A stretch of 64,000 nucleotides of DNA, taken from NCBI RefSeq assembly GCF_000209165.1, contig NC_009047.1:682001-746000 (forward strand), in the 5' to 3' direction. Origin of the DNA: Scheffersomyces stipitis CBS 6054. Lineage: Eukaryota; Ascomycota; Pichiomycetes; Serinales; Debaryomycetaceae. Below the pieces are notes generated by a model. That model saw only the letters and a program-made list of their open reading frames with translations, had not been told where the DNA came from and searched no databases. Positions 1-64,000 of this stretch are shown here, in pieces; within the stretch, counting starts at the first letter, position 1, and each line of letters opens with the position of its first letter. The position numbers were made by a program, and so were the translations under genes.

Positions 1-3000
1 TTGATATGAGCAAATTCTTCGACAAATGCTGGATCGGGTGGCTGATTTTCTTTCTCGATCTCTTTCTCTCTAGCTTCCTCTTCTAATTCAGATAACTTCT
101 TCGATAAAATAAAAATTTTGTCTGAGTACTCTTCTTTGGCTATTCTTGCTGCATCATAATCAACTTTGAGCTTTTCAACAACGACTGAAAGTGATTTATT
201 TTCTCTTACTGAATCAGACAATTGTTCTTGCAAATTTTGAATTTCCAAAGATTGATTAGTTACCAATGTATTGAGTTGTTCAGTCTCTTTTTCCAAGGAG
301 CTTAATTTTGCAACCTGAATTTGGAGCTTTTCCACCTGTGCATTTTTCTGAGCAATTTCATCCTTGTGGCTCTCGACTTCCTTCTTCAAAGCTTTATTCG
401 TTCCTTCGAGAACCTTAATGTTTTCTTCTTCGAAAAGTTTTTGCTTTGACATTGTCTCTTGAATTTCTCTATCCTTCAGTTCTAAATCAGACTCCAGTTT
501 CGAAAGAAGATCTTTCAATTTCTTAACTTCATCGAGTAAAGATTCATGCTTTGGCAATATCAAACTGTTCTTCGATATCTCCTCCTCTAACTTTCTGCTG
601 AGCTGTTTCATGTCCTCCACTTTAGATTCACTACTTGACTTCAAAGAAGCATGTTCCTTTTTTAAATCTTCAATATGCTTTTCTCTCTCTACCTTCTCGA
701 GCTTGTGTTTCTTCACAACCAATTCCAAGTCGGCCAATTTGGACTTGAAATCATCACGTTCTTTAGTCAAGGATGACAAATCAGCAATATTCCTATTCGA
801 ATTTTCTGAAGACTCTTTAAGCTTGGAATCTAGTAGTTTCTTCTCTTCTGACAACTTATTGTTTTCTTGTTTCATTTGATTAATTTTCAGTTCGAATTCA
901 CGAATCCTTGACGAAATCTTAGCTTCTTCACTTTTTGCCTTCTCTAATTTAAGATCTTTGTCTTTAACCAAATTGGTAGTAGTTATGATTTCGTCTTCTA
1001 ATTTGTTGATTTGTTCCTTCAACTTGGTATTGTCGTTCTCCAAATTGTTCTTCGATGTTTCTACTTCTTCCAACTTGTTGACTTGCTCTTTCAATTTGGA
1101 ATTTTCATCCTCAAGGTTGCTCTTTGACTTTTCTGCTTCTTCTAATTTCAGACTTATATCTTTGACTTTTTCACTCATTTCAGCATCTTCAAGCACTTTG
1201 ACTGATTCTTCCAAAAGCGGTTTGATATTAATAAATAAATCCATCCAAAGACTTGAACTTCTAGATTCGTCCAACTGTTTCATAGTTCTTGCAATGATTT
1301 GGGCTGATTGAACTTCTCTGATCTTCTTTTGCAAGTTTGATCTTATAGAAGTTCCCCTAATTACACTTTGTACATCAGTGAATAATCTTTTCAAACTAAC
1401 ATCTCTCATTTCTTCCAATTTTCCAAGAATACCATTCTTAAAGAAAATTTTTGTCACACCGACTTTGAACGTATCCGGATCCAATTCGGCAAATCTCAAG
1501 ATCCGTTCACTGTTGGTCTTGAGGTCTTTGGTATATATCTCCTTTACGTTAATTATTGCATATCTTTGGTAGAATTCGTCAAACGTCATTCTATTTGGAT
1601 AGCCAGCTCTTGTAATTCTGATACCTTCCAAAACTCCGTTACACCTCAATTGGCTCAAAACGAGATTTTTGTCAAACTTGTTAGCTTTCTTGTTGAGGTT
1701 AGGCAAAATGCATCTTACGAAATGTGGTTCAGTGCATTCTAATTGGTCCATCAAATCTTTTAATTGATCTTTGTGTTTCAGAGAAGCAGTCTGCAACTTG
1801 GCACCTCTCTTGGGATCCACCACAAGATGTTCGTCGTTCTCAAACATATCCCTAATAAAATTGTTCGAAGAGTATGGAAGCAAGCTCAATAAATTTTCGC
1901 TAACAGGATCGGTATTCTTTTGTAACCAGCCATCTACATTATATTCGACCAATCCAGCATAATGATGAATGATAAATCCACTCTTGAACTTGTTTTGCTG
2001 AAACTTCTTGCTTTGGCCGCTAGCCCAATGATCTGCCAACTTTTCCATGAATGACTTATCAGAAGAATTTGGAATAACACATTCTTCATCTAAAAGCTTG
2101 AAAACACCCATAGGATTCTTTGTTTCTATCAAATCAATGGTGGGTTGTAAATCGAGACCGAAATCAATAAACTCCCATTGGATGGCTTCCTTCAAGTACT
2201 CGCTTTGTTCAAGAATAAAGGAGTGGTGGTTGAAAAACTGTTGCAACTTCTCGTTTGTATAGTTGATACAAAGCTGCTCGAAGGAGTTCATTTCAAAAAT
2301 TTCAAACCCTGCAATATCCAAGACTCCGATAAAATTGAGGTCTTCATTTGCTTGGTCAGAATCGTTTTCCAAATTGACATTGATTCTGGCTATTATGAGC
2401 TGGAAAAGCTTCTCATAGAGATGTTTGGCAAATGCGTCTATGGCGTACTTAGCCTCTGATGCCTTCTTGGACTTCTGAACAAATTCTCTGCCAGCCTTGA
2501 CTTTAGGCCTCAAGATATTATTGGTGAAGTCGCTTTGGTCTATTCCCAAGAGTTCCGTTATAATTTGCACTGGTGACTCCTGTGTGAAGCTTGCTTGTTC
2601 GGACTTCCAAGAGGTGAACTCCAAGTTTCCTAGATGCAATACTACGGCTAAGATCTGGAAAATGTGATTTATTTCGGAGACTTCAAAACCCATGATCTTG
2701 AATGCTTCCAGTAAGATATTGAACTCCTTGAAGTCGTCTACATTGGGAATGGTGATCTTGGGGTTGTTCAAGTATTTATACGTGGTGATGTCTTTGTTCA
2801 AGCCAAAGTTGGACAACTGGTCGTACCCTTTCAAGAATTGGTAAAATACATGATAGTTACGTTCCTGAGACGCCTGATATACTACTCTGGACTTCTCCAA
2901 GAGATAGTAGTCTATGTTGGCTCTACTGATTTCTCCTCGTGAAGAGAAGTATATCTGGATAAACTTACCAAATCTCGATGAGTTGTTATTCTTGATGGTT

Positions 3001-3668
3001 TTGGCATTTCCAAAGCTTTCAAGAATCGGATTTGCTTGAAGAATCCTGGTATCAATGGTACGAGAATGGGTGGAAATATCTCTGATTTTCTCTGGTGAAG
3101 ACGGCGTAGAGCCGCCTACAGGATGAGTTATCGATGACAAGTACTGGATGATCTTCTTCGTATTTTCCGTCTTCCCAGCACCAGATTCACCAGTCACGAG
3201 AATGGATTGGTTCTTTTTGTTGGACAAAAGATTTCTGTAAGTACCCTCAGCTGTAGCAAAGATGTGAGGAGGAGGCCTTTCGAAAACGTGAGAATGGTAG
3301 CGTTCAAGCGTTCGAGTATCATATATTGGAAGTGACTTATAGGGATTGATAGCGACCAAAAAAAGTCCAGAATATGTGTAGATCAAATCGTCATTGTATC
3401 TCAAATACAAGTTGTACACCACAGAGGGTTCGTTCAAGTGTGTCAACTCAGCCATATCATTGCACTTATTGAATTTGGCAGGGTTACAATTCTCAAGCTG
3501 GTCTTGCGGTACTACTCGTTGTGTTCCATTGCCGTTTCCACCGACTACTGTGACTTGACAGGTGCCGTCCTTGTTGTAATCTGTGATGTAGCCCTTGGTG
3601 AAAAGATCGTCTGTGTCTGGGATCCACACCCAGTTCTTCAGGTCAAACCCGTTATCGTCGGAAGACAT
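1..3668 (-). CDS. MYO1: Type II myosin heavy chain, 5' part (3' end outside window)
   Basis: The reading frame is open from the ATG at 3668 down to base 1 (about 1222 codons) and runs off the window, so the C-terminal tail is missing. The motor domain shows the P-loop GESGAGKT (about residues 159-166, coded near 3171-3194) and the relay segment LDIAGFEIFE (coded near 2290-2330). From about 1270 downwards the translation becomes a heptad-rich, Glu/Lys/Leu-rich coiled coil, interrupted near base 30-60 by a proline-containing stretch (ENQPPDPAF). A motor followed by a long two-stranded rod is the class II layout; the single fungal member, Myo1, builds the contractile ring at the bud neck during cytokinesis. 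The start gives an acidic N-terminus followed by the NWVWIPD segment typical of myosin heads. No intron is needed. Class II is firm; the symbol follows from there being one such gene in budding yeasts. Confidence 0.93.
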   Translation of the reverse strand, partial: MSSDDNGFDLKNWVWIPDTDDLFTKGYITDYNKDGTCQVTVVGGNGNGTQRVVPQDQLENCNPAKFNKCNDMAELTHLNEPSVVYNLYLRYNDDLIYTYSGLFLVAINPYKSLPIYDTRTLERYHSHVFERPPPHIFATAEGTYRNLLSNKKNQSILVTGESGAGKTENTKKIIQYLSSITHPVGGSTPSSPEKIRDISTHSRTIDTRILQANPILESFGNAKTIKNNNSSRFGKFIQIYFSSRGEISRANIDYYLLEKSRVVYQASQERNYHVFYQFLKGYDQLSNFGLNKDITTYKYLNNPKITIPNVDDFKEFNILLEAFKIMGFEVSEINHIFQILAVVLHLGNLEFTSWKSEQASFTQESPVQIITELLGIDQSDFTNNILRPKVKAGREFVQKSKKASEAKYAIDAFAKHLYEKLFQLIIARINVNLENDSDQANEDLNFIGVLDIAGFEIFEMNSFEQLCINYTNEKLQQFFNHHSFILEQSEYLKEAIQWEFIDFGLDLQPTIDLIETKNPMGVFKLLDEECVIPNSSDKSFMEKLADHWASGQSKKFQQNKFKSGFIIHHYAGLVEYNVDGWLQKNTDPVSENLLSLLPYSSNNFIRDMFENDEHLVVDPKRGAKLQTASLKHKDQLKDLMDQLECTEPHFVRCILPNLNKKANKFDKNLVLSQLRCNGVLEGIRITRAGYPNRMTFDEFYQRYAIINVKEIYTKDLKTNSERILRFAELDPDTFKVGVTKIFFKNGILGKLEEMRDVSLKRLFTDVQSVIRGTSIRSNLQKKIREVQSAQIIARTMKQLDESRSSSLWMDLFINIKPLLEESVKVLEDAEMSEKVKDISLKLEEAEKSKSNLEDENSKLKEQVNKLEEVETSKNNLENDNTKLKEQINKLEDEIITTTNLVKDKDLKLEKAKSEEAKISSRIREFELKINQMKQENNKLSEEKKLLDSKLKESSENSNRNIADLSSLTKERDDFKSKLADLELVVKKHKLEKVEREKHIEDLKKEHASLKSSSESKVEDMKQLSRKLEEEISKNSLILPKHESLLDEVKKLKDLLSKLESDLELKDREIQETMSKQKLFEEENIKVLEGTNKALKKEVESHKDEIAQKNAQVEKLQIQVAKLSSLEKETEQLNTLVTNQSLEIQNLQEQLSDSVRENKSLSVVVEKLKVDYDAARIAKEEYSDKIFILSKKLSELEEEAREKEIEKENQPPDPAFVEEFAHI

Positions 3669-4710
3669 GGTACTAAGCGGACGGTATTGTGCACGATCTG
3701 TGTATGCCTTCTCAGAAGATAACTGGGCAAATTGATAAGTCCGTTCTGCTAATGTTGACCTCTTGAAGTAGCTCGTTTAAGTTTTCATGTAGTAAACAAA
3801 ATTTCTGTCCAAAACAAAAATAGAGATTATCTGCAGGACGTGTTAGTTTTCCCCAGTCAAACAATGGTGAATAGCCTTCAAGGATTAGAATTCAGAATTG
3901 TTCGTGATTCAGCAGAAAAAAAGGTTGAAATCATCACATAGTTAGATTTGAAAGATACTGATTGTTTGAGAGGTTGTACAACCTGTTCATCTGGAAATTT
4001 TAGATCTATTCCTGCCGTGTGATTTGGTATTCGTCGGGTTCCACGTCTATTCCGTTTTGTGTTTGTGTTATGTCCCAATCGGGTAAAATGTTGCAATTTT
4101 CTTAACTATGGAGCGGGAAGAAATGGGTATAGCGAATAGGAATAACTGGTTCAGATTGATCTTTGGTTTAGAATTGTTCTAGCTAACTCAATGGGTATTT
4201 TCCATAATTATGATAGGTTGACTTTGCAATTTTCAAATTCAATATGAAATACAGAGGTTTGTCCATACATTTTATGAATATCGGTACAACTTTCAATAAA
4301 TGCAGTAATATGTTCAATACTTATGGTAAATACATGAAAATAAATCCATTAGAATAAGCTAGTCATTAATAACGGCATTACACACCCACAATCACTGATT
4401 TGTTCAGTTAGAAAGAGAATATTGTAACTATTCTCTTTTGTGTATTGCTTTCCTCAATATTTTGTAAATAAAGCTATGCATATAAACCTGCATATGTAAA
4501 TTTTGCAGCTAAATCACAAACCCAGAGACATACAAAAATTGAAGACGATCATATTGTATTGAATAACTAAATGCTCTAAGAGAGTAAGAATTGAAGGAGA
4601 AATACAGATACGATTAGCAGTAAAACAATAGGAAAAAAATTATGCAAATAAAGTGTTACTCATAAGCAAACTACGGTAAGCGACTATGAAGTTAAGTTAG
4701 GAAATGACTA
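3669..4710. other. Intergenic: MYO1 promoter side and CCN1 3' side
   Basis: AT-rich spacer between two minus-strand genes: upstream of MYO1 and downstream of CCN1. The longest ORFs here begin with TTG, lack any recognisable domain and are not credited. No tRNA, repeat or clear regulatory motif was seen. Confidence 0.6.
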
Positions 4711-6411
4711 TTAGACGTGCATGATAGGCGACGACCAGTTGTTTTCTCTCGACGCTGTGGCTGTCAAGGGAGAAAACTCGGTTTTGCTATTATTGGCGCT
4801 GGGAACAGAACCGATAGCAGACTTATTCTTACTAATTCTCGATTTGCTATTTCTGAGAATACTCGACGATCCAGAGTTGTATGTGGATTGCGACGAAATG
4901 CTAGCATGGATAGGTGTTACACAGGTGGAGCTGCTGTTATGTCTCCTGTTGGAGAAAACAGAGTACTGAGAGCTTGCAGAAGGTGGAGTCACAGGAGCTT
5001 GAGTGTGAGAGTCGTTATAGTTGAGACTAAGAGCCACAGGATTGTTGAAGATATGAGGCGATTGAGGAGGCTTGAGATCTTCAAGATCGTCTTCCATTTT
5101 GGGAAACTGCAACAAAACCTCGGCCAACAGTTCCAACTTAGCATCAATGGGCTCCTGGCTGATGATGGTTTCCTGGTTCTCGTAGATGCTCTGAATGATG
5201 AAGGTGAATCTCGAGTGGAAGTTGTTGATAACTTGTATGACACCGAGATTCTCATATTTTTTCGACAACACTTCTGTGACTTTGCTTAACTGAATAATGA
5301 ACATGAGAGCTGTGCGTTTGATGACAGCGATGGCATTATCGTCCAATCCACTCAAGAAAGCACCATGTACTTCTGGCTGTCTGTTCTCAATCTCATGTTG
5401 ATTGGATTCTTCGTCAAACTCGTCCTCAGTAGTAGAGTCGTCATAGTCCGATTCGTCGTCACAGTGAATGTAATCTGGATCGATGTCTTCAAGACTGGTG
5501 TGTCTCATGTTAGCGGCATTGACGATGTGGCTATAATAGCTTTCGTTATTGTTAGAATACATAGACTGATTTTTACGAGAGCGGGACTGCCTTACTCTCT
5601 TGGCCAACACCTTTCTCATTAACTCCTTCAAGGAGTCGGATGCATTGGGTATCTGAAGCATCGAGCAGGCCAACAAGTTGGCTGTGATTGACACCAAGGA
5701 CGTGGGCACAGACAAGAAGTACTTATCGTAGAGAGACAACTCACAGAAGAATCTAGCCACAGCAGTTACGGCCGAGGTAGTTGTGTTAGCAGAGTTGGAA
5801 GAAGACGAAGATTGCAACTTATTGTATTTACATGGCGTGGCATGGGTTGAGATCTTGCTGTGCGTGATAGCTAATTGCAAGCAGTCTTCCAATGTGGGAT
5901 GAGAGAATGACCATTCTAATGTGGAGAGAATGTGCATTTCCATTTGGATAAACATCTCTTCGTCGTATGCGTTTCTACACATGATGGTGAGTTCCTTCAA
6001 AGTGGGCACCCGCAGTTTCTTGTCTTCATATTTGCCAGCAATCCAAAGAGCAGTACAGCCTACCAACTGGTAATGACGTTTGAACACGATACGTTTGGCA
6101 CAGTACCTGTCGATGATGTTAAGACAGAGAAACAACGTCTGTGGCTGGAGCTTGAATGACGAGTGCAACTCAATGAGGAAATCCAAGAGAAAGGGTCTCA
6201 TGAACCACTGGATTTCAGGCTGGAGATCGATCATGGACGGATTCACAGACGAGAGGGCCTCCAAGTGGGACAATGTCTTGACTATGTCCTGGGTGTATTC
6301 CAGAGTCAACTTTTTGTTAGCCTGCGACTCCAAGAGCTCAAGCATGATGGAGTAGGGCTTTGGTTTGACATAGGAAGGGGGCCCGTAGTTCTTGGACTTG
6401 TGGTTCAGCAT
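4711..6411 (-). CDS. CCN1: G1 cyclin of the Cln/Ccn1 group
   Basis: Predicted 566-aa protein. I start at the ATG at 6411 ([10 protein letters not shown]), because the longer frame begins at a TTG. An N-terminal cyclin box covers about residues 50-190: it opens with [19 protein letters not shown], continues with [11 protein letters not shown] and the [18 protein letters not shown] helix, and ends with [11 protein letters not shown]. The second half is low-complexity, rich in Ser, Asn and acidic residues (near 330-350), with Ser/Thr-Pro sites, as in unstable G1 cyclins. Cln-type cyclins activate the Cdc28 kinase at Start. In C. albicans, as I recall, CCN1 lies beside CCT7 and close to RCY1 and MTL, the order seen here, which is why I prefer CCN1 over CLN3 or HGC1. 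The very long upstream region with TACGCGT sites suggests G1/S transcription. Family is very likely; the exact paralogue is inferred from position. Confidence 0.85.
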
Positions 6412-6508
6412 TGTATGGAGAATGAAGTTATATGACAATTATGAATATGTTTAACTTGGTGAATGCGGTCAATTCGGATATATCGATATGTTTATATGTC
6501 AATATTGT

Positions 6509-6548
6509 TATGGTTGAATTTATATGGTTCAATTTTGTATGGTTGAAT
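6509..6548. repeat. Three 11-bp TATGGTTSAAT units near CCN1 start
   Basis: TATGGTTGAAT occurs at 6509-6519 and 6538-6548, and TATGGTTCAAT at 6523-6533. The array lies about 100-135 nt before the CCN1 ATG, in the likely 5' UTR or core promoter. Confidence 0.6.
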
Positions 6549-7003
6549 CCAATGGTGAAAATGTATGTGGTCGTATGGAAAAACGATGAGTATACTGTTT
6601 AGGAATACTATGAGTTATTGAGTATGCTAGTATACTCTAAGAGCAGTGAGAGAAGAGGTGATGTAGATGAAATGAGCGATAGACTTCTAAGCAAATTACC
6701 AATATTGCCAGAAAGGAGGAGACCAGAAATGAACGGAGTATAGTTATCGTAGAGTGTTCGTAAAGCAGCTCTATCTAAGCAGTACAGCACCAGACAAGAC
6801 CCCGAAAAACGAAAACCCAACTACCTGGAAGAAACAAGCCTGAGGTCAAAAAACCACCAAACACTGAGCAGACAGCCGAATTGGTTTTTTATAAACCTGC
6901 CGAAACCTTGGTTCCGGAATATATCCCAAATGTCACAGAATAGGTTGTTCACAGTAGTTAGTGTAAATTTTTTTGCAAGGAGAAGGAGGAGGAGCTCAGA
7001 TTG

Positions 7004-7010
7004 TACGCGT
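7004..7010. promoter_or_regulatory. MCB-type site TACGCGT, CCN1 promoter, site 1
   Basis: Exact ACGCGT core, the binding site of Swi6-containing G1/S factors (MBF/SBF), about 590 nt before the CCN1 ATG. Confidence 0.55.
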
Positions 7011-7485
7011 CTTAGTCGGAAGTAATTCCGGGGGTGCTGGGGTTCGGGCTGTCACCGCGAATTGGCTGGTACAACCGATTGTTCTGTAGGTTGCTGTAGA
7101 GCGATGTGCGGCCGGGCAAGCTATTAGCCTCAGAACGGAAATGGCCGTGGTTACAGAAGGAGGTTACTATGGGAGGAGTACGAGTCTGCGAGATAGAATG
7201 CAGAGACGTTGCAATTGTAGAGCGTTAATTGTAGCATAATTAGCAGAATTAGAATATAGTACGTTGGAGCGGAAATGTATGGCATAATTCAGTGTTTTAC
7301 AGTATACAAAGTGGTAATAGAATATACGATTATGAAACCGTCAAGAGGTAGTGTGAAAATGTTAATCTCTGGGAATTCAGTCTAGACTGCTAGCTCAAGA
7401 AAGTACCACCCCAGGCCATTCCAGCCAGAGAGACAATCTTACCCTCGGAAGTGCCTAGATCATGGAGAATGCCTGCAGGGCGCGG

Positions 7486-7492
7486 TACGCGT
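7486..7492. promoter_or_regulatory. MCB-type site TACGCGT, CCN1 promoter, site 2
   Basis: Second exact core, about 1.08 kb before the CCN1 ATG, with the same 5' T as the other two. Confidence 0.55.
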
Positions 7493-7676
7493 ACGAGCCG
7501 GTGCCAGGGATATATCACCAGGAGGTATTACACGACAATCTTACACGACAATTGAAGAATACCAGAGGGTCGTGTGTGGCCGTGAGCTGAAGTGGGAGTA
7601 GGTTTGATGTGTGAGTCGACATTCTTAAGGCAGAGATTCCATGACCTCGGAGATATTTTGTAGGAGTCGCTGCTGC

Positions 7677-7683
7677 TACGCGT
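7677..7683. promoter_or_regulatory. MCB-type site TACGCGT, CCN1 promoter, site 3
   Basis: Third exact core, about 1.27 kb before the CCN1 ATG; it sits within the palindrome CTACGCGTAG. Confidence 0.55.
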
Positions 7684-8114
7684 AGATATAGCGAAGAACT
7701 TTTGACACCACAAACGCCAAATTATAGCCCTAACTAAAGTAGTCCTAGCGAAAGCCAGAGAGAGCACACAAAGCGTGGTGGAGAATTGCAAAAGTCCACT
7801 TCGCTAGCGTTCTGTTCCAGGTAGTATCGCCCGTTTGGCTTCGATCTTGGAACCAGGTCTTCAACCTGTTACGGTAGCATTTTTAGTGCTTTCATAATGT
7901 GACAGAGGCTGGGCACATTGCCGTACATAATAGATCTAAATACTCAAGCTACACCTGGTCTGCTTGCTCTCTGAGGTTGGCTTTTCTACTTTATTTCTGT
8001 ATTCTCTACGTTTCTGTCCTATTCCGTCCAATTGTTACTATTGTCCGTCGAGAACAATATCGTCAACAAACAAATACACCTGGAAGCAGGTGCTCGCCCT
8101 ACTGGGCTCGTTTG

Positions 8115-8121
8115 TTTCGCG
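8115..8121 (-). promoter_or_regulatory. SCB-type site CGCGAAA on the minus strand
   Basis: TTTCGCG on the plus strand equals CGCGAAA, matching the Swi4/Swi6 consensus CRCGAAA. It is 1.7 kb from the CCN1 ATG, so its relevance is weaker than that of the MCB-type sites. Confidence 0.35.
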
Positions 8122-8590
8122 ATCTCTACCTGCGCTCCTTTTCCAGCTGTGCAGCCGATTGTGTTAGATTTTCGCAGCCGCTTTCATCACCAACTGTGCC
8201 CAAACCGGAATAATTCATTAGGAAGCCGCGTCCGGCTAGCTTAGTGCCCCAACTGGCAAGGTCGTTTAGTGTCACGGTGTATGTATCGTAAAGTATGCTG
8301 AGTGTCATTGTGTAATAGTTTAGTTACCATTTTGGCATGCTATTCTAGTCTTACTGGAACAGCTGATTGCCATAATGTGCCAGAACCATTTTTGCTTTCA
8401 TGTAACTTAGACAGAGCCATTGTCGTATCTTCATGTGAATCGTTCGCAACAGCCAAGACGCCGATCACTTTGTCAATACTACGGCTTCTTTCAAGTGTTC
8501 AGATCTGCGCAGCCAATTCACCCCCAATTCCATCCCTTCGCTTGTCGCTTGTGTCTTTTGGCTCCGCGACCTGAAATAACTCGCTTAAGT

Positions 8591-8610
8591 ACATTGTTCT
8601 ACATTGTTCT
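8591..8610. repeat. 10-bp tandem duplication ACATTGTTCT
   Basis: Two perfect copies side by side in the CCN1 upstream region, about 240 nt beyond the CCT7 stop. No function is evident. Confidence 0.6.
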
Positions 8611-8850
8611 AGTGTCACACTACCTAGCTATCGGGGTAATCCTTAACTATGTCCAAGTGTCCGTACAGGCCTCTCGATTTCCATTTTGACACATTATTAT
8701 TTCAATTCTACAATGGTTACAGCCTGGGAATCGTCTCTTCCAGGGTAGTCCTCTGGCAGCTCGAGCCTCCTTAAATTCAAGTTATTACTCTTCGTATTAT
8801 ATCCTACATCGGGTATTTTCTTTGTCTATACAAGTCTACCTAGTATTCCC

Positions 8851-10479
8851 TCAGTAAGCACCTCTACCTCTGCCACCAGCAGCTCCTTCGTCGGAGTTAT
8901 TGGAGATGGTCTCGTCTACAGACAACAACAACGTGGCGGCCTCAGTAGCAGATTGAATCGCATTCAATTTGACCAATGCTGGCTCCCATATGAAACTCTT
9001 CATGTTGTTCCCTACAGACTCCTTCTGGAAATCTATTCCGTACCAGATTTCGCCCTTAGCGTGGGCACTTCTGAGCTTGTTCAAGAGCTCAATGCCATCT
9101 AACCCTGCATTTTCACACAACTGTCTAGGAATGATTTCCAAAGCTTTGGCAAAAGCGGCGATAATCAACTGTTGTTTTCCTGGAACGGTTTTGGCGTAGT
9201 CCCTTAAGTATTTAGACAACTCCATCTCGATGGCACCACCTCCAGCAACGACACTGCTGTGGCTGACGGCTCTCTTGACAATCATAATGGCATCGTGTAA
9301 GGATCTCTCCACCTCAGCAATGACCTGCTCGGCTCCTCCTCTTAATACTAATGTACATGTCTTGGTTTGAGGACAACCCTGGAAAATATTGAATCTCTCG
9401 GAACCGATCTGAACTTCTTCAAATCTTTCACAGGTACCCAAGTCTTCTGGCAAAATGTTGGAACAGGTCGACTGGATGTTACCTCCTACCGCCTTGATCA
9501 CTCTGCCCATGTCTTCACTAGAAACTCTTCCAGCACAGAATATGTTTCTGTCAGCAAAGAATTGGGTAGCCAAATCACCAATAGGCAACTTGGACAAAAC
9601 TATGTTGGCACCAGTGGCAGCTATGGCTTCCAACTTGTTGAATATGATCTGCCATTCGGCATCTACAATAGCTTGGTAATCCTTGACTTCTTGGACACGT
9701 ACTTCAGCATTGTCTTTCTCGGCCTTCAACTCCAACTCTACGTTCAAGTTGACAATCTTGGGGTTGCTGAACTTTTTAGGTTGTTGTTCAAAGCCAGCAT
9801 ACGAGAAGGTCTTTTTGAAGGCTACACCGTCTACAAAAAGAGAGTCCTCCATGCTTCCACCTGGAACCTTCTTAATTCCAATCAACTTCTCATCCAAGTC
9901 TTCTTGATCTAAACTCAAAACAGCATCCACGACCATCTTGGTGAAGAAAGTCGAATTATTACTAATCAACTTGGAAGACATGGCAGTTGTGGCACACTTT
10001 TCCAACAACTGACGGAACTGCTCATCATTTTCTCTCTTTACATCCACAGCAAGCTCGTTGATTTTTTCTACGGCCAACTCACAGGCTTTTCTCAAACCTT
10101 TGGTGATCAAATGCGAGGACACACCATCTTCTATGAATGATTTGGCTTCTTTGAGCAACTCTCCAGCCAAGATTGTTACAGATGTTGTTCCATCACCTAC
10201 TTCAGCGTCTTGGGCACGTGATATATCAACTAGCATCTTAGCTGCTGGATGGACGATATCCAAAAGTTTCAAAATGGTGGCACCATCATTCGAGATGGTA
10301 GTTTTACCGTTGGAAGATACAATGAGGATGTCGGAGCCGAATGGACCTAACGTTGGTCTCAAGGTGTCTTGGATAGCAAGGCAGGCATTGATGTTGGAAA
10401 TGATGGCACCTTTACCCTGAGAAGTATCGGTTCCTTCTTTAAGGACGACAATTGTGGGAGTTTGACTTGTGAACGACAT
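8851..10479 (-). CDS. CCT7: T-complex chaperonin (CCT/TRiC) eta subunit
   Basis: 542-aa group II chaperonin, full length for the family. The N-terminus ([20 protein letters not shown]) is diagnostic of the eta subunit. The ATP-binding segments are present: TLGPFGSDI (about 44-52), [19 protein letters not shown] (about 63-81) and the catalytic loop GDGTTS (95-100). A second nucleotide-contact region, [11 protein letters not shown], lies near 400, and the protein ends in the glycine-rich tail [11 protein letters not shown] is the cytosolic double-ring machine that folds actin and tubulin; Cct7 is one of eight essential subunits per ring. The gene is divergent from MRPL36 across a 325-nt shared promoter. 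The ATG at 10479 is the only in-frame start that gives the conserved N-terminus. Confidence 0.97.
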
Positions 10480-10804
10480 TTATGCTTATGTGAGTATATA
10501 TACTATTACGTAGTCGTAAACTGCACTAGTCAAACAAAAATAGACGGTAGAAGAGAAAAGAAATGAACTTCCTATGAATTGTAGATTTGAATCAAGAACT
10601 TTTGTCTGAATTTGTTAGTAAGAACTTTTTGAATTTTTCAACGAGAATCTCGCAGTTCGACGGTTGGCACACGACACAGAATTTTTCACTTTATATGGAG
10701 ACAATAGAGTTAGTTCTTGTTAATTCAAATTACATTTCGTAGCCATTCCATATCTATTTCTATACATATTCTGCCTGTTGTTCAGTGGGTTTGATATTAG
10801 TCTA
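10480..10804. promoter_or_regulatory. Shared promoter of CCT7 and MRPL36
   Basis: Divergent promoter between two housekeeping genes. A TTG at 10778 would extend the MRPL36 frame by nine codons but is not expected to be used. I saw no clear regulatory motif. Confidence 0.5.
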
Positions 10805-11293
10805 ATGTTCCGCACAAAAGTAATTGCCACCACTCAAAATCTCACCTTCACCAGGAATGTGGCCATGAAGGGAGATGTCAATCTTTCCTCCAGAAGAGTG
10901 ATGAGAAAAATTAGGTTGGGAAAGGCTAGACCAGCTATTTTCTACCAGTTTGACACCCTTGTCGAGTTGAGTGATGGATCTGTCATTAAGAGAAGATCCC
11001 AAGCTCCAAAAGATGAAATCAGAATGATCACCGACCAGAGAAACAGTGCCTTATGGAATCCTAACAGATCTGACCTTTCTACTTCCGATCCTAATGCTAC
11101 CGGCAAGATCAATAAGTTCAAACAGAGATTCGCATCCTTCAGCGGTGAAGAAGAGCCAGTTGTGGCGAATGAAGAAGAGGCTCCTAAGGACAAACAGGAT
11201 GACTTGCTCGAGTTGATGGGCCACAATGTCCAGGAAGTCAATAAGGGTGGTAAGTTGTTCAACAAAAAGGAAAGCAGAAACAGAAAGGTGTAA
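10805..11293 (+). CDS. MRPL36: Mitochondrial ribosomal protein of the large subunit, bL31m
   Basis: 162-aa protein, starting at the first ATG ([13 protein letters not shown]); the upstream extension depends on a TTG. The first 20 or so residues are basic and hydroxylated with almost no acidic residue, fitting a mitochondrial presequence. The conserved core reads [20 protein letters not shown], then [19 protein letters not shown] and [15 protein letters not shown], which matches yeast Mrpl36 (bacterial L31 family) closely. The C-terminal third is charged and variable, as in other fungal members, ending in a lysine/arginine-rich tail (KKESRNRKV). It functions in the mitochondrial 54S subunit. 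The gene is divergent from CCT7 and convergent with the next minus-strand gene, whose stop lies 213 nt away. Confidence 0.93.
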
Positions 11294-11505
11294 TCTAAAT
11301 GACTCTAGCTGAAATGATTGTAATGGAAAATTAACGAATTTCATTAAATGATATAACATTCGACCTTCAGCTTTCAACTTGATAGTATGTTGTCAACATA
11401 TATACTATTCCATCGGCATCGACGACTCGTCAGGTTTCTTCTCTTGTACATATTATCTTAAATGCTTGTCTATTAATTCTACTATACATATTAAAAGTAT
11501 ACTAA

Positions 11506-13365
11506 TTACATGATATCGTCTCGTATTATGCTGTTGAGAAACTTGTTCTCGTCCATCTTCTGTATATGTTGAAGGACATCTTTGATCTCTAGGTTCTGGT
11601 AGCGGTACTCATCTACAGCCCAAACTATGGTGCTTGCATCTTCTTCCTGAAGTGCTCTTTTCGTAATCACATCAAGACACTGAAGTTTGCTCAGAGGTAA
11701 AAGAACCAACAACTCTCTGAACCTGTTCGGTATTCCTACTTTTACGAAATTAAACTTGATGTTCTGTTTGTCTACGGCAATCAGTGACTTTGCTGTGAAC
11801 TTGTCGATGTTTATGAATATCTTTTTCGCTGCCCGGTTGCTGATATGAGTTGAATAGTATCGTACAATCTCCACAGTGAGCAACTCAAATACCTCATCAT
11901 CTCTGGGAACTAACATGAGTCTCTTGCACATTGTCTTCAAAAAATTCTCTTCTTGTTCCGTTTTAGACCTTTTCTTGACCACTTCTTTAAATATAGTCAC
12001 GTAGGCAATCTTGGCTATGTGGATATCTGTGGATAAGATCATATCGATACTTTCCTGTAATTTGCCTTGTCTCAATAACTTTGCAAAGACAGCATTTATT
12101 TCGGTAGCCGTAGCCCCATCTTTCGACTTGAGAAGATTCAGAAGAATTTTTTCTGCAACTGGCTCATTTTCTTGGAAAACATATGCTTTGAACAATGCTG
12201 TTAAGGTCAGTCTCCTTAATGGAGCTCTGACTGTTTTGAGAAGAGTTTCAAATTTGGAAATCGATTCTTTAGAAGTTCCATACTTTTCCAATAAGACATC
12301 GACGATGACTTGACTTTCAGTGGCATATTTGGGAATCTGTTCTACTAAGCTGTCTAAAGACTTCAAATTTGGCAGATCTTTCAAGAGCTTGGCTAATGAT
12401 TCGATTTGGTCTGGAACCAAGTACTTGCTCTGGAATCTTTTGGTAGAAATCCACATGTTCAATGCCACTTCGTAAAGACCATTTTCAATATTGAATTGAA
12501 TCAAACCGTTTAATAATTTGAGAAACTTGTGAGGGTTGGACTGAAAGAGTTCTTCTAGCTTCGGTATTCTCTGGAAAAACCAATTTGCATAGAAAAGAGC
12601 CTGTGGCTTTTGCTGAAGCATCTCTAGTGCCAGTAATGAATCTGCAGAGGATAATACGGTTGCCCCATAAACATCAAGTAATCTGTGGATAGCATGACAA
12701 CAATACAAATAGTTTGAATCATGATGCACGGCTATAGATCTCAAAACTATCTTCACAACTTCTGGATCTACACTTATTTCGGCTTCGGCAAACTGAATTA
12801 AATACGACGCTGCTGCAAGAACATCTCCAGTCAGAACCGTCTGCCATATCAAAAGTTTGCCTAATTCTTGTCTTCTCTTACTGGTATCTTGAGAGCTCTT
12901 GTTAAGATGGATATTGAACAAAATCACACTGGCTTGGACTGGGATGATTTTACCTACTCTCATGTGGTCGATAAGTTCTACTGCAGAATCAATTTTACCC
13001 TCTATTATCAACTTGACAAGTCCATCAAGCAATAAAGTCCGTATGGATGACGAATGCTTATAGTAATGAAACAAGAATGGATAGATGTTTGTTCCTGGGA
13101 TCTCCAACAAATCTTCCACGAAGGTCCGACCAGACTTCAAGTAGATTTGATTTATACGTGCCACACTCAGTGAAAGAGTCTTTTTACTTTTAAGCAAAGT
13201 AAATACAGTTTGCAATCGTTCATACTTGGCCTCATACTTCTTCTCACTTACTGGAAGAGGCTCCAATATTGGACCTACAGTTTTCGTTATTTGAGGAGAC
13301 GAATACACAAAACGTCGCACATATACTCCCAGTCGTGAAAATAGAGGAGCCGTGCGTCGTAGCAT
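11506..13365 (-). CDS. Predicted mitochondrial protein, helical-repeat (PPR-like), function unknown
   Basis: 619-aa protein that I do not recognise by name. The N-terminus (MLRRTAPLFSRLGVYVRRF, then VYSS) is arginine-rich, lacks acidic residues and has an R-x-(hydrophobic)-Y-S pattern like a mitochondrial processing site. The rest is almost wholly alpha-helical, with repeated pairs of helices rich in Leu, Ile and Lys (for example near 105-140, 160-200, 395-440), as in fungal PPR-type factors that act on mitochondrial mRNAs. Such proteins diverge fast, so the lack of a name is unsurprising. It is convergent with MRPL36 and has a CACGTG site about 100 nt before its ATG. An out-of-frame ATG lies five bases upstream. 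Mitochondrial location is an inference from the presequence. Confidence 0.85.
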   Translation of the reverse strand: MLRRTAPLFSRLGVYVRRFVYSSPQITKTVGPILEPLPVSEKKYEAKYERLQTVFTLLKSKKTLSLSVARINQIYLKSGRTFVEDLLEIPGTNIYPFLFHYYKHSSSIRTLLLDGLVKLIIEGKIDSAVELIDHMRVGKIIPVQASVILFNIHLNKSSQDTSKRRQELGKLLIWQTVLTGDVLAAASYLIQFAEAEISVDPEVVKIVLRSIAVHHDSNYLYCCHAIHRLLDVYGATVLSSADSLLALEMLQQKPQALFYANWFFQRIPKLEELFQSNPHKFLKLLNGLIQFNIENGLYEVALNMWISTKRFQSKYLVPDQIESLAKLLKDLPNLKSLDSLVEQIPKYATESQVIVDVLLEKYGTSKESISKFETLLKTVRAPLRRLTLTALFKAYVFQENEPVAEKILLNLLKSKDGATATEINAVFAKLLRQGKLQESIDMILSTDIHIAKIAYVTIFKEVVKKRSKTEQEENFLKTMCKRLMLVPRDDEVFELLTVEIVRYYSTHISNRAAKKIFINIDKFTAKSLIAVDKQNIKFNFVKVGIPNRFRELLVLLPLSKLQCLDVITKRALQEEDASTIVWAVDEYRYQNLEIKDVLQHIQKMDENKFLNSIIRDDIM

Positions 13366-13370
13366 CGCAT
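13287..13370 (-). other. Overlapping out-of-frame upstream ORF
   Basis: The sequence ATGCGATG places an ATG five bases before the start of the 619-aa gene. It opens a 27-codon frame ending at TAA 13287-13289, inside the main coding region. Ribosomes using it would bypass the main start. Confidence 0.4.
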
Positions 13371-13764
13371 TTGTCCTTTGGTTGGTATGGTCTCGGTGTG
13401 GTGGATGTGGAGATGGAACCGTAGAAGATGTCTAAAATTCTTTATAGACCGGTTTCAGTAAGTCACGTGCGTGGTCGGTTCTTGTAGATCTCGCACGATA
13501 GTCACTATAGAACTGTCTTTTAGTGTCTAATAAAATTACACTGGCAAAATGACTTCAAATTGGCTGAAAAAGAGCACCAGCAAGAACTTGTTTCTCAAAA
13601 TGATTTAGTACTCTTGTCTATTGGTTGGTTTTTCTCCCTAATCTGATTTAGCATCTCTTCTTAGATTTTATCCACTAATTTACCAACTCTGGTAACTCTA
13701 CATTCCAGTACTGAATACTCTAGAAATAATTAATATTGTAATACAGGAATTTAAATTTGTATTT
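13366..13764. promoter_or_regulatory. Intergenic between RCY1 3' end and the 619-aa gene
   Basis: Promoter of the 619-aa gene plus the RCY1 3' UTR. The part towards RCY1 is AT-rich. One CACGTG site is present; no other feature was seen. Confidence 0.5.
13464..13469. promoter_or_regulatory. CACGTG site before the 619-aa gene
   Basis: Exact E-box of the Cbf1 type in the context AGTCACGTGCG, 99 nt upstream of the ATG at 13365. Confidence 0.5.
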
Positions 13765-16155
13765 CTATACAATGCTACAGTCTCCAAGACCAAAGCCATA
13801 CATTACCTTCTCCACATGTCTCTTGATTATGGGCCAGTCTTGACGTCTCTGTACAAACTCGTAGATCTCTTCCTGACCGAATATACCGTTGAACTTAGAC
13901 AAGTCACTGACCAACTTTCCTATGGCTTTAGCATCGTCACCGCCAATCAAGTAGATGTTGCCCACCTTCTTCAACGCCTGGTATAATGGCACAATGAGTC
14001 GTTTGTTGGATCGGATATGTGCTATAATGAAGTCATAGTACAAATTGATGTCGGATATCAAGTTGGTAGCTCCGGCTACGGAGATGGTACTCTTCTTCAA
14101 ATTCTTCACGATTACTTGAAAGAATCTCTCTGCGATTTCTTGCTGGAAAACTTCAACAATCGAAGAATCTGCGCTATCTACCAACAAGTCGATATTCTCT
14201 TCTAGAATTTGTACTGCCTTGTGTGCTGTTTCTGTGGGGCCAAAATTGGGTGGAGTATCGGCAGAAGGATTGTAGTCGTTGGTATGGTTGTTCTTGAACA
14301 CATTGTCTATCTCGTTTACCAAGACTTCTACTCCTACATTTAGTCCATCAGCCACGTACTTATCCACTAATCCTTCAAGTTTCTTTTTGTTCTGCAACGA
14401 GGGATTGAGAATGGAGTTTTCTCGTTTGACAATGTTCTTCTTGATCATCTCTTCCTTGTAAAAGATATCCACCATCTGGATGATGAGATCAGCCATATTG
14501 ATCAACTCAAAGAACAACACCAATGGCTCTACAAACGATTCGTTGTGCGATTCAGAATATGTTTTTGAGCTGGGATTGTATGTTTGTAAGTATTCCAACC
14601 CTTTATTGAAACCTGGTTTCAAATGCTCATTGCCAATGGTGTCCATAACATTGATGAAAATGTCTTGCATTGACGCAAAAATGTCATTCTTCAACGAAGC
14701 AATAGAAAAGTCTCGGAACTTGAGCAACTTGTGTAGAGACGTCTTGGCGTCATTCAATGTCTCAAGAATCAACTCAGGACTGAAAATTTTCGTAAGAGAC
14801 TTTATGTTCTCCGATAAGATCTTCGCTTTAGCCTGGATTTCAGAATAGTTCTGTTGTTCACTTTCAGCCTCTTTACTTCCAGAGGAGTTGCTGATAGTGA
14901 ACACTTTCTTGAAACTGGTTAAGAAATCGCTTTTCGTTTCTGCTTTCACATGTTTCAAGATATTCATCGTTGTTTCTGCTTCTCTCTTGGTTATCTCTCT
15001 CTTCCAGTCAAGAAGCTTATCGTTCGTCGTATTTTTGAAGTATTGGATCTCTTCTCTTGTGTAGTCTACTACAAAAGACTCAAACAGCATATCTATCAAC
15101 TCCTTGAGAAGGTGATTGTAGTTGGGACCGATATTTTCGCTCGGGTTGAGCAACTTAAGGAAATCAATAGTGATTTTCTCATACAAATATGGAACTAAAG
15201 TCAAATAGAGTCCTGGCTTCTTGGATCCCTCTATCAAGATCAAAAGTAATTCTGCCAATTGGTTAGATACTAATTCTTCACTGACCTTATACATCATAGG
15301 AACCGTCTGGGGAAATATAAGATCGATAATATGCGATTGCTCGTTGAATACATGGGCTAGTTCTTGTGTTAGTCCTGTAAATGCTTCCTCGTTGATAATA
15401 TGTCTCGTTTGGTGGAAATCTTCGGGATCCAAAATGAAATACTTGGTCGTATCAAACGACTCCAAATTAAAAATCTCACTTTCTTCGTTGTCAAAAATAC
15501 TCTTCTGTAAGAAAAAGTCTATCAATGTCTGCTGGTTCTTTAAGTCTATCAAGATATTCATGAACCGTCTAGTCTTTTCGTAGTCCTGAAGATCAAAGTG
15601 GATCTCCAATTCACGCAATAGCGCATTTTCAAAGATTTCAAATAGTGCTGTGATCTTTTCTTGAACTAAAGTTCGAGAATCGTCATTGAAATCAATATTG
15701 CTATATACTAGCAAGTTACTAAGAATCTTAGCCTGGTCCTCGGGGCTCTGGAAATCCTTGAAAATTCGAAGTCGATCATAAGGCTTGTTCAATTGTATAT
15801 CGTTATAGTACGGACTAAGTGATTTGTGGATCTTTAGCACTTGTATCTTGGCTCCTTTGCTTGTTCTATATATCTTATCCAAGCATAATAGTGGATTGTC
15901 CAAATTGTGAAAATCTGACGACTTAAGAGGTCTGTCTTTCGGTGGTATCTCGGCAGAATCCCATAATTCCATTGCCTTCAATCGGGCGATCCATGTGAGC
16001 GGATCATTGGCTGCCTTGTAAGCATTTCGGGAAACCTTGGAAAACAGTAGCAAATCCGGAATTGAAAGGTACTTCGCGACGTTCCGGGCAATTGGACTCG
16101 GAATTACCTGCGGATTGTATACATCGATATCCGCATTCCATATAACCTGAGCCAT
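13765..16155 (-). CDS. RCY1: Recyclin-1, F-box protein with C-terminal CaaX box
   Basis: 796-aa protein. An F-box occupies about residues 20-60 (IPSPIARNVAKYLSIPDLLLFSKVSRNAY, then DPLTWIARL). The rest is a long helical region related to the exocyst Sec10 subunit, as in yeast Rcy1 (about 840 aa). The protein ends in DCSIV, so its last four residues CSIV form a CaaX prenylation box, also a hallmark of Rcy1. Rcy1 acts with Skp1 in recycling plasma-membrane proteins such as the v-SNARE Snc1 from early endosomes; lipid attachment holds it on membranes. In C. albicans RCY1 flanks the mating-type locus, which agrees with its place here. It is divergent from the 817-aa gene across 831 nt and has a CACGTG site 118 nt before the ATG. 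Confidence 0.93.
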   Translation of the reverse strand: MAQVIWNADIDVYNPQVIPSPIARNVAKYLSIPDLLLFSKVSRNAYKAANDPLTWIARLKAMELWDSAEIPPKDRPLKSSDFHNLDNPLLCLDKIYRTSKGAKIQVLKIHKSLSPYYNDIQLNKPYDRLRIFKDFQSPEDQAKILSNLLVYSNIDFNDDSRTLVQEKITALFEIFENALLRELEIHFDLQDYEKTRRFMNILIDLKNQQTLIDFFLQKSIFDNEESEIFNLESFDTTKYFILDPEDFHQTRHIINEEAFTGLTQELAHVFNEQSHIIDLIFPQTVPMMYKVSEELVSNQLAELLLILIEGSKKPGLYLTLVPYLYEKITIDFLKLLNPSENIGPNYNHLLKELIDMLFESFVVDYTREEIQYFKNTTNDKLLDWKREITKREAETTMNILKHVKAETKSDFLTSFKKVFTISNSSGSKEAESEQQNYSEIQAKAKILSENIKSLTKIFSPELILETLNDAKTSLHKLLKFRDFSIASLKNDIFASMQDIFINVMDTIGNEHLKPGFNKGLEYLQTYNPSSKTYSESHNESFVEPLVLFFELINMADLIIQMVDIFYKEEMIKKNIVKRENSILNPSLQNKKKLEGLVDKYVADGLNVGVEVLVNEIDNVFKNNHTNDYNPSADTPPNFGPTETAHKAVQILEENIDLLVDSADSSIVEVFQQEIAERFFQVIVKNLKKSTISVAGATNLISDINLYYDFIIAHIRSNKRLIVPLYQALKKVGNIYLIGGDDAKAIGKLVSDLSKFNGIFGQEEIYEFVQRRQDWPIIKRHVEKVMYGFGLGDCSIV

Positions 16156-16986
16156 TACTAATGACTGCTACGTATCCAACTTTCTAAGAAAGAGTAAATG
16201 AAGACTCCATAAACCATGTAGTATCGAAATCTAGTTAGTGTTGCGTATGCTGAAAAGTACTGCATCTAATGTCACGTGAATTTCTACACTTGTCTATGAA
16301 CAGAAACACCTACTCTTCTAATAAGAAGATAGTAAAACAAACTATATACCACCATTACTTTTGAATATTATACAATTTCGAACTTTCAAAAGATCAATAC
16401 CTACCAAAAAGACCTTGATAATTTGCCTATGTCTAATCTTCCGAGATAAATGACCTGTATATAGTCGTACTGGCTGCGAATTAGCAGAAGAGACAGATTC
16501 TTGACATTTATATATAGCAATGAAGGCAATATGACTTATTGATAACAGTTAACCCATAGGTTGATTTAAGGTACTGACATGGTATTGACATGGTATAGAT
16601 AAACTTGACATATCACATGCCAGAAATCGAGGAGAAATCCTTTCGGTGGTTGAAGATAACAGAAGACACTTTTACAAGGTAGAGAGGATGATTCATTCTT
16701 TTTGCTGGGAAAGAAAGAATTCAGTTTAATACTATCCAGCATTTTTCCATTTGAATCTTATCTTACTTCCATTATAAAAGAGGATTTATGTAAAATAAAC
16801 ATGAAACTGACAGTCTACTTTCTCCAGATTCTACAGTCTCTATGGTCCGGAAATTTTTGTTGGCCTGCATACGAAGGATCTAATATACTGAAAAATTAAA
16901 TCTAGTATAGACTCTATACTTCTACATTTAATCATTAAGTGTACTACCTCATTTTTTCTGCAAAACTCCTCTGATAAGTTATTTAC
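16156..16986. promoter_or_regulatory. Divergent promoter of RCY1 and the 817-aa gene
   Basis: AT-rich 831-nt spacer. It holds a CACGTG near RCY1. A short plus-strand ORF (16702-16899) has no recognisable domain and is not credited. Confidence 0.5.
16273..16278. promoter_or_regulatory. CACGTG site before RCY1
   Basis: Context TGTCACGTGAAT, 118 nt upstream of the RCY1 ATG. Confidence 0.5.
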
Positions 16987-19440
16987 ATGTTCATTTGCAT
17001 AGCTAGGACTTTGGCTCGAAGTCCCGTGCGACGTTTAGGGCGACCGGTTCGACTAAATTTGCGAATAGCATATTCTTCCAAAACCAAACCGCATCCAACT
17101 ACTTCTAAGGAAGAAGAACCTACTTTCTTTGAAGAAAACTCCGAAAATAACAAGAATAGTATTCCATTCAAAGACAAGTTGTCAAGCTTTATAGTTAACT
17201 TCATTAAGCAAGAGTCGCAGGCATTGGCATCTTCATTTGACAACGATCTTCTCTATGGAAATGCCATAGATGTCAATACAGACTACAGTATCATTCTCGA
17301 GCCACAACTTCAGAGCGAAATAGACAATGCCTTGGATAACTACAACAAGCTCTTTATACTATTGTCACATAACCCGATATCCATTCCTGCTCAGGCATAT
17401 TTGCATTTTTTGGAGAAAATTGACACTCCCCTAGATCTGAAACTTAGGTCTCTTTTGTTGAAGAGACTTCTATACCACCAGCAGTATGAAACGTGCTGGC
17501 GGATTTGCATAGACACATATACTTCTTTGACTGATATTGAAGATTTCATAGACTTGGCAGCTGTAAGTTTAAGGGAGAACAACAATTCCACCTTTGGGCT
17601 AAATCTGCTTCTTGTTGCTTCCCATTCTCAGGTGTTCAACCAGAGACTTCATAACCATATACTTGACACCCTAAGTTTCAAGTTCAAGATTCCTCGTCCA
17701 GATCTTGAACATAAATTGAGTTTCTATGACGAGCTCCAGACGATGCAGACCCTAGAAGATTTGGCGTTATTTAGGGAGAATAATGGGCTGTATATGTCAA
17801 ATGATGTCGACTACGAAGTCATGTATTTACGAAAACACATTCTGCTCATCCGGAGCGATACAAGCATAAAAGTGAGCGACTGCTACGGTTTGCTTCACGA
17901 AAGAGAAAACTTGGTTAGAATGCCAGGTTGGCTCAGTTTCATTTCACCATCATTCTTGGGATCCACGACATTGAATAATGCTGTAGGATCTTTAGTCTCA
18001 ACCCCATCCATATCTACGAAAATCGTAGAAAGCATCAATCACATATTGAGGACAAACAAACATATTGGACTCAACGAAGCTGATGTCGTGTACATACTTA
18101 ATTCACAGGCCAATATTAAGGCCTACAACATCTACCTGTTATATATTGCATCCAATCCCCTGTTGCCCAACAAGCGGATTGTCAACCTTCTCATGGCACA
18201 AGTTATTTTACAACTACATTACGTTCAGATTCGGTCGATACTCTTTCGTCACTACCAAGTCCTAGACGACGATGTCTTGGTTGAGGCATTGGTAAGAGTA
18301 TTGGGAGAGTCTACTAAAGACTTTGAAGAGATTATAGGTAAACTCTTCAAGAACTCTACTTTTTCACAATCACTAACAATTTCTACTACTATTGTCGACT
18401 TAGCTGTTAACTCTGGCTACTCGGTGTCACAGATTGAGCGAATGTTGCTCATTTTCCACGGGTTCGACAAGTCTGGCAAGTTGTTAGGAAACTTACTCAA
18501 GTCTGAGACACTCCTGTCATATTCTGAACAACAACATATAGAACTATACTCCAAATTAATCATGGCACCAGAGATTAGCTCGACCAAGACGCTACTTGAA
18601 TTGAACCGTTGTATACTTCGCCGTGGTTTGATTGAGGAGACGTTGATAAGTGGCATTCTTGAACGAGTACTCAATAGCACCCTACGAAAAGATTTCATCT
18701 TGGCAAGAGCTCGCGATCTGAAAAGAAAACTTCCCCAGGGTTTCCAACGTATTCACATGTTAGCCAATGTGAGTGAGCGAGCCAATTTCCACAACTCACT
18801 CAGAGCCTTGGGCCAGACCTATTCTCTCTTAGGTGCTAAAGACATGGCACGAGTTGTGGACATCACCAGCAACTATATCTTCTCGCGCCACTTCACGTTT
18901 TGTAGAGACAAGTTTGGGCGTGATTACTTGATTAATAATGTCGTATCTGAGATGATGCGATTTGTAGAACGAGAATCACGTACAAAGCCGAAAGAAACGA
19001 TTTTCAAAGTCAGAGACTTGTTAACAGAGTTGAAGAGCGACTCCAAGGTGATCCGGTGCCATTTGTTCAGAATGATGGTAAGAGAGGATCCTTCAAAGGC
19101 GATACAGTTGCTTCAGTTCTACAGTGACAACAAGTCCAGCTTGGCTGGGATCATACCGTATATGATTTCGGGAATTCTTTCTACAGAGAAGTTGGAGAAG
19201 AATCGCAAACTTCAGGTTCTAGATCGATTCCTTTCTGAGCTTGTGGTTTTGGGATACAGGCATAGAATTACGCAGAAGACGGGCCACGAGTTGGTGAGAC
19301 TCTTGAAACAGGATAGTGTTTCAGGCAAAGCGCTTACGCCGCAGCTGGTGAGCTGGATTCTTGAGTTTTCACGTAACAATAAGGCTCTTAACAGAGTGCT
19401 ACAAGTACATTTCCGCAGAGACAAAAAGAACACGTTGTAA
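16987..19440 (+). CDS. Predicted mitochondrial protein next to MTL, function unknown
   Basis: 817-aa protein without a name I can assign. The start at 16987 gives a strong mitochondrial presequence: about nine Arg and no acidic residue within the first 30 residues (MFICIARTLARSPVRRLGRP, then VRLNLRIAYSS), with an R-x-x-Y-S-S pattern that could be a processing site. After a short acidic linker (about 41-57) the remainder is a helix-rich solenoid with degenerate repeats, including basic segments such as RRGLIEETLISGILERVLNS near 540-560, again resembling rapidly evolving fungal PPR-type factors for mitochondrial gene expression. It sits between RCY1 and MTLa1 and runs convergent with MTLa1, with only 28 nt between the two stop codons, so it marks the left edge of the mating-type locus. 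It may match the uncharacterised gene at this place in C. albicans. Confidence 0.85.
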   Translation: MFICIARTLARSPVRRLGRPVRLNLRIAYSSKTKPHPTTSKEEEPTFFEENSENNKNSIPFKDKLSSFIVNFIKQESQALASSFDNDLLYGNAIDVNTDYSIILEPQLQSEIDNALDNYNKLFILLSHNPISIPAQAYLHFLEKIDTPLDLKLRSLLLKRLLYHQQYETCWRICIDTYTSLTDIEDFIDLAAVSLRENNNSTFGLNLLLVASHSQVFNQRLHNHILDTLSFKFKIPRPDLEHKLSFYDELQTMQTLEDLALFRENNGLYMSNDVDYEVMYLRKHILLIRSDTSIKVSDCYGLLHERENLVRMPGWLSFISPSFLGSTTLNNAVGSLVSTPSISTKIVESINHILRTNKHIGLNEADVVYILNSQANIKAYNIYLLYIASNPLLPNKRIVNLLMAQVILQLHYVQIRSILFRHYQVLDDDVLVEALVRVLGESTKDFEEIIGKLFKNSTFSQSLTISTTIVDLAVNSGYSVSQIERMLLIFHGFDKSGKLLGNLLKSETLLSYSEQQHIELYSKLIMAPEISSTKTLLELNRCILRRGLIEETLISGILERVLNSTLRKDFILARARDLKRKLPQGFQRIHMLANVSERANFHNSLRALGQTYSLLGAKDMARVVDITSNYIFSRHFTFCRDKFGRDYLINNVVSEMMRFVERESRTKPKETIFKVRDLLTELKSDSKVIRCHLFRMMVREDPSKAIQLLQFYSDNKSSLAGIIPYMISGILSTEKLEKNRKLQVLDRFLSELVVLGYRHRITQKTGHELVRLLKQDSVSGKALTPQLVSWILEFSRNNKALNRVLQVHFRRDKKNTL

Positions 19441-19468
19441 TTATTACAATAGATATATAATCCAAAGA

Positions 19469-20127
19469 TTATTGGTATCTCTTGAATCTATTTCTGCGGT
19501 TTGCAAACTTAAAATTGGTAAGTAATTCTGACAAGTCAGGTGGTACAAAAATGAAACATACCCATATACGAACTTCTGATGTAGACATATTACATCTGAC
19601 TGCAATGGATTTTCTATGAGCTCGGCTTGGTGAAGGATCGAGGGAAAATTCTTTTTCGAGAATAGCTCGTATCTCTGGACTGTGTATCTTGCGTCTTCTC
19701 TTTCGGACCAAGGCTTTGTCGCCTAATGCTACTTTTGATGATAAGTTTGTAGAACAAGTAATTGAGATCATGACGGACCTGAGATGAAACTCTTGAGGCT
19801 GCGCATCATGGTCTAGAAACGTCCTCTTCTTCTCAGACGCCTTTTCAACGGCATTGTCGAACAAGTTTTGAATACTATACTTCAAGACCGCCAGCAGGTC
19901 CAAGTATCTGCAAAGCTAATAAAACAGAAGGTTAGTAATAGTCTAGTAATTGCATTCTAATTACATACCTGAAGCATTCTCCATCTCGAAGCATCTAGGT
20001 TCATCTGCTTGTTCGCACTGATAACTTCACGAGCCTCATTATTCCACGACCAACAACTGCCAGTTAGTTCTTCAAGTTCTGACGCTTTTTCTACGAGGCA
20101 ATCGAGATTGTCACGATGGGAACTCAT
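19469..20127 (-). CDS. MTLa1: Mating-type protein a1, homeodomain (3 exons)
   Basis: Spliced model: exons 20127-19969, 19915-19562 and 19507-19469, giving 183 aa. Introns carry GTATGT donors; the first has a perfect TACTAAC branch site and a TTATTAG acceptor. The C-terminal 60 residues (about 124-183) form a homeodomain: the basic arm RKRRRKIHSPEI, a three-residue-extended middle typical of TALE-like mating factors, and recognition helix SEVRIW joined by splicing to FANRRNRFKR. The W-F-x-N-R-R signature is complete only after splicing. In yeasts a1 pairs with alpha2 to repress haploid genes. Residues 60-61 are CTG codons, read here as serine. Neighbours are MTLa2 (same strand, 165 nt upstream) and a convergent mitochondrial-protein gene. 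An array of four TGAAACA elements lies 117-159 nt before its ATG. Confidence 0.93.
19508..19561 (-). other. MTLa1 intron 2 (54 nt, in phase, stop-free)
   Basis: Donor GTATGT directly after the TGG codon of the homeodomain, acceptor TTTTAAG before TTT. The branch site is probably the TTACTTAC stretch near the acceptor. Its length is a multiple of three and it has no stop, so unspliced RNA would code for an 18-residue insertion in the recognition helix. Confidence 0.85.
19916..19968 (-). other. MTLa1 intron 1 (53 nt)
   Basis: Donor GTATGT, canonical branch site TACTAAC, acceptor TTATTAG. A later AG (TTTGCAG) would give an early stop, so the chosen acceptor is the only productive one nearby. 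Confidence 0.9.
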
Positions 20128-20243
20128 TCTCGGTTGCTAAAGAATGAAGTCACTACATAGATATCTGAATGGAGTATAAGTTTATTAAATTAAATCTTGT
20201 AGGGTAAAGAAACAAGTAACTCTACAAAAATGCGCACAAAATA

Positions 20244-20286
20244 TGTTTCAATATGTGTTTCAACTCGTGTTTCAACATGTGTTTCA
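20244..20286 (-). promoter_or_regulatory. Four-copy pheromone-response-type element array, 12-nt period
   Basis: TGTTTCA occurs at 20244-20250, 20256-20262, 20268-20274 and 20280-20286, so each start is exactly 12 nt after the last. On the MTLa1 coding strand this reads TGAAACA, the Ste12-binding pheromone response element of S. cerevisiae. The array lies 117-159 nt upstream of the MTLa1 ATG and begins 6 nt after the MTLa2 stop. The unit is roughly NNTGTGTTTCAA, so it can also be described as a 12-bp minisatellite. The site function is inference. Confidence 0.7.
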
Positions 20287-20292
20287 GATCAA

Positions 20293-20973
20293 TCACTTGT
20301 ACATGTCCTCAGTGAAAATTCCTAAACTGCAGTTAACTGAACTAGTCTTGATCTTAAAGGCACCTGTTTGACTTCTACCTTTGTTTCTTTCTCTTTTGAC
20401 CTTAGTAACCCGAAATTTGTCTTTAAATGAATCAGCCAGCTGTTTTGGTGCACTATCCCTTTTAGATTTAGTATAATAGCTACTGCGACACAACTGACGA
20501 TACTCTGAATGCTTAAAAGCTGGTGGGGCACTTCTGATTGTTCCAGTAGATTTCTCGTACCAAGAGGCCTCTACCAAGGAAAGATACTGGAAGTACTCCT
20601 GGAATTGTCTGGGGCTCTTCTTCCAAATCTATACATGTTAGCGAATATATTTCAAAAATGTGTATAAAATGTAACTTACCAGGGAAACCGTTTTTGCAAG
20701 GTCCCGGAAGGTCTTGAGATCGGATGGCATCAAGTTCGTGATGATATTTCTGGCAACTATGAAGCTGTTCCTACTTCTGAAGGTGTCATTTCTGGAACGA
20801 CTCTTCTTAAGCAAAGAGCTGGGATTCTCGTGAGTTAAGAAATCTGAGTCTCTTTTGCTAGAATTGGTGGAAACCAACGGAAAACTGCTAGCACAAGCCA
20901 ATTGCTTGACAGAGGAGCCAGTCGAAGTACCGCGATTGACCTTTGGGAACGAAAATGAAAAGCTGGAACTCAT
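20293..20973 (-). CDS. MTLa2: Mating-type protein a2, HMG-box (2 exons)
   Basis: Spliced model: exons 20973-20680 and 20628-20293, giving 209 aa. I start at the first ATG (MSSSFSFSFPKVN); the longer frame begins at GTG. The intron has donor GTAAGT, branch GCTAAC and acceptor TATAG. The HMG box lies at about residues 66-125: RSRNSFIVARNII is helix 1, DLKTFRDLAKTV leads into helix 2, and after the splice IWKKSPRQFQEYFQYLSLVE gives the conserved tryptophan and helix 3. The C-terminal third is basic. In Candida-clade yeasts a2 is the activator of a-specific genes, a role S. cerevisiae has lost. The gene is divergent from PAP1, sharing a 157-nt promoter. The codon before the splice is CTG, taken as serine. 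HMG-box a2 is the best match; the alpha box alternative is excluded by the separate alpha1 gene. Confidence 0.9.
20629..20679 (-). other. MTLa2 intron (51 nt) within the HMG box
   Basis: GTAAGT donor, GCTAAC branch point and ATGTATAG acceptor. Although its length is a multiple of three, the branch site itself contains an in-frame TAA, so retention truncates the protein. Confidence 0.88.
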
Positions 20974-21118
20974 TGCCTTATCAACTCCGCAGGGGTCAAG
21001 GAGTAGATAACTGGGTGTGAATTTGCAACTTTTCACCTGTAGTGCATACTACAAATTGAACAAAAACTACGAAAGTAAATGAATTATATTGATACCATTG
21101 AGAGTTGTAGAGCTCTAG

Positions 21119-22801
<1,683 letters not shown>

Positions 22802-22852
22802 TTCTTTTCCTGTAGGAGGCTACGTATTATGAGGTTACGGAAATCATTTAAT

Positions 22853-23431
22853 CTATTTCAGTAAATATACATCCTTGACAGTATTTCTCCTTGAAGTTCC
22901 CGATGAAATTAACCATTGCCCGTTTTTGACGATGTTAGTTTCTGGAATCCTTCTCGTAAAACCTAAATCTAGATTTAGTCTCGTTGATAACCATTCAACA
23001 AACGTTTTGTCTTGTTCTTCTGCCGTTTCATTGTATTCCTGTGCATACCTATTCCAGACCTTCTTGTTTGGATAGTGATCCCATATTTGTCCAAGACTTC
23101 TAGAAAGTAGTCTTTGTGACTTTGGGTTGCGGATTGACTTGGTATAGAAAGAACGGAAGGCTATAAACCCGTTGATTTTCTTAAACTTACTTATTAGTCT
23201 TCTCGTCTTTTCTTGTGTATTGTCTCTGTTCAAAGATTTGAAAGTAGTTAAAATCATATCAAGCTCATCGGTTGTGGCAGGAATTTTGGGTAGTGAAGTG
23301 TGGGTAAAAACTTGATGATGTGGCGTATTGATGATCCCACTTGTATCCAGGGTTGTCAGAGGTTGCGCAACCCTAAATCGGGAAGTAAAGCCTTCGCCAG
23401 CTTTGTTCTTTATGGACGACTTTTTGCTCAT
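22853..23431 (-). CDS. MTLalpha1: Mating-type protein alpha1, alpha-box
   Basis: 192-aa protein. The ATG at 23431 (MSKKSSIKNKAGEG) is chosen because the longer frame starts at TTG and adds a hydrophobic stretch foreign to the family. The alpha box covers about residues 82-135: KINGFIAFRSFYTKS, then QRLLSRSLGQIWDHYPNKK and VWNRYAQEYNE, matching the MATalpha1 pattern of N-x-F-x-x-F-R-x-F-Y, L-S-x-x-L-x-x-x-W and N-K-x-x-W. Alpha1 activates alpha-specific genes with Mcm1. The gene lies between PAP1 and PIK1, on the same strand as PIK1, only a few kilobases from the a1 and a2 genes. A TATATA run near 23529 could be its TATA box. No intron is needed. Having alpha1 in the same locus as a1 and a2 is the key oddity. 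Confidence 0.92.
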   Translation of the reverse strand: MSKKSSIKNKAGEGFTSRFRVAQPLTTLDTSGIINTPHHQVFTHTSLPKIPATTDELDMILTTFKSLNRDNTQEKTRRLISKFKKINGFIAFRSFYTKSIRNPKSQRLLSRSLGQIWDHYPNKKVWNRYAQEYNETAEEQDKTFVEWLSTRLNLDLGFTRRIPETNIVKNGQWLISSGTSRRNTVKDVYLLK

Positions 23432-23684
23432 CGATGCGATAATTGTCAGTGCTGAATAAGGAAATAAAAAGGAAACGGTTAAATTAAATAAATAATCTGG
23501 CTGAACGAAATGGACAAATCTAGATGCATATATAAGTTTCAGAAATGCCAGATGTGTATCTAATTGAAAACCTGTTTGGAACCGTGTGGGGATCAACCCA
23601 AATCTTATCTACAAGTGTCTAATTTTTCGCATCTGGGGTTTTGTTACATGAACTGGTAAAAAAATAAATTTTAACTATTGACTA

Positions 23685-26600
23685 TTAACTGTAGATCCCT
23701 TGAGTTATCATCTGGAATTGATCATATAGTCTGGTGTACATGCTTCCATAACTTCTCCCAATAAGAGTGTTTTCGACGAACGCTTCCGATTCTTCTTCTG
23801 ACAATTGGAGCTGTAATCTCTGTTCTAACAAAACACTGGTGTTCTCTCCATTCTTGAAACAAGGGAGTGTAGAATCCTTTTGCATCAATTCGACCAAATT
23901 CACAATCTGGCGATGCTCCTTTCTTAAGGCATTGAAACACTTCTTGCACATATCAACAAACAGTAGATAAGGTGCTGACTCATTTCCACCTAGTAAATTT
24001 ACATATTCACTTGTTAATTTAAAAGGAGCTGCCTCAAAACCGACACTTCCCGGAGAATTGGAAAGTAGAAAACCAAAATCAATATGGATGATGTGTCCAT
24101 CGTTATCCAACATGATGTTTCCGTTATGTCTGTCTTTAATTTGCAATACATAACATATGATGGAATATGATGCTAGACTTCTGGCAAAGTTGTTTTGTGC
24201 TCTCTTGTACTTTTGGGAGGTTGGTGATCCAAACATATTTTCAAAGTAGTCCTGTAACGTGAAGATTCTTCCTTTCGTGTTCTCGCCATCGTTAATGGAA
24301 ATTTCGGTCATGGATTTCTTAATAGAGTGTATGGACATGGCATTATTGATTGTCTCTACTAATCCGGTGTTTGCACTTGTAATGAGAATTTTCATTCTCT
24401 TGGTCCAGGCATCCTTGACGCCTTGTCTCTTCCAAATAGAAGTAATCAATGAAATCAATTGACAAGCAAACGCCTCCTGGGGCAAATCGTCTCCATTCTT
24501 CGCAATGACTGAGCACAATTCCCAGTTATCAAGATGACCATAAACACTTGACTTTCTAATTCTTTCCTTCTTCGTATTCCAGTCTTCTCCAAGCTTGAAA
24601 TCATTTTCAAGCTTCCTTTCTCCGGCATCTGGCAAATCTCCCTTTAATAGATTCAAACGCTCGTAATTTATAGTGTCAAATTGATCCTGTAATGATATCA
24701 TAGATTCAACAATTCGACTTTTGATGGCACTCGATTGTTCGGAGGACGCCTGCCCTGAACTTTCTAACTGCTGAAGCATCACTGACGCGATTCTCATCTG
24801 ATCAGCCAAAAGCTTAGTAGTATCTGCATTAGTATTTGATGGAAAAGACGATAATTTCTTGTCCTGCTCAGTCTTAGGTGACCTCTCAATGTCCGATTGA
24901 ATAACAAAACTTCTATCACTTTTTACTGTCAACATTGGCAATTCCCCCAAGTCAGTCTCCTCTTCTTCAACGTAAACGAGACTGTCCTCAGTATTTTCGG
25001 TACTCGCTCGAACACTAACAGGCGACTTTAATCCTGATTGAGAACCTTCAATCATTTCATTCAACAAGTCGTGGCTAGACTTTGAAGTTTCCTCGTGGTT
25101 GTTCCTATTGGCAATAATCTTTTGATTTGCATCCGTAAAAGGATTGAAATCGAACTCGTCACTCAAATATTCAACAAGAAGCAAGAATGGCACTCTTTCT
25201 GCTGAATTCAATACACAGGCTTCGTTGATACTCAATTTCAATATCTTATGATATCTTTTGTTCTTGCTACTGGTAATGGGCAAAAGTTGTGGGATATCGA
25301 TCTCCGATGGTAGCAAGGTCTCATTGATAATTGAGAGCTCTGCCCTCAATGCGGACAATCTAGCTTCTTTGGGAACCAGTGACAACCTCAATGAAATGTT
25401 TTGTAGGGCCATAATAAATTCTGTCTCCTTTTTGGCGTAATTGATTTGCAACACCTTGAGCAATTGGTTGTATGACGGGGTTTGAACCGTGCTATGAAGT
25501 GAAAGGTTCCTCTTAAGACCTTGTTCTATAGACAGATGAGGGAAGTTCAACGAAGACTCTGATTCTGCAGGAGAAAGATATGGTTGAGAATCTGCTTCAT
25601 GAACTCGGGAAAGGTCGGGCAATGAATGCGACACGTATGCATCTGTGCCTTCATACTTGGTACTAAGAGAATCCAAGGTCAACTGTCTTGCTCTGTTTTT
25701 TCTCTTTGGTGTGATAACCGTGTTTATCTTCAAGTTCTCTTCTACTTCAATGTAACTTCTGTGTCGGTTTTCACTCCTCATACCAAGTTTAGACATTTCA
25801 TTTTCGATATGCGTGCTTGATCTAAACTCCAGCTCTTCGTCACTGGTATAGTACTCGGACTCATCGGACAGTATAGTCAAGCTGTTCTTCTTGGGCTGCA
25901 TTCTAGGCACTGAAGCTGAACGTTGGTGCCCATGAGAAAGTTTACCTCCGACTTTCCGAGCTTCGTCGTCTGACATAGTTTCCGTAGCAGTTTCTGATGA
26001 AAGTCGTTTGTTTTTCATGGTCAAGTTTTTAGTTAGAGTTTTCTGAAAATTTGCTAGCTTGAACACGAATGACTTTTGTTGTTTCGCTTGAGACCTCACT
26101 AAAGAAGACGCATAATCGTTGAATCGAGGCGCTCCAATGGCTGAAGCAATTACTCCACATAATATGATAGCTGGTTGAAAGTTCTCCCTGAATTCGGGTT
26201 TCTTCATCAATTCTTCATTATTGAACAATATGTTCTGCAATTTGTTTATGAAATTCCGTACGACCTGAAAAGAATATGACTCCGGATCATTCCGTAACTC
26301 AAAGACACAAGATTGCAAATTCCAAAATACAACCATACTGTAGTGTGGGTATTTGGAGCAATATTCAAGAAGAAACTCTTCAAGGGCCATCGAATCAGTT
26401 TCAAATGCAACTAGAAGCTGGACAAACTGCGGTATGTAGAATTCTAATTCATCGTAGCTATAACTGCGCAACTTCTGGACAAGTGTATGCTGAATACCGA
26501 TGCTCTCTCGGTATCCTCTTAGATTATCAATGCAATCTAGCGCAGTGAAGTCTGAAGAACGAATTTTCTCAAGAAGCAATTCATTCTCTTTTAGTGACAT
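23685..26600 (-). CDS. PIK1: Phosphatidylinositol 4-kinase, MTL-linked
   Basis: 971-aa protein. The C-terminal lipid-kinase domain shows the catalytic loop DRHNGNIM (823-830) and the DFG metal-binding motif within HIDFGFLLSNSPG (838-850). The N-terminus has the helical LKU-type domain of PI4-kinase III beta, and the middle is long, Ser-rich and likely phosphorylated, including RSASVPR and HSLPDL segments. Pik1 makes PI4P at the Golgi (and in the nucleus) for secretion. Yeast Pik1 is somewhat longer (about 1066 aa). In Candida the PIK gene lies inside the mating-type locus and has diverged a and alpha alleles. Here a single copy lies downstream of OBP on the same strand, with a 312-nt promoter that contains a perfect AGGTGA-N6-TCACCT dyad. 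Confidence 0.95.
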   Translation of the reverse strand: MSLKENELLLEKIRSSDFTALDCIDNLRGYRESIGIQHTLVQKLRSYSYDELEFYIPQFVQLLVAFETDSMALEEFLLEYCSKYPHYSMVVFWNLQSCVFELRNDPESYSFQVVRNFINKLQNILFNNEELMKKPEFRENFQPAIILCGVIASAIGAPRFNDYASSLVRSQAKQQKSFVFKLANFQKTLTKNLTMKNKRLSSETATETMSDDEARKVGGKLSHGHQRSASVPRMQPKKNSLTILSDESEYYTSDEELEFRSSTHIENEMSKLGMRSENRHRSYIEVEENLKINTVITPKRKNRARQLTLDSLSTKYEGTDAYVSHSLPDLSRVHEADSQPYLSPAESESSLNFPHLSIEQGLKRNLSLHSTVQTPSYNQLLKVLQINYAKKETEFIMALQNISLRLSLVPKEARLSALRAELSIINETLLPSEIDIPQLLPITSSKNKRYHKILKLSINEACVLNSAERVPFLLLVEYLSDEFDFNPFTDANQKIIANRNNHEETSKSSHDLLNEMIEGSQSGLKSPVSVRASTENTEDSLVYVEEEETDLGELPMLTVKSDRSFVIQSDIERSPKTEQDKKLSSFPSNTNADTTKLLADQMRIASVMLQQLESSGQASSEQSSAIKSRIVESMISLQDQFDTINYERLNLLKGDLPDAGERKLENDFKLGEDWNTKKERIRKSSVYGHLDNWELCSVIAKNGDDLPQEAFACQLISLITSIWKRQGVKDAWTKRMKILITSANTGLVETINNAMSIHSIKKSMTEISINDGENTKGRIFTLQDYFENMFGSPTSQKYKRAQNNFARSLASYSIICYVLQIKDRHNGNIMLDNDGHIIHIDFGFLLSNSPGSVGFEAAPFKLTSEYVNLLGGNESAPYLLFVDMCKKCFNALRKEHRQIVNLVELMQKDSTLPCFKNGENTSVLLEQRLQLQLSEEESEAFVENTLIGRSYGSMYTRLYDQFQMITQGIYS

Positions 26601-26912
26601 TCTGGCCCCCAGTCGATGCTTGAATCAGTAAACCAACAAGACCTTCTGATATTTTAACCTTCATTATGTCCACCATACCAACTTTTGAGAATGCGTGCGC
26701 TGTGTCAGGTGACCACATTCACCTTCATTCTCAACAAATCGATGCGTTTGTGTGCAGTATATAGCGAGGAAGGGTTCTTTGTTAGGTGCATCGTATCCAG
26801 GCGAAACCAGAACAAATACTTAAACAAACATTGATATCTATTGTATTATTCAAATTGTGTCTAGAAAAGAAAAGCTATAAAATCTCGGGGCATTCCTCTG
26901 CACTGCATTTGC
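26601..26912. promoter_or_regulatory. PIK1 promoter and OBP 3' region
   Basis: 312-nt spacer between two minus-strand genes. Its one clear structure is the inverted repeat listed separately. Confidence 0.5.
26705..26722. promoter_or_regulatory. Hyphenated dyad AGGTGA-N6-TCACCT before PIK1
   Basis: Perfect 6-bp inverted repeat with a 6-nt spacer (CCACAT), 105 nt before the PIK1 ATG. Its symmetry suggests a dimeric protein binding site; no binder is known to me. Confidence 0.4.
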
Positions 26913-28205
26913 CTATTCCTTGTGTTTCTTGAAAGCTGGAATGTGGTACTTCTCATCAGCAACTTGTCCAGGCAAGAAAGGGGAAATCTCGAATAAGTGT
27001 TTCTTCAACGTCTCTGAGTCGTCCTTCAAATCAAATTTTTTGTAAATGAGATACTCTAGATCTAGCTGGTCAGTTTCCAGGTCCTTCACTGGTCTGAAGA
27101 ACTTTGGATGGAATTCAACACCATCTTCAATTCTCTTCTTTGCAAGCGTTCTCTGCTCATTCTCGACTTTGTACTTCTCTTCGGTTGCAGTCTCATGGTC
27201 TCTTCTACTAAGTGCATCAATTGTTGGTTTCCAAAGTTTCCTGGATTCGTAATCCCATTGTTCCTCTAAAGGTCTAACTTTTGGTCTATGTGTAACAGTT
27301 TTCTTAGTGTCGTAAAATACCTCCTTCTTATTAGTCTTTATGTTCTTAATTTCCATTACTTCATTCCACTTTCCGGATATCTCAAACAACGTTTCGGACT
27401 TCTTGGTGTTTTTGATCACACCTTCGATTGCATCATATGTTCCACTTATGAAGCCCTTCGTTTTGAATTCAATATCTGCCTCATATCCAGTTTTGGGACA
27501 CTTGATGTACATATGGTCTCCTAATTCCGTTTTCATTTTACCAAACAAGATTCCTCTGACGTAAACATTTGGTTGGTTCATAATGTAAAGTTCATCGTCA
27601 TGATTACCGAGAGTTACGTGTCCCCATCCTTCCATGATTGCGGCAGAAGAATTGCCCAAAAATCTCGATTTCGGAATTACTACACCGTCTACTCTGATTT
27701 TCTGCTCGGGAACTAGATAGAAATATGAAGACTTTGGTGGATGGTGTGAAGTCTGTTCAGAGAGATAGAATGCAGATTCGTTTCCCGGCAAATCGTCCCA
27801 GTAGCAAGCAAAAGTTTCGCCTAGAACTGGATTCAATGGCTTCTTGACGGCTTTAGGGGCAATGTGCCAACTTGCCAAGTACCACTTAACTATCAAGACG
27901 AATCTTTCTAGGTCGTCTGTTGTTGCATTTGCCTCTAGCAAAATTTGTGGAATTTGAAAGAAATTGGTAATTCTTTCTAGCATTGATTTCTTCTCCAATA
28001 TGAATGTTGGCAAGGTGATCTTAGACAAGTCCATTCCTGGTCTCAATTGGGCAATAATACCCATGAGGATTGATTGCCCTTCATTATCTACTTCATCAAT
28101 ATCATCTGTGTTCTCGGGCCCGCTTTGGCTCGACTTCCCTACTGGTTCATCGCCACCTCCGGAGCTAATAAGCTTAAGCTTGTCTAACTTTGAGGTCAAA
28201 CCCAT
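26913..28205 (-). CDS. OBP1: Oxysterol-binding protein (short Osh4/Kes1 type), MTL-linked
   Basis: 430-aa protein of the short OSBP class with no PH domain or ankyrin repeats. The family fingerprint EQTSHHPP is at 150-157, preceded by the lid-proximal LPTFILEKKSMLER and KPLNPVLGE (122-130). The C-terminal half includes the conserved basic and acidic segments EEQWDYESRKLWKP and KKRIEDGVEFHPKFF. Osh4-type proteins carry sterols and PI4P between membranes at the Golgi, which links functionally to the neighbouring PIK1 that makes PI4P. OBP is the third of the non-sex genes carried in Candida mating-type idiomorphs. It shares a 471-nt divergent promoter with the alpha2-like ORF. The symbol follows the Candida OBP naming; KES1 is the S. 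cerevisiae name. Confidence 0.93.
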   Translation of the reverse strand: MGLTSKLDKLKLISSGGGDEPVGKSSQSGPENTDDIDEVDNEGQSILMGIIAQLRPGMDLSKITLPTFILEKKSMLERITNFFQIPQILLEANATTDDLERFVLIVKWYLASWHIAPKAVKKPLNPVLGETFACYWDDLPGNESAFYLSEQTSHHPPKSSYFYLVPEQKIRVDGVVIPKSRFLGNSSAAIMEGWGHVTLGNHDDELYIMNQPNVYVRGILFGKMKTELGDHMYIKCPKTGYEADIEFKTKGFISGTYDAIEGVIKNTKKSETLFEISGKWNEVMEIKNIKTNKKEVFYDTKKTVTHRPKVRPLEEQWDYESRKLWKPTIDALSRRDHETATEEKYKVENEQRTLAKKRIEDGVEFHPKFFRPVKDLETDQLDLEYLIYKKFDLKDDSETLKKHLFEISPFLPGQVADEKYHIPAFKKHKE

Positions 28206-28676
28206 AGCAGATTGATGGCAGTACTTTAAGAATGAATGTTACGGAAGATGTGTCAATTATAAATAGACCTTCTCTGTGCTTGTATAAGTAGGATTCGCGC
28301 ACGACCTGAGCAGTTCCCCGTTTTTTCCGATAAAGGGATTCAGTCCAGAACCACGACAAATACAAAATGTGGAGAGAAGTTGACAGCGTTTCTCCAAGAT
28401 ACGAAATACTTGAGTCCCCGGGATGGTTATCTGAATTGTGAAAAGGAAGAGTTGCCAGAAATGGAAATAAAAGGAGAAAAGCCACTGCAACGATTGTGAT
28501 TCATTTTCGCACAAGCTGTAATATGAACGTGATCTGGTTCAAATTGCCTGTTTCCACTTTGTCAGAAAATAGTTGCATTATTCCAAACTGCAGACAACGG
28601 TTGCAAAATCTGACTGGTATATATTGGTGAGCTGGGCTATAAATCTTCCACTTCTCTTTTGCAAAACCAAAAAACA
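28206..28676. promoter_or_regulatory. Divergent promoter of OBP and the alpha2-like ORF
   Basis: 471-nt spacer. TATATATT at 28618-28625 and TATAAAT at 28638-28644 precede the alpha2-like ORF by 33-60 nt and could serve as its TATA box. No TGAAACA element is present; one near match, TGTTTCC, occurs near 28550. Confidence 0.5.
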
Positions 28677-28982
28677 ATGTCTAAGCAGGAACGATTACTG
28701 GGGGTTATCACTAGTCTCAACTTGCATATTTCAACAATTTGCACTTTTGCGGTCTTCGATGTCGCTGAAATTTGCAGAGATTTCGAGCTTCATATGTTGG
28801 AAATCCTGAAGTTTATACACGAAACAGAAGACATCTCCATGTCTGAAAGGGCACAGCTTTCGGAAATAAACAAACTCTGTAAAATCATTCAGTTGATGAT
28901 GACAGAAATTATCTATCTAAAGAGTGCTGTAGAGCAAGATACTGAATGCCATAACTTGTCCAATCAACTCTTGGGAGAATAA
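28677..28982 (+). CDS. Alpha2-like ORF lacking a homeodomain
   Basis: 101-aa ORF beginning MSKQERLLGV. Its spacing of residues resembles the N-terminal dimerisation/Tup1-contact domain of S. cerevisiae alpha2: a first helix with a conserved Ile-Cys (STIC), a helix ending EILKFI, the turn ISMSERAQL, and a long helix ending EIIYLKSAVEQDTECHNL. The match is weak (I judge roughly 20% identity by eye, from memory), but the position directly beside OBP at the edge of a mating-type locus supports it. The frame stops at TAA 28980-28982. The following 216 nt up to the permease stop contain no TGG codon on the plus strand, so the W-F-x-N-R helix of a homeodomain cannot be encoded there. If correct, this is a degenerate or truncated MTLalpha2 unable to bind DNA. 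Alternatively it is an unrelated small gene. Confidence 0.6.
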   Translation: MSKQERLLGVITSLNLHISTICTFAVFDVAEICRDFELHMLEILKFIHETEDISMSERAQLSEINKLCKIIQLMMTEIIYLKSAVEQDTECHNLSNQLLGE

Positions 28983-29198
28983 CGAGAAAGCTCTTGCCCA
29001 GAAGATTGTAAAGCACTTTGATTATCCATTTGAAAAGTATAGTATTTATAGAAGAATTACAGAAGTTTTAGAGCATTTGTAAAATTCTGAAATATGAATA
29101 CATGTTGTTTTATAGTATTATAAATACAGCCAGAAGGGCCTACTAGGGTTGAATGCACACTGTAAATTAAAGAGTTAGGGTATGTATATGCAAAAGTA

Positions 29199-30938
29199 TT
29201 AACACCAATAGTTCCACACACGAATGTAAAATGGCTTCGTCTTGTTTACTCTTTTCTCATCTTCGATTTCTGCTCTGATGACGTCCAAATCGACATCTCT
29301 TCTTCCCGTTATCAAATCAATATCCTTCAAACTAACGTAGAATCTCCAGTTTCTGGTCCATAATTTGTGACCGCAGTAGAAAATGAGAATAACGATAGAC
29401 CCCAAGTAGTTCTGGAAGAAGTTCTTTGCATTTGGTTTGCCATTGCTACCAATGGGGAACAATGCAGTCCAGAATTGCACACCTAGAACAACTATCAAAA
29501 GCACCATAGAATAGATAGAGCCCCATACCCCGGCAATTGAAGTAAACATCAATTCATCTGTAGACATGCCTTGAGCTCTGAGAGCCATTCTGAATCTAAT
29601 ATGACATAAGCCAATATTGAACCACAGGAAGATCGTTGCAAGACCAGAGACACTCAATAGCCATCCAAAAACCTCATCCTTGTTTTTGTATGCTGAAAGG
29701 AAACAGAGTAACCCAAATACTCCAGAAAATGCAATTCCGGCCAAGGGTCTACCCTTCCTGTCAACATAACCAAGAATCTCAGGACCTAAACCTTGAGCAC
29801 CTAAACTCTGAATGGTACGGGAACATCCATAGACAGCTGAGTTACCTACAGAGATGACGGAGATCAAAATAACTGCGTTGAAGATAGAGGGAAGGGTATG
29901 AATACCTCCGTTCTTGATAGCAATGACAAATGGAGAAGTAGAAGTTCCACCGCTTCCAAGTAAATCTGGAGAATTGTAAGGAACAAGCAAACCAACAAAT
30001 GTCAAAGACAAGAAGTAAAACAAGAAAAGTCTCCAGAAAACCTGCTTGACTGCCTTTGGTAATACCTTTCTGGGGTTGTCTACCTCTGCACTAGTCAAAC
30101 CCACCATTTCAGATCCTGCTAACGAGTACGAAGCCGTGATGAAAGTAGTAGCAACACCTTTAAATCCATGTGCAAAAGCCCCCGGTTCATTCCAGTATTT
30201 AGCTCCAATAAATTGCTTGCTGGGTCCACCTCCACAGACTAACACTACACCAAGTATAACAAACCCAACAATAGCTATGACTTTGACGATTGTTAAGTAA
30301 AATTCGGCCTCGCCATAGCCTCTGACTCCAAACAAGTTGATTCCCATGATTAAAACGTAGAAAATAGCCACCCAGGCTACAGGATTGATGCTAGAATTCC
30401 AGTACAGAATACACATGGCAGCAGCAACCAACTCAAGAGGCATCACTATCAACCACATAAGAGCATAGTTCCAGCCTACAGCAAACCCCCAACTGGAATC
30501 AACGAATCTGGTAGCATAAGTTGAAAAGGCCCCATTAACTGGGAAAGCTACACACAATTCACCTAGAGCATGGATAATGCAAAAGACCATTGTACCAACC
30601 AAGCCCCATGCGATCAACAAGGCAGCTGGACCACCGGTTCTTAAACTTCCTCCAGATCCAATCAATAACCCTGTTCCCACAGCTCCACCAAGAGCAATCA
30701 TTTGAATATGCTTATTTTCAAGGCGTCTGTGCAAATCACCCTGGGAGGTAGCTGCATTAGCCCTTTCTATATCGTTAAGGTCGTAAGTTGTTTGGTTGTC
30801 TATCTCGACTCTCTTGAAGGAATCTTTGAATCCAGTCCACCTACTGGACTGGGTATTTGTTGGTTGTGTAGGAACCACTCCTTCATTGGAGTGGTCTGAC
30901 TCTGTGCTGTATTTCTCAGAAGATGCTTTGTCTTTCAT
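29199..30938 (-). CDS. Amino-acid permease, Gap1/Agp family
   Basis: 579-aa protein from the ATG at 30938 (MKDKASSEKYS); a longer frame starts at TTG. A hydrophilic N-terminus of about 75 residues is followed by twelve predicted membrane segments, the first carrying the amino-acid-binding signature GGAVGTGLLIGSGGSLRTGG. The segment SYSLAGSEMVGLTSAEVDNP is characteristic of the yeast amino-acid transporter family. The C-terminus, ending in FYIRVWNYWC, matches the Gap1 type with its terminal palmitoylated cysteine, and RRDVDLDVIRAEIEDEK is typical of Gap1 tails. It imports amino acids by proton symport at the plasma membrane. Substrate range cannot be told from sequence. In C. albicans a permease named HIP1 is, as I recall, at this position relative to MTL and FCR3; GAP1-like is equally possible. 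It is convergent with the alpha2-like ORF. Confidence 0.92.
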   Translation of the reverse strand: MKDKASSEKYSTESDHSNEGVVPTQPTNTQSSRWTGFKDSFKRVEIDNQTTYDLNDIERANAATSQGDLHRRLENKHIQMIALGGAVGTGLLIGSGGSLRTGGPAALLIAWGLVGTMVFCIIHALGELCVAFPVNGAFSTYATRFVDSSWGFAVGWNYALMWLIVMPLELVAAAMCILYWNSSINPVAWVAIFYVLIMGINLFGVRGYGEAEFYLTIVKVIAIVGFVILGVVLVCGGGPSKQFIGAKYWNEPGAFAHGFKGVATTFITASYSLAGSEMVGLTSAEVDNPRKVLPKAVKQVFWRLFLFYFLSLTFVGLLVPYNSPDLLGSGGTSTSPFVIAIKNGGIHTLPSIFNAVILISVISVGNSAVYGCSRTIQSLGAQGLGPEILGYVDRKGRPLAGIAFSGVFGLLCFLSAYKNKDEVFGWLLSVSGLATIFLWFNIGLCHIRFRMALRAQGMSTDELMFTSIAGVWGSIYSMVLLIVVLGVQFWTALFPIGSNGKPNAKNFFQNYLGSIVILIFYCGHKLWTRNWRFYVSLKDIDLITGRRDVDLDVIRAEIEDEKRVNKTKPFYIRVWNYWC

Positions 30939-32724
30939 TATTGCATTACTATATGTATAGAATTTTACTAGATTAGAAATATGGGAATAGAAATTTCCCA
31001 ATATATATATGACAGCATTTGATTATACTTACTCCAGATTATGACTCTAAGGTGAAAATTTGCGTTTTTGCTATTGACAGCAGGAAACTGCTTGGATTTA
31101 TTGGCAGTATTGCGGCAATTGCAAGTGGTGTAAGGCATTTTGCAGTTGGTTGTGTGTATAGCAATAACTGGAACATAGTTAGGAAAGAACTTACGACAAC
31201 GGGAGACTTAAGCGTAGCACTCGACAAGTTATACAAAGTTGAAGAAAGTTGGAACCACTTTTTCTTCTGTTGTATACCAAAGCATGTGTGGATGTGAAAT
31301 ATCAATCTCGTATCAAAGATATACAGCTAAACAATCTCATTGCACAAAAGAAGATGTCTGCTCGCTTATTTGCTCCTGAAGGTTGCAGTCGCTGAAGCCT
31401 GCCTCTAGTGTTGAGCTAGTCACATGACCTTCACCAGCTGGCTCCGTTCTCCTCCTCCATTAGCGAAGCTCCTAACAGAGGCAGAAACAGCAGCAAAGAC
31501 CTGCTGGTCCAGTTGAAACTAGAATGGGTGCAAAAGTGTTGATAATCGTGCATTATCAGCAGCGGCTTTGTCGCTACTACAGGCGTGTGGCTGTTGAGTT
31601 GCTGTTGGTTTAAGTTTGCTGTAAAGAGCACGGCTATCAACGCTTAAGTGCGGGTTGTAGAGGGTATGAGCCTCACAGGTTTTGTGCAAAAGAGAACGAC
31701 TGGGTCACCTGACATGATGCACGCTCGTACATGCTGCAGAATCCAAAGGCCCGTACATCATGTAGGAACGCAAATGCGTGCAGATGCTTAACTATGGGGA
31801 AGAAAAGGTCAAGCAAAAGAAGGCTGCCTCAGTGCTTCACAGTAGGTAGCGGGAATGAGTTAATGCTTCCCAAAACACCCATTTAAGAATAAAGAAAAGT
31901 TCAGGGGTGCCATGAAGGGGCGGAGAAGTCCTGTGATTTTGCCCGGGTTTCTCTGTCCCAGATTTGTGCACCGGAACTCCGCCGATCTCCTCTAGATTAG
32001 CCAGAAGGATATGAGAACTACAAGAACAAGCCATGTAGAGTCAGGAAAAGTCGCGGAATGCTTGGAAATCGGGATGATGATCCAACTGTGTGCCATGAGA
32101 AAGGTAACTTGGCTTGTTAGTCTGCAGAAATCCGTTTCCAACCCTCTGAATTCTACTATTTCTTGCAATTTGGCCTAATTCTACATAAAGCCGGAGACTG
32201 TGATCCGGTCAAAGATGGAGAAGAACAAGAACCTAAATCAATTACAAAAATATTCGGAACAAGAAAAGATAAACGAGCAACGGTCATTTCACAACGACTG
32301 CGGGCATGACAGCCGTACATCTCCATTCCGAAGTTCCAGAAGGGGTTAATGTCCACGAAGTCTTCGCTGGAAGGTTTGGGTCGGAAATCAAGATTCGGGA
32401 TAAGCAGTTGATTTCGCACCCAGAACATTTAATAAGTACTTAGTAAGGAGCCACCAAAACCAGAATCTATAATTGCCATCACGAAGTGCAGCCCAAGGCC
32501 CCTAACCGGGATAAGCGAAGTGTTGAAGGTGTCAAATAGCGGCTTCATGGAACCCTTGCAACTTTTTCTTTTCTGATCTGTTCTCTTCGTTTGCAGAACA
32601 ATTGCCAGCTACTGAAATCTATCCATAGTTAAGCTAGTTGGTGGACAGCTTTGTGTATCACGTGCTATCACAACCGGTTCTCGCAATTTCTCAGTCCTAC
32701 ATCTACCAGCCCAAAGCGAACATC
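30939..32724. promoter_or_regulatory. Long divergent promoter of permease and FCR3
   Basis: 1.8 kb spacer. The section 31400-32600 looks notably GC-richer than most spacers. It contains two GATAAG sites (32399-32404, 32510-32515), the binding core of GATA nitrogen regulators, but they lie nearer FCR3 than the permease. Small ORFs here mostly start at TTG and show no domains. Confidence 0.5.
32659..32664. promoter_or_regulatory. CACGTG site before FCR3
   Basis: Context TATCACGTGCTA, 61 nt before the first ATG (32725) and 145 nt before the alternative ATG (32809). Confidence 0.45.
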
Positions 32725-33930
32725 ATGATTAATAAGACAGTTTCATTTTTCCAGGCATCTCCAGTTTTTCTTTCTCCACTGTTTGAATCCCAACTTTTGC
32801 ACATCCCTATGGCTTTCAACAACATCAACACTCAGGCGCAGCACCAGGCCTTCTGGGCTTCTACTAGTCAAGATCCGTCTACAAACCAATCTCCGGTGTA
32901 CGACGATATATATACTGGTTTGGAACTCAACCAGGAAAATATGACTTTGTTCGATAGCCAGAGTCAGCAGAACCAACACAACCCAAGTGCGTTTCAGCAG
33001 AGTCATCCTCAGCAAAATGCGTTCCAACAACAGGGACAAGGTCAGAGTCAATTTCAGAACCAGAACGATTTCATGAATTTCGGTGCCAACCAATTCCAAT
33101 CCCAGTATACCACAGTGAAGAGTGATACTCTGGCCAGTGTACTCTTTGACAACGACACGAACTTGGCTGGATCCGGGGTAGGATTTCCAGCCAGTTCCAC
33201 TAGCGACGAGCTGCTGCCTTTGGGCAAACAAGTTTTGTCGCCTGAAGGGTCGTCGACTTCCGTGGGTATCAACCTTGCACTCGATGAGAAGTTAACCAAG
33301 AAGGCTAAATCCAAGAGACAACTTTTGGACGAGCAGGACGCGATTTTGATTGCGCGCGATGATTCGGAGTTGACAGAAGACGAGCTTCAGTTGAAGCGCA
33401 AAGCGCAAAACAGAGCTGCCCAAAGAGCGTTCCGTGAGAGAAAAGAAACCAAGCTCAAGGAGTTGGAGTCCAAGTTGCTCCAGAGCGAAGACGAGAGACA
33501 GAAGTTGATGGACGAACTCGATCTGATCAGAAAACAAAACATTCTGATTCTGACTGAAAATGAGATCTTGCGCTCGCGCAAAGATGGTTCTGGGCCAGTG
33601 GCTAATGAAGCAGCGGGTAACGAAGATAAGTTCACTTTTCCCAGGACACAACTGGACTTCATCGAAGCAATGGTGCACGGCACTGTCCACAACGTCCAGC
33701 CAGATAAAATCAACAAGGTATATGTAGATTCAGGACTGAAGATCTTGGCAATGGGTGCAGTGTGGGATTACTTGCAGATCAAGACAGAAGAATTGGATCT
33801 TGACTTCGATAGTTTGGATATCACCGAGGTGATGAACAGATTGAGGGGCCACGAGAAATGTCACGGGTACGGCCCAGCCTATCCGTTGGACTTGGTGAAC
33901 CAAGCTCTTTCCGATGTGTTAGATCTCTGA
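32725..33930 (+). CDS. FCR3: bZIP transcription factor of the Yap/Fcr3 type
   Basis: 401 aa from the ATG at 32725, or 373 aa from the ATG at 32809 (MAFNNINTQ), which removes a hydrophobic leader coded by pyrimidine-rich DNA and may be the true start. The N-terminal half is Gln/Asn-rich. The basic region KRKAQNRAAQRAFRERK is of the Yap class (Q and A at the DNA-contact positions), followed by a zipper in which Leu/Ile fill the d positions. The C-terminus carries a Yap-like segment with a single cysteine, GHEKCHGYGPAYPLDLV, after MGAVWDYLQ. Fcr3 in C. albicans confers fluconazole resistance when overexpressed in S. cerevisiae; the permease-FCR3-STI1 order is as I remember it there. The 373-codon form has eight CTG codons, three of them in or next to the zipper at non-d positions, fitting serine. 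Confidence 0.85.
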   Translation: MINKTVSFFQASPVFLSPLFESQLLHIPMAFNNINTQAQHQAFWASTSQDPSTNQSPVYDDIYTGLELNQENMTLFDSQSQQNQHNPSAFQQSHPQQNAFQQQGQGQSQFQNQNDFMNFGANQFQSQYTTVKSDTLASVLFDNDTNLAGSGVGFPASSTSDELLPLGKQVLSPEGSSTSVGINLALDEKLTKKAKSKRQLLDEQDAILIARDDSELTEDELQLKRKAQNRAAQRAFRERKETKLKELESKLLQSEDERQKLMDELDLIRKQNILILTENEILRSRKDGSGPVANEAAGNEDKFTFPRTQLDFIEAMVHGTVHNVQPDKINKVYVDSGLKILAMGAVWDYLQIKTEELDLDFDSLDITEVMNRLRGHEKCHGYGPAYPLDLVNQALSDVLDL

Positions 33931-34419
33931 TGCGTTTGACGATCTCTTGTATTTTAGACTGTTTTTATACTTTTGTTTTAATTCGTTTTGGGTGTTAAGA
34001 TGAACTTGCAGTTCATTTTGATGTTTGCTGGATATACTAGTTTGGTATAATATACAACTCTTGGAGAGAAATGTAGCTTTGGCAGTGATTGGAAGTGTAT
34101 ATCCAATTGTCAAAGGAATATAGAAATAGGATATTGCTGGTATTTAGTATATTCTGTTTCTACGCTGGGCTGATATTCGGTCTTCAAATTGTAGAATTTA
34201 GACCAAAAACTACAAATTTACAAAACATTTCAAATTGATGACCATTACAACTGGAATATCTTAATAAAATATTTTTGCAAAAATTAAGATGCGAGAGCCA
34301 ATGGCTACTGGATTATACACTAGAACAATCATAGACTGCTGTTTTTCTTTACTCTAATCTGCTGCCTTATTACTTCTAGGTGTGTCTTCTGTGTTTTCGC
34401 AGCTAACTCACAATACCTC

Positions 34420-34432
34420 GAACATTCTAGAA
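34420..34432. promoter_or_regulatory. Perfect three-unit heat-shock element before STI1
   Basis: GAACATTCTAGAA fits GAAnnTTCnnGAA exactly, the Hsf1 binding site, 139-151 nt before the STI1 ATG. STI1 is heat-inducible in other yeasts, so the site fits the gene. Confidence 0.75.
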
Positions 34433-34437
34433 TGCGG

Positions 34438-34443
34438 CACGTG
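34438..34443. promoter_or_regulatory. CACGTG site before STI1
   Basis: Context GGCACGTGACAC, five bases after the heat-shock element and 128 nt before the ATG. Confidence 0.5.
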
Positions 34444-34570
34444 ACACAACTCCTCCATTTTTCACTTGAACTTCAATTTAGGAGCAGCACAAGTCCAAAT
34501 GTTTCAAATCAATTGTTTTCTTCTTTCTATTTCTTTCTAATTCTACATCTCATTCAATTAATATCTTACA

Positions 34571-36355
34571 ATGTCTGCTGACGAATACAAAGCTGAAGGA
34601 AACAAGCACTTTGCTGCCAAGGAATTTGAACAGGCTGTTGAACTGTTCACCAAAGCCATTGAAGTTTCTCCAAATCCAAACCATGTTCTATACTCCAACC
34701 GTTCAGGTGCCTATGCCTCGTTGAAGAACTTCAAGAATGCATTGGAAGACGCGGAAGAATGTGTAAAGATAAACCCTACCTGGGCTAAAGGGTTCAATCG
34801 TGTAGCTGCTGGCCATTTCGGCTTGGGCAACTTGGACGATGCCAAAGTCAACTATGAGAAGGCTCTTTCTCTCGATTCCAGCAACGCAATGGCTAAAGAA
34901 GGCTTGAAGTCGGTTGAAAATGCTATTCAATCTAAGAGAGCTCAACCTGACATGGGATTAGGATCCATGTTCAACGATCCCAACTTGATCACCAAATTGA
35001 AGAGTAACCCCAAGACGGCAGAGATGATGAACGATCCAGCTCTTGTAGCTAAAGTCCTTAAGTTCCAAAGCAACCCTCAATCAATGAACCCTACGGAATT
35101 CTTGTCTGACCAACGTATGATGACCATTATGGCTGTTTTGATGGGAATCGACTTAAACATGCCAGATATGCCAGAGCCTCCAGCTGCTTCTTCTGCTTCA
35201 GCATCTGAAGATGCTTCCGCCTCCGCTGCTACTGATTCTGCTCCCAAGGCCGAAGAGCCAAAAGCTAAGGAGGTACCAAAGCCCACAGAAGAACCAAAGA
35301 CTAAGGAAGAGCCAAAAGCAGAAGAGCCCGAAGATGTTACTATGGCTGAACCAGAAGAAAACACAAAGGAACTTGCTGACAAGGCTAAAGCTGAGGGTAA
35401 TGCCTTATACAAACAGAGAAAGTTCGATGAAGCCATTGCTGCCTACAATAGAGCCTGGGATACCCACAAGGATATCACTTACTTAAACAACAGAGCTGCT
35501 GCCGAGTTTGAAAAAGGCGATTACGATGAAACTATCAAGACCTGTAACGAAGCCATTGAACAAGGCAGAGAAGTTAGAGCTGACTACAAGATCATTGCTA
35601 AGTCGTTCGCCAGATTGGGTAATGCCTACTTGAAGAAGGAAGATTTGGAAAATGCCGTTAAATACTTTGACAAGTCTTTAACTGAACACAGAACCCCTGA
35701 TGTTTTGAACAAATTAAGAGCAACCCAAAGAGAAATCAAAATAAGAGAAGCAAACTCGTACGTTGATCCAGAAAAGGCCGAAGCTGCTAGGTTAGAAGGT
35801 AAAGAATACTTTACCAAGGGGGACTGGCCAAATGCGGTTAAGGCTTATACTGAAATGGTTAAGAGAGCTCCGGAAGATGCCAGAGGCTATTCCAACAGAG
35901 CCGCTGCTTTGGCCAAGTTGTTGTCTTTCCCAGATGCTGTTGAAGACTGTAACAAGGCAATTGAGAAAGATCCATCTTTCATTAGAGCATATATCAGGAA
36001 GGCCAATGCCCAGTTGGCCATGAGAGAATATGCCCAGGTAATGGAAACTCTTAACGTAGCACGTGAAAAGGACTTAGCATTAGGTGAAGGCAAGAACGTT
36101 TCTGAAATTGACCAGTTGTTCAACAAAGCCGCATCCCAACGTTTCCAAGCAATTGAAGGTGAAACTGCTGAACAGACAATGGAAAGAGTCTCTAGGGACC
36201 CGGAAATTGTTTCTATATTGCAAGACCCAGTTATGCAAGGAATTTTGGGTCAAGCCAGAGAGAATCCAGCTGCCTTGCAAGATCACATGAAGAACCCAGA
36301 AGTCAGCAAGAAGATCAACATGTTGATTGCTGCTGGTGTTATTCGTACAAGATAA
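34571..36355 (+). CDS. STI1: Hsp70/Hsp90 co-chaperone Sti1 (Hop)
   Basis: 594-aa protein, full length. Three TPR blocks are visible: TPR1 at about 1-110 (NKHFAAKEFEQAVELFTKAI, then VLYSNRSGAYASL), TPR2A at about 265-375 (GNALYKQRKFDEAIAAYNRA), and TPR2B at about 395-505 (YSNRAAALAKLLSFPDAVED). Each has the N and K residues that clamp the EEVD tails of Hsp70 and Hsp90. The two DP domains with Asp-Pro repeats follow at about 130-190 (MMNDPALVAKV) and 535-590 (VMQGILGQARENPAALQ). A Pro/Lys/Glu-rich linker of about 40 residues (EEPKAKEVPKPTEEPKTKEE) separates DP1 from TPR2A. Sti1 hands client proteins from Hsp70 to Hsp90 in the cytosol. It is convergent with the HAL9-type gene. Confidence 0.97.
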   Translation: MSADEYKAEGNKHFAAKEFEQAVELFTKAIEVSPNPNHVLYSNRSGAYASLKNFKNALEDAEECVKINPTWAKGFNRVAAGHFGLGNLDDAKVNYEKALSLDSSNAMAKEGLKSVENAIQSKRAQPDMGLGSMFNDPNLITKLKSNPKTAEMMNDPALVAKVLKFQSNPQSMNPTEFLSDQRMMTIMAVLMGIDLNMPDMPEPPAASSASASEDASASAATDSAPKAEEPKAKEVPKPTEEPKTKEEPKAEEPEDVTMAEPEENTKELADKAKAEGNALYKQRKFDEAIAAYNRAWDTHKDITYLNNRAAAEFEKGDYDETIKTCNEAIEQGREVRADYKIIAKSFARLGNAYLKKEDLENAVKYFDKSLTEHRTPDVLNKLRATQREIKIREANSYVDPEKAEAARLEGKEYFTKGDWPNAVKAYTEMVKRAPEDARGYSNRAAALAKLLSFPDAVEDCNKAIEKDPSFIRAYIRKANAQLAMREYAQVMETLNVAREKDLALGEGKNVSEIDQLFNKAASQRFQAIEGETAEQTMERVSRDPEIVSILQDPVMQGILGQARENPAALQDHMKNPEVSKKINMLIAAGVIRTR

Positions 36356-36575
36356 GCCTTTGGGCCATACATATGGTATTCACGATGTACCATTTACAAT
36401 GTAAATACGAATTGGTTACTAAATAATTGATTACAATGTCTTTATACTACTAGATTATTATTAGCCAGAACTATATATACTTCGTATAGTATATTATATA
36501 GTTCCTTTATATTATTAATTCATATTAGAATAGCTGATTTAACATTGGAAGCTAGTATCCAAATATACATCTGGT

Positions 36576-39500
36576 TCATATACCCAAGTTATTGTCAAAG
36601 AAGAAATTAGGCAAGCTGTTCATTTGCGTGTAGAACAACGACGATATGCCATCGTCATTATGTGACTCCGGGAACATATCCGAGCCATTATTGATGAAAT
36701 TCGCATTGAGATCCCCATTTATGGAGTTGTCGCCATTGATGGAATTGTCAAAAAGTGGAGCAGATTCCATTGATCTATGATGAGGGAGCATTCCTACAGT
36801 ACCAGAATTCGATAATTGCTGTGTCTGCTGTTGTAAGCGGCTTGGAGTACGTTGAACGTTAAACGCGTTTTCAGAAGGTGATGCACGCATAGGCAAATCG
36901 CTAGGGTGCAAAATGTTAGACAACGCTGGATTGTAACTCGGAGAAAACGTAATTGGACTATTTGCCGAAGGACTAACACCGAATTGTCTTTGCTGAGAGG
37001 TGTTAGCATTCTGGAGAGACGAGGAAACTGGAGTTGGTATACCTCCACCAGGAGTCCACACCGTCCTTCCAGGAGCTCCAGCATGGCTACTGTTTGAGCC
37101 ACTCATGGAATTACTAGCAGAAAAATTTTGGCTATTGGTAAAGGGCGAAAATCCGAATACACTGGAAACTTTGGAATTAAACTCGGCTCTATCTTTGAAG
37201 ATATCTGGGAACATCTTTTTAGCACTGTCCAAATGACGTTGTAATTTTTCATCACCGTTAAGAACTGATATCTTGGTTGTTTGTTCATAGAACTTAATAA
37301 CAATCTTAAGCATCAATTTGATAATTAACGAGACTACAAGATCCTTCTTGGAGTAGATTTTGAACCTACTCTTTCCTTCCACGTGAGAATTTTTCTTACT
37401 GGAAAAGAAGTTCATTGAGCAATCAATCAATAGCTTGAGATCACTGTATGACTCAGGTAAGTTTGGATGGTTCAAAATTGCAGCTGCTAAACACAAAAAA
37501 GCGGAAACAGGGAAAAACAAGATCCAATAATAATACGAGACACCCGTGTTTTCACGGTTAAGCTGTCTTACCAAGACCAAAATCGTACGAGCTGAATCCA
37601 AATGCAAGTTTCTAAACTTCATGCTGGACGAATTGTCCAATTCTTCAGCATTAACCATGGTAGGAAGTCTGTTCATCACCATCAAGTGGAAGAAGAATGT
37701 GATTTGAACTGCGATCACAGTCTCCCTTCTGTAATAAGGCATCGTGTCTGGAATGAAACTGAACTCAGGGTCGTTGAAAAACCGAGGACGATCTGCTTCA
37801 TGCATAGACGAAGCAAGTTCAAACATCTCGTTGTTCAAGTCGTTCAATGTATCGGCTACCTTTTGAATAGTTTCATTTTCTACTGAAGCAACGAAAAGCT
37901 TAGTGTACGACTTGGATCTGATTCTGGTAAGCAACAAGAAGTACAAGTGGTATGTGAGGGGATCATCTGCTCTTCCAATAATCGAAAGCATCTGCTTGGA
38001 TAATGACATGTTTACATCAATATTCATCAATTGCTTGTCATTAACTTTGTGTTTCATCTTCAACATGCAGAAACGCATCAAGTCTTCGTCGTTATTAGCA
38101 GTGACATCATTAGCATTAATCAAAGGCGGCTTTCCACCTCTGAAACAAATCTCCATATCGAAATAGTGGCAGAACATCCAGATCTTTCTTCTTTTGTGTT
38201 GCTCTTCAAACTCCAAGTCTTCGTATGTTTCAGCTCTATGCAATCCTATCTCTTGGGCATACCTTATAGCAACGGAACTCAACATATAGTTGACATGACT
38301 GGTCAACCAGTCCATCTCTATGTACATAATCAAAAGCAAAATCCCTTCAATAGTGGTAATACCATCACTGATCACAGACACTCTGTGGTAGTAGTAAATA
38401 GCATCGTCAAATAACGTATTCTGCCAGCTCAACAATTCATCATCGGAAAGCAGAATTTCACTGGACTGTGTCTGCTCTTTGCCCACAGGAGTGCTCTTGA
38501 GGGATGGGGCTGATTCCAAATTTATTCTCGAACTGATACACAAAAGTAAGCCTGCTGTCATGATCAAGTATTCAGACAACTTAAACTTCTTTCTCTTACT
38601 ATGGTTAGGTTCTCTAAAATTGTTGTAGTACTCCTCAAAGTAGCCTCGCATTTCGCTTTGTTCGCAAAGAGAATTGATATCGTTGACATCTTTGTAGTGA
38701 GTGTCGATAAAATCGAACACTAGTTTAGAGTTTTCGGGGAATGGGTTCTCTAGCAATCTTCGACGGCCCTTACTGTCAATGAGAGGGGGGTCTATCCATT
38801 TAAGCATAAAAGTCTTAAACTTGGAATAAAATACAATGGGCACGTTTTTAATTGGTGTGATTAGATCTTCGCCTTCTGTACCTAATGTACGCTCTATCCA
38901 TGCCAAAGACTTGTCAGAGAAGATACACATCATAGAATGGATTCCAAAATATTGTTCTAAAGTACGGTTGTTCAAGAGGATCTTAGTCTTGGAGCTTGAA
39001 CTCTGCGTGGAAGCTGCTGTGGAGGAATCTTTGGAAGACAGTATTGGTTCTGCTTTGCTCTTGCTCGACAGTTCTTTTAAGTTGTGTTGAGAAGAGTCTC
39101 TTGCATGTTCATGTTCGTCGTCTTCTTCTTCTTCGTCATCTTCTTCGTCATCGTCATCGTCCTCATCTTCAGTTTCAGAAGTTGTACGGTCTAAATCGTT
39201 TTCTTGTTCGTCTACTGTGTTATTCTCATTCTCGTCCTCGGACTCAGACTCAGCAGAACTTCTTAGATGTTTTCCGTTTTCTACCTGATTTCGATTAGAA
39301 ATCTCATCAATGACATTTGAATATGTTTTGTTTGTATTGTTTGAGGAAGACATGGACGCTAATGGGGCTACAGGTACTACCCTGGTGATATCCTCTAATT
39401 TGTCTGTGAGTCTGATGATGACATTCTCAAGAGTAGACAAACGAGTATCTAGAACTTCGATCGTCCTTGTCTTTGAGTTACGTTTTAAGCCGTCCTTCTT

Positions 39501-39716
39501 GTCGCCAGACTTGAGTGGTTTCATTTTCTTCTTTACTGGTCTTTCTTTATAATGACAATTGCGTTCCTTAGCCAGTGAGCAGTTCCCACACGGCAAGTTG
39601 CCATCACATTTGATCTTTTTCCTTCGACAATGATCACAGGCGACTCTTATTCTCTTTTTCAGAGACTTGGAATCCACTTCTGAATGAAACGAAATTTCGG
39701 TAGGTATTTCAGACAT
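36576..39716 (-). CDS. HAL9: Zn2Cys6 transcription factor, HAL9 position
   Basis: 1046-aa zinc-cluster regulator. The binuclear cluster is at 27-54 with cysteines C27, C30, C37, C43, C46 and C54, preceded by KKRIRVACDHCRRKKIKCDG. An unusually acidic run follows (about 160-205, nearly all Asp/Glu). The middle contains the fungal transcription-factor regulatory domain (about 390-720), with the motif IEGILLLIMYIEMDWLTSHV and the HKRRKIWMFCHYFDMEICFR block typical of this class. The C-terminal 200 residues are Ser/Asn-rich and end in SLPNFFFDNNLGI, probably an activation domain. It resembles the 902-aa gene next to it, so the pair are tandem paralogues. In C. albicans the corresponding pair beside STI1 is, as I recall, HAL9 then TAC1, a multidrug-pump activator. 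The symbol rests on position and is not certain. Confidence 0.85.
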   Translation of the reverse strand: MSEIPTEISFHSEVDSKSLKKRIRVACDHCRRKKIKCDGNLPCGNCSLAKERNCHYKERPVKKKMKPLKSGDKKDGLKRNSKTRTIEVLDTRLSTLENVIIRLTDKLEDITRVVPVAPLASMSSSNNTNKTYSNVIDEISNRNQVENGKHLRSSAESESEDENENNTVDEQENDLDRTTSETEDEDDDDDEEDDEEEEDDEHEHARDSSQHNLKELSSKSKAEPILSSKDSSTAASTQSSSSKTKILLNNRTLEQYFGIHSMMCIFSDKSLAWIERTLGTEGEDLITPIKNVPIVFYSKFKTFMLKWIDPPLIDSKGRRRLLENPFPENSKLVFDFIDTHYKDVNDINSLCEQSEMRGYFEEYYNNFREPNHSKRKKFKLSEYLIMTAGLLLCISSRINLESAPSLKSTPVGKEQTQSSEILLSDDELLSWQNTLFDDAIYYYHRVSVISDGITTIEGILLLIMYIEMDWLTSHVNYMLSSVAIRYAQEIGLHRAETYEDLEFEEQHKRRKIWMFCHYFDMEICFRGGKPPLINANDVTANNDEDLMRFCMLKMKHKVNDKQLMNIDVNMSLSKQMLSIIGRADDPLTYHLYFLLLTRIRSKSYTKLFVASVENETIQKVADTLNDLNNEMFELASSMHEADRPRFFNDPEFSFIPDTMPYYRRETVIAVQITFFFHLMVMNRLPTMVNAEELDNSSSMKFRNLHLDSARTILVLVRQLNRENTGVSYYYWILFFPVSAFLCLAAAILNHPNLPESYSDLKLLIDCSMNFFSSKKNSHVEGKSRFKIYSKKDLVVSLIIKLMLKIVIKFYEQTTKISVLNGDEKLQRHLDSAKKMFPDIFKDRAEFNSKVSSVFGFSPFTNSQNFSASNSMSGSNSSHAGAPGRTVWTPGGGIPTPVSSSLQNANTSQQRQFGVSPSANSPITFSPSYNPALSNILHPSDLPMRASPSENAFNVQRTPSRLQQQTQQLSNSGTVGMLPHHRSMESAPLFDNSINGDNSINGDLNANFINNGSDMFPESHNDDGISSLFYTQMNSLPNFFFDNNLGI

Positions 39717-41562
39717 GATTGTTAAGGAGAACAGTCAACAGTTAGTTAAATAAATGCTCCGGAAGAGTGATAGGTATTAGTGATAATAGTGATATTAGAG
39801 TAGTCAGTGAGATGATAATTATGACTTTAGCGGTATTGTGCTATTATGATATTAGGATAGGATGACTCAATTACTAAATTATGTAGTAATCTTATTAATA
39901 AAGATGGAGTTAAATGGAAATAAGATGCTTGCACATTCAACAGTCCAAGGTCAAACGGATATGGTACAGCGAGCCTCTGGTATAGGTATTATGGGCCGAG
40001 GCAACGGAGGGTTTGATACAACTGCCAGGATGAAAAATGGGGATTTGTTGTTCAAAGGTCCACTTGGCTGTGAATATTACAAGGAAGAGCACCTGAAAAA
40101 AAGATGCGCTAAGTTAACAGTGCACTAACAGAGACAGCTCAAAGCGAAGGAGTTCCTAAACAAACTTATATTAGAAAGCCGAATATACCCAGGTAGGTCT
40201 GATACGCTGGAGCTGCTGGTGTGCAAAGGGTCCACAAAATTCTAAAACCGAAAACAGGGAATACTGCTATATATGTTTTAGTGATTGCCACAGCCTTTCG
40301 TGTCTAAGTATTAGAGCCGGTATGCAGATTAGCCTAGTAGATAATAGGCCGTGGTTGCACTTTTAAGTTGGAAGAATAGAGAATTTAGAGATTTTAGAGG
40401 CTATTCACATCTACAGACACTTACGGAAGTCGAGAGACTTTCAGCAATAGTATATTGAACAGTGGTGGTATATCCGGAGCTAGATCAACGACAGTTTAAG
40501 TAGGTTGGTCTTGCCAGACTTTGAAAGCACAGTGGAAAATTGCACTTCCCTCTGGTTTACACAGGTAGGCGTATACGAGGTTATGTAAACCGGAAGTACC
40601 ACGACGACTTCTAGCCGTGAATGGGGAAGGAAGTAAGTCGGCAGAAGCAGAAATCACAAGCAAAGCTTGATGTCGGGTTTAGTGCAACTAAGCGGGGGGG
40701 TTTCAACACCTGCCAGCTAGATAGTGGTTCTACTTCAGATGTCAGGATCCGTTCTGGCATCTCACACGCAGGGCATCTCGTACGCTCAGATCCAGACTTG
40801 GCCGAAGCAATTTTAAACCCGCTTTTCTATTAGTGGATCAAAATTTTGCACCCGCACCTGTATTGCGTCGGCTTGACCTAAATAATACCTTATTATCTCG
40901 GCTCTTCAATGTGATTGAATCAAAACACCGAATTGTCGACCTTTGAGTCTGCAAAAATGGTGGCCATATGGTCCGTGTTCCGTGTTCTTGTTGAATATTG
41001 AATACGTTTTTGCTGTTTTTGGTGGCCTCGTTTTTTCTGTCTTTCTCCCTCTGCAACACGTTGTGGAAAAAAGGATCCAGTTCACCACAGAATGCCTCAA
41101 GTCACTTTAAGGTTGTCTAACACCAATTGGCCAGTGAGCCGATTTTCAAGTGTGCCTGTCATTCATCTGTCTATAATCTCCGAGCTTAGCCTCCATTGAA
41201 ACTGGATACATTTCCTTTTGTTATTAGTTCGGATACCGGGTCCAACTCTCTCCCGAGAACTTATCTATCCGGATTCATTTGGGCAAGTTGCAGCATGCAC
41301 TCCAGATATATTATTCGAATTGCAGCCGCTGTGTCTACAGACAAGAAACGGTCAAGCAATCTGGATCGTGGAATCTGCTGACATTTTAGACCCTTCCCCT
41401 TAGTCATACCTTTTCCATGAAACTCCTATTTCCGTTCTACGTCTAGTTTTGCATCCAATTACATATTTTGCGAAGCTAACAAAGTGCAATCGATTGGTAT
41501 TTACATGTATAGACACTTCACTAGTATCTACTCTTGTTCTCTCATCGCTTCGTATATACAAT
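39717..41562. promoter_or_regulatory. HAL9-type gene upstream region (1.85 kb)
   Basis: Both flanking genes are on the minus strand, so this is promoter of the HAL9-type gene with a short 3' end of the TAC1-type gene. Several ORFs of 60-90 codons lack domains. No repeat or RNA gene was recognised. Confidence 0.5.
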
Positions 41563-44271
41563 CTAATTCATGTAGTAGTCAAAATCATTACCCTGGTCAT
41601 TCTCAGAATTGCTGTACTCATAATTGCCATCAAAGAAGAAATTGGGCAAGGTATACAATTGAGACGAGATCAACGAGTTGAATGCCTCTTCATTCATCTG
41701 TCCAAAATCCAAATCAGATTCCAGCGGATCAATCAACTTCGACAACGAAGGCTGCGAATCAGGAGCTGCTTGCTGTTCCGAGTTGACTAATGTCTTCTGC
41801 GACTCTGCAGTGCTTTTCAGAGATTGACTCAAAGGCGTATCAAATGATCCAAGAGAAGGAGAATCAATGGCATATGAGTCAAACTCTTCGTGGGTGAAGA
41901 TCAGCTGGCTTAAACCTGTACCACTAAACAACAAGTTCATTGGCTTCTTGCCTTCGGTCTTCTTGAACAAGTCAGGGTATATATTGGCACATGCTTCCAT
42001 GTGGTCGCTCAAACCCTTGATCTCATTTGCATAGTGATGTTCGGATTCTTTGTCCATCAAATTGACCAACACTCTCAAAAGTAAACGTGTGATCAAGTCG
42101 TACATCATACTCTTATTGTCATATGTTTTTGATTCACCAAACGTTCTTATGTCTTCTTCATTAAGACCTCTGTATGCAAAAAAGTTCAAAGATACACGAA
42201 TCAACAACGTACAATCCATATGAGTACTGTTTTCTTGTGGGAAAGACAAACAGTGGCCAATAAGACTGCAATATGCCATAAATGGATAGAAAGTGACCCA
42301 ATTCAAGATCGAATTAGGAACCTTTGTTCTATCCAAATCTACCACGAGATGCAATATGGTTCTGGCACTTTCCAAAGACAAGTTACCAAACTTGATAGTT
42401 TTTTCATTGCTTTCAAACATGTTGTTCATAAAGGGCACCCTGTTGATTGAGAGTAAATGAGCAAAGAAAGACAACTGCAACAAGAGAGAACTGTACTGGA
42501 AAAAGTTGTTGTTGCTTTCAGAAAGTTCAGCGAAACAACTTCTGCTAGGAGACTCTGGTCTTTTGACATAATATAATGTTGGTCTAATTTCGGGTTCCAT
42601 CAATCTCGCCATACGGAACATATCCTCATTGATATCTTGCAATGATTTCAATAATTCCTCTTGGCTTTGATGAGCAACCTGAGGTTTGAACAAGTTGTTG
42701 TAACTCTTTTCTTTAAGTCTGCATAACATCAAAGTGTAGTAGATGTAGTAATTTTGGTACCCCCACTTACGGCAGTTTGCTACTAGTTCAGATGAGTTTT
42801 TCTTACAGACGTCGTTTTTGAATGGATCCAAAGGCACAGAAAGGAAGTAGTCATCTTCTTCGGTTAAGATTGTCACATTTGCACGATTAATCAACGTGGC
42901 TTTCCCACTTCTGTAGCAAACTTCACTATCCATGTATTCACAAAACCACCACAACCTTCTTTTCAAATGGGCATGTTCTTCAGCATCGTATTTGGAAACG
43001 GAAACAGTGCTGTGAAGTCCCAAATCGCAAGCAAACCTGACCATCACAGAAACCAACATGTGGTTAATCTGGAAATCAGTAATAAAACTAGCTTCGATAT
43101 ACAAAGTGACCAATGCTATACCTTGGATGGTTCTTATACCCTCACAGACCACAGAGACTCTTTCATAACATGCAACAGCATTGGAGAACATTTTCTGCTT
43201 GAATTGGGCGAGATCAGAACTGGATGCTGCTGACAAAGCTGGGAAATTATGATTATCCTTCACATCTCCAGACTTGTTGGTCAAACACAAAGCTATAGAG
43301 ACATTCATAATCAAGAATTCACTCTGTGATATTCCGTTAAGAATATCTACATCATGACTGGACAAAGCGTAGAAGTAGAGTTGGAACAATTCACGAATTG
43401 TGTGTAAACTGCACAAGTAGGGTGCGATATTGATATCGTCATAATAGTATTCAAGAAGCTCAAAAATGAGATTCTTTTCGTTCTTGTTGAAGAAGAACTT
43501 GCTATTGGACGGTGAAGTTGGCAAAGACTGAGCCCATACTTTCATGTTAGACTGGACTACACTGTTAAGAGCGTAAGGCAAGTTTCTTATTGGCAAAAGA
43601 AGGGAGTCATCGCCCTTACCTTCTATTCTGCCTTTCATCCATTTTATCGACTTTGCTGAAAAGATACAGAACATCGAATGAGAACCAAAGTACTGTAAGA
43701 TTCTGTCTCTGGCGCTAGTCACTATTTGACAGGACCTCGGTTCACAGGGCTGAAGCATCTGCTTAAGCTTTTCAGGGCTCAGCACTGACGATTTTTCGTT
43801 GAGGACCAATTCTTTGGAAAAATCTTCTTCCTCCTGTTCGTCCTCACTGTTACTTTCAGAAGGTAACGAGTTTAAAGACACTGTATCTGACGAATCGTCA
43901 TCTTTATCACCTGATCTAGAATTCCCAAGGTCCAATAGACTTTTGGAGTCGAGTCTTTTCACTAGTTTAGAAAGAAGACCTTCCAAAGTAGAAAGTCTAC
44001 TATTGAGTCCTTGTATGGAATTGGGGTTATGCTTCTTATCTTTGGAATTAGACAGAGACTTGGACACCCTCTTCTTTCTCACTTTGGGCACAACAGTATA
44101 TGTACAGTCTTTGCTGTGAGTCAAGCAGTTTGAACAGGGGTTTTCTCCGTTACACTTGGACTTCCTTTTCCTACAGTAGTCGCAGGCTGTTTTAGTCCGG
44201 AGTCTCTTCTTTTCCTGAGCCTCATGGTCGTCTTCAGGATCAGGACTTACGGAAGACAGTTTGGAGTACAT
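41563..44271 (-). CDS. TAC1: Zn2Cys6 transcription factor, TAC1 position
   Basis: 902-aa zinc-cluster regulator. Cysteines C30, C33, C40, C46, C49 and C56 make the Zn2Cys6 cluster in KTACDYCRKRKSKCNG and following residues, with a basic linker and a likely coiled coil (NSRLSTLEGLLSKLVKRLDS, about 89-108). The central regulatory domain is shared with the 1046-aa neighbour (IRTIQGIALVTLYIEASFIT and HAHLKRRLWWFCEYMDSEVC). The C-terminus contains QLYTLPNFFFDGN followed by an acidic tail (ENDQGNDFDYYMN), again shared with the neighbour. In C. albicans, Tac1 activates the CDR1/CDR2 drug pumps, lies on the MTL chromosome arm, and its C-terminal domain is where hyperactive changes occur. Assignment to TAC1 is by order of genes; a closer relation to ZNC1 or another member cannot be excluded. 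Confidence 0.83.
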   Translation of the reverse strand: MYSKLSSVSPDPEDDHEAQEKKRLRTKTACDYCRKRKSKCNGENPCSNCLTHSKDCTYTVVPKVRKKRVSKSLSNSKDKKHNPNSIQGLNSRLSTLEGLLSKLVKRLDSKSLLDLGNSRSGDKDDDSSDTVSLNSLPSESNSEDEQEEEDFSKELVLNEKSSVLSPEKLKQMLQPCEPRSCQIVTSARDRILQYFGSHSMFCIFSAKSIKWMKGRIEGKGDDSLLLPIRNLPYALNSVVQSNMKVWAQSLPTSPSNSKFFFNKNEKNLIFELLEYYYDDINIAPYLCSLHTIRELFQLYFYALSSHDVDILNGISQSEFLIMNVSIALCLTNKSGDVKDNHNFPALSAASSSDLAQFKQKMFSNAVACYERVSVVCEGIRTIQGIALVTLYIEASFITDFQINHMLVSVMVRFACDLGLHSTVSVSKYDAEEHAHLKRRLWWFCEYMDSEVCYRSGKATLINRANVTILTEEDDYFLSVPLDPFKNDVCKKNSSELVANCRKWGYQNYYIYYTLMLCRLKEKSYNNLFKPQVAHQSQEELLKSLQDINEDMFRMARLMEPEIRPTLYYVKRPESPSRSCFAELSESNNNFFQYSSLLLQLSFFAHLLSINRVPFMNNMFESNEKTIKFGNLSLESARTILHLVVDLDRTKVPNSILNWVTFYPFMAYCSLIGHCLSFPQENSTHMDCTLLIRVSLNFFAYRGLNEEDIRTFGESKTYDNKSMMYDLITRLLLRVLVNLMDKESEHHYANEIKGLSDHMEACANIYPDLFKKTEGKKPMNLLFSGTGLSQLIFTHEEFDSYAIDSPSLGSFDTPLSQSLKSTAESQKTLVNSEQQAAPDSQPSLSKLIDPLESDLDFGQMNEEAFNSLISSQLYTLPNFFFDGNYEYSNSENDQGNDFDYYMN

Positions 44272-45618
44272 GTTGAAAGGGCGTGGCTATAATTGAACAC
44301 AGAGCAAACTTGCTGTACGTGATAGTGATTGTATTTGTAGAATTTGGTGTATGGAGTTCTAGTAGTGTTCAGTTGATCTGAAATTCTAGCTGAACAGTCC
44401 GGGACCGAAGCGATGCTTTAGATAACCAAATTGAAAACTGATGAAAGAATATGATTCTCTAATGCCTTAGTAGAGCTATTTGTGGCAGAACAGTTGGAAC
44501 TCTTGCTATTCGCTCCAAATGGCCAAAAGAAAAGTATTAGTTCAGAAAGAAGAGTCTGTATTTCGCTACTGATGAGTGGAGCTTTAAGTATGCGATATTT
44601 ATTAGACACTCTCAATTATATGCGGGACAGTGATTCTTAAGTATGAGACCCTTTTAGCAGATTGAATTACCTGAATTCTTTGAATCAAAAGATAAAAACC
44701 TCGTTCGAAGTCCCATTACCAGCCGCAGGACTCTTGAGAATTGCCATCACTATATATGAACACGAACACACCACCCCACCATCGCTAAGCTCAAGTTGCT
44801 TATTGTTCTATGGCTATCTAGACTAGGAGTGCTGCATGGAACCTGCAGTGGTACAGGAAAAGCGGAAGTTATCTTAGCTTCCGTTTTGCATCCGCTTCCC
44901 TTCCTGAGATCAGATGACAAAAGTCATATGAGAAGAGAAGATGGCAAAGAACACACAAACACAAAGCAGTTCACAGACAGCATGACACAAAGCACATGAT
45001 ACTGGTTTGGTGGAAAGTTCCTCTGAAGCAAGAATTACATTTATTTTCTGTTCGGATTTCGATACTGTATATTGAATCCTTAAGTCTTTTAGGCTTAATA
45101 TTTAAGCTGGCTACGTCGAAGTTGTTTCTACTGAAATCCCTTGCATTAACAGCTTGCTATGAAAGCTCAGATTTGACTCACTTCCTAGGAGGCTTCTAGG
45201 TTCCTTAGGAAATTCTGTTAGCTAAATATATAGACAAATTCTCGAGGCGAGAATGTGAAAAATTTTCACGAGATTCCAACTGCCCAAAATGGGATCAACT
45301 TGGTCGGGAAATGTACATCTAGACCCATACCAAGTAGGACCAACCATCGCAGTTACATCATATGGCTAAGCCTTCAACTTCGTTAAACATTCTTGAAGTT
45401 GATGGAATATAATGTAGGATCAATGTCGTACCACAGCGACATTATACGACATTTAGATTGAATTTCCAACATTTTCCGGTGTATAGTCACATGACATCTA
45501 TCACATGTGTCGTGTGCCCTCAATCATAAATGTCAATTTTTCAACAACTCTATTTTCGATCGTAAGAACCATTTCTTCCCAATTTCTTCACCAGAAATCG
45601 TAAAAGTTCCGGGAAACC
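44272..45618. promoter_or_regulatory. Divergent promoter of TAC1-type gene and NAT1
   Basis: 1.35 kb spacer. It holds the palindrome GTGAAAAATTTTCAC near NAT1 and several TCACATG-like sequences near 45488-45512. A tRNA-B-box-like string near 44703 was considered and rejected. Confidence 0.5.
45255..45269. promoter_or_regulatory. Palindrome containing an exact RRPE motif before NAT1
   Basis: GTGAAAAATTTTCAC is a perfect inverted repeat around one central A and contains TGAAAAATTTT, the rRNA-processing element of yeasts. It is about 350 nt before the NAT1 ATG. Confidence 0.4.
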
Positions 45619-47967
45619 ATGGTGGCCAAGAAGGGAAACCCCATTTTCGCCAATAAAGAAGACGGCAACTTCCGCGAGGCATTGAAGCTCTACGACGCCA
45701 AACAGTATAAGAAAGCTCTCAAGCTTGTAGAGACAAACCTCAAGAAAAACTCCAACCATGCCGAATCTCTTGCACTCAAAGGCTGTATCAACCACAACAT
45801 CGGCAACAAGTCCGAGGCTGAGTCATATGTGCTCAAGGCTATCCAAAAGGCACCAGCTAACTACTTGGTCAATCATTTGGCTGGGATCTATTACCGTTCT
45901 GTAGAGAACTATGTAGAAGCTAGCAAGTGGCTCAAGGCTGCAAATGACAATGGATCTCCCAATAAGCCCATTTTGCGTGACTTGTCATTGATGCAAACCC
46001 AGATCAGAGACTATAAAAACTTGAAAGACTCCAGACAGCAGTATTTGGAGTTCCAACCAGGTTACAGAGCCAACTGGACTGGTGTAGCTATAGCCCACCA
46101 CTTGAACAAGGACTACGCCGCGGCCGTTAGCACTCTCACAAAGATAGAAGGCATAATCAAGGAGCATTTGACTGACGCTGACCGTTACGAACAATCGGAA
46201 TGTGTATTGTACAAGGTTGATATCATAGCTAAGTCAGGCGACATCGCCAAAGCTCTTGCTACTTTGGAGGAGGACTCCTCTGAAATCAAAGACAGATTGT
46301 CCTTCTTGGAATACAAAGCTCGATTCTTGATGCTTCTTGACAAAAAGCACGAAGCATCTCTCATCTACCGTCAATTGCTCCAGAGGAACCCAGACAACAT
46401 GCAGTACTACAACTTGTTAGAACTCTCTTTGGGAACTGTAGGCAATTCAGTAGATCTCAGATTGAAGCTTTACGAGAAATTGGATCTGTTCTATCCACGT
46501 TCAGATCCTCCCAAGTTTCTTCCATTGACTTTCACACCTTCTTCCCATGCTAGATTTGAAGAGAAGGTCCGTAGCTACCTTGTTCCACAGTTGAAAAGAG
46601 GGATTCCAGCTACTTTTGTCAATGTCAAGCCTTTGTACAAAAACCATAAGAAGTTGAAAGTCATCGAAAAAGTTGTCTTGGATTTCTATGCAGCAGAATT
46701 GCCCAAGATCGATAATCCGACCGTCTTCGTCTGGACTAACTACTTCTTGGCTCAGCATTACTTGTATCTTAACGAGTTGGACACTGCCAACAAATACATC
46801 GATGATGCTTTGAAACATTCTCCAACATTGGTAGAGTTGTATACAATCAAGGCTAGAATCGTTAAACATCAAGGTAAGTTTGAGGAAGCAGCTGACATTA
46901 TGAATGCTGGACGTGAGTTAGATTTGCAAGACAGATTCATTAACTCTAAGGCTACCAAATATTACTTCAGAGCTAATAAAGTTGACGAGGCTATTGATTG
47001 CATTTCATTATTCACCAAACTCGAAGATGGAGTCATTAACGGTTGCAAAGACTTGCACGTGATGCAGGTAAACTGGGTCTTAGTAGAAAGTGCCGAAGCG
47101 TACAAGAGATTGTACCATGAGTATGAAGCCAAGTTAAAGGAATTCAAAGAAAGCTCGCCCTTAGAAAGCGAGGAATCCAAGGAGTTGGAAAATGAACTTG
47201 TAGAAAATATCGAAACCTACAAGGGTTTGGCTTTGAAGAGATACAATGCCGTTTTAAAGATCTTCAAAATCTACTACAATGATCAATATGACTTCCACTC
47301 CTACTGTATGAGACGTGGGACACCCAGAGATTATATTGACACCTTAGAATGGGAAGACAGAATCCATTCCACCCCCATCTATACTCGAGTATTGAAGGGA
47401 ATGGCTGAAATTTACTTTGAAATTTATAACGAGCAACAGGTGAAACAAAGTTCTGAATCTCCCCTGATTGAAGAAGGCAAGACCACCAAGAAGCAAAACA
47501 ATAAAAAGAATAAGAAGAAGTCACAAATCAACAAGAAGAAGGCAGATTTCATTGCCCGTGTTGAAAGTGAAAAGGACGACGAAGATCCTCTTGGAGCCAA
47601 ATTGTTGAGCGACTTGACCAATGACGACCAGATCATTGACAAGTTGTTCCAGTTGTACAAACCTTTGATTGAAGAAGGTAAGGACTTGAGACTCACTCAC
47701 GAAGTCTTGTACAAGACATACCTTATTGAAGGAAAGTACGTGTTAGCTTTGCAATCTGTGAAGAGTTTGAACAAGGTGTTGGGAGGAAGTTCTGACGTCA
47801 AGTTAAGAAGCATTGGCGAAAGAGTAGTGGAACTTTCTGAAACTGCTCAGAATGACAAGAATGCGAACGCTGCCATCGTCAAAGTAGTAGGAAAGGGCCT
47901 CGTCAGTGCCTTTCCCGAATTTGGTGAGTTGAGCAAGGAAGATTTCTTGAATGTCTACAGCAAATAG
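45619..47967 (+). CDS. NAT1: NatA N-terminal acetyltransferase auxiliary subunit (Naa15)
   Basis: 782-aa, almost entirely helical TPR protein. The N-terminal repeats read NFREALKLYDAKQYKKALKL and NHAESLALKGCINHNIGNKS; further repeats run to the end, with a lysine-rich block at about 615-635 (KKQNNKKNKKKSQINKKK). This layout and the segment RDLSLMQTQIRDYKNLKDSR, followed by QQYLEFQPGYRANW, match Naa15/Nat1, which anchors the catalytic subunit Ard1 to the ribosome and acetylates proteins beginning with Ser, Ala, Gly or Thr. The size is slightly shorter than S. cerevisiae Nat1 (854). The start at 45619 gives the expected basic N-terminus; no upstream in-frame ATG is available. The gene is convergent with SFT2. 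Confidence 0.94.
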   Translation: MVAKKGNPIFANKEDGNFREALKLYDAKQYKKALKLVETNLKKNSNHAESLALKGCINHNIGNKSEAESYVLKAIQKAPANYLVNHLAGIYYRSVENYVEASKWLKAANDNGSPNKPILRDLSLMQTQIRDYKNLKDSRQQYLEFQPGYRANWTGVAIAHHLNKDYAAAVSTLTKIEGIIKEHLTDADRYEQSECVLYKVDIIAKSGDIAKALATLEEDSSEIKDRLSFLEYKARFLMLLDKKHEASLIYRQLLQRNPDNMQYYNLLELSLGTVGNSVDLRLKLYEKLDLFYPRSDPPKFLPLTFTPSSHARFEEKVRSYLVPQLKRGIPATFVNVKPLYKNHKKLKVIEKVVLDFYAAELPKIDNPTVFVWTNYFLAQHYLYLNELDTANKYIDDALKHSPTLVELYTIKARIVKHQGKFEEAADIMNAGRELDLQDRFINSKATKYYFRANKVDEAIDCISLFTKLEDGVINGCKDLHVMQVNWVLVESAEAYKRLYHEYEAKLKEFKESSPLESEESKELENELVENIETYKGLALKRYNAVLKIFKIYYNDQYDFHSYCMRRGTPRDYIDTLEWEDRIHSTPIYTRVLKGMAEIYFEIYNEQQVKQSSESPLIEEGKTTKKQNNKKNKKKSQINKKKADFIARVESEKDDEDPLGAKLLSDLTNDDQIIDKLFQLYKPLIEEGKDLRLTHEVLYKTYLIEGKYVLALQSVKSLNKVLGGSSDVKLRSIGERVVELSETAQNDKNANAAIVKVVGKGLVSAFPEFGELSKEDFLNVYSK

Positions 47968-48105
47968 ATTATAGAGGCACCACTTTATTCATAGAATTTT
48001 ATTTAATAATAGTATTTATTATCTAATAGTTAATATAATTGAATATTATTAATTTATACACTCCGAATATTCATTATTTAGTACTTGTTGTGAAGTATTT
48101 TGGTA

Positions 48106-48741
48106 CTAAGAGTTTATCCAAGTGTCTACCTGGCTCCTAGCTACCGTTCCAGCAAGATTCAAAGTCTGTCTACCCATGGGAAAGTAACTCACGGTGTACC
48201 ATATCGCAGCTATCAACTGAATGACCGAGAATATGAGGGAGAGAATAATGCTCTTCAATTTCAATGCACTTACCAAAGTCATTACGATACTAGTGACAAA
48301 TGCTATGGTGAACGGAATTCTTGTAGACAGAAATAAGTGTTCCATATAAGGTTTGAATCCCTGAAGAACCCCAAAACTCACGATGAAGAATATCGATCCT
48401 AGAGACCATAAAATGGCAAATTTACGAGGCTTCAACGTCAACACTGGAAATAAGAAAATACAAATCAAATAACAGCATACAGAACCAGCAAATGTAAGAG
48501 CAAATATAAGCATTCTGTCCCATTTAGATAGTTCGAAGTAACCGGGCTCAGATGTGACATAGTTCTCGTCATCTTCAAGGTATACCGAGTCGCCTCTGAA
48601 GGGATTGAGTTTCAGAAGACGTGCACTGAATGAGTTACTTGAAGGCTGAGTGACTGGAGGAGGAAGGGAAGAACCATCCTGCTGCGAAAGAGGAGAATAG
48701 TTGCTAGAATTTTGAGACCTGAAAGCTTTGAAGAAACTCAT
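48106..48741 (-). CDS. SFT2: Golgi transport membrane protein Sft2
   Basis: 211-aa protein, the same size as yeast Sft2 (215). I use the ATG at 48741 (MSFFKAFRSQ); a slightly longer frame starts at TTG. A cytosolic Ser/Pro-rich N-terminus of about 75 residues is followed by four closely spaced membrane segments (beginning at MLIFALTFAGSVCCYLICIF, FAILWSLGSIFFIVSFGVLQ, IPFTIAFVTSIVMTLVSALK and SIILSLIFSVIQLIAAIWYT). The loop FPVLTLKPRKFAILWSLGS and the LSTRIPFTIAF segment are diagnostic of the family. Sft2 helps vesicles fuse with the late Golgi, acting with the SNARE Sed5. It is divergent from MDY2 across a promoter that holds one CACGTG for each gene. Confidence 0.95.
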   Translation of the reverse strand: MSFFKAFRSQNSSNYSPLSQQDGSSLPPPVTQPSSNSFSARLLKLNPFRGDSVYLEDDENYVTSEPGYFELSKWDRMLIFALTFAGSVCCYLICIFLFPVLTLKPRKFAILWSLGSIFFIVSFGVLQGFKPYMEHLFLSTRIPFTIAFVTSIVMTLVSALKLKSIILSLIFSVIQLIAAIWYTVSYFPMGRQTLNLAGTVARSQVDTWINS

Positions 48742-48896
48742 AATGACTATGAAGGACAAAGGAAGAACTCAATGGTATTGCTGCGGAAGTTTACGAGTTT
48801 TTGGAGCTATATGAAGAAATGGCAAATTGACATTCTAGTTAAAGCCACTGAATAAATTGTACAGCCGATATCCCGGTTGAGTCATGTGCCAAAATA

Positions 48897-48902
48897 CACG
48901 TG
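48897..48902. promoter_or_regulatory. CACGTG site on the SFT2 side
   Basis: Context ATACACGTGAAT, 156 nt before the SFT2 ATG. Confidence 0.5.
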
Positions 48903-49106
48903 AATTACTTTAATTCGACCTATACTTATCAGTTTAGCTTTACCACTATATTGTTTAGATGTTGAAAATGTTGCAAAGTATATTATTAAAGGAGTAGTTC
49001 ACCTAACGAGCCAATATGGGCCGGATAGTATTGCTATGTGTCTACTAGTTTTTGTGAAGTGAAATATCTCCATTTTCCCCTACTTAAAATAGTTTCTCGA
49101 CATTTT

Positions 49107-49112
49107 CACGTG
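49107..49112. promoter_or_regulatory. CACGTG site on the MDY2 side
   Basis: Context TTTCACGTGACA, 89 nt before the MDY2 ATG. Confidence 0.5.
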
Positions 49113-49200
49113 ACAGAACTAGTGCAATCTCCATAAAGTTTATAGAAACTTGAGCTTGATTCAAGAAGGCCAATAATCTTACTTCCGTCACAATCCCCAA

Positions 49201-49848
49201 ATGTCTGTCGTAACAATTCAAGAAGACAAGCAATTTGTCCAGACCTATATCCAGCTCATTGGACTTTCAGAGAATGCTCCGCTAGACAAGTTCAATTCCA
49301 CTACAGACTATAACAAACTAGAATCGTTGGGTCCAAGTTTACCACGATTCAAGGTTCCATTTCCAGTCGCTAGCAGTGGAGCAATCTCAGAACAGACCAT
49401 TTCTTTAAAGTTCAAGTCAATCAAGCCTCCTTTCAGATTCACTGTAGATAGTTCGGCTGTTCCAACATCTTCTACTATATTTAAGATCAAGACTGATTTA
49501 ATCGAATCTGTTCCTATATTGAAGGAAGCTGGTGTGACACCTGCCAACTTGAAGTTGATGTTGAAATCTAAAGTTGTGCACGACTCGTCCGCTCTTTCAT
49601 CATTGCCTAATGTAGAATCTGAAGTTACTTTCAATGTCATGGTGTCAGCTCCAGACGCTTCAAAGACTGTACCTGTTGCTGAACCCGTAACTGCACCTGT
49701 AGTTGAGACTGTTGCAGACACGAAAGAGATAAATCCATTGCAGATCACAGAGTCCACTTGGAACAAGATATCTGATATTCTCAAGGAAGATCTTGGAGAA
49801 GAAAGAGGAGGGCAAGCATTGGACAAGCTCAAGACCAACTGGAAGTAG
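49201..49848 (+). CDS. MDY2: GET-pathway ubiquitin-like protein Get5/Mdy2
   Basis: 215-aa protein with the three-part layout of Get5. The N-terminal helical part (about 1-60) binds Get4. A ubiquitin-like domain spans about 65-148, recognisable by SLKFKSIKPPFRFTVDSSAV, IFKIKTDLIESVP and LKLMLKSKVVHDSSALSSL. After a Pro/Val/Thr linker, a C-terminal dimerisation domain (about 180-215) has the spaced aromatic pattern W-x-x-I at one end and L-x-x-x-W near the other (TWNKISDILKEDLG, KLKTNWK). Yeast Mdy2 has 212 residues. Get4-Get5 passes tail-anchored proteins from Sgt2 to Get3 for insertion into the ER; Mdy2 is also needed for efficient mating, of interest given the nearby MTL. It is convergent with NCE101. 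Confidence 0.9.
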   Translation: MSVVTIQEDKQFVQTYIQLIGLSENAPLDKFNSTTDYNKLESLGPSLPRFKVPFPVASSGAISEQTISLKFKSIKPPFRFTVDSSAVPTSSTIFKIKTDLIESVPILKEAGVTPANLKLMLKSKVVHDSSALSSLPNVESEVTFNVMVSAPDASKTVPVAEPVTAPVVETVADTKEINPLQITESTWNKISDILKEDLGEERGGQALDKLKTNWK

Positions 49849-50039
49849 GCATGTATATTGTATGAAAGAATACAATAGAGACTTGAACCATATACAAAAA
49901 GAGCCAAAAAGATAGCATCTACATGTAAAGGATAGCAATTGTATAGTTTGATTGAAATAGTGAAGTAGTGAAATCCTATAGATTTGTTATATTCATTAAT
50001 GTATTCATTATATCGTGAAGTATGTATGTATAAGATATA

Positions 50040-50195
50040 TTACAGGCTCTTGAAGAACTTCTTGGCTACCAACTCGTTCAAGGTTCTGCCTTCTGGTCTT
50101 CCGACCCTCCTTTCGTGGAGGTAGTAGGACGCAACGCCTATACTGATGGCGAAGATGGGATCTATCGTTCTAGAGATAAGGTAAGGGTATTGCAT
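50040..50195 (-). CDS. NCE101: Small membrane protein Nce101 (51 aa)
   Basis: A 51-codon ORF on the minus strand, ATG at 50195-50193 and TAA at 50042-50040. The product begins MQYPYLISRTIDPIFAISIG, has one hydrophobic helix (about 8-24), then SYYLHERRVGRPEGRTLNEL and a lysine-rich end. This matches yeast Nce101 (53 aa) through D-P-(I/L)-x-A-I, S-Y-Y-x-(H/Y)-E-R and G-R-P-(E/Q)-G. S. cerevisiae NCE101 has an intron; none is required here. Nce101 has been linked to unconventional protein export, but its true function is unclear. The last sense codon is CTG, taken as serine. The gene is convergent with MDY2 and divergent from GIS2. Confidence 0.88.
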   Translation of the reverse strand: MQYPYLISRTIDPIFAISIGVASYYLHERRVGRPEGRTLNELVAKKFFKSL

Positions 50196-50587
50196 TGTAG
50201 TACAAATCAATTGTAGAGCTACAAGGAACCTGAAATTTGTGAAAAAGCCGGGGACTTCTTTTCCAGAGCCGGATTAAGACTGAATACGAAAAATTACAAT
50301 AGAATTGTTCGCTACAAGACCACCACTACCAACAGCTACCTTCAATTCTATTCATAGAAATCTATATTAAGAGCCCAGAGCTCATTACGTGATTTCTCTC
50401 TCAGCGCCAGCTAGGAAACATTCTCGCGACCGGGTAACAGCTACTGCGCGCACTCGCCACGTGACGGAAAATTTTTCCTACACTGGCAAAACTTCGCTAC
50501 AGACATACTATTAAACGTTGAAAAACTCAAGTCAAGTGATCGTACGTTCATTCATATCCACTTTCTATTACAACAAGTTATCTCATA
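50196..50587. promoter_or_regulatory. Divergent promoter of NCE101 and GIS2
   Basis: 392-nt spacer. CACGTG at 50458-50463 is followed at once by GGAAAATTTTTCC (50466-50478), an RRPE-like near-palindrome; the pairing suits the ribosome-associated GIS2. Confidence 0.5.
50458..50463. promoter_or_regulatory. CACGTG site before GIS2
   Basis: Context CGCCACGTGACG, 125 nt before the GIS2 ATG. Confidence 0.5.
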
Positions 50588-51145
50588 ATGGCTGCTGTAT
50601 ACCCAAGAACCTGCTACAAGTGTGGAGAACTCGGCCACTTGGCTGAAAACTGCCAACAGCAAGAAAGATTGTGCTACAACTGCCACAAGCCAGGCCACGA
50701 ATCTTCCGAATGTCCTGATCCTAAGCAAAACACAGCCAAAACGTGTTACTCTTGCGGAGACGTAGGCCATGTCCAATCTGACTGTCCTACCCAAGAACAA
50801 GGTGCCAAATGTTACAACTGCGGTCAATTTGGCCACATCTCCAAGAACTGTACCGAAGCTCCTGTTTCTGGTTCTGGTCCTTCCGGCTCTGCTGCTGCTT
50901 CTGCTCCTCCAAAGAGAAAGTTCGCTTCCAAGGCCAATGGAACCACTTGTTACAAGTGCGGTGGTCCAAACCACTTTGCCAGAGATTGCCAAGCTGGTGT
51001 CATCAAGTGTTACGCTTGTGGTAAGTCTGGCCACATCTCCAAGGATTGCCATTCTGCTACCACTTCTGCCTCTACTGGCTTCTCCAAGACTTGTTACAAC
51101 TGTGGAAAGGCTGGTCACATCTCCAAGGATTGTCCAGATGCCTAA
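50588..51145 (+). CDS. GIS2: Zinc-knuckle nucleic-acid-binding protein Gis2 (CNBP)
   Basis: 185-aa protein made of seven CCHC zinc knuckles of the form C-x2-C-x4-H-x4-C: starting at CYKCGELGHLAENC, CYNCHKPGHESSEC, CYSCGDVGHVQSDC, CYNCGQFGHISKNC, CYKCGGPNHFARDC, CYACGKSGHISKDC and CYNCGKAGHISKDC. A Ser/Ala/Pro and Lys linker (about 95-118) splits them four plus three. S. cerevisiae Gis2 (153 aa) also has seven knuckles; the longer linker accounts for the extra length. Gis2 binds mRNAs and translating ribosomes and enters stress granules, like human CNBP/ZNF9. Codon use is strongly biased (TGC/TGT Cys, AAG Lys, CCA-type Pro), suggesting high expression. The 3' region carries a 20-bp tandem repeat. 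Confidence 0.95.
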   Translation: MAAVYPRTCYKCGELGHLAENCQQQERLCYNCHKPGHESSECPDPKQNTAKTCYSCGDVGHVQSDCPTQEQGAKCYNCGQFGHISKNCTEAPVSGSGPSGSAAASAPPKRKFASKANGTTCYKCGGPNHFARDCQAGVIKCYACGKSGHISKDCHSATTSASTGFSKTCYNCGKAGHISKDCPDA

Positions 51146-52129
51146 GTGTAGACTTTTGATGTGGTGTTTCGTTGAATGGAGTCCAAGAGGATTCCCTCAT
51201 GCTATGCTGAAGCTCATGCTTTAGCTAAGTTCATATTCTATTGGCTAAGCTCAAATTCTATTGGCTAAGCTCATGTACTATTAGCTGTTGCCTATAGTAT
51301 GCTAAAGCTAAATCATACTGTTAGTAGCTTATGCTTCTAAAACTTGTTCATTTAATTTAAAAACTTCGTATGAAGCTTGTGGAGATGGTGTTGAGGATAC
51401 GAGCAGACTGTCGAAGAAGGTTCTGTCTCTCATAATGATAATAAATAATTCATGATGTCTTTTTTCTTCCGTTTCTTTTCTTTGTATTTAGGGATTATTA
51501 CCATCACATTATCTTATACATACCCGACTGTAGGTCGCCATTTTCAGTCGACTATTTCAGAAAGAAATAGACTTATGAAAAGTAAACTCTTGATAACCAT
51601 TTCTCGAACAGTTGATGTTGGGTAAAAATCGAATACTCTTCATAATGTTTATTCATCTTCCGATTAGGTCGTCTGACACCAGTGAATATAGTTTCAACTT
51701 TTCCATCATTCTGCTGGTATAGTTTCGTCATTTCAATTTTATAGTTATACCATATGCATCTTAATATGAACGTTTCCTTTCTAATGATACACAATGGTAT
51801 AATGCTAAAGTAGTAGAAGAAAGAAGGAGAAAATTGAAAAGTTTGAAAGACTTCGGTTGAACGAAATAACTATGGCGAAGAAATAGTACCATATTGGTTA
51901 TCAAGTTGCAGCCTGCATATCTACTGTGGTTCCAAATTTTTCGCAGTCATTATTAACTATGGTGGATACCGAGGTATGAAGAGGAATACACTATAAGTAA
52001 ACTTAATAAATGCAAATTGAGTATTTAAGTCGTTCGAAAACTGTAAGAGTATTAGTTATATATATATATACTATTGTAGTTTAGTTTATTCAATTTAGTA
52101 TTATTCATTGTGTCTTTTGTGAGAGTATC
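51146..52129. other. Wide convergent gap between GIS2 and INP54
   Basis: 984 nt between two stop codons is long for convergent yeast genes. The GIS2-proximal part holds 20-bp repeats; near 52058-52072 there is a short (TA)n run. A minus-strand ORF at 51573-51794 starts at TTG (52 codons from its first ATG) and is not recognisable. A small gene or noncoding RNA here is possible but unsupported. Confidence 0.5.
51221..51280. repeat. 20-bp tandem repeat in the GIS2 3' region
   Basis: Three units of 20 bp, consensus TTGGCTAAGCTCAWATTCTA, at 51221-51240, 51241-51260 and 51261-51280, with degenerate half-units on both sides (TTAGCTGTTG at 51281). The array begins 76 nt after the GIS2 stop, so it is probably transcribed as part of the 3' UTR. 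Confidence 0.8.
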
Positions 52130-53503
52130 CTATACCAAATAGCGATAGGCTCCTCCTAACACCAAAGCCAATACCAACAATATCAACCTTCCGGTACGTG
52201 TGATTGTGAACCAGAGCCCGTAGCCTATCAAAAAATCTGGTACAAGACGAACGTAGTTCTGGATAATGTAATCGTACTTGGTGGGCCTCATATATATCTG
52301 GGTAGGACCACCTATTGGCTCATCAGCATCTACCATACGTGACAAAATTAGACCATCCACGTTGACTTCATTATGGTGCAAGTGCCTATTCGCATTTTCG
52401 TTAGGCAATATTTGCAAATAGCCCGACGAAGATACAATAGATTTGGGCGCTGTGAAAGGCACCGTGATATGCAAAAAGACCGGTTGGTGATCCGATTGAA
52501 GTAGACTTTTGATACTGTTGTATTCATGAATAATCGGAAGGCGTTTGCGTTTGTTCTGAGAATTGGAATCTTTACGTAAACGTAGCATTACTACCTGGTC
52601 TTCATCGTCTGAGTCTTCATATGTCATTTGGTACAAGATTCTGTCACACCATGATGGCGATCTCTTAGAGTTGTATACAGCAGTATTAACGTGGTACTTG
52701 TAGGTGGGCTGGAAGTCGATACAAGCCTCAGTGAAACCAGTGAATATTTGACCGTTTTCAATGGCCCATGTCAATTCGTCACAATCTTTAACCAATTCTT
52801 CAACAGATTCATTTGTAACTAACGACTGATCCAGCAACGATATGAGCCTTTTATTTGCATCTGAGGTTGGGTCAAAATTCTTGGTGGTTCTGTAGTTCAA
52901 GTCACCCATGAAGAATGTATGACTCCCATCCTTCAAGAGACCGTATCCATCGCCGAAATCGAGAGATCTCATTATTGTGGTCACATTATCGTTTCTGCGG
53001 CGATAATAGAACTCACCTTCATAAGCAGAGAGATGCGCATTGGCAAATGTCAATTGTACACTATTATCATTAGCATATTTGCCATCGGGAGCATATGTCA
53101 ATCTGACCCCAGCTGCTCCCTTTAGAGATGAATAGCCACTCCCACAGCTGGATTGAGCTTTTTTTATAGAATGAAACTTCAGTGGGAAAGGTGTAATCAC
53201 TATAAGCCCCGTAGCTCCAATATGGTGCATGGCAATGGTTTGGAATCGATGATCGTTGTGTCCATATTTCTTTCTTAGCGAGTGAAGAAACACTTCATTA
53301 AAGCGAATCATATGTTTGTGAGCAATATCGTGGAAGCTGCCATCCAAAATGGGACAGAGTTCTTCCAATCCAAACACATAGAGAGCAGCCAAATCAGTTG
53401 GAAATGACTCTACCACCTTTTGAATAAAGAGGTCATGATTAAGCTCTCGTTTGTTGCAATTGTAAGTGAATAGAAAGAGAGGGATCTCTTTGGGAATTGT
53501 CAT
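52130..53503 (-). CDS. INP54: Inositol polyphosphate 5-phosphatase, tail-anchored (Inp54 type)
   Basis: 457-aa protein that is a bare 5-phosphatase catalytic domain plus a membrane tail. Family motifs: FGLEEL near 44-49 (metal binding), NAHLSA (155-160), GDLNYR (200-205), SPSWCDRIL (282-290) and SDHQPV (about 340). There is no Sac1 domain, which excludes Inp51-53. The last 25 residues (LWFTITRTGRLILLVLALVL and on to the end) form a single hydrophobic anchor, matching yeast Inp54, an ER tail-anchored enzyme that hydrolyses PI(4,5)P2 to PI4P and influences secretion. The protein is longer than yeast Inp54 (384) owing to inserts after residue 300. As a tail-anchored protein it could be a client of the Get5 pathway encoded nearby. 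It is divergent from PRP9. Confidence 0.92.
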   Translation of the reverse strand: MTIPKEIPLFLFTYNCNKRELNHDLFIQKVVESFPTDLAALYVFGLEELCPILDGSFHDIAHKHMIRFNEVFLHSLRKKYGHNDHRFQTIAMHHIGATGLIVITPFPLKFHSIKKAQSSCGSGYSSLKGAAGVRLTYAPDGKYANDNSVQLTFANAHLSAYEGEFYYRRRNDNVTTIMRSLDFGDGYGLLKDGSHTFFMGDLNYRTTKNFDPTSDANKRLISLLDQSLVTNESVEELVKDCDELTWAIENGQIFTGFTEACIDFQPTYKYHVNTAVYNSKRSPSWCDRILYQMTYEDSDDEDQVVMLRLRKDSNSQNKRKRLPIIHEYNSIKSLLQSDHQPVFLHITVPFTAPKSIVSSSGYLQILPNENANRHLHHNEVNVDGLILSRMVDADEPIGGPTQIYMRPTKYDYIIQNYVRLVPDFLIGYGLWFTITRTGRLILLVLALVLGGAYRYLV

Positions 53504-54089
53504 TGAAAAAGATACCGTATGTTAGACTTAGTTGATATAAATGGAAATGTTGCAACGTAATGTTGGTGTGTCTTGTTCTTTATGAATCTCACAGGCGATA
53601 TCAGCAACAGGATGGTGTAAATATATACGAGATACCGTTGATCTGAGAATGTTAGGCTTGATGTCAATGACTTGTGAAAGGCTGATAATGAGATGAGGAA
53701 TGAAAATCCAATAAATCTTCCTATGATTTTGTATCAATTGCTGTACAAAGGGGCCGTAATTGACAAAAAGACTCCATATATAGATTTCCTATACTGAATC
53801 AACTATTTGTATAGTTCAATTATACTTGTGATTTCAAAATTATAGTACTTGAAACTTGGGGATCGAGTGCTTATTTACAGTTATAGAATATAGCGGTGCG
53901 ATTGAACAAGTAGACAGAATTAGCGAGAGATAAAAAAAATAGGGCGGTGCGGCTATTAAATCAGATGACTTCAATCACGCAGCTTTCTGCATCTATATCG
54001 AGATGCCCCAGACATGTCTTACCCATAATCTCCAACTTTATAGCAGACCATCCGGTTAAATACTTTAAGAATAGTAATACACTATAAGA
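53504..54089. promoter_or_regulatory. Divergent promoter of INP54 and PRP9
   Basis: 586-nt AT-rich spacer with an A8 run near 53930. No defined motif recognised. Confidence 0.45.
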
Positions 54090-55679
54090 ATGTGGCTGTT
54101 TCTTGAACTGCAGCGGTCGATTCTTGAAGAGCTCGATGTAATCGAACTTGAATCCTCGCGTAGGTTCAGAAAAGATCCTCTATTGTATCCACAGAATGAG
54201 AATAAAGAAAAGCTACAGATTGTCAGAACAAAGAGACCACAGAAAGAAGTCAAGTTGCAGCAGCATGAATTGGCTGTTTTCCAACAGAAATACAAGAAAC
54301 ATTGCAATTCACTTAGAAACCATACGGCTAACGATAGCGACATAATACAATCAATCCTTGGTACCCTAGATGATTCCAAAGCTACGTTTTCCAATTTTGA
54401 TTCTGCTCTAGCCCAAATTCAAGAGAAGCATAACAAGACCAATAATGGTGAAATTGAAGTGGCGGAGAGCATACGCAATATGTATACTATGTTTTCCAGT
54501 ATTCTCTTTTCTGGGGAAGAATCTGTATTGCTAGATGATGATATAAAGAGAGTAAGAAAAGAAGGCAAAGAAAAGACAAAAGTCAAGAGAAAGCACATCA
54601 TCAGCATCACTGCATCCCATCTTGATCCAGATGGAATATACTCTACTGAAGAAGTATATGGAAAATATTTGGATTTGACAAAATTCCACGAGATCTACAG
54701 AAATCAGACTTCCAGCAACGTCTCGTATTTGGAGTACTTGAAAGTGTTCGATATCTTTCCATACGCAGAAAGCTTCCGCAGTTCAAGCATATATCTACAG
54801 TACTTGAGAGATCTAAGTGAATATTTGGTAGACTTCGTACTGAGAACAGAGCCATTGCAGAACTTCAATGAAGTGTTTGAATCTATTAAGAAATCATATT
54901 CTCCTAAAGAAGAACCAGCAACTAGAGATGGAGTAGAAAATGAACTGGGTGAAGTGTATTGTAGTGTTTGTCAAAAGGTCTTTGCAAAGATATCAGTTTA
55001 TCAAGGCCATTTAAATGGTAAGAAACACAAGAAGAATGCTAAAGAATTGCAAACTGCAACACCAAAAGAGTCAATCATTTCTGAGAGTGACTTGCAAGAG
55101 CATATTAATACAGAATTGGGTAAGTTCCTCTCCAACTATAAAGAGGCAACTATACAGAATACAGAGAGAAAATCAGCCATGACTGAAAGAGAAAGATTGA
55201 TAGAGAATACCACGATCGTCGGAGACGAATCTGACTATACGACTGTATATGATTCAAGTTCAGATAGTGGAAATGATTCCAGCGATGAAGAAGAAAACGA
55301 GAACTTAAAACACCTACCTTTAGGAGCCGATGGAAAGCCAATTCCATTTTGGCTCTATAAACTTCAGGGGTTGCACAAGACTTACAACTGTGAAATATGT
55401 GGCAATGTTACATACAAAGGCAGAGTCACTTTTGAAAAACACTTTAGTGCACCTAAGCATCAATATGGCTTGAAATGTCTTGGAATAACTGAGCAATTTG
55501 TGTCCTACTTTAAGGATATAATACTGATTAACGAAGCACAAGATCTCTGGAAAAGATTGAAAAGAGATAAAAGAATCAAGGAAGGAGACATCGAGAATGC
55601 TGTGGAAGTCGAAGACGCCGAAGGTAATGTCATGTCAGAGAAGGATTACCTTGATTTGAAGAAACAAGGTCTATTATAG
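54090..55679 (+). CDS. PRP9: Splicing factor Prp9 (SF3a60)
   Basis: 529-aa protein, matching yeast Prp9 (530). The N-terminal SF3a60 helix region has LQRSILEELDVIE and the QQHELAVFQ segment. The motif EEVYGKYLDLTKFHEIYRN (about 187-205) is the conserved SF3a60 signature. A first C2H2 zinc finger of the matrin type uses C291, C294, H307 and H313 (YCSVCQKVFAK); a second uses C434, C437, H451 and H457 (YNCEICGNVTYKGR, then HFSAPKHQYGLKCLGI). The phrase PFWLYKLQGLHKTYNCEICG and the end EGNVMSEKDYLDLKKQGLL are nearly diagnostic. Prp9 works with Prp11 and Prp21 in the U2 snRNP SF3a complex during prespliceosome assembly. The presence of introns in the MTL genes of this window gives a nearby example of its substrates. 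Confidence 0.96.
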   Translation: MWLFLELQRSILEELDVIELESSRRFRKDPLLYPQNENKEKLQIVRTKRPQKEVKLQQHELAVFQQKYKKHCNSLRNHTANDSDIIQSILGTLDDSKATFSNFDSALAQIQEKHNKTNNGEIEVAESIRNMYTMFSSILFSGEESVLLDDDIKRVRKEGKEKTKVKRKHIISITASHLDPDGIYSTEEVYGKYLDLTKFHEIYRNQTSSNVSYLEYLKVFDIFPYAESFRSSSIYLQYLRDLSEYLVDFVLRTEPLQNFNEVFESIKKSYSPKEEPATRDGVENELGEVYCSVCQKVFAKISVYQGHLNGKKHKKNAKELQTATPKESIISESDLQEHINTELGKFLSNYKEATIQNTERKSAMTERERLIENTTIVGDESDYTTVYDSSSDSGNDSSDEEENENLKHLPLGADGKPIPFWLYKLQGLHKTYNCEICGNVTYKGRVTFEKHFSAPKHQYGLKCLGITEQFVSYFKDIILINEAQDLWKRLKRDKRIKEGDIENAVEVEDAEGNVMSEKDYLDLKKQGLL

Positions 55680-55817
55680 AAAAATTATAGAATATTGTAG
55701 TATAGCATAGATAAGCAACTCAACAAGGGATATTGTTTGTATAAGATGTACAATTCTGTCTATTCAACATCGTTGGATCCGTACGTTACACCTATGGAAG
55801 TAAGATTTCAATATTTT

Positions 55818-55823
55818 CACGTG
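55818..55823. promoter_or_regulatory. CACGTG site before RIB2
   Basis: Context TTTCACGTGACT, 79 nt before the first RIB2 ATG and 151 nt before the second. Confidence 0.5.
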
Positions 55824-55901
55824 ACTTCACATCTCACAAAGTATAAGGAAATTTGACAGAACTATAATTCTCAATTCTTGTACTACATCAGCTATTTGTT
55901 G

Positions 55902-57731
55902 ATGCTCTTGAGGTTTTCTCTTTTCAAGAATCTGAGACTTTGGAATACACTGCAACGATTTGCTCTGCGAAAAATGAGTGAAAGAGTCGAAGTTTCCCAA
56001 GACAAAGGAGTTAAAAGACCGGCATCTCCATCTCCTGCTGCTCAGGATTCAAAGCTCAGGGATAGTCAGGGCTTCAGAATGAAGCGCCAAGTAATTGACA
56101 AAGTTACCTTGACGGCATATGAGCAACTAGGAGGAGAGGATGCTTCTGATAGCACCATTCAGCAAGGAAAGACGATCGAGGAAGAAGAAGCAGAAGGTGC
56201 TAGCTACATCATCGATGGTAGATTGAGAAGAGTACATCCATACTATTTTACCTATTTGACATATTGCAAGATGAGATGGAGGGACAGAAAACTCTTGGAT
56301 ATATTTGTAGACGAATTTAGAGATCGCTCGGCTGAATACTACAAGAAAGCCATTGATGCTGGACAAGTAACGTTGAATAAAAAGCCAGCTAACTTGGACA
56401 GTATAGTGAGAAATGGAGATCTCATCAGTCATCGTACTTATAGAAAAGAGCCCCCAGTTTCATCGCGTGAAATCAAAATTGTGTATGAGGATGACGATTT
56501 AATTGCAATTGATAAACCTTCAGGTATTCCAGTGCATCCTACGGGGAGGTATCGGTACAATACTATCACCAAGATTTTCCAGCACGAAATGGGCAAAGTG
56601 GTACACCCCTGTAACAGACTTGATAGACTCACTAGTGGTTTGATGTTTCTTGGAAAAACCGCTAAAGGGGCAGACAAATTGGTCAAACAGATCAGAGAAA
56701 GAAGCGTAAGAAAGGAGTACATTGCTAGAGTGAAGGGAGAATTTCCCTTGGAAGAAGTTGAAGTCGACCAGCCTATGAGAACCATTGCTCATAAGCTAGG
56801 CTTGAACAGAATTGACTTGAAAGAAGGCAAAGATGCTAAAACTGCTTTCAAACGGGTTTCTTATGATCCAGAACACGATACTTCGATTGTCAAGTGTATT
56901 CCATTAACTGGTAGAACTCACCAAATTCGTGTACACTTACAATACCTTGGGCATCCTATTGCCAACGACCCTATCTACTCGAACAAGTTCGTATGGGGAA
57001 ATAATTTGGGAAAAGACAACGAAGGTGACTCCAATGAAATAATACAACGTTTAGATAGAATTGGTAAAGACAAGGCCGCCTCTTCTTGGGCCCATCCCGA
57101 GGAAGATGGAGAGTTAATTACTGATGAAATTGATGAAATCTCTGGAATGCCAGTTTATTCCGATCCTGGTCCCAATGACTTGGACTTGTGGTTGCATGCC
57201 TATAAATATGAAGCAGCAGACAAGTCGTGGTCGTACAAGACTGAGTATCCTGAATGGGCAATTGGACCACACAGAAAGTTCATGGAATTATCACTAGAAA
57301 TGGCCAATAAGTGCGACGAAACGCAAACTCAATACAATGTAGGTGCTGTTTTGGTCAACAGAGGCAAGGTTCTTGCTACAGGCCACTCTAGAGAACTTCC
57401 AGGAAACACCCATGCAGAACAGTGTGCTTTAGAAAAGTATTTCGAAGAGACTGGAAAGAGAGAAATACCGAAAGGAACAGAGATATATACTACGATGGAA
57501 CCATGTACTCTTCGATTAAGTGGAAATATTCCCTGTGCCGATCGTATAATTGGTACCACTATCAAGACCTGTTTTGTAGGAATAGTCGAGCCAGACACTT
57601 TTGTCAAGAACAATTCATGTTCTGCTAAGTTTGCTGAAAATGGGATAGAGTATATTCATATTCCTGGCTATGAAGAGGAATGTTTAAAGATTGCTACAAA
57701 GGGCCACGAGAAGTTAAGCAAAGACTCATAA
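55902..57731 (+). CDS. RIB2: Bifunctional DRAP deaminase / tRNA pseudouridine synthase
   Basis: 609 aa from the ATG at 55902, or 585 aa from the ATG at 55974 (MSERVEVSQ); yeast Rib2 has 591. The N-terminal half is an RluA-type pseudouridine synthase: an S4-like part, then [20 protein letters not shown], the catalytic [13 protein letters not shown] with D241 (long-form numbering) and [17 protein letters not shown]. The C-terminal deaminase has the zinc ligands H504-A-E506, C535 and C545 ([15 protein letters not shown]). It modifies tRNA U32 and performs the deamination step of riboflavin synthesis. The extra N-terminal residues of the long form ([20 protein letters not shown]) are basic and amphipathic, like a mitochondrial presequence. 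The first ATG has T at -3 and the second A at -3, so both may be used. Confidence 0.95.
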
Positions 57732-57953
57732 AAATCCAACTAATGCATGTAAATAGGAAACATTCTATTAATGTACATAGAAATAAGAAGGATGTATATA
57801 AATAATTTGCTTTAGAACATTGGACAAGATTTCCAAAATTAACGGTAATCACTAAGTAATGTTTTAGTAAGATAACCATGTCATTAAATAAATAATACAA
57901 TAAATAGTGATACATGCCAATAAATAATGTTTATATAGTACAATTCAACGAAC

Positions 57954-59537
57954 CTAGTCGTCATCGTCGGAGAAGTTTATCACTACCTCTTTACGTGAAT
58001 AAACATAGACGTTTCTTCTGTTTCTGGATCCAGCTGGTACTGTATTTGTTTCTGTCTCTTGAGGATCTGTCTCCTGAGGACCTGTCTCATGATAATCTCT
58101 GGCTGGATTTGCTTCCTCTGCGTCTCTGAATCTGAGGTTATTGAAATGGGGTGTTGATTCATCCAAGTTGGGGTTTCTGGGTCTTGGGGTGTCTGTGGAC
58201 GCTGTGGTGACACTGACGGAACGTGGAATTGCAAAACCAGCAGCAATGATTCCGTCTGTCAACGTCAAAAACGCTCTCTTGGTCTTGGACAAAGTCAACA
58301 ATACCTTCTTTGCGTTAGTTAGCTCCTCATCTGTATAATTTTCCTTACCTCCTGCACTCGCCGATGCAGATTTACCCAAAGCGTTACTGCTGTTGCTACC
58401 TAAGTCGTTACTGTTTGTGTCGTTATGTTGATCGTCGTTGTTTTCGTCCTCCTCGTCCTCTTCAATGAACAATTGGGCTCTGTCTACCTCGTAGAGCTCA
58501 TCTTCATAGAAACGCCGTCCTAGCACTCCCTCTTTCTCCTTTGCTCTCATTATCAAGTTGAACTTATTACACCATTCCCAGGGTATCACCACGCAGATCA
58601 CGTAGGTTACTACCGAGAAGATTTCCGACAACTCGTACACAAATGCATTCGACACATCAGCAATGAAGAATGCTACCGGGCTGAAGATTAAGATAAAGGT
58701 GAGTAGAGAAAGCAACCAGATCTTCTTGTTTGCGAGAATATAGTGGATCTTGGTTAATAGGAAGACAGATATGATGGCAGCATAACATATTCCCATGGCG
58801 ATACGCACCAAATAGATGAATGCTGGTAAAATGTCACCGGCTTCGTCTTTGGGACTGAAGTTGTGGAATTTTGTTACTCCCCAAATTACTTGCGAAGCGA
58901 TAGACGCAAGAACGCCTACGAAGAAAGTCATTCTCTTGTCTCCCTGTCTCAGGAAAATACGCATTATGACCTGGACTTGATTTATTTGTAGCAAAAGAAC
59001 GACTATCAAATCAAATACGTTGACAGCAGTGGAACCGTTTATCTGGTCTAGCAATTTCGCACCATGTAAATAGCCATTTCGCTGTTGCTGGTGTAGAATT
59101 ACAATAGACTTGATCACAATCACAAGTATATAGACCGATGAAAGCGACGTCGAAGCCTGCAAAAGCACTGAGGGTTTGATGGTGTAGTTTGTGAGAACGA
59201 ATATCGTTAAAAACCATGTGATTACAGCCAGAACGGCTATGGCATATATGATAGAAACTACAGAATAAGCAAAAGAGCCGTTGAGATTCTCGGTAGTGAA
59301 CTCGTGCCATGATTGGGACACTATGGGAAGCGGCTGGGTAAACTTATCTATCACAACCCCAGCATTTGTGTCCATCATGGGAGTTCTTCCTTCGTAGCAA
59401 ACCTGTTTGTATATGGCTTTCGATATGTGGTGCACGGTCGCTTCAAGATTATGCGATACGAGCATCCCCTCAGGGAGAAGGATGTTTTCGCAAGATGGAA
59501 ACATCTTTTCATGCCACCAGGCATTTCTCCAGTACAT
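57954..59537 (-). CDS. RIM21: Seven-membrane-span pH sensor of the PalH/Rim21 family
   Basis: 527-aa protein. After an extracellular N-terminus of about 85 residues with cysteines, seven hydrophobic segments follow (first SVVSIIYAIAVLAVITWFL near 93-111, last EIFSVVTYVICVVIPWEWCN near 335-355). The VIPWEW segment at the end of the last span and the following REKEGVLGRR-like stretch with FYEDELYEVDRAQL are characteristic of PalH proteins. The cytosolic tail is acidic then Ser/Asn-rich. Rim21 senses ambient alkaline pH at the plasma membrane and triggers Rim101 processing through the ESCRT-linked Rim pathway. Dfg16 is a related family member; the length (Rim21 is 533 aa in S. cerevisiae) and the PWEW-VLGR block favour Rim21. 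It is convergent with RIB2 and divergent from MSB3. Confidence 0.82.
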   Translation of the reverse strand: MYWRNAWWHEKMFPSCENILLPEGMLVSHNLEATVHHISKAIYKQVCYEGRTPMMDTNAGVVIDKFTQPLPIVSQSWHEFTTENLNGSFAYSVVSIIYAIAVLAVITWFLTIFVLTNYTIKPSVLLQASTSLSSVYILVIVIKSIVILHQQQRNGYLHGAKLLDQINGSTAVNVFDLIVVLLLQINQVQVIMRIFLRQGDKRMTFFVGVLASIASQVIWGVTKFHNFSPKDEAGDILPAFIYLVRIAMGICYAAIISVFLLTKIHYILANKKIWLLSLLTFILIFSPVAFFIADVSNAFVYELSEIFSVVTYVICVVIPWEWCNKFNLIMRAKEKEGVLGRRFYEDELYEVDRAQLFIEEDEEDENNDDQHNDTNSNDLGSNSSNALGKSASASAGGKENYTDEELTNAKKVLLTLSKTKRAFLTLTDGIIAAGFAIPRSVSVTTASTDTPRPRNPNLDESTPHFNNLRFRDAEEANPARDYHETGPQETDPQETETNTVPAGSRNRRNVYVYSRKEVVINFSDDDD

Positions 59538-59649
59538 TTTGGTCTGGGAAACGGGGGTGTGCCTATTTATATAGTCAAAGAAGAGAAATTAATCATGCCT
59601 AGAAATAAGACTTGGTACCAAGACAAATTAGTGACTTTTAAGAGGAGGG

Positions 59650-59655
59650 CACGTG
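59650..59655. promoter_or_regulatory. CACGTG site before RIM21
   Basis: Context GGGCACGTGATA, 113 nt before the RIM21 ATG. Confidence 0.45.
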
Positions 59656-60697
59656 ATATGAGAGTAACTGGTAGCGAAAGACTAAGGAGAGAATATGAAT
59701 ACAGTTACGGAAGAATAGTGAAAACGGGGACGGTTATGTGATCTGCAATGATAAAAAGAGGATCAAGATGAAATTTCTTGACAACGATTTAAATAATGGA
59801 TTAAGTGAACGAAATTGCTGAAACTGTTGCAGTTGCTGGATTCGAGTATGTGTAACTTCCAGGGGTGTTCAGCTAAGCTTTTCAGTTTTCTTAAATGGAG
59901 GACCAAGTTTTCTGAGCTGAGCAAGGAAGGATATTCGGTAGTGTTTGGCCCAGACGACCTTCAGCATGGCGATGGAGTCTTGAGAGAGCAGAGGTTAAGC
60001 AGGACGGCTTTAGTTGTTGCTGTGGAGATTAAGGCGCAGTTAACGGCTGCGAAAAAGTGAAAAATTTGATAGATACAGAGAAAAGATTTGGTGAAAGATT
60101 GAGAGTTCAGTAACTGGGAGAAAAGACAGAGAGAAAAACAGAGACAAATGAGAGAATACGAAAAACGAGAGTACGATGGTCTGAGCAGTGCCTGATTGTA
60201 TTATTCGAAAAGCATATATGGTTGCTTGGACTTTCTGGGATCAGGTTGTATTGTATCTTCTCCGTGAAGAGCTCAGCCTGAACATTTTTCCTAGCCTGGG
60301 TGTCGCAATTGCGCGTAAGGGAACAATAGACAGAGGAGCCTCCTGCGACGGCACTGCGACATTGTCTGAAGTCTTTGTTGTCCATTTGTGGAATGCCAGG
60401 GCTGGTTTTGACCAATAGTACACGCTGGACGTGTTATCCATCTGAAATACTAAATTATATGGGCACGATAAAGACGGTAGAGACGTTGGGCTGTTTCGGA
60501 GTACCGGTGAATCCGCGCATCCCGCACACAATCGATCTCTCGCTACCGTCTAATCTGAGACAATAGTTCATCTCAAATTCCACTACCAAACACGCATCAT
60601 TCGAGAAGTAAATGGCGTGGGTCGTAAAATCTCGTCTCGTAACAGAAGCTCTTACGACTTGTTATATAATGAAGAGGTCCCTCCTTGTCTTAATGTT

Positions 60698-60733
60698 CCA
60701 CTTCTTTCGGCCCACTTCTTTCAGCCCACTTCT
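60698..60733. repeat. 14-bp tandem repeat, 2.6 copies
   Basis: CCACTTCTTTCGGC (60698-60711), CCACTTCTTTCAGC (60712-60725) and the partial CCACTTCT (60726-60733), about 375-410 nt before MSB3. Confidence 0.75.
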
Positions 60734-60742
60734 CGCTGTGCG

Positions 60743-60786
60743 GTCGCAATTTTGTCGCTATTTTGTCGCTAATTTGTCACTATTTT
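60743..60786. repeat. 11-bp tandem repeat, 4 copies
   Basis: Units GTCGCAATTTT, GTCGCTATTTT, GTCGCTAATTT and GTCACTATTTT start at 60743, 60754, 60765 and 60776. It follows the 14-bp array after nine bases. Confidence 0.8.
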
Positions 60787-61055
60787 CTTCCTGGTTTTTC
60801 ACTGTCGCACTCAGTCCTCAACTTCTCGGCTCAGTGCACACAGAATCCGGGTTTCAAACCACTACCATCTCCATTTTTGCTAACAAAATTTGTTTCAGCA
60901 ATTTTTCACATTTCAACTTGGTTTATCTCTTTTTGCTCTGCCTCTTTCTCATTCTACTTTTCCTCACTTCCTTATCTTCATACTGCTTCTTCTGCTACTG
61001 CTTCTCTCTAACTACTCACCTCTCACCTTCCCTTTCCAGCCAACCCTTCACCTCA

Positions 61056-61062
61056 TACGCGT
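61056..61062. promoter_or_regulatory. TACGCGT site next to MSB3 start
   Basis: Same heptamer as the three sites in the CCN1 promoter, 46 nt before the MSB3 ATG and probably inside its 5' UTR. Confidence 0.35.
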
Positions 61063-61072
61063 CTGCACTCCC

Positions 61073-61162
61073 ATGTGTACGAATCGGGTAATCACTACTA
61101 AACGATTATGGACAAAACTTCTTCTTCCAGTTCACCACCAGTTCTTCCTAAAACACTTCTGA
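61073..61162 (+). other. Upstream ORF overlapping the MSB3 start
   Basis: An ATG at 61073 opens a 29-codon frame that ends at 61160-61162, past the MSB3 ATG (61108) and out of frame with it. It is a candidate for translational damping. Confidence 0.45.
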
Positions 61163-63165
61163 TGCCGCCGCTGACCCAGTCTTCCGTCATGGCAACCGAC
61201 CCAGACATCGTCATTCTGATGCCTGCTCTCAGTTACCCCAAAGCAAGAGCCAAAGAAAATGGCAAGCACATACAGAATGACATACATAATGAAGACAACG
61301 ATAATGAACAAGACAACAACAGAGACAACAACAACAATAACAACACTAATGATAACAGCATAGATGATATCAATAACAGCAATGACGATTTCAACAACAG
61401 CAATAACGATAACAGTATTGATGACGATGACGAGTCTACTACTCCCTCATCACCTCCTCGTCGTCGTTTGTCGTATTTGGACCCTTCGACACCTTCCCGC
61501 CATCTCCGGACTCCGTCGCTGTATTCACACAATTACTCACTACTTGATATCTACGACTCTCCTTCATCGGAGCGTTCATCCATGGCTCCGTTAGCTACAG
61601 GGGGTCTTATCGATACGTCCATTATGAAAGGGTTGGATGACCTAGAGTTCAAAGAACTTTCTAACGACACAACAATTTTCGCCAGGCACACCATAGATTC
61701 CTTCCCTGAACTTGACATTCTGGACCAGGAAAGCGAATCTTACGTTCAGCCCACTGATCAGGACACTATTGATCGTATACTAGCCTCACCTTATGACCGC
61801 TACGGATTTAAAAAGACATCTACACATCACAACATCTCTTTGGAGGATTACAACAAATGGTTTTCTGAATATGCTCAGGATGCTATCAGACGTAAGAAGA
61901 AGTGGAATTTGCTTATGAAAAGCAACGGTCTTCAATTAGACTCTGCACAAGCTATACCTACGAGATTTCCGCCAAAATCTGACAAAGTCAAAAAGATGAT
62001 CCGCCAGGGCATCCCAGCAGAATGGAGAGGCTCGGCGTGGTTTTTCTATGCGGGAGGATATGATAAGCTAAACAAGCACGTAGGTGTATACTCCAAGATT
62101 GTTCGTGACACAAAAGATATCCAGAATAAAGATACAGAGGTTATAGAGAGAGATTTAAACAGAACGTTTCCGGACAACATATACTTCAACAGCCATATTG
62201 GTACTGATGCCAACACTTCAGTGACTACGTTGGGAACAGAAAATCTGAGATCGTCAGAAACAGCTATGGTAAAAACGCTCCGTAGAGTACTTGTAGCATT
62301 TGCCCATTACCAACCACAGATTGGCTACTGTCAATCGCTTAATTTTCTTGCGGGTTTGCTTCTCTTGTTCATGGAAGAAGAGAGAGCCTTCTGGATGTTG
62401 GTAATCTTGACTGAGAGAATTATTCCCAAGGTTCATTCTGCTAACCTTGAAGGGGTACACACAGACCAAGGTGTGCTTATGCTCTGTGTAAAAGAATACA
62501 TTCCACAACTCTGGGCCATATTGGGTAAGAACTTTGAAGGAGAATCACTCTCTGAGGACAAAATACTTACCAGATTGCCTCCTGTTACGCTTGTGACATC
62601 TTCATGGTTCATGTCTGTGTTTGTGGGCAACTTGCCTATAGAGACTACCTTGCGAGTCTGGGATATCTTGTGGTACGAAGGCTCCAAGACCATTTTCAGA
62701 ATCTCACTAACTATATGCAAAATGTGTCTTGAGGACCCTGAATTCCAGAATTCCAGAAGCTCTAAAGGTAGTGGTGAAATGGACCAAATCGAACTTTTCC
62801 AGTTCATGCAGAACTACCCCAAGACGATACTAGAACCCAACGTACTAATAGACAACTGTTTTAAAAAGATCGGCGGGTATGGATTTGGGTCACTTTCACA
62901 AGATGAAATCAACAAATGCAGAGAATTTGTTTCTAAACAGAGAGCCAAACTAAACTACAAGAAATCCAATATCACTGCTGAAATGACCGAGGAAGAGCGC
63001 CAGGCTTTAATTTCCAGTTCTGACAGCACTTTTGGCGCGGAGGACCAGTCTATACACGATGTGTACGGCTTCCATCGTTCGATCATGAGTGGAGTAGTGT
63101 GGAATAAGAGCATAAGCAACAAAATGAAGCGTAGGTTTGTCAGGCGTACGAGCAGCAGATCGTAA
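61108..63165 (+). CDS. MSB3: RabGAP with TBC domain, Msb3/Gyp3 type
   Basis: 685-aa protein. The N-terminal 200 residues are disordered, with an Asn/Asp run (about 55-115) and Ser/Pro-rich clusters. The TBC domain covers roughly 285-545: it begins IRQGIPAEWRGSAWFFYAGG, has the arginine finger in IERDLNRTFPDN (R352) and the glutamine finger in IGYCQSLNFLAG (Q409), and continues with WFMSVFVGNLPIETTLRVWD. RDLNRTFPDNIYF and the tail resemble Msb3/Msb4 (Gyp3/Gyp4), which stimulate GTP hydrolysis by Sec4 and Vps21-type Rabs and localise to sites of polarised growth; yeast Msb3 has 633 residues. CTG codons occur in the N-terminal disordered part but I saw none at the conserved leucines of the TBC core I read. 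Regulation may involve an overlapping upstream ORF and a TACGCGT site. Confidence 0.9.
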   Translation: MDKTSSSSSPPVLPKTLLMPPLTQSSVMATDPDIVILMPALSYPKARAKENGKHIQNDIHNEDNDNEQDNNRDNNNNNNTNDNSIDDINNSNDDFNNSNNDNSIDDDDESTTPSSPPRRRLSYLDPSTPSRHLRTPSLYSHNYSLLDIYDSPSSERSSMAPLATGGLIDTSIMKGLDDLEFKELSNDTTIFARHTIDSFPELDILDQESESYVQPTDQDTIDRILASPYDRYGFKKTSTHHNISLEDYNKWFSEYAQDAIRRKKKWNLLMKSNGLQLDSAQAIPTRFPPKSDKVKKMIRQGIPAEWRGSAWFFYAGGYDKLNKHVGVYSKIVRDTKDIQNKDTEVIERDLNRTFPDNIYFNSHIGTDANTSVTTLGTENLRSSETAMVKTLRRVLVAFAHYQPQIGYCQSLNFLAGLLLLFMEEERAFWMLVILTERIIPKVHSANLEGVHTDQGVLMLCVKEYIPQLWAILGKNFEGESLSEDKILTRLPPVTLVTSSWFMSVFVGNLPIETTLRVWDILWYEGSKTIFRISLTICKMCLEDPEFQNSRSSKGSGEMDQIELFQFMQNYPKTILEPNVLIDNCFKKIGGYGFGSLSQDEINKCREFVSKQRAKLNYKKSNITAEMTEEERQALISSSDSTFGAEDQSIHDVYGFHRSIMSGVVWNKSISNKMKRRFVRRTSSRS

Positions 63166-63958
63166 AATAGATACAAACTTGAAGCACTTGCAATGATATG
63201 TAGAAATAGGTAGTCTCACTAGGTGCAACAGTAGCATAAGCAACTGAAGCACGCTTACTAAGAAGTGCCTTAATCAACGACATTTTTGCTCCTGAACATG
63301 TTGAAATGTTCAACAGTACATACAGTTGCAATGCAGTGTTTTACTTTGGTAAGAGAGGTTTCAGGCTGCAACATCTAACCAGATGTCACTAGCCAGCCTC
63401 AAAACTCGCTTTGCGCAAATCTATAAATATGGCCTACACCCCCTATTTGTAATGCAGTTCCAGTTTCATTGCAGACACTGGACGAGACACAGTGTGAGTT
63501 GAAATGTAGGTTTTGCAGATAGCACCATATGGGGATGTAGCTGTTTTGGCCAGGAGCATATTTCAGTTGACGGACATATAGCCGTCCTGCAACTACTACA
63601 GTCCCATTTGCAATTCTATTCCCCGATTTGGATAATTTGTTGATGTGGATAATGTATGCAGCTCGCCAGCTAGCCTATATGACACCAGCATTTATTCTTG
63701 TCATTTCATATGGCGAGATAAGGGTTGAACAATTGTTATATCGGTTTGCATTTGTCCTATCAAATTATATAGCTGTTTCAGATTATTTCGTAGATAAGTT
63801 ATTTGCTAGACAATGGAATTATTTGGTACTATAAAGTCACCAGTTCTAATATCGAGACATCCGTCAACTAGATATCACCAAGGTACGATTATATAGTGGC
63901 ATTCTGGACTATCTAGTCGCTCCGTTGCTCCATTCGTCACGGTAGCCACAGTAGGCTA
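63166..63958. other. Intergenic downstream of MSB3
   Basis: AT-rich spacer between MSB3 and the possible gene end at the window edge. The only ORFs longer than 60 codons have no recognisable domain. Nothing else seen. Confidence 0.5.
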
Positions 63959-64000
63959 TTACGATTTCTTGTACAGATCTCTGTAGATAGCGTCTCCCGT
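63959..64000 (-). CDS. Possible C-terminal end of a further gene (partial)
   Basis: On the minus strand the last 42 bases read as 13 sense codons (TGDAIYRDSYKKS, with CTG as serine) followed by TAA. The charged, lysine-rich end is coding-like, but the stretch is too short to be sure or to name. Confidence 0.25.
   Translation of the reverse strand, partial: TGDAIYRDLYKKS

Follow-up and report, generated by a model that had tools for sequence, protein, structure and literature searches.

The DNA analysed here, a stretch of 64,000 nucleotides from Scheffersomyces stipitis CBS 6054 (hereafter the window), carries the genes MTLa1, MTLa2 and MTLalpha1 together with a PAP1-type poly(A) polymerase gene (Table 1). 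The gene order continues from PAP1 and MTLalpha1 to PIK1 and an oxysterol-binding gene, a set that we take to be the usual MTL neighbourhood of CTG-clade yeasts. The spliced a1 prediction matches the Homeodomain family (PF00046, 57.6 bits), and its sole match in the protein search was a 142-aa S. stipitis protein with 99% identity over 78% of the query. The a1 protein on record has 142 aa compared with 183 aa for the spliced prediction, and the gene model on record may be short of one exon; both predicted introns have the GTATGT sequence, the second without a TACTAAC box. The predicted MTLa2 protein gave no Pfam match, and the gene was named on the assumption that its position and HMG-type sequence identify it.

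Table 1. Features of the S. stipitis MTL region (window coordinates) and perfect TGAAACA heptamers within 600 nt upstream of pheromone-pathway genes (positions relative to the ATG).
Feature	Position	Strand	Remarks
MTLa1	19469..20127	-	Homeodomain protein, 183 aa with two predicted introns (19916-19968, 19508-19561) removed
a2-a1 interval	20128..20292	-	165 nt; presumably the promoter of a1 and the 3' flank of a2
TGAAACA array	20244..20286	-	Four heptamers, head-to-tail, period 12 (word count and Tandem Repeats Finder)
PRE copy 4	20244..20250	-	Nearest a1, ends at -117
PRE copy 3	20256..20262	-	
PRE copy 2	20268..20274	-	
PRE copy 1	20280..20286	-	Farthest from a1, -159 to -153
MTLa2	20293..20973	-	209 aa, one predicted intron (20629-20679), stop codon 20293-20295
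PAP1-type poly(A) polymerase	21131..22801	+	Divergent from a2
MTLalpha1	22853..23431	-	MATalpha HMG box (PF04769, 49.5 bits)
STE2			TGAAACA at -249
STE3			TGAAACA at -147
STE12			TGAAACA at -548
FIG1			TGAAACA at -116 and -92
KAR4			TGAAACA at -222 and -161
SST2 (RGS plus DEP)			TGAAACA at -158 and -85
GPA1			TGAAACA at -249

The array between MTLa2 and MTLa1 reads TGTTTCA on the plus strand, with starts at 20244, 20256, 20268 and 20280. On the minus strand, which is the coding strand of both a2 and a1, its units are TGAAACACATGT, TGAAACACGAGT and TGAAACACATAT followed by a last TGAAACA, and Tandem Repeats Finder reports 3.6 copies with a period of 12. The word count thus confirms the four heptamers in exact 12-nt register on which the original prediction was built, as well as their distance of 117-159 nt from the a1 ATG (at 20127; array at -159 to -117). 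If a PRE cluster is taken as at least two consensus TGAAACA upstream of a gene, a1 has one, with four perfect copies. The gap from the a2 stop codon to the array is 6 nt, and a coding origin of the repeat was rejected, since the a2 frame ends at this stop, ahead of the array. The interval also has the word CATTCT on the minus strand (20141-20146), 19 nt before the a1 ATG; CATTCT is a Tec1-type motif.

At the other genes of the locus, TGAAACA is absent from the 800 nt upstream of a2, from the 800 nt upstream of PAP1 and from the intergenic stretch before alpha1, while two single copies lie inside the PIK1 coding region (23855-23861 and 23933-23939), 424 and 502 nt upstream of alpha1. It had been claimed that no similar cluster precedes a2, alpha1 or an alpha2-like ORF. 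For a2 and alpha1 this stands, but the alpha2-like ORF could not be confirmed: the passages of PMC6692504 on which we draw give a1, a2 and alpha1 as the only mating-type genes of S. stipitis. Three places in the genome matched the TALE homeobox family (PF05920), all of them outside the window. This search overlooked the a1 homeodomain, which is split by an intron, and for the absence of alpha2 we therefore rely on that paper.

Outside the array TGAAACA has a density of 0.30 per kb in the window (both strands), and the whole window has 23 copies where 20 are expected, i.e. there is no enrichment. With independent placement, 1.5e-8 four-site period-12 arrays are expected per genome (5e-7 for any period between 8 and 40), in keeping with the earlier statement that a chance origin is very unlikely barring unit duplication. 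Tandem duplication is the fairer null. The window has 55 Tandem Repeats Finder rows at a score of at least 30, and exactly one heptamer in it occurs four times at a constant spacing of 8-30 nt, namely that of the array. Moreover, in the whole genome (15,441,179 bases, 8 contigs) three TGAAACA at 12-nt steps were found only at the array. Four-fold heptamers with constant spacing were present at four places, the array included, in 338,420 genome bases (the 64,000 of the window, 72,880 selected by gene family and 201,540 selected for TGAAACA pairs, partly overlapping, with two duplicates of the array left out). Two of the other places are inside long ORFs (L021 and L025), and one (L044) falls in an open-ended ORF of 90 aa that is not certain to be a gene. 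Within the array unit the variable columns are confined to the 5-nt spacer (3 of 12 columns, chance 0.045; 4 variable columns and chance 0.010 when the bases after the fourth copy are counted). This favours selection on the core weakly, because the core was what drew attention to the array.

For C. albicans, Sahni et al. 2009 (PMC2745568, in the passages used here) considered PRE-like words to be probably spurious and not the main element, and described the OPRE, GTGAGGGGA, instead. Because another element was reported there, the role of TGAAACA in S. stipitis needed testing. Within 600 nt upstream, TGAAACA is present before all seven pheromone-pathway genes STE2, STE3, STE12, FIG1, SST2, GPA1 and KAR4 and before two of 29 other genes (Fisher p 4e-6). 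The KAR4 locus came from the fetch that was itself selected for TGAAACA and has 433 nt of upstream sequence only; with KAR4 left out the count is 6/6 (p 1.7e-5). The 29 other promoters are those of the 24 ORFs in the window that reach 150 aa, alpha1 excepted (with alpha1 included, a site precedes three of 25 window ORFs), and those of GPA2, of a further RGS gene and of three homeobox genes. The labels GPA1 versus GPA2 and KAR4 versus IME4 are provisional assignments from sequence features, and KAR4 here denotes a KAR4-like MT-A70 gene. Among nine extra genes from the RGS and G-alpha searches, two of which have less than 600 nt of upstream sequence, one has a site. The heptamer occurs before pheromone genes in both orientations, and it alone among the 2798 heptamers present is common to all seven promoters; each of these genes has one or two sites within 600 nt compared with the four of the array. 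The genome has one gene of the Ste12 family (STE, PF02200; 196 bits). These data indicate that in a CTG-clade yeast pheromone genes are marked by a PRE of the S. cerevisiae type, and they support the reading of TGAAACA as a Ste12 target mark that the original prediction had adopted (7/7 versus 2/29 and 1/9 promoters). Two candidate a-factor (CAAX) genes with an upstream TGAAACA in the fetched loci (a search that did not include the window) looked like chance ORFs and were rejected; the alpha-factor family (PF05436) gave no match in the genome, and the control genomes were equally without match.

The OPRE resembles the element considered here in that it is a CTG-clade cis element for targets of Cph1, the Ste12 orthologue (PMC2745568, in part). 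The exact OPRE is absent within 800 nt (433 for KAR4) of the seven S. stipitis pheromone genes, and the best matches have 1-4 mismatches in these genes (1 for STE12 and FIG1) and 2 in each of 5 controls. It does not clearly split pheromone genes from controls and was set aside. Before a1 the best match within 800 nt has three mismatches, and the OPRE word with one mismatch (GTGTGGGGA) is present at -161 of alpha1. In S. cerevisiae MATalpha1 is partly STE12-dependent.

Genome-wide there are 85 TGAAACA pairs within 30 nt in direct orientation, and the two opposed orientations have 7 and 11; the reversed-word control gives 36, 5 and 5. A look-up of pheromone genes through such pairs (40 regions fetched, 10 neighbouring ORFs scanned) was mostly uninformative: one of the ten ORFs was pheromone-related (MT-A70, KAR4-like) and in 8 of 20 regions examined the pair was inside a long ORF, and the test by named pheromone genes given above was used instead. 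Several pairs are repeated. The sequence TGAAACAAATGTGAAACA, two head-to-tail PREs with a 4-nt gap, is found in nine places on contigs C1, C3, C4 and C7, in three cases paired exactly 4,732 bases apart (e.g. C3:1441742/C3:1446474 and C7:276079/C7:280811), a spacing like that of retrotransposon LTRs; it is possibly an element of the Ty1 kind that responds to Ste12. A second 32-nt TGAAACA pair is found in thirteen places on all eight contigs. Finally, C1:3485667-3489669 has eight TGAAACA-pair copies in an apparent long tandem-repeat region, which is possibly an adhesin-like gene.

With respect to register, the optimum for head-to-tail Ste12 sites in S. cerevisiae is 5 bp between TGAAAC cores (PMC12187013, in part), and 4 nt between TGAAACA heptamers according to excerpts of a preprint (PMC12712937); therefore both mean a period of 11. 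The array has 5 nt between heptamers and a period of 12, and so lacks the head-to-tail di-motif with a 4-nt gap. Among the spacings reported in passages of PMC12187013, which may or may not include period 12, those other than 5 and 15 gave little or no output, section 13 of PMC12712937 does not name a 5-nt gap among the further spacings that are common, and we infer that the array steps of 24 and 36 misfit 10-bp increments. Cooperative binding of Ste12 at this register, as was proposed originally, is thus doubtful, the period in S. cerevisiae being 11 and here 12. No perfect period-12 TGAAACA pair is present in any control promoter, and the three other period-12 pairs in the genome (two in ORFs, one near COX4) adjoin no recognisable pheromone gene. 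Three accounts are conceivable: the S. stipitis Ste12 may differ in its preference, neighbouring sites may act unpaired so that their number is what counts, or the array may be neutral. Upstream of GPA1 (L056:649-677), at roughly 770-795 nt from the ATG, lie two perfect TGAAACA at a distance of 22 nt, which leaves a gap of 15 nt between the heptamers. This place had been a candidate tandem repeat, which was rejected since it really consists of the two perfect sites with a non-matching middle. The pair is in helical phase with a 5-nt rather than a 4-nt gap, a single case that hints at a difference in the S. stipitis Ste12, whereas the nine places of the repeated element, with their heptamers 4 nt apart, and the location of the three other period-12 pairs speak against such a difference. 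Three PREs in the FUS1 layout led to Ste12 recruitment and nucleosome eviction in S. cerevisiae while two in that position did not, although induction was still slow (PMC12187013, in part), and four PREs might therefore make a strong element.

From the sequence we consider it probable that the array is a Ste12-bound UAS of four perfect PREs that makes a1 pheromone-inducible. When the pheromone MAP-kinase pathway is active, the Ste12 orthologue would bind the cluster before the a1 ATG and raise a1 transcription, such that a1 would join STE2, STE3, FIG1, SST2, GPA1 and KAR4 as a target of the pathway. The likely purpose would be timing: a1 would reach high levels in mating cells and zygotes alone, and there its homeodomain protein could help to end mating and to start meiosis. 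Because every haploid carries a1, a2 and alpha1 and there are no switching repeats, it is inducibility that would limit a1 to these cells. Against this counts that the array, for which control specifically of a1 had been suggested, is upstream of a1 but lies in the 3' flank of a2 as well and may have a role in the a2 3'UTR.

That the array is a neutral minisatellite, in which a 12-nt unit containing TGAAACA was duplicated by slippage and the sites have no role, we regard as unlikely. Short tandem repeats are common, as the number of rows in the window testifies, unit duplication by itself yields a constant spacing, and the period does not match the known Ste12 register. Against this account, the array is the only four-fold heptamer tandem of the window, no other heptamer is as enriched in S. 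stipitis pheromone promoters as that of the array, the array lies where the promoter of a mating-type gene is presumed to be, and its spacers, but not its four identical cores, have diverged.

The location next to a2 raises the further alternative that the signal is one of RNA, namely four UGAAACA in the a2 transcript (or the a1 leader) bound by an RNA-binding protein that sets the fate of a2 mRNA. For both genes the array is in sense orientation, with 6 nt between it and the a2 stop, and its four UGAAAC are the sole UNAAAC matches on the sense strand in 20128-20330. Repeated UNAAAC is reminiscent of the signal for Mmi1 elimination in fission yeast, and, provided that the stretch is transcribed, the four sense-strand UGAAAC would be the several UNAAAC words of such a DSR-type signal; to our knowledge elimination of the Mmi1 type occurs in fission yeast only. 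An RNA signal leaves unexplained the enrichment of the heptamer before pheromone genes in both orientations, and we hold this alternative to be highly improbable. It is likewise improbable that the sites bind Ste12 mainly for starvation or filamentation input, of a Ste12-Tec1-like kind, and not for pheromone. The Tec1-type word at -19 of a1 would fit, as would O. polymorpha, in which STE12 is downstream of nitrogen starvation via RME1 (PMC5720833, in part), but CATTCT is a short word, and the TGAAACA element is defined here by a control set of pheromone genes.

As an element the proposed pheromone-inducible UAS before a1 has parallels elsewhere. In S. pombe mat1-Pm is controlled by the HMG factor Ste11, whose DNA site differs from the PRE, and this control is not homologous to Ste12-PRE control. 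What mat1-Pm shares with the proposed a1 is that a mating-type gene is raised by pheromone, so that meiosis is triggered after mating (according to passages of a modelling paper, PMC5760542). The PRE clusters of S. cerevisiae (FUS1, PRM1, AGA1 and FIG1) are like the array in that TGAAACA is present upstream in several copies and in head-to-tail pairs (excerpts of PMC12187013 and PMC12712937). Unlike these, the array keeps all of its four perfect copies in a single register, whose period is 12 rather than 11, and its target is a gene for a mating-type regulator whereas theirs are mating effectors. In homothallic O. polymorpha the Efg1-Rme1-Ste12 route places Ste12 upstream of MAT identity, and STE12 is needed for mating and switching; there the effect of Ste12 is on mating and on the inversion by which the MAT region switches, and the passages of that paper used here show no PRE array before a MAT gene (PMC5720833). 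Among the matches listed from the open-licence literature, no report describes Ste12 or pheromone elements for the MTL of S. stipitis.

S. stipitis has a single MAT locus in which a1, a2 and alpha1 are contiguous, is a primary homothallic and lacks switching repeats (Krassowski et al. 2019, PMC6692504; for general background see also PMC8394074 and PMC5748462, all in part). How mating and sporulation are controlled in such cells is described in passages of PMC6692504 as not understood, and epigenetic or other regulation is favoured there, such that one gene set is expressed per haploid cell. C. lusitaniae completes meiosis without alpha2 (PMC3009590, in part), and a role of a1 would therefore be compatible with the loss of alpha2. 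We suggest tentatively, and with more doubt than confidence, that a pheromone-Ste12-a1 relay sets the order of mating followed by meiosis in haploids that have neither alpha2 nor switching: a1 would be low until the signal arrives, and a burst through the array would then end mating and start meiosis in the zygote together with some partner that is not alpha2.

The array is an ordinary type of element with an unexpected target, i.e. a mating-type gene. The use of the PRE in a CTG-clade yeast, set against the OPRE of C. albicans, bears on the timing at which the Ste12/Cph1 network was rewired. With a 43-bp element before a1, the question of when a cell with both mating-type gene sets mates and when it sporulates becomes testable by one cis mutation in a laboratory yeast and, if the proposed relay is true, the array would offer a first account of primary homothallism in budding yeasts at the level of cis regulation.
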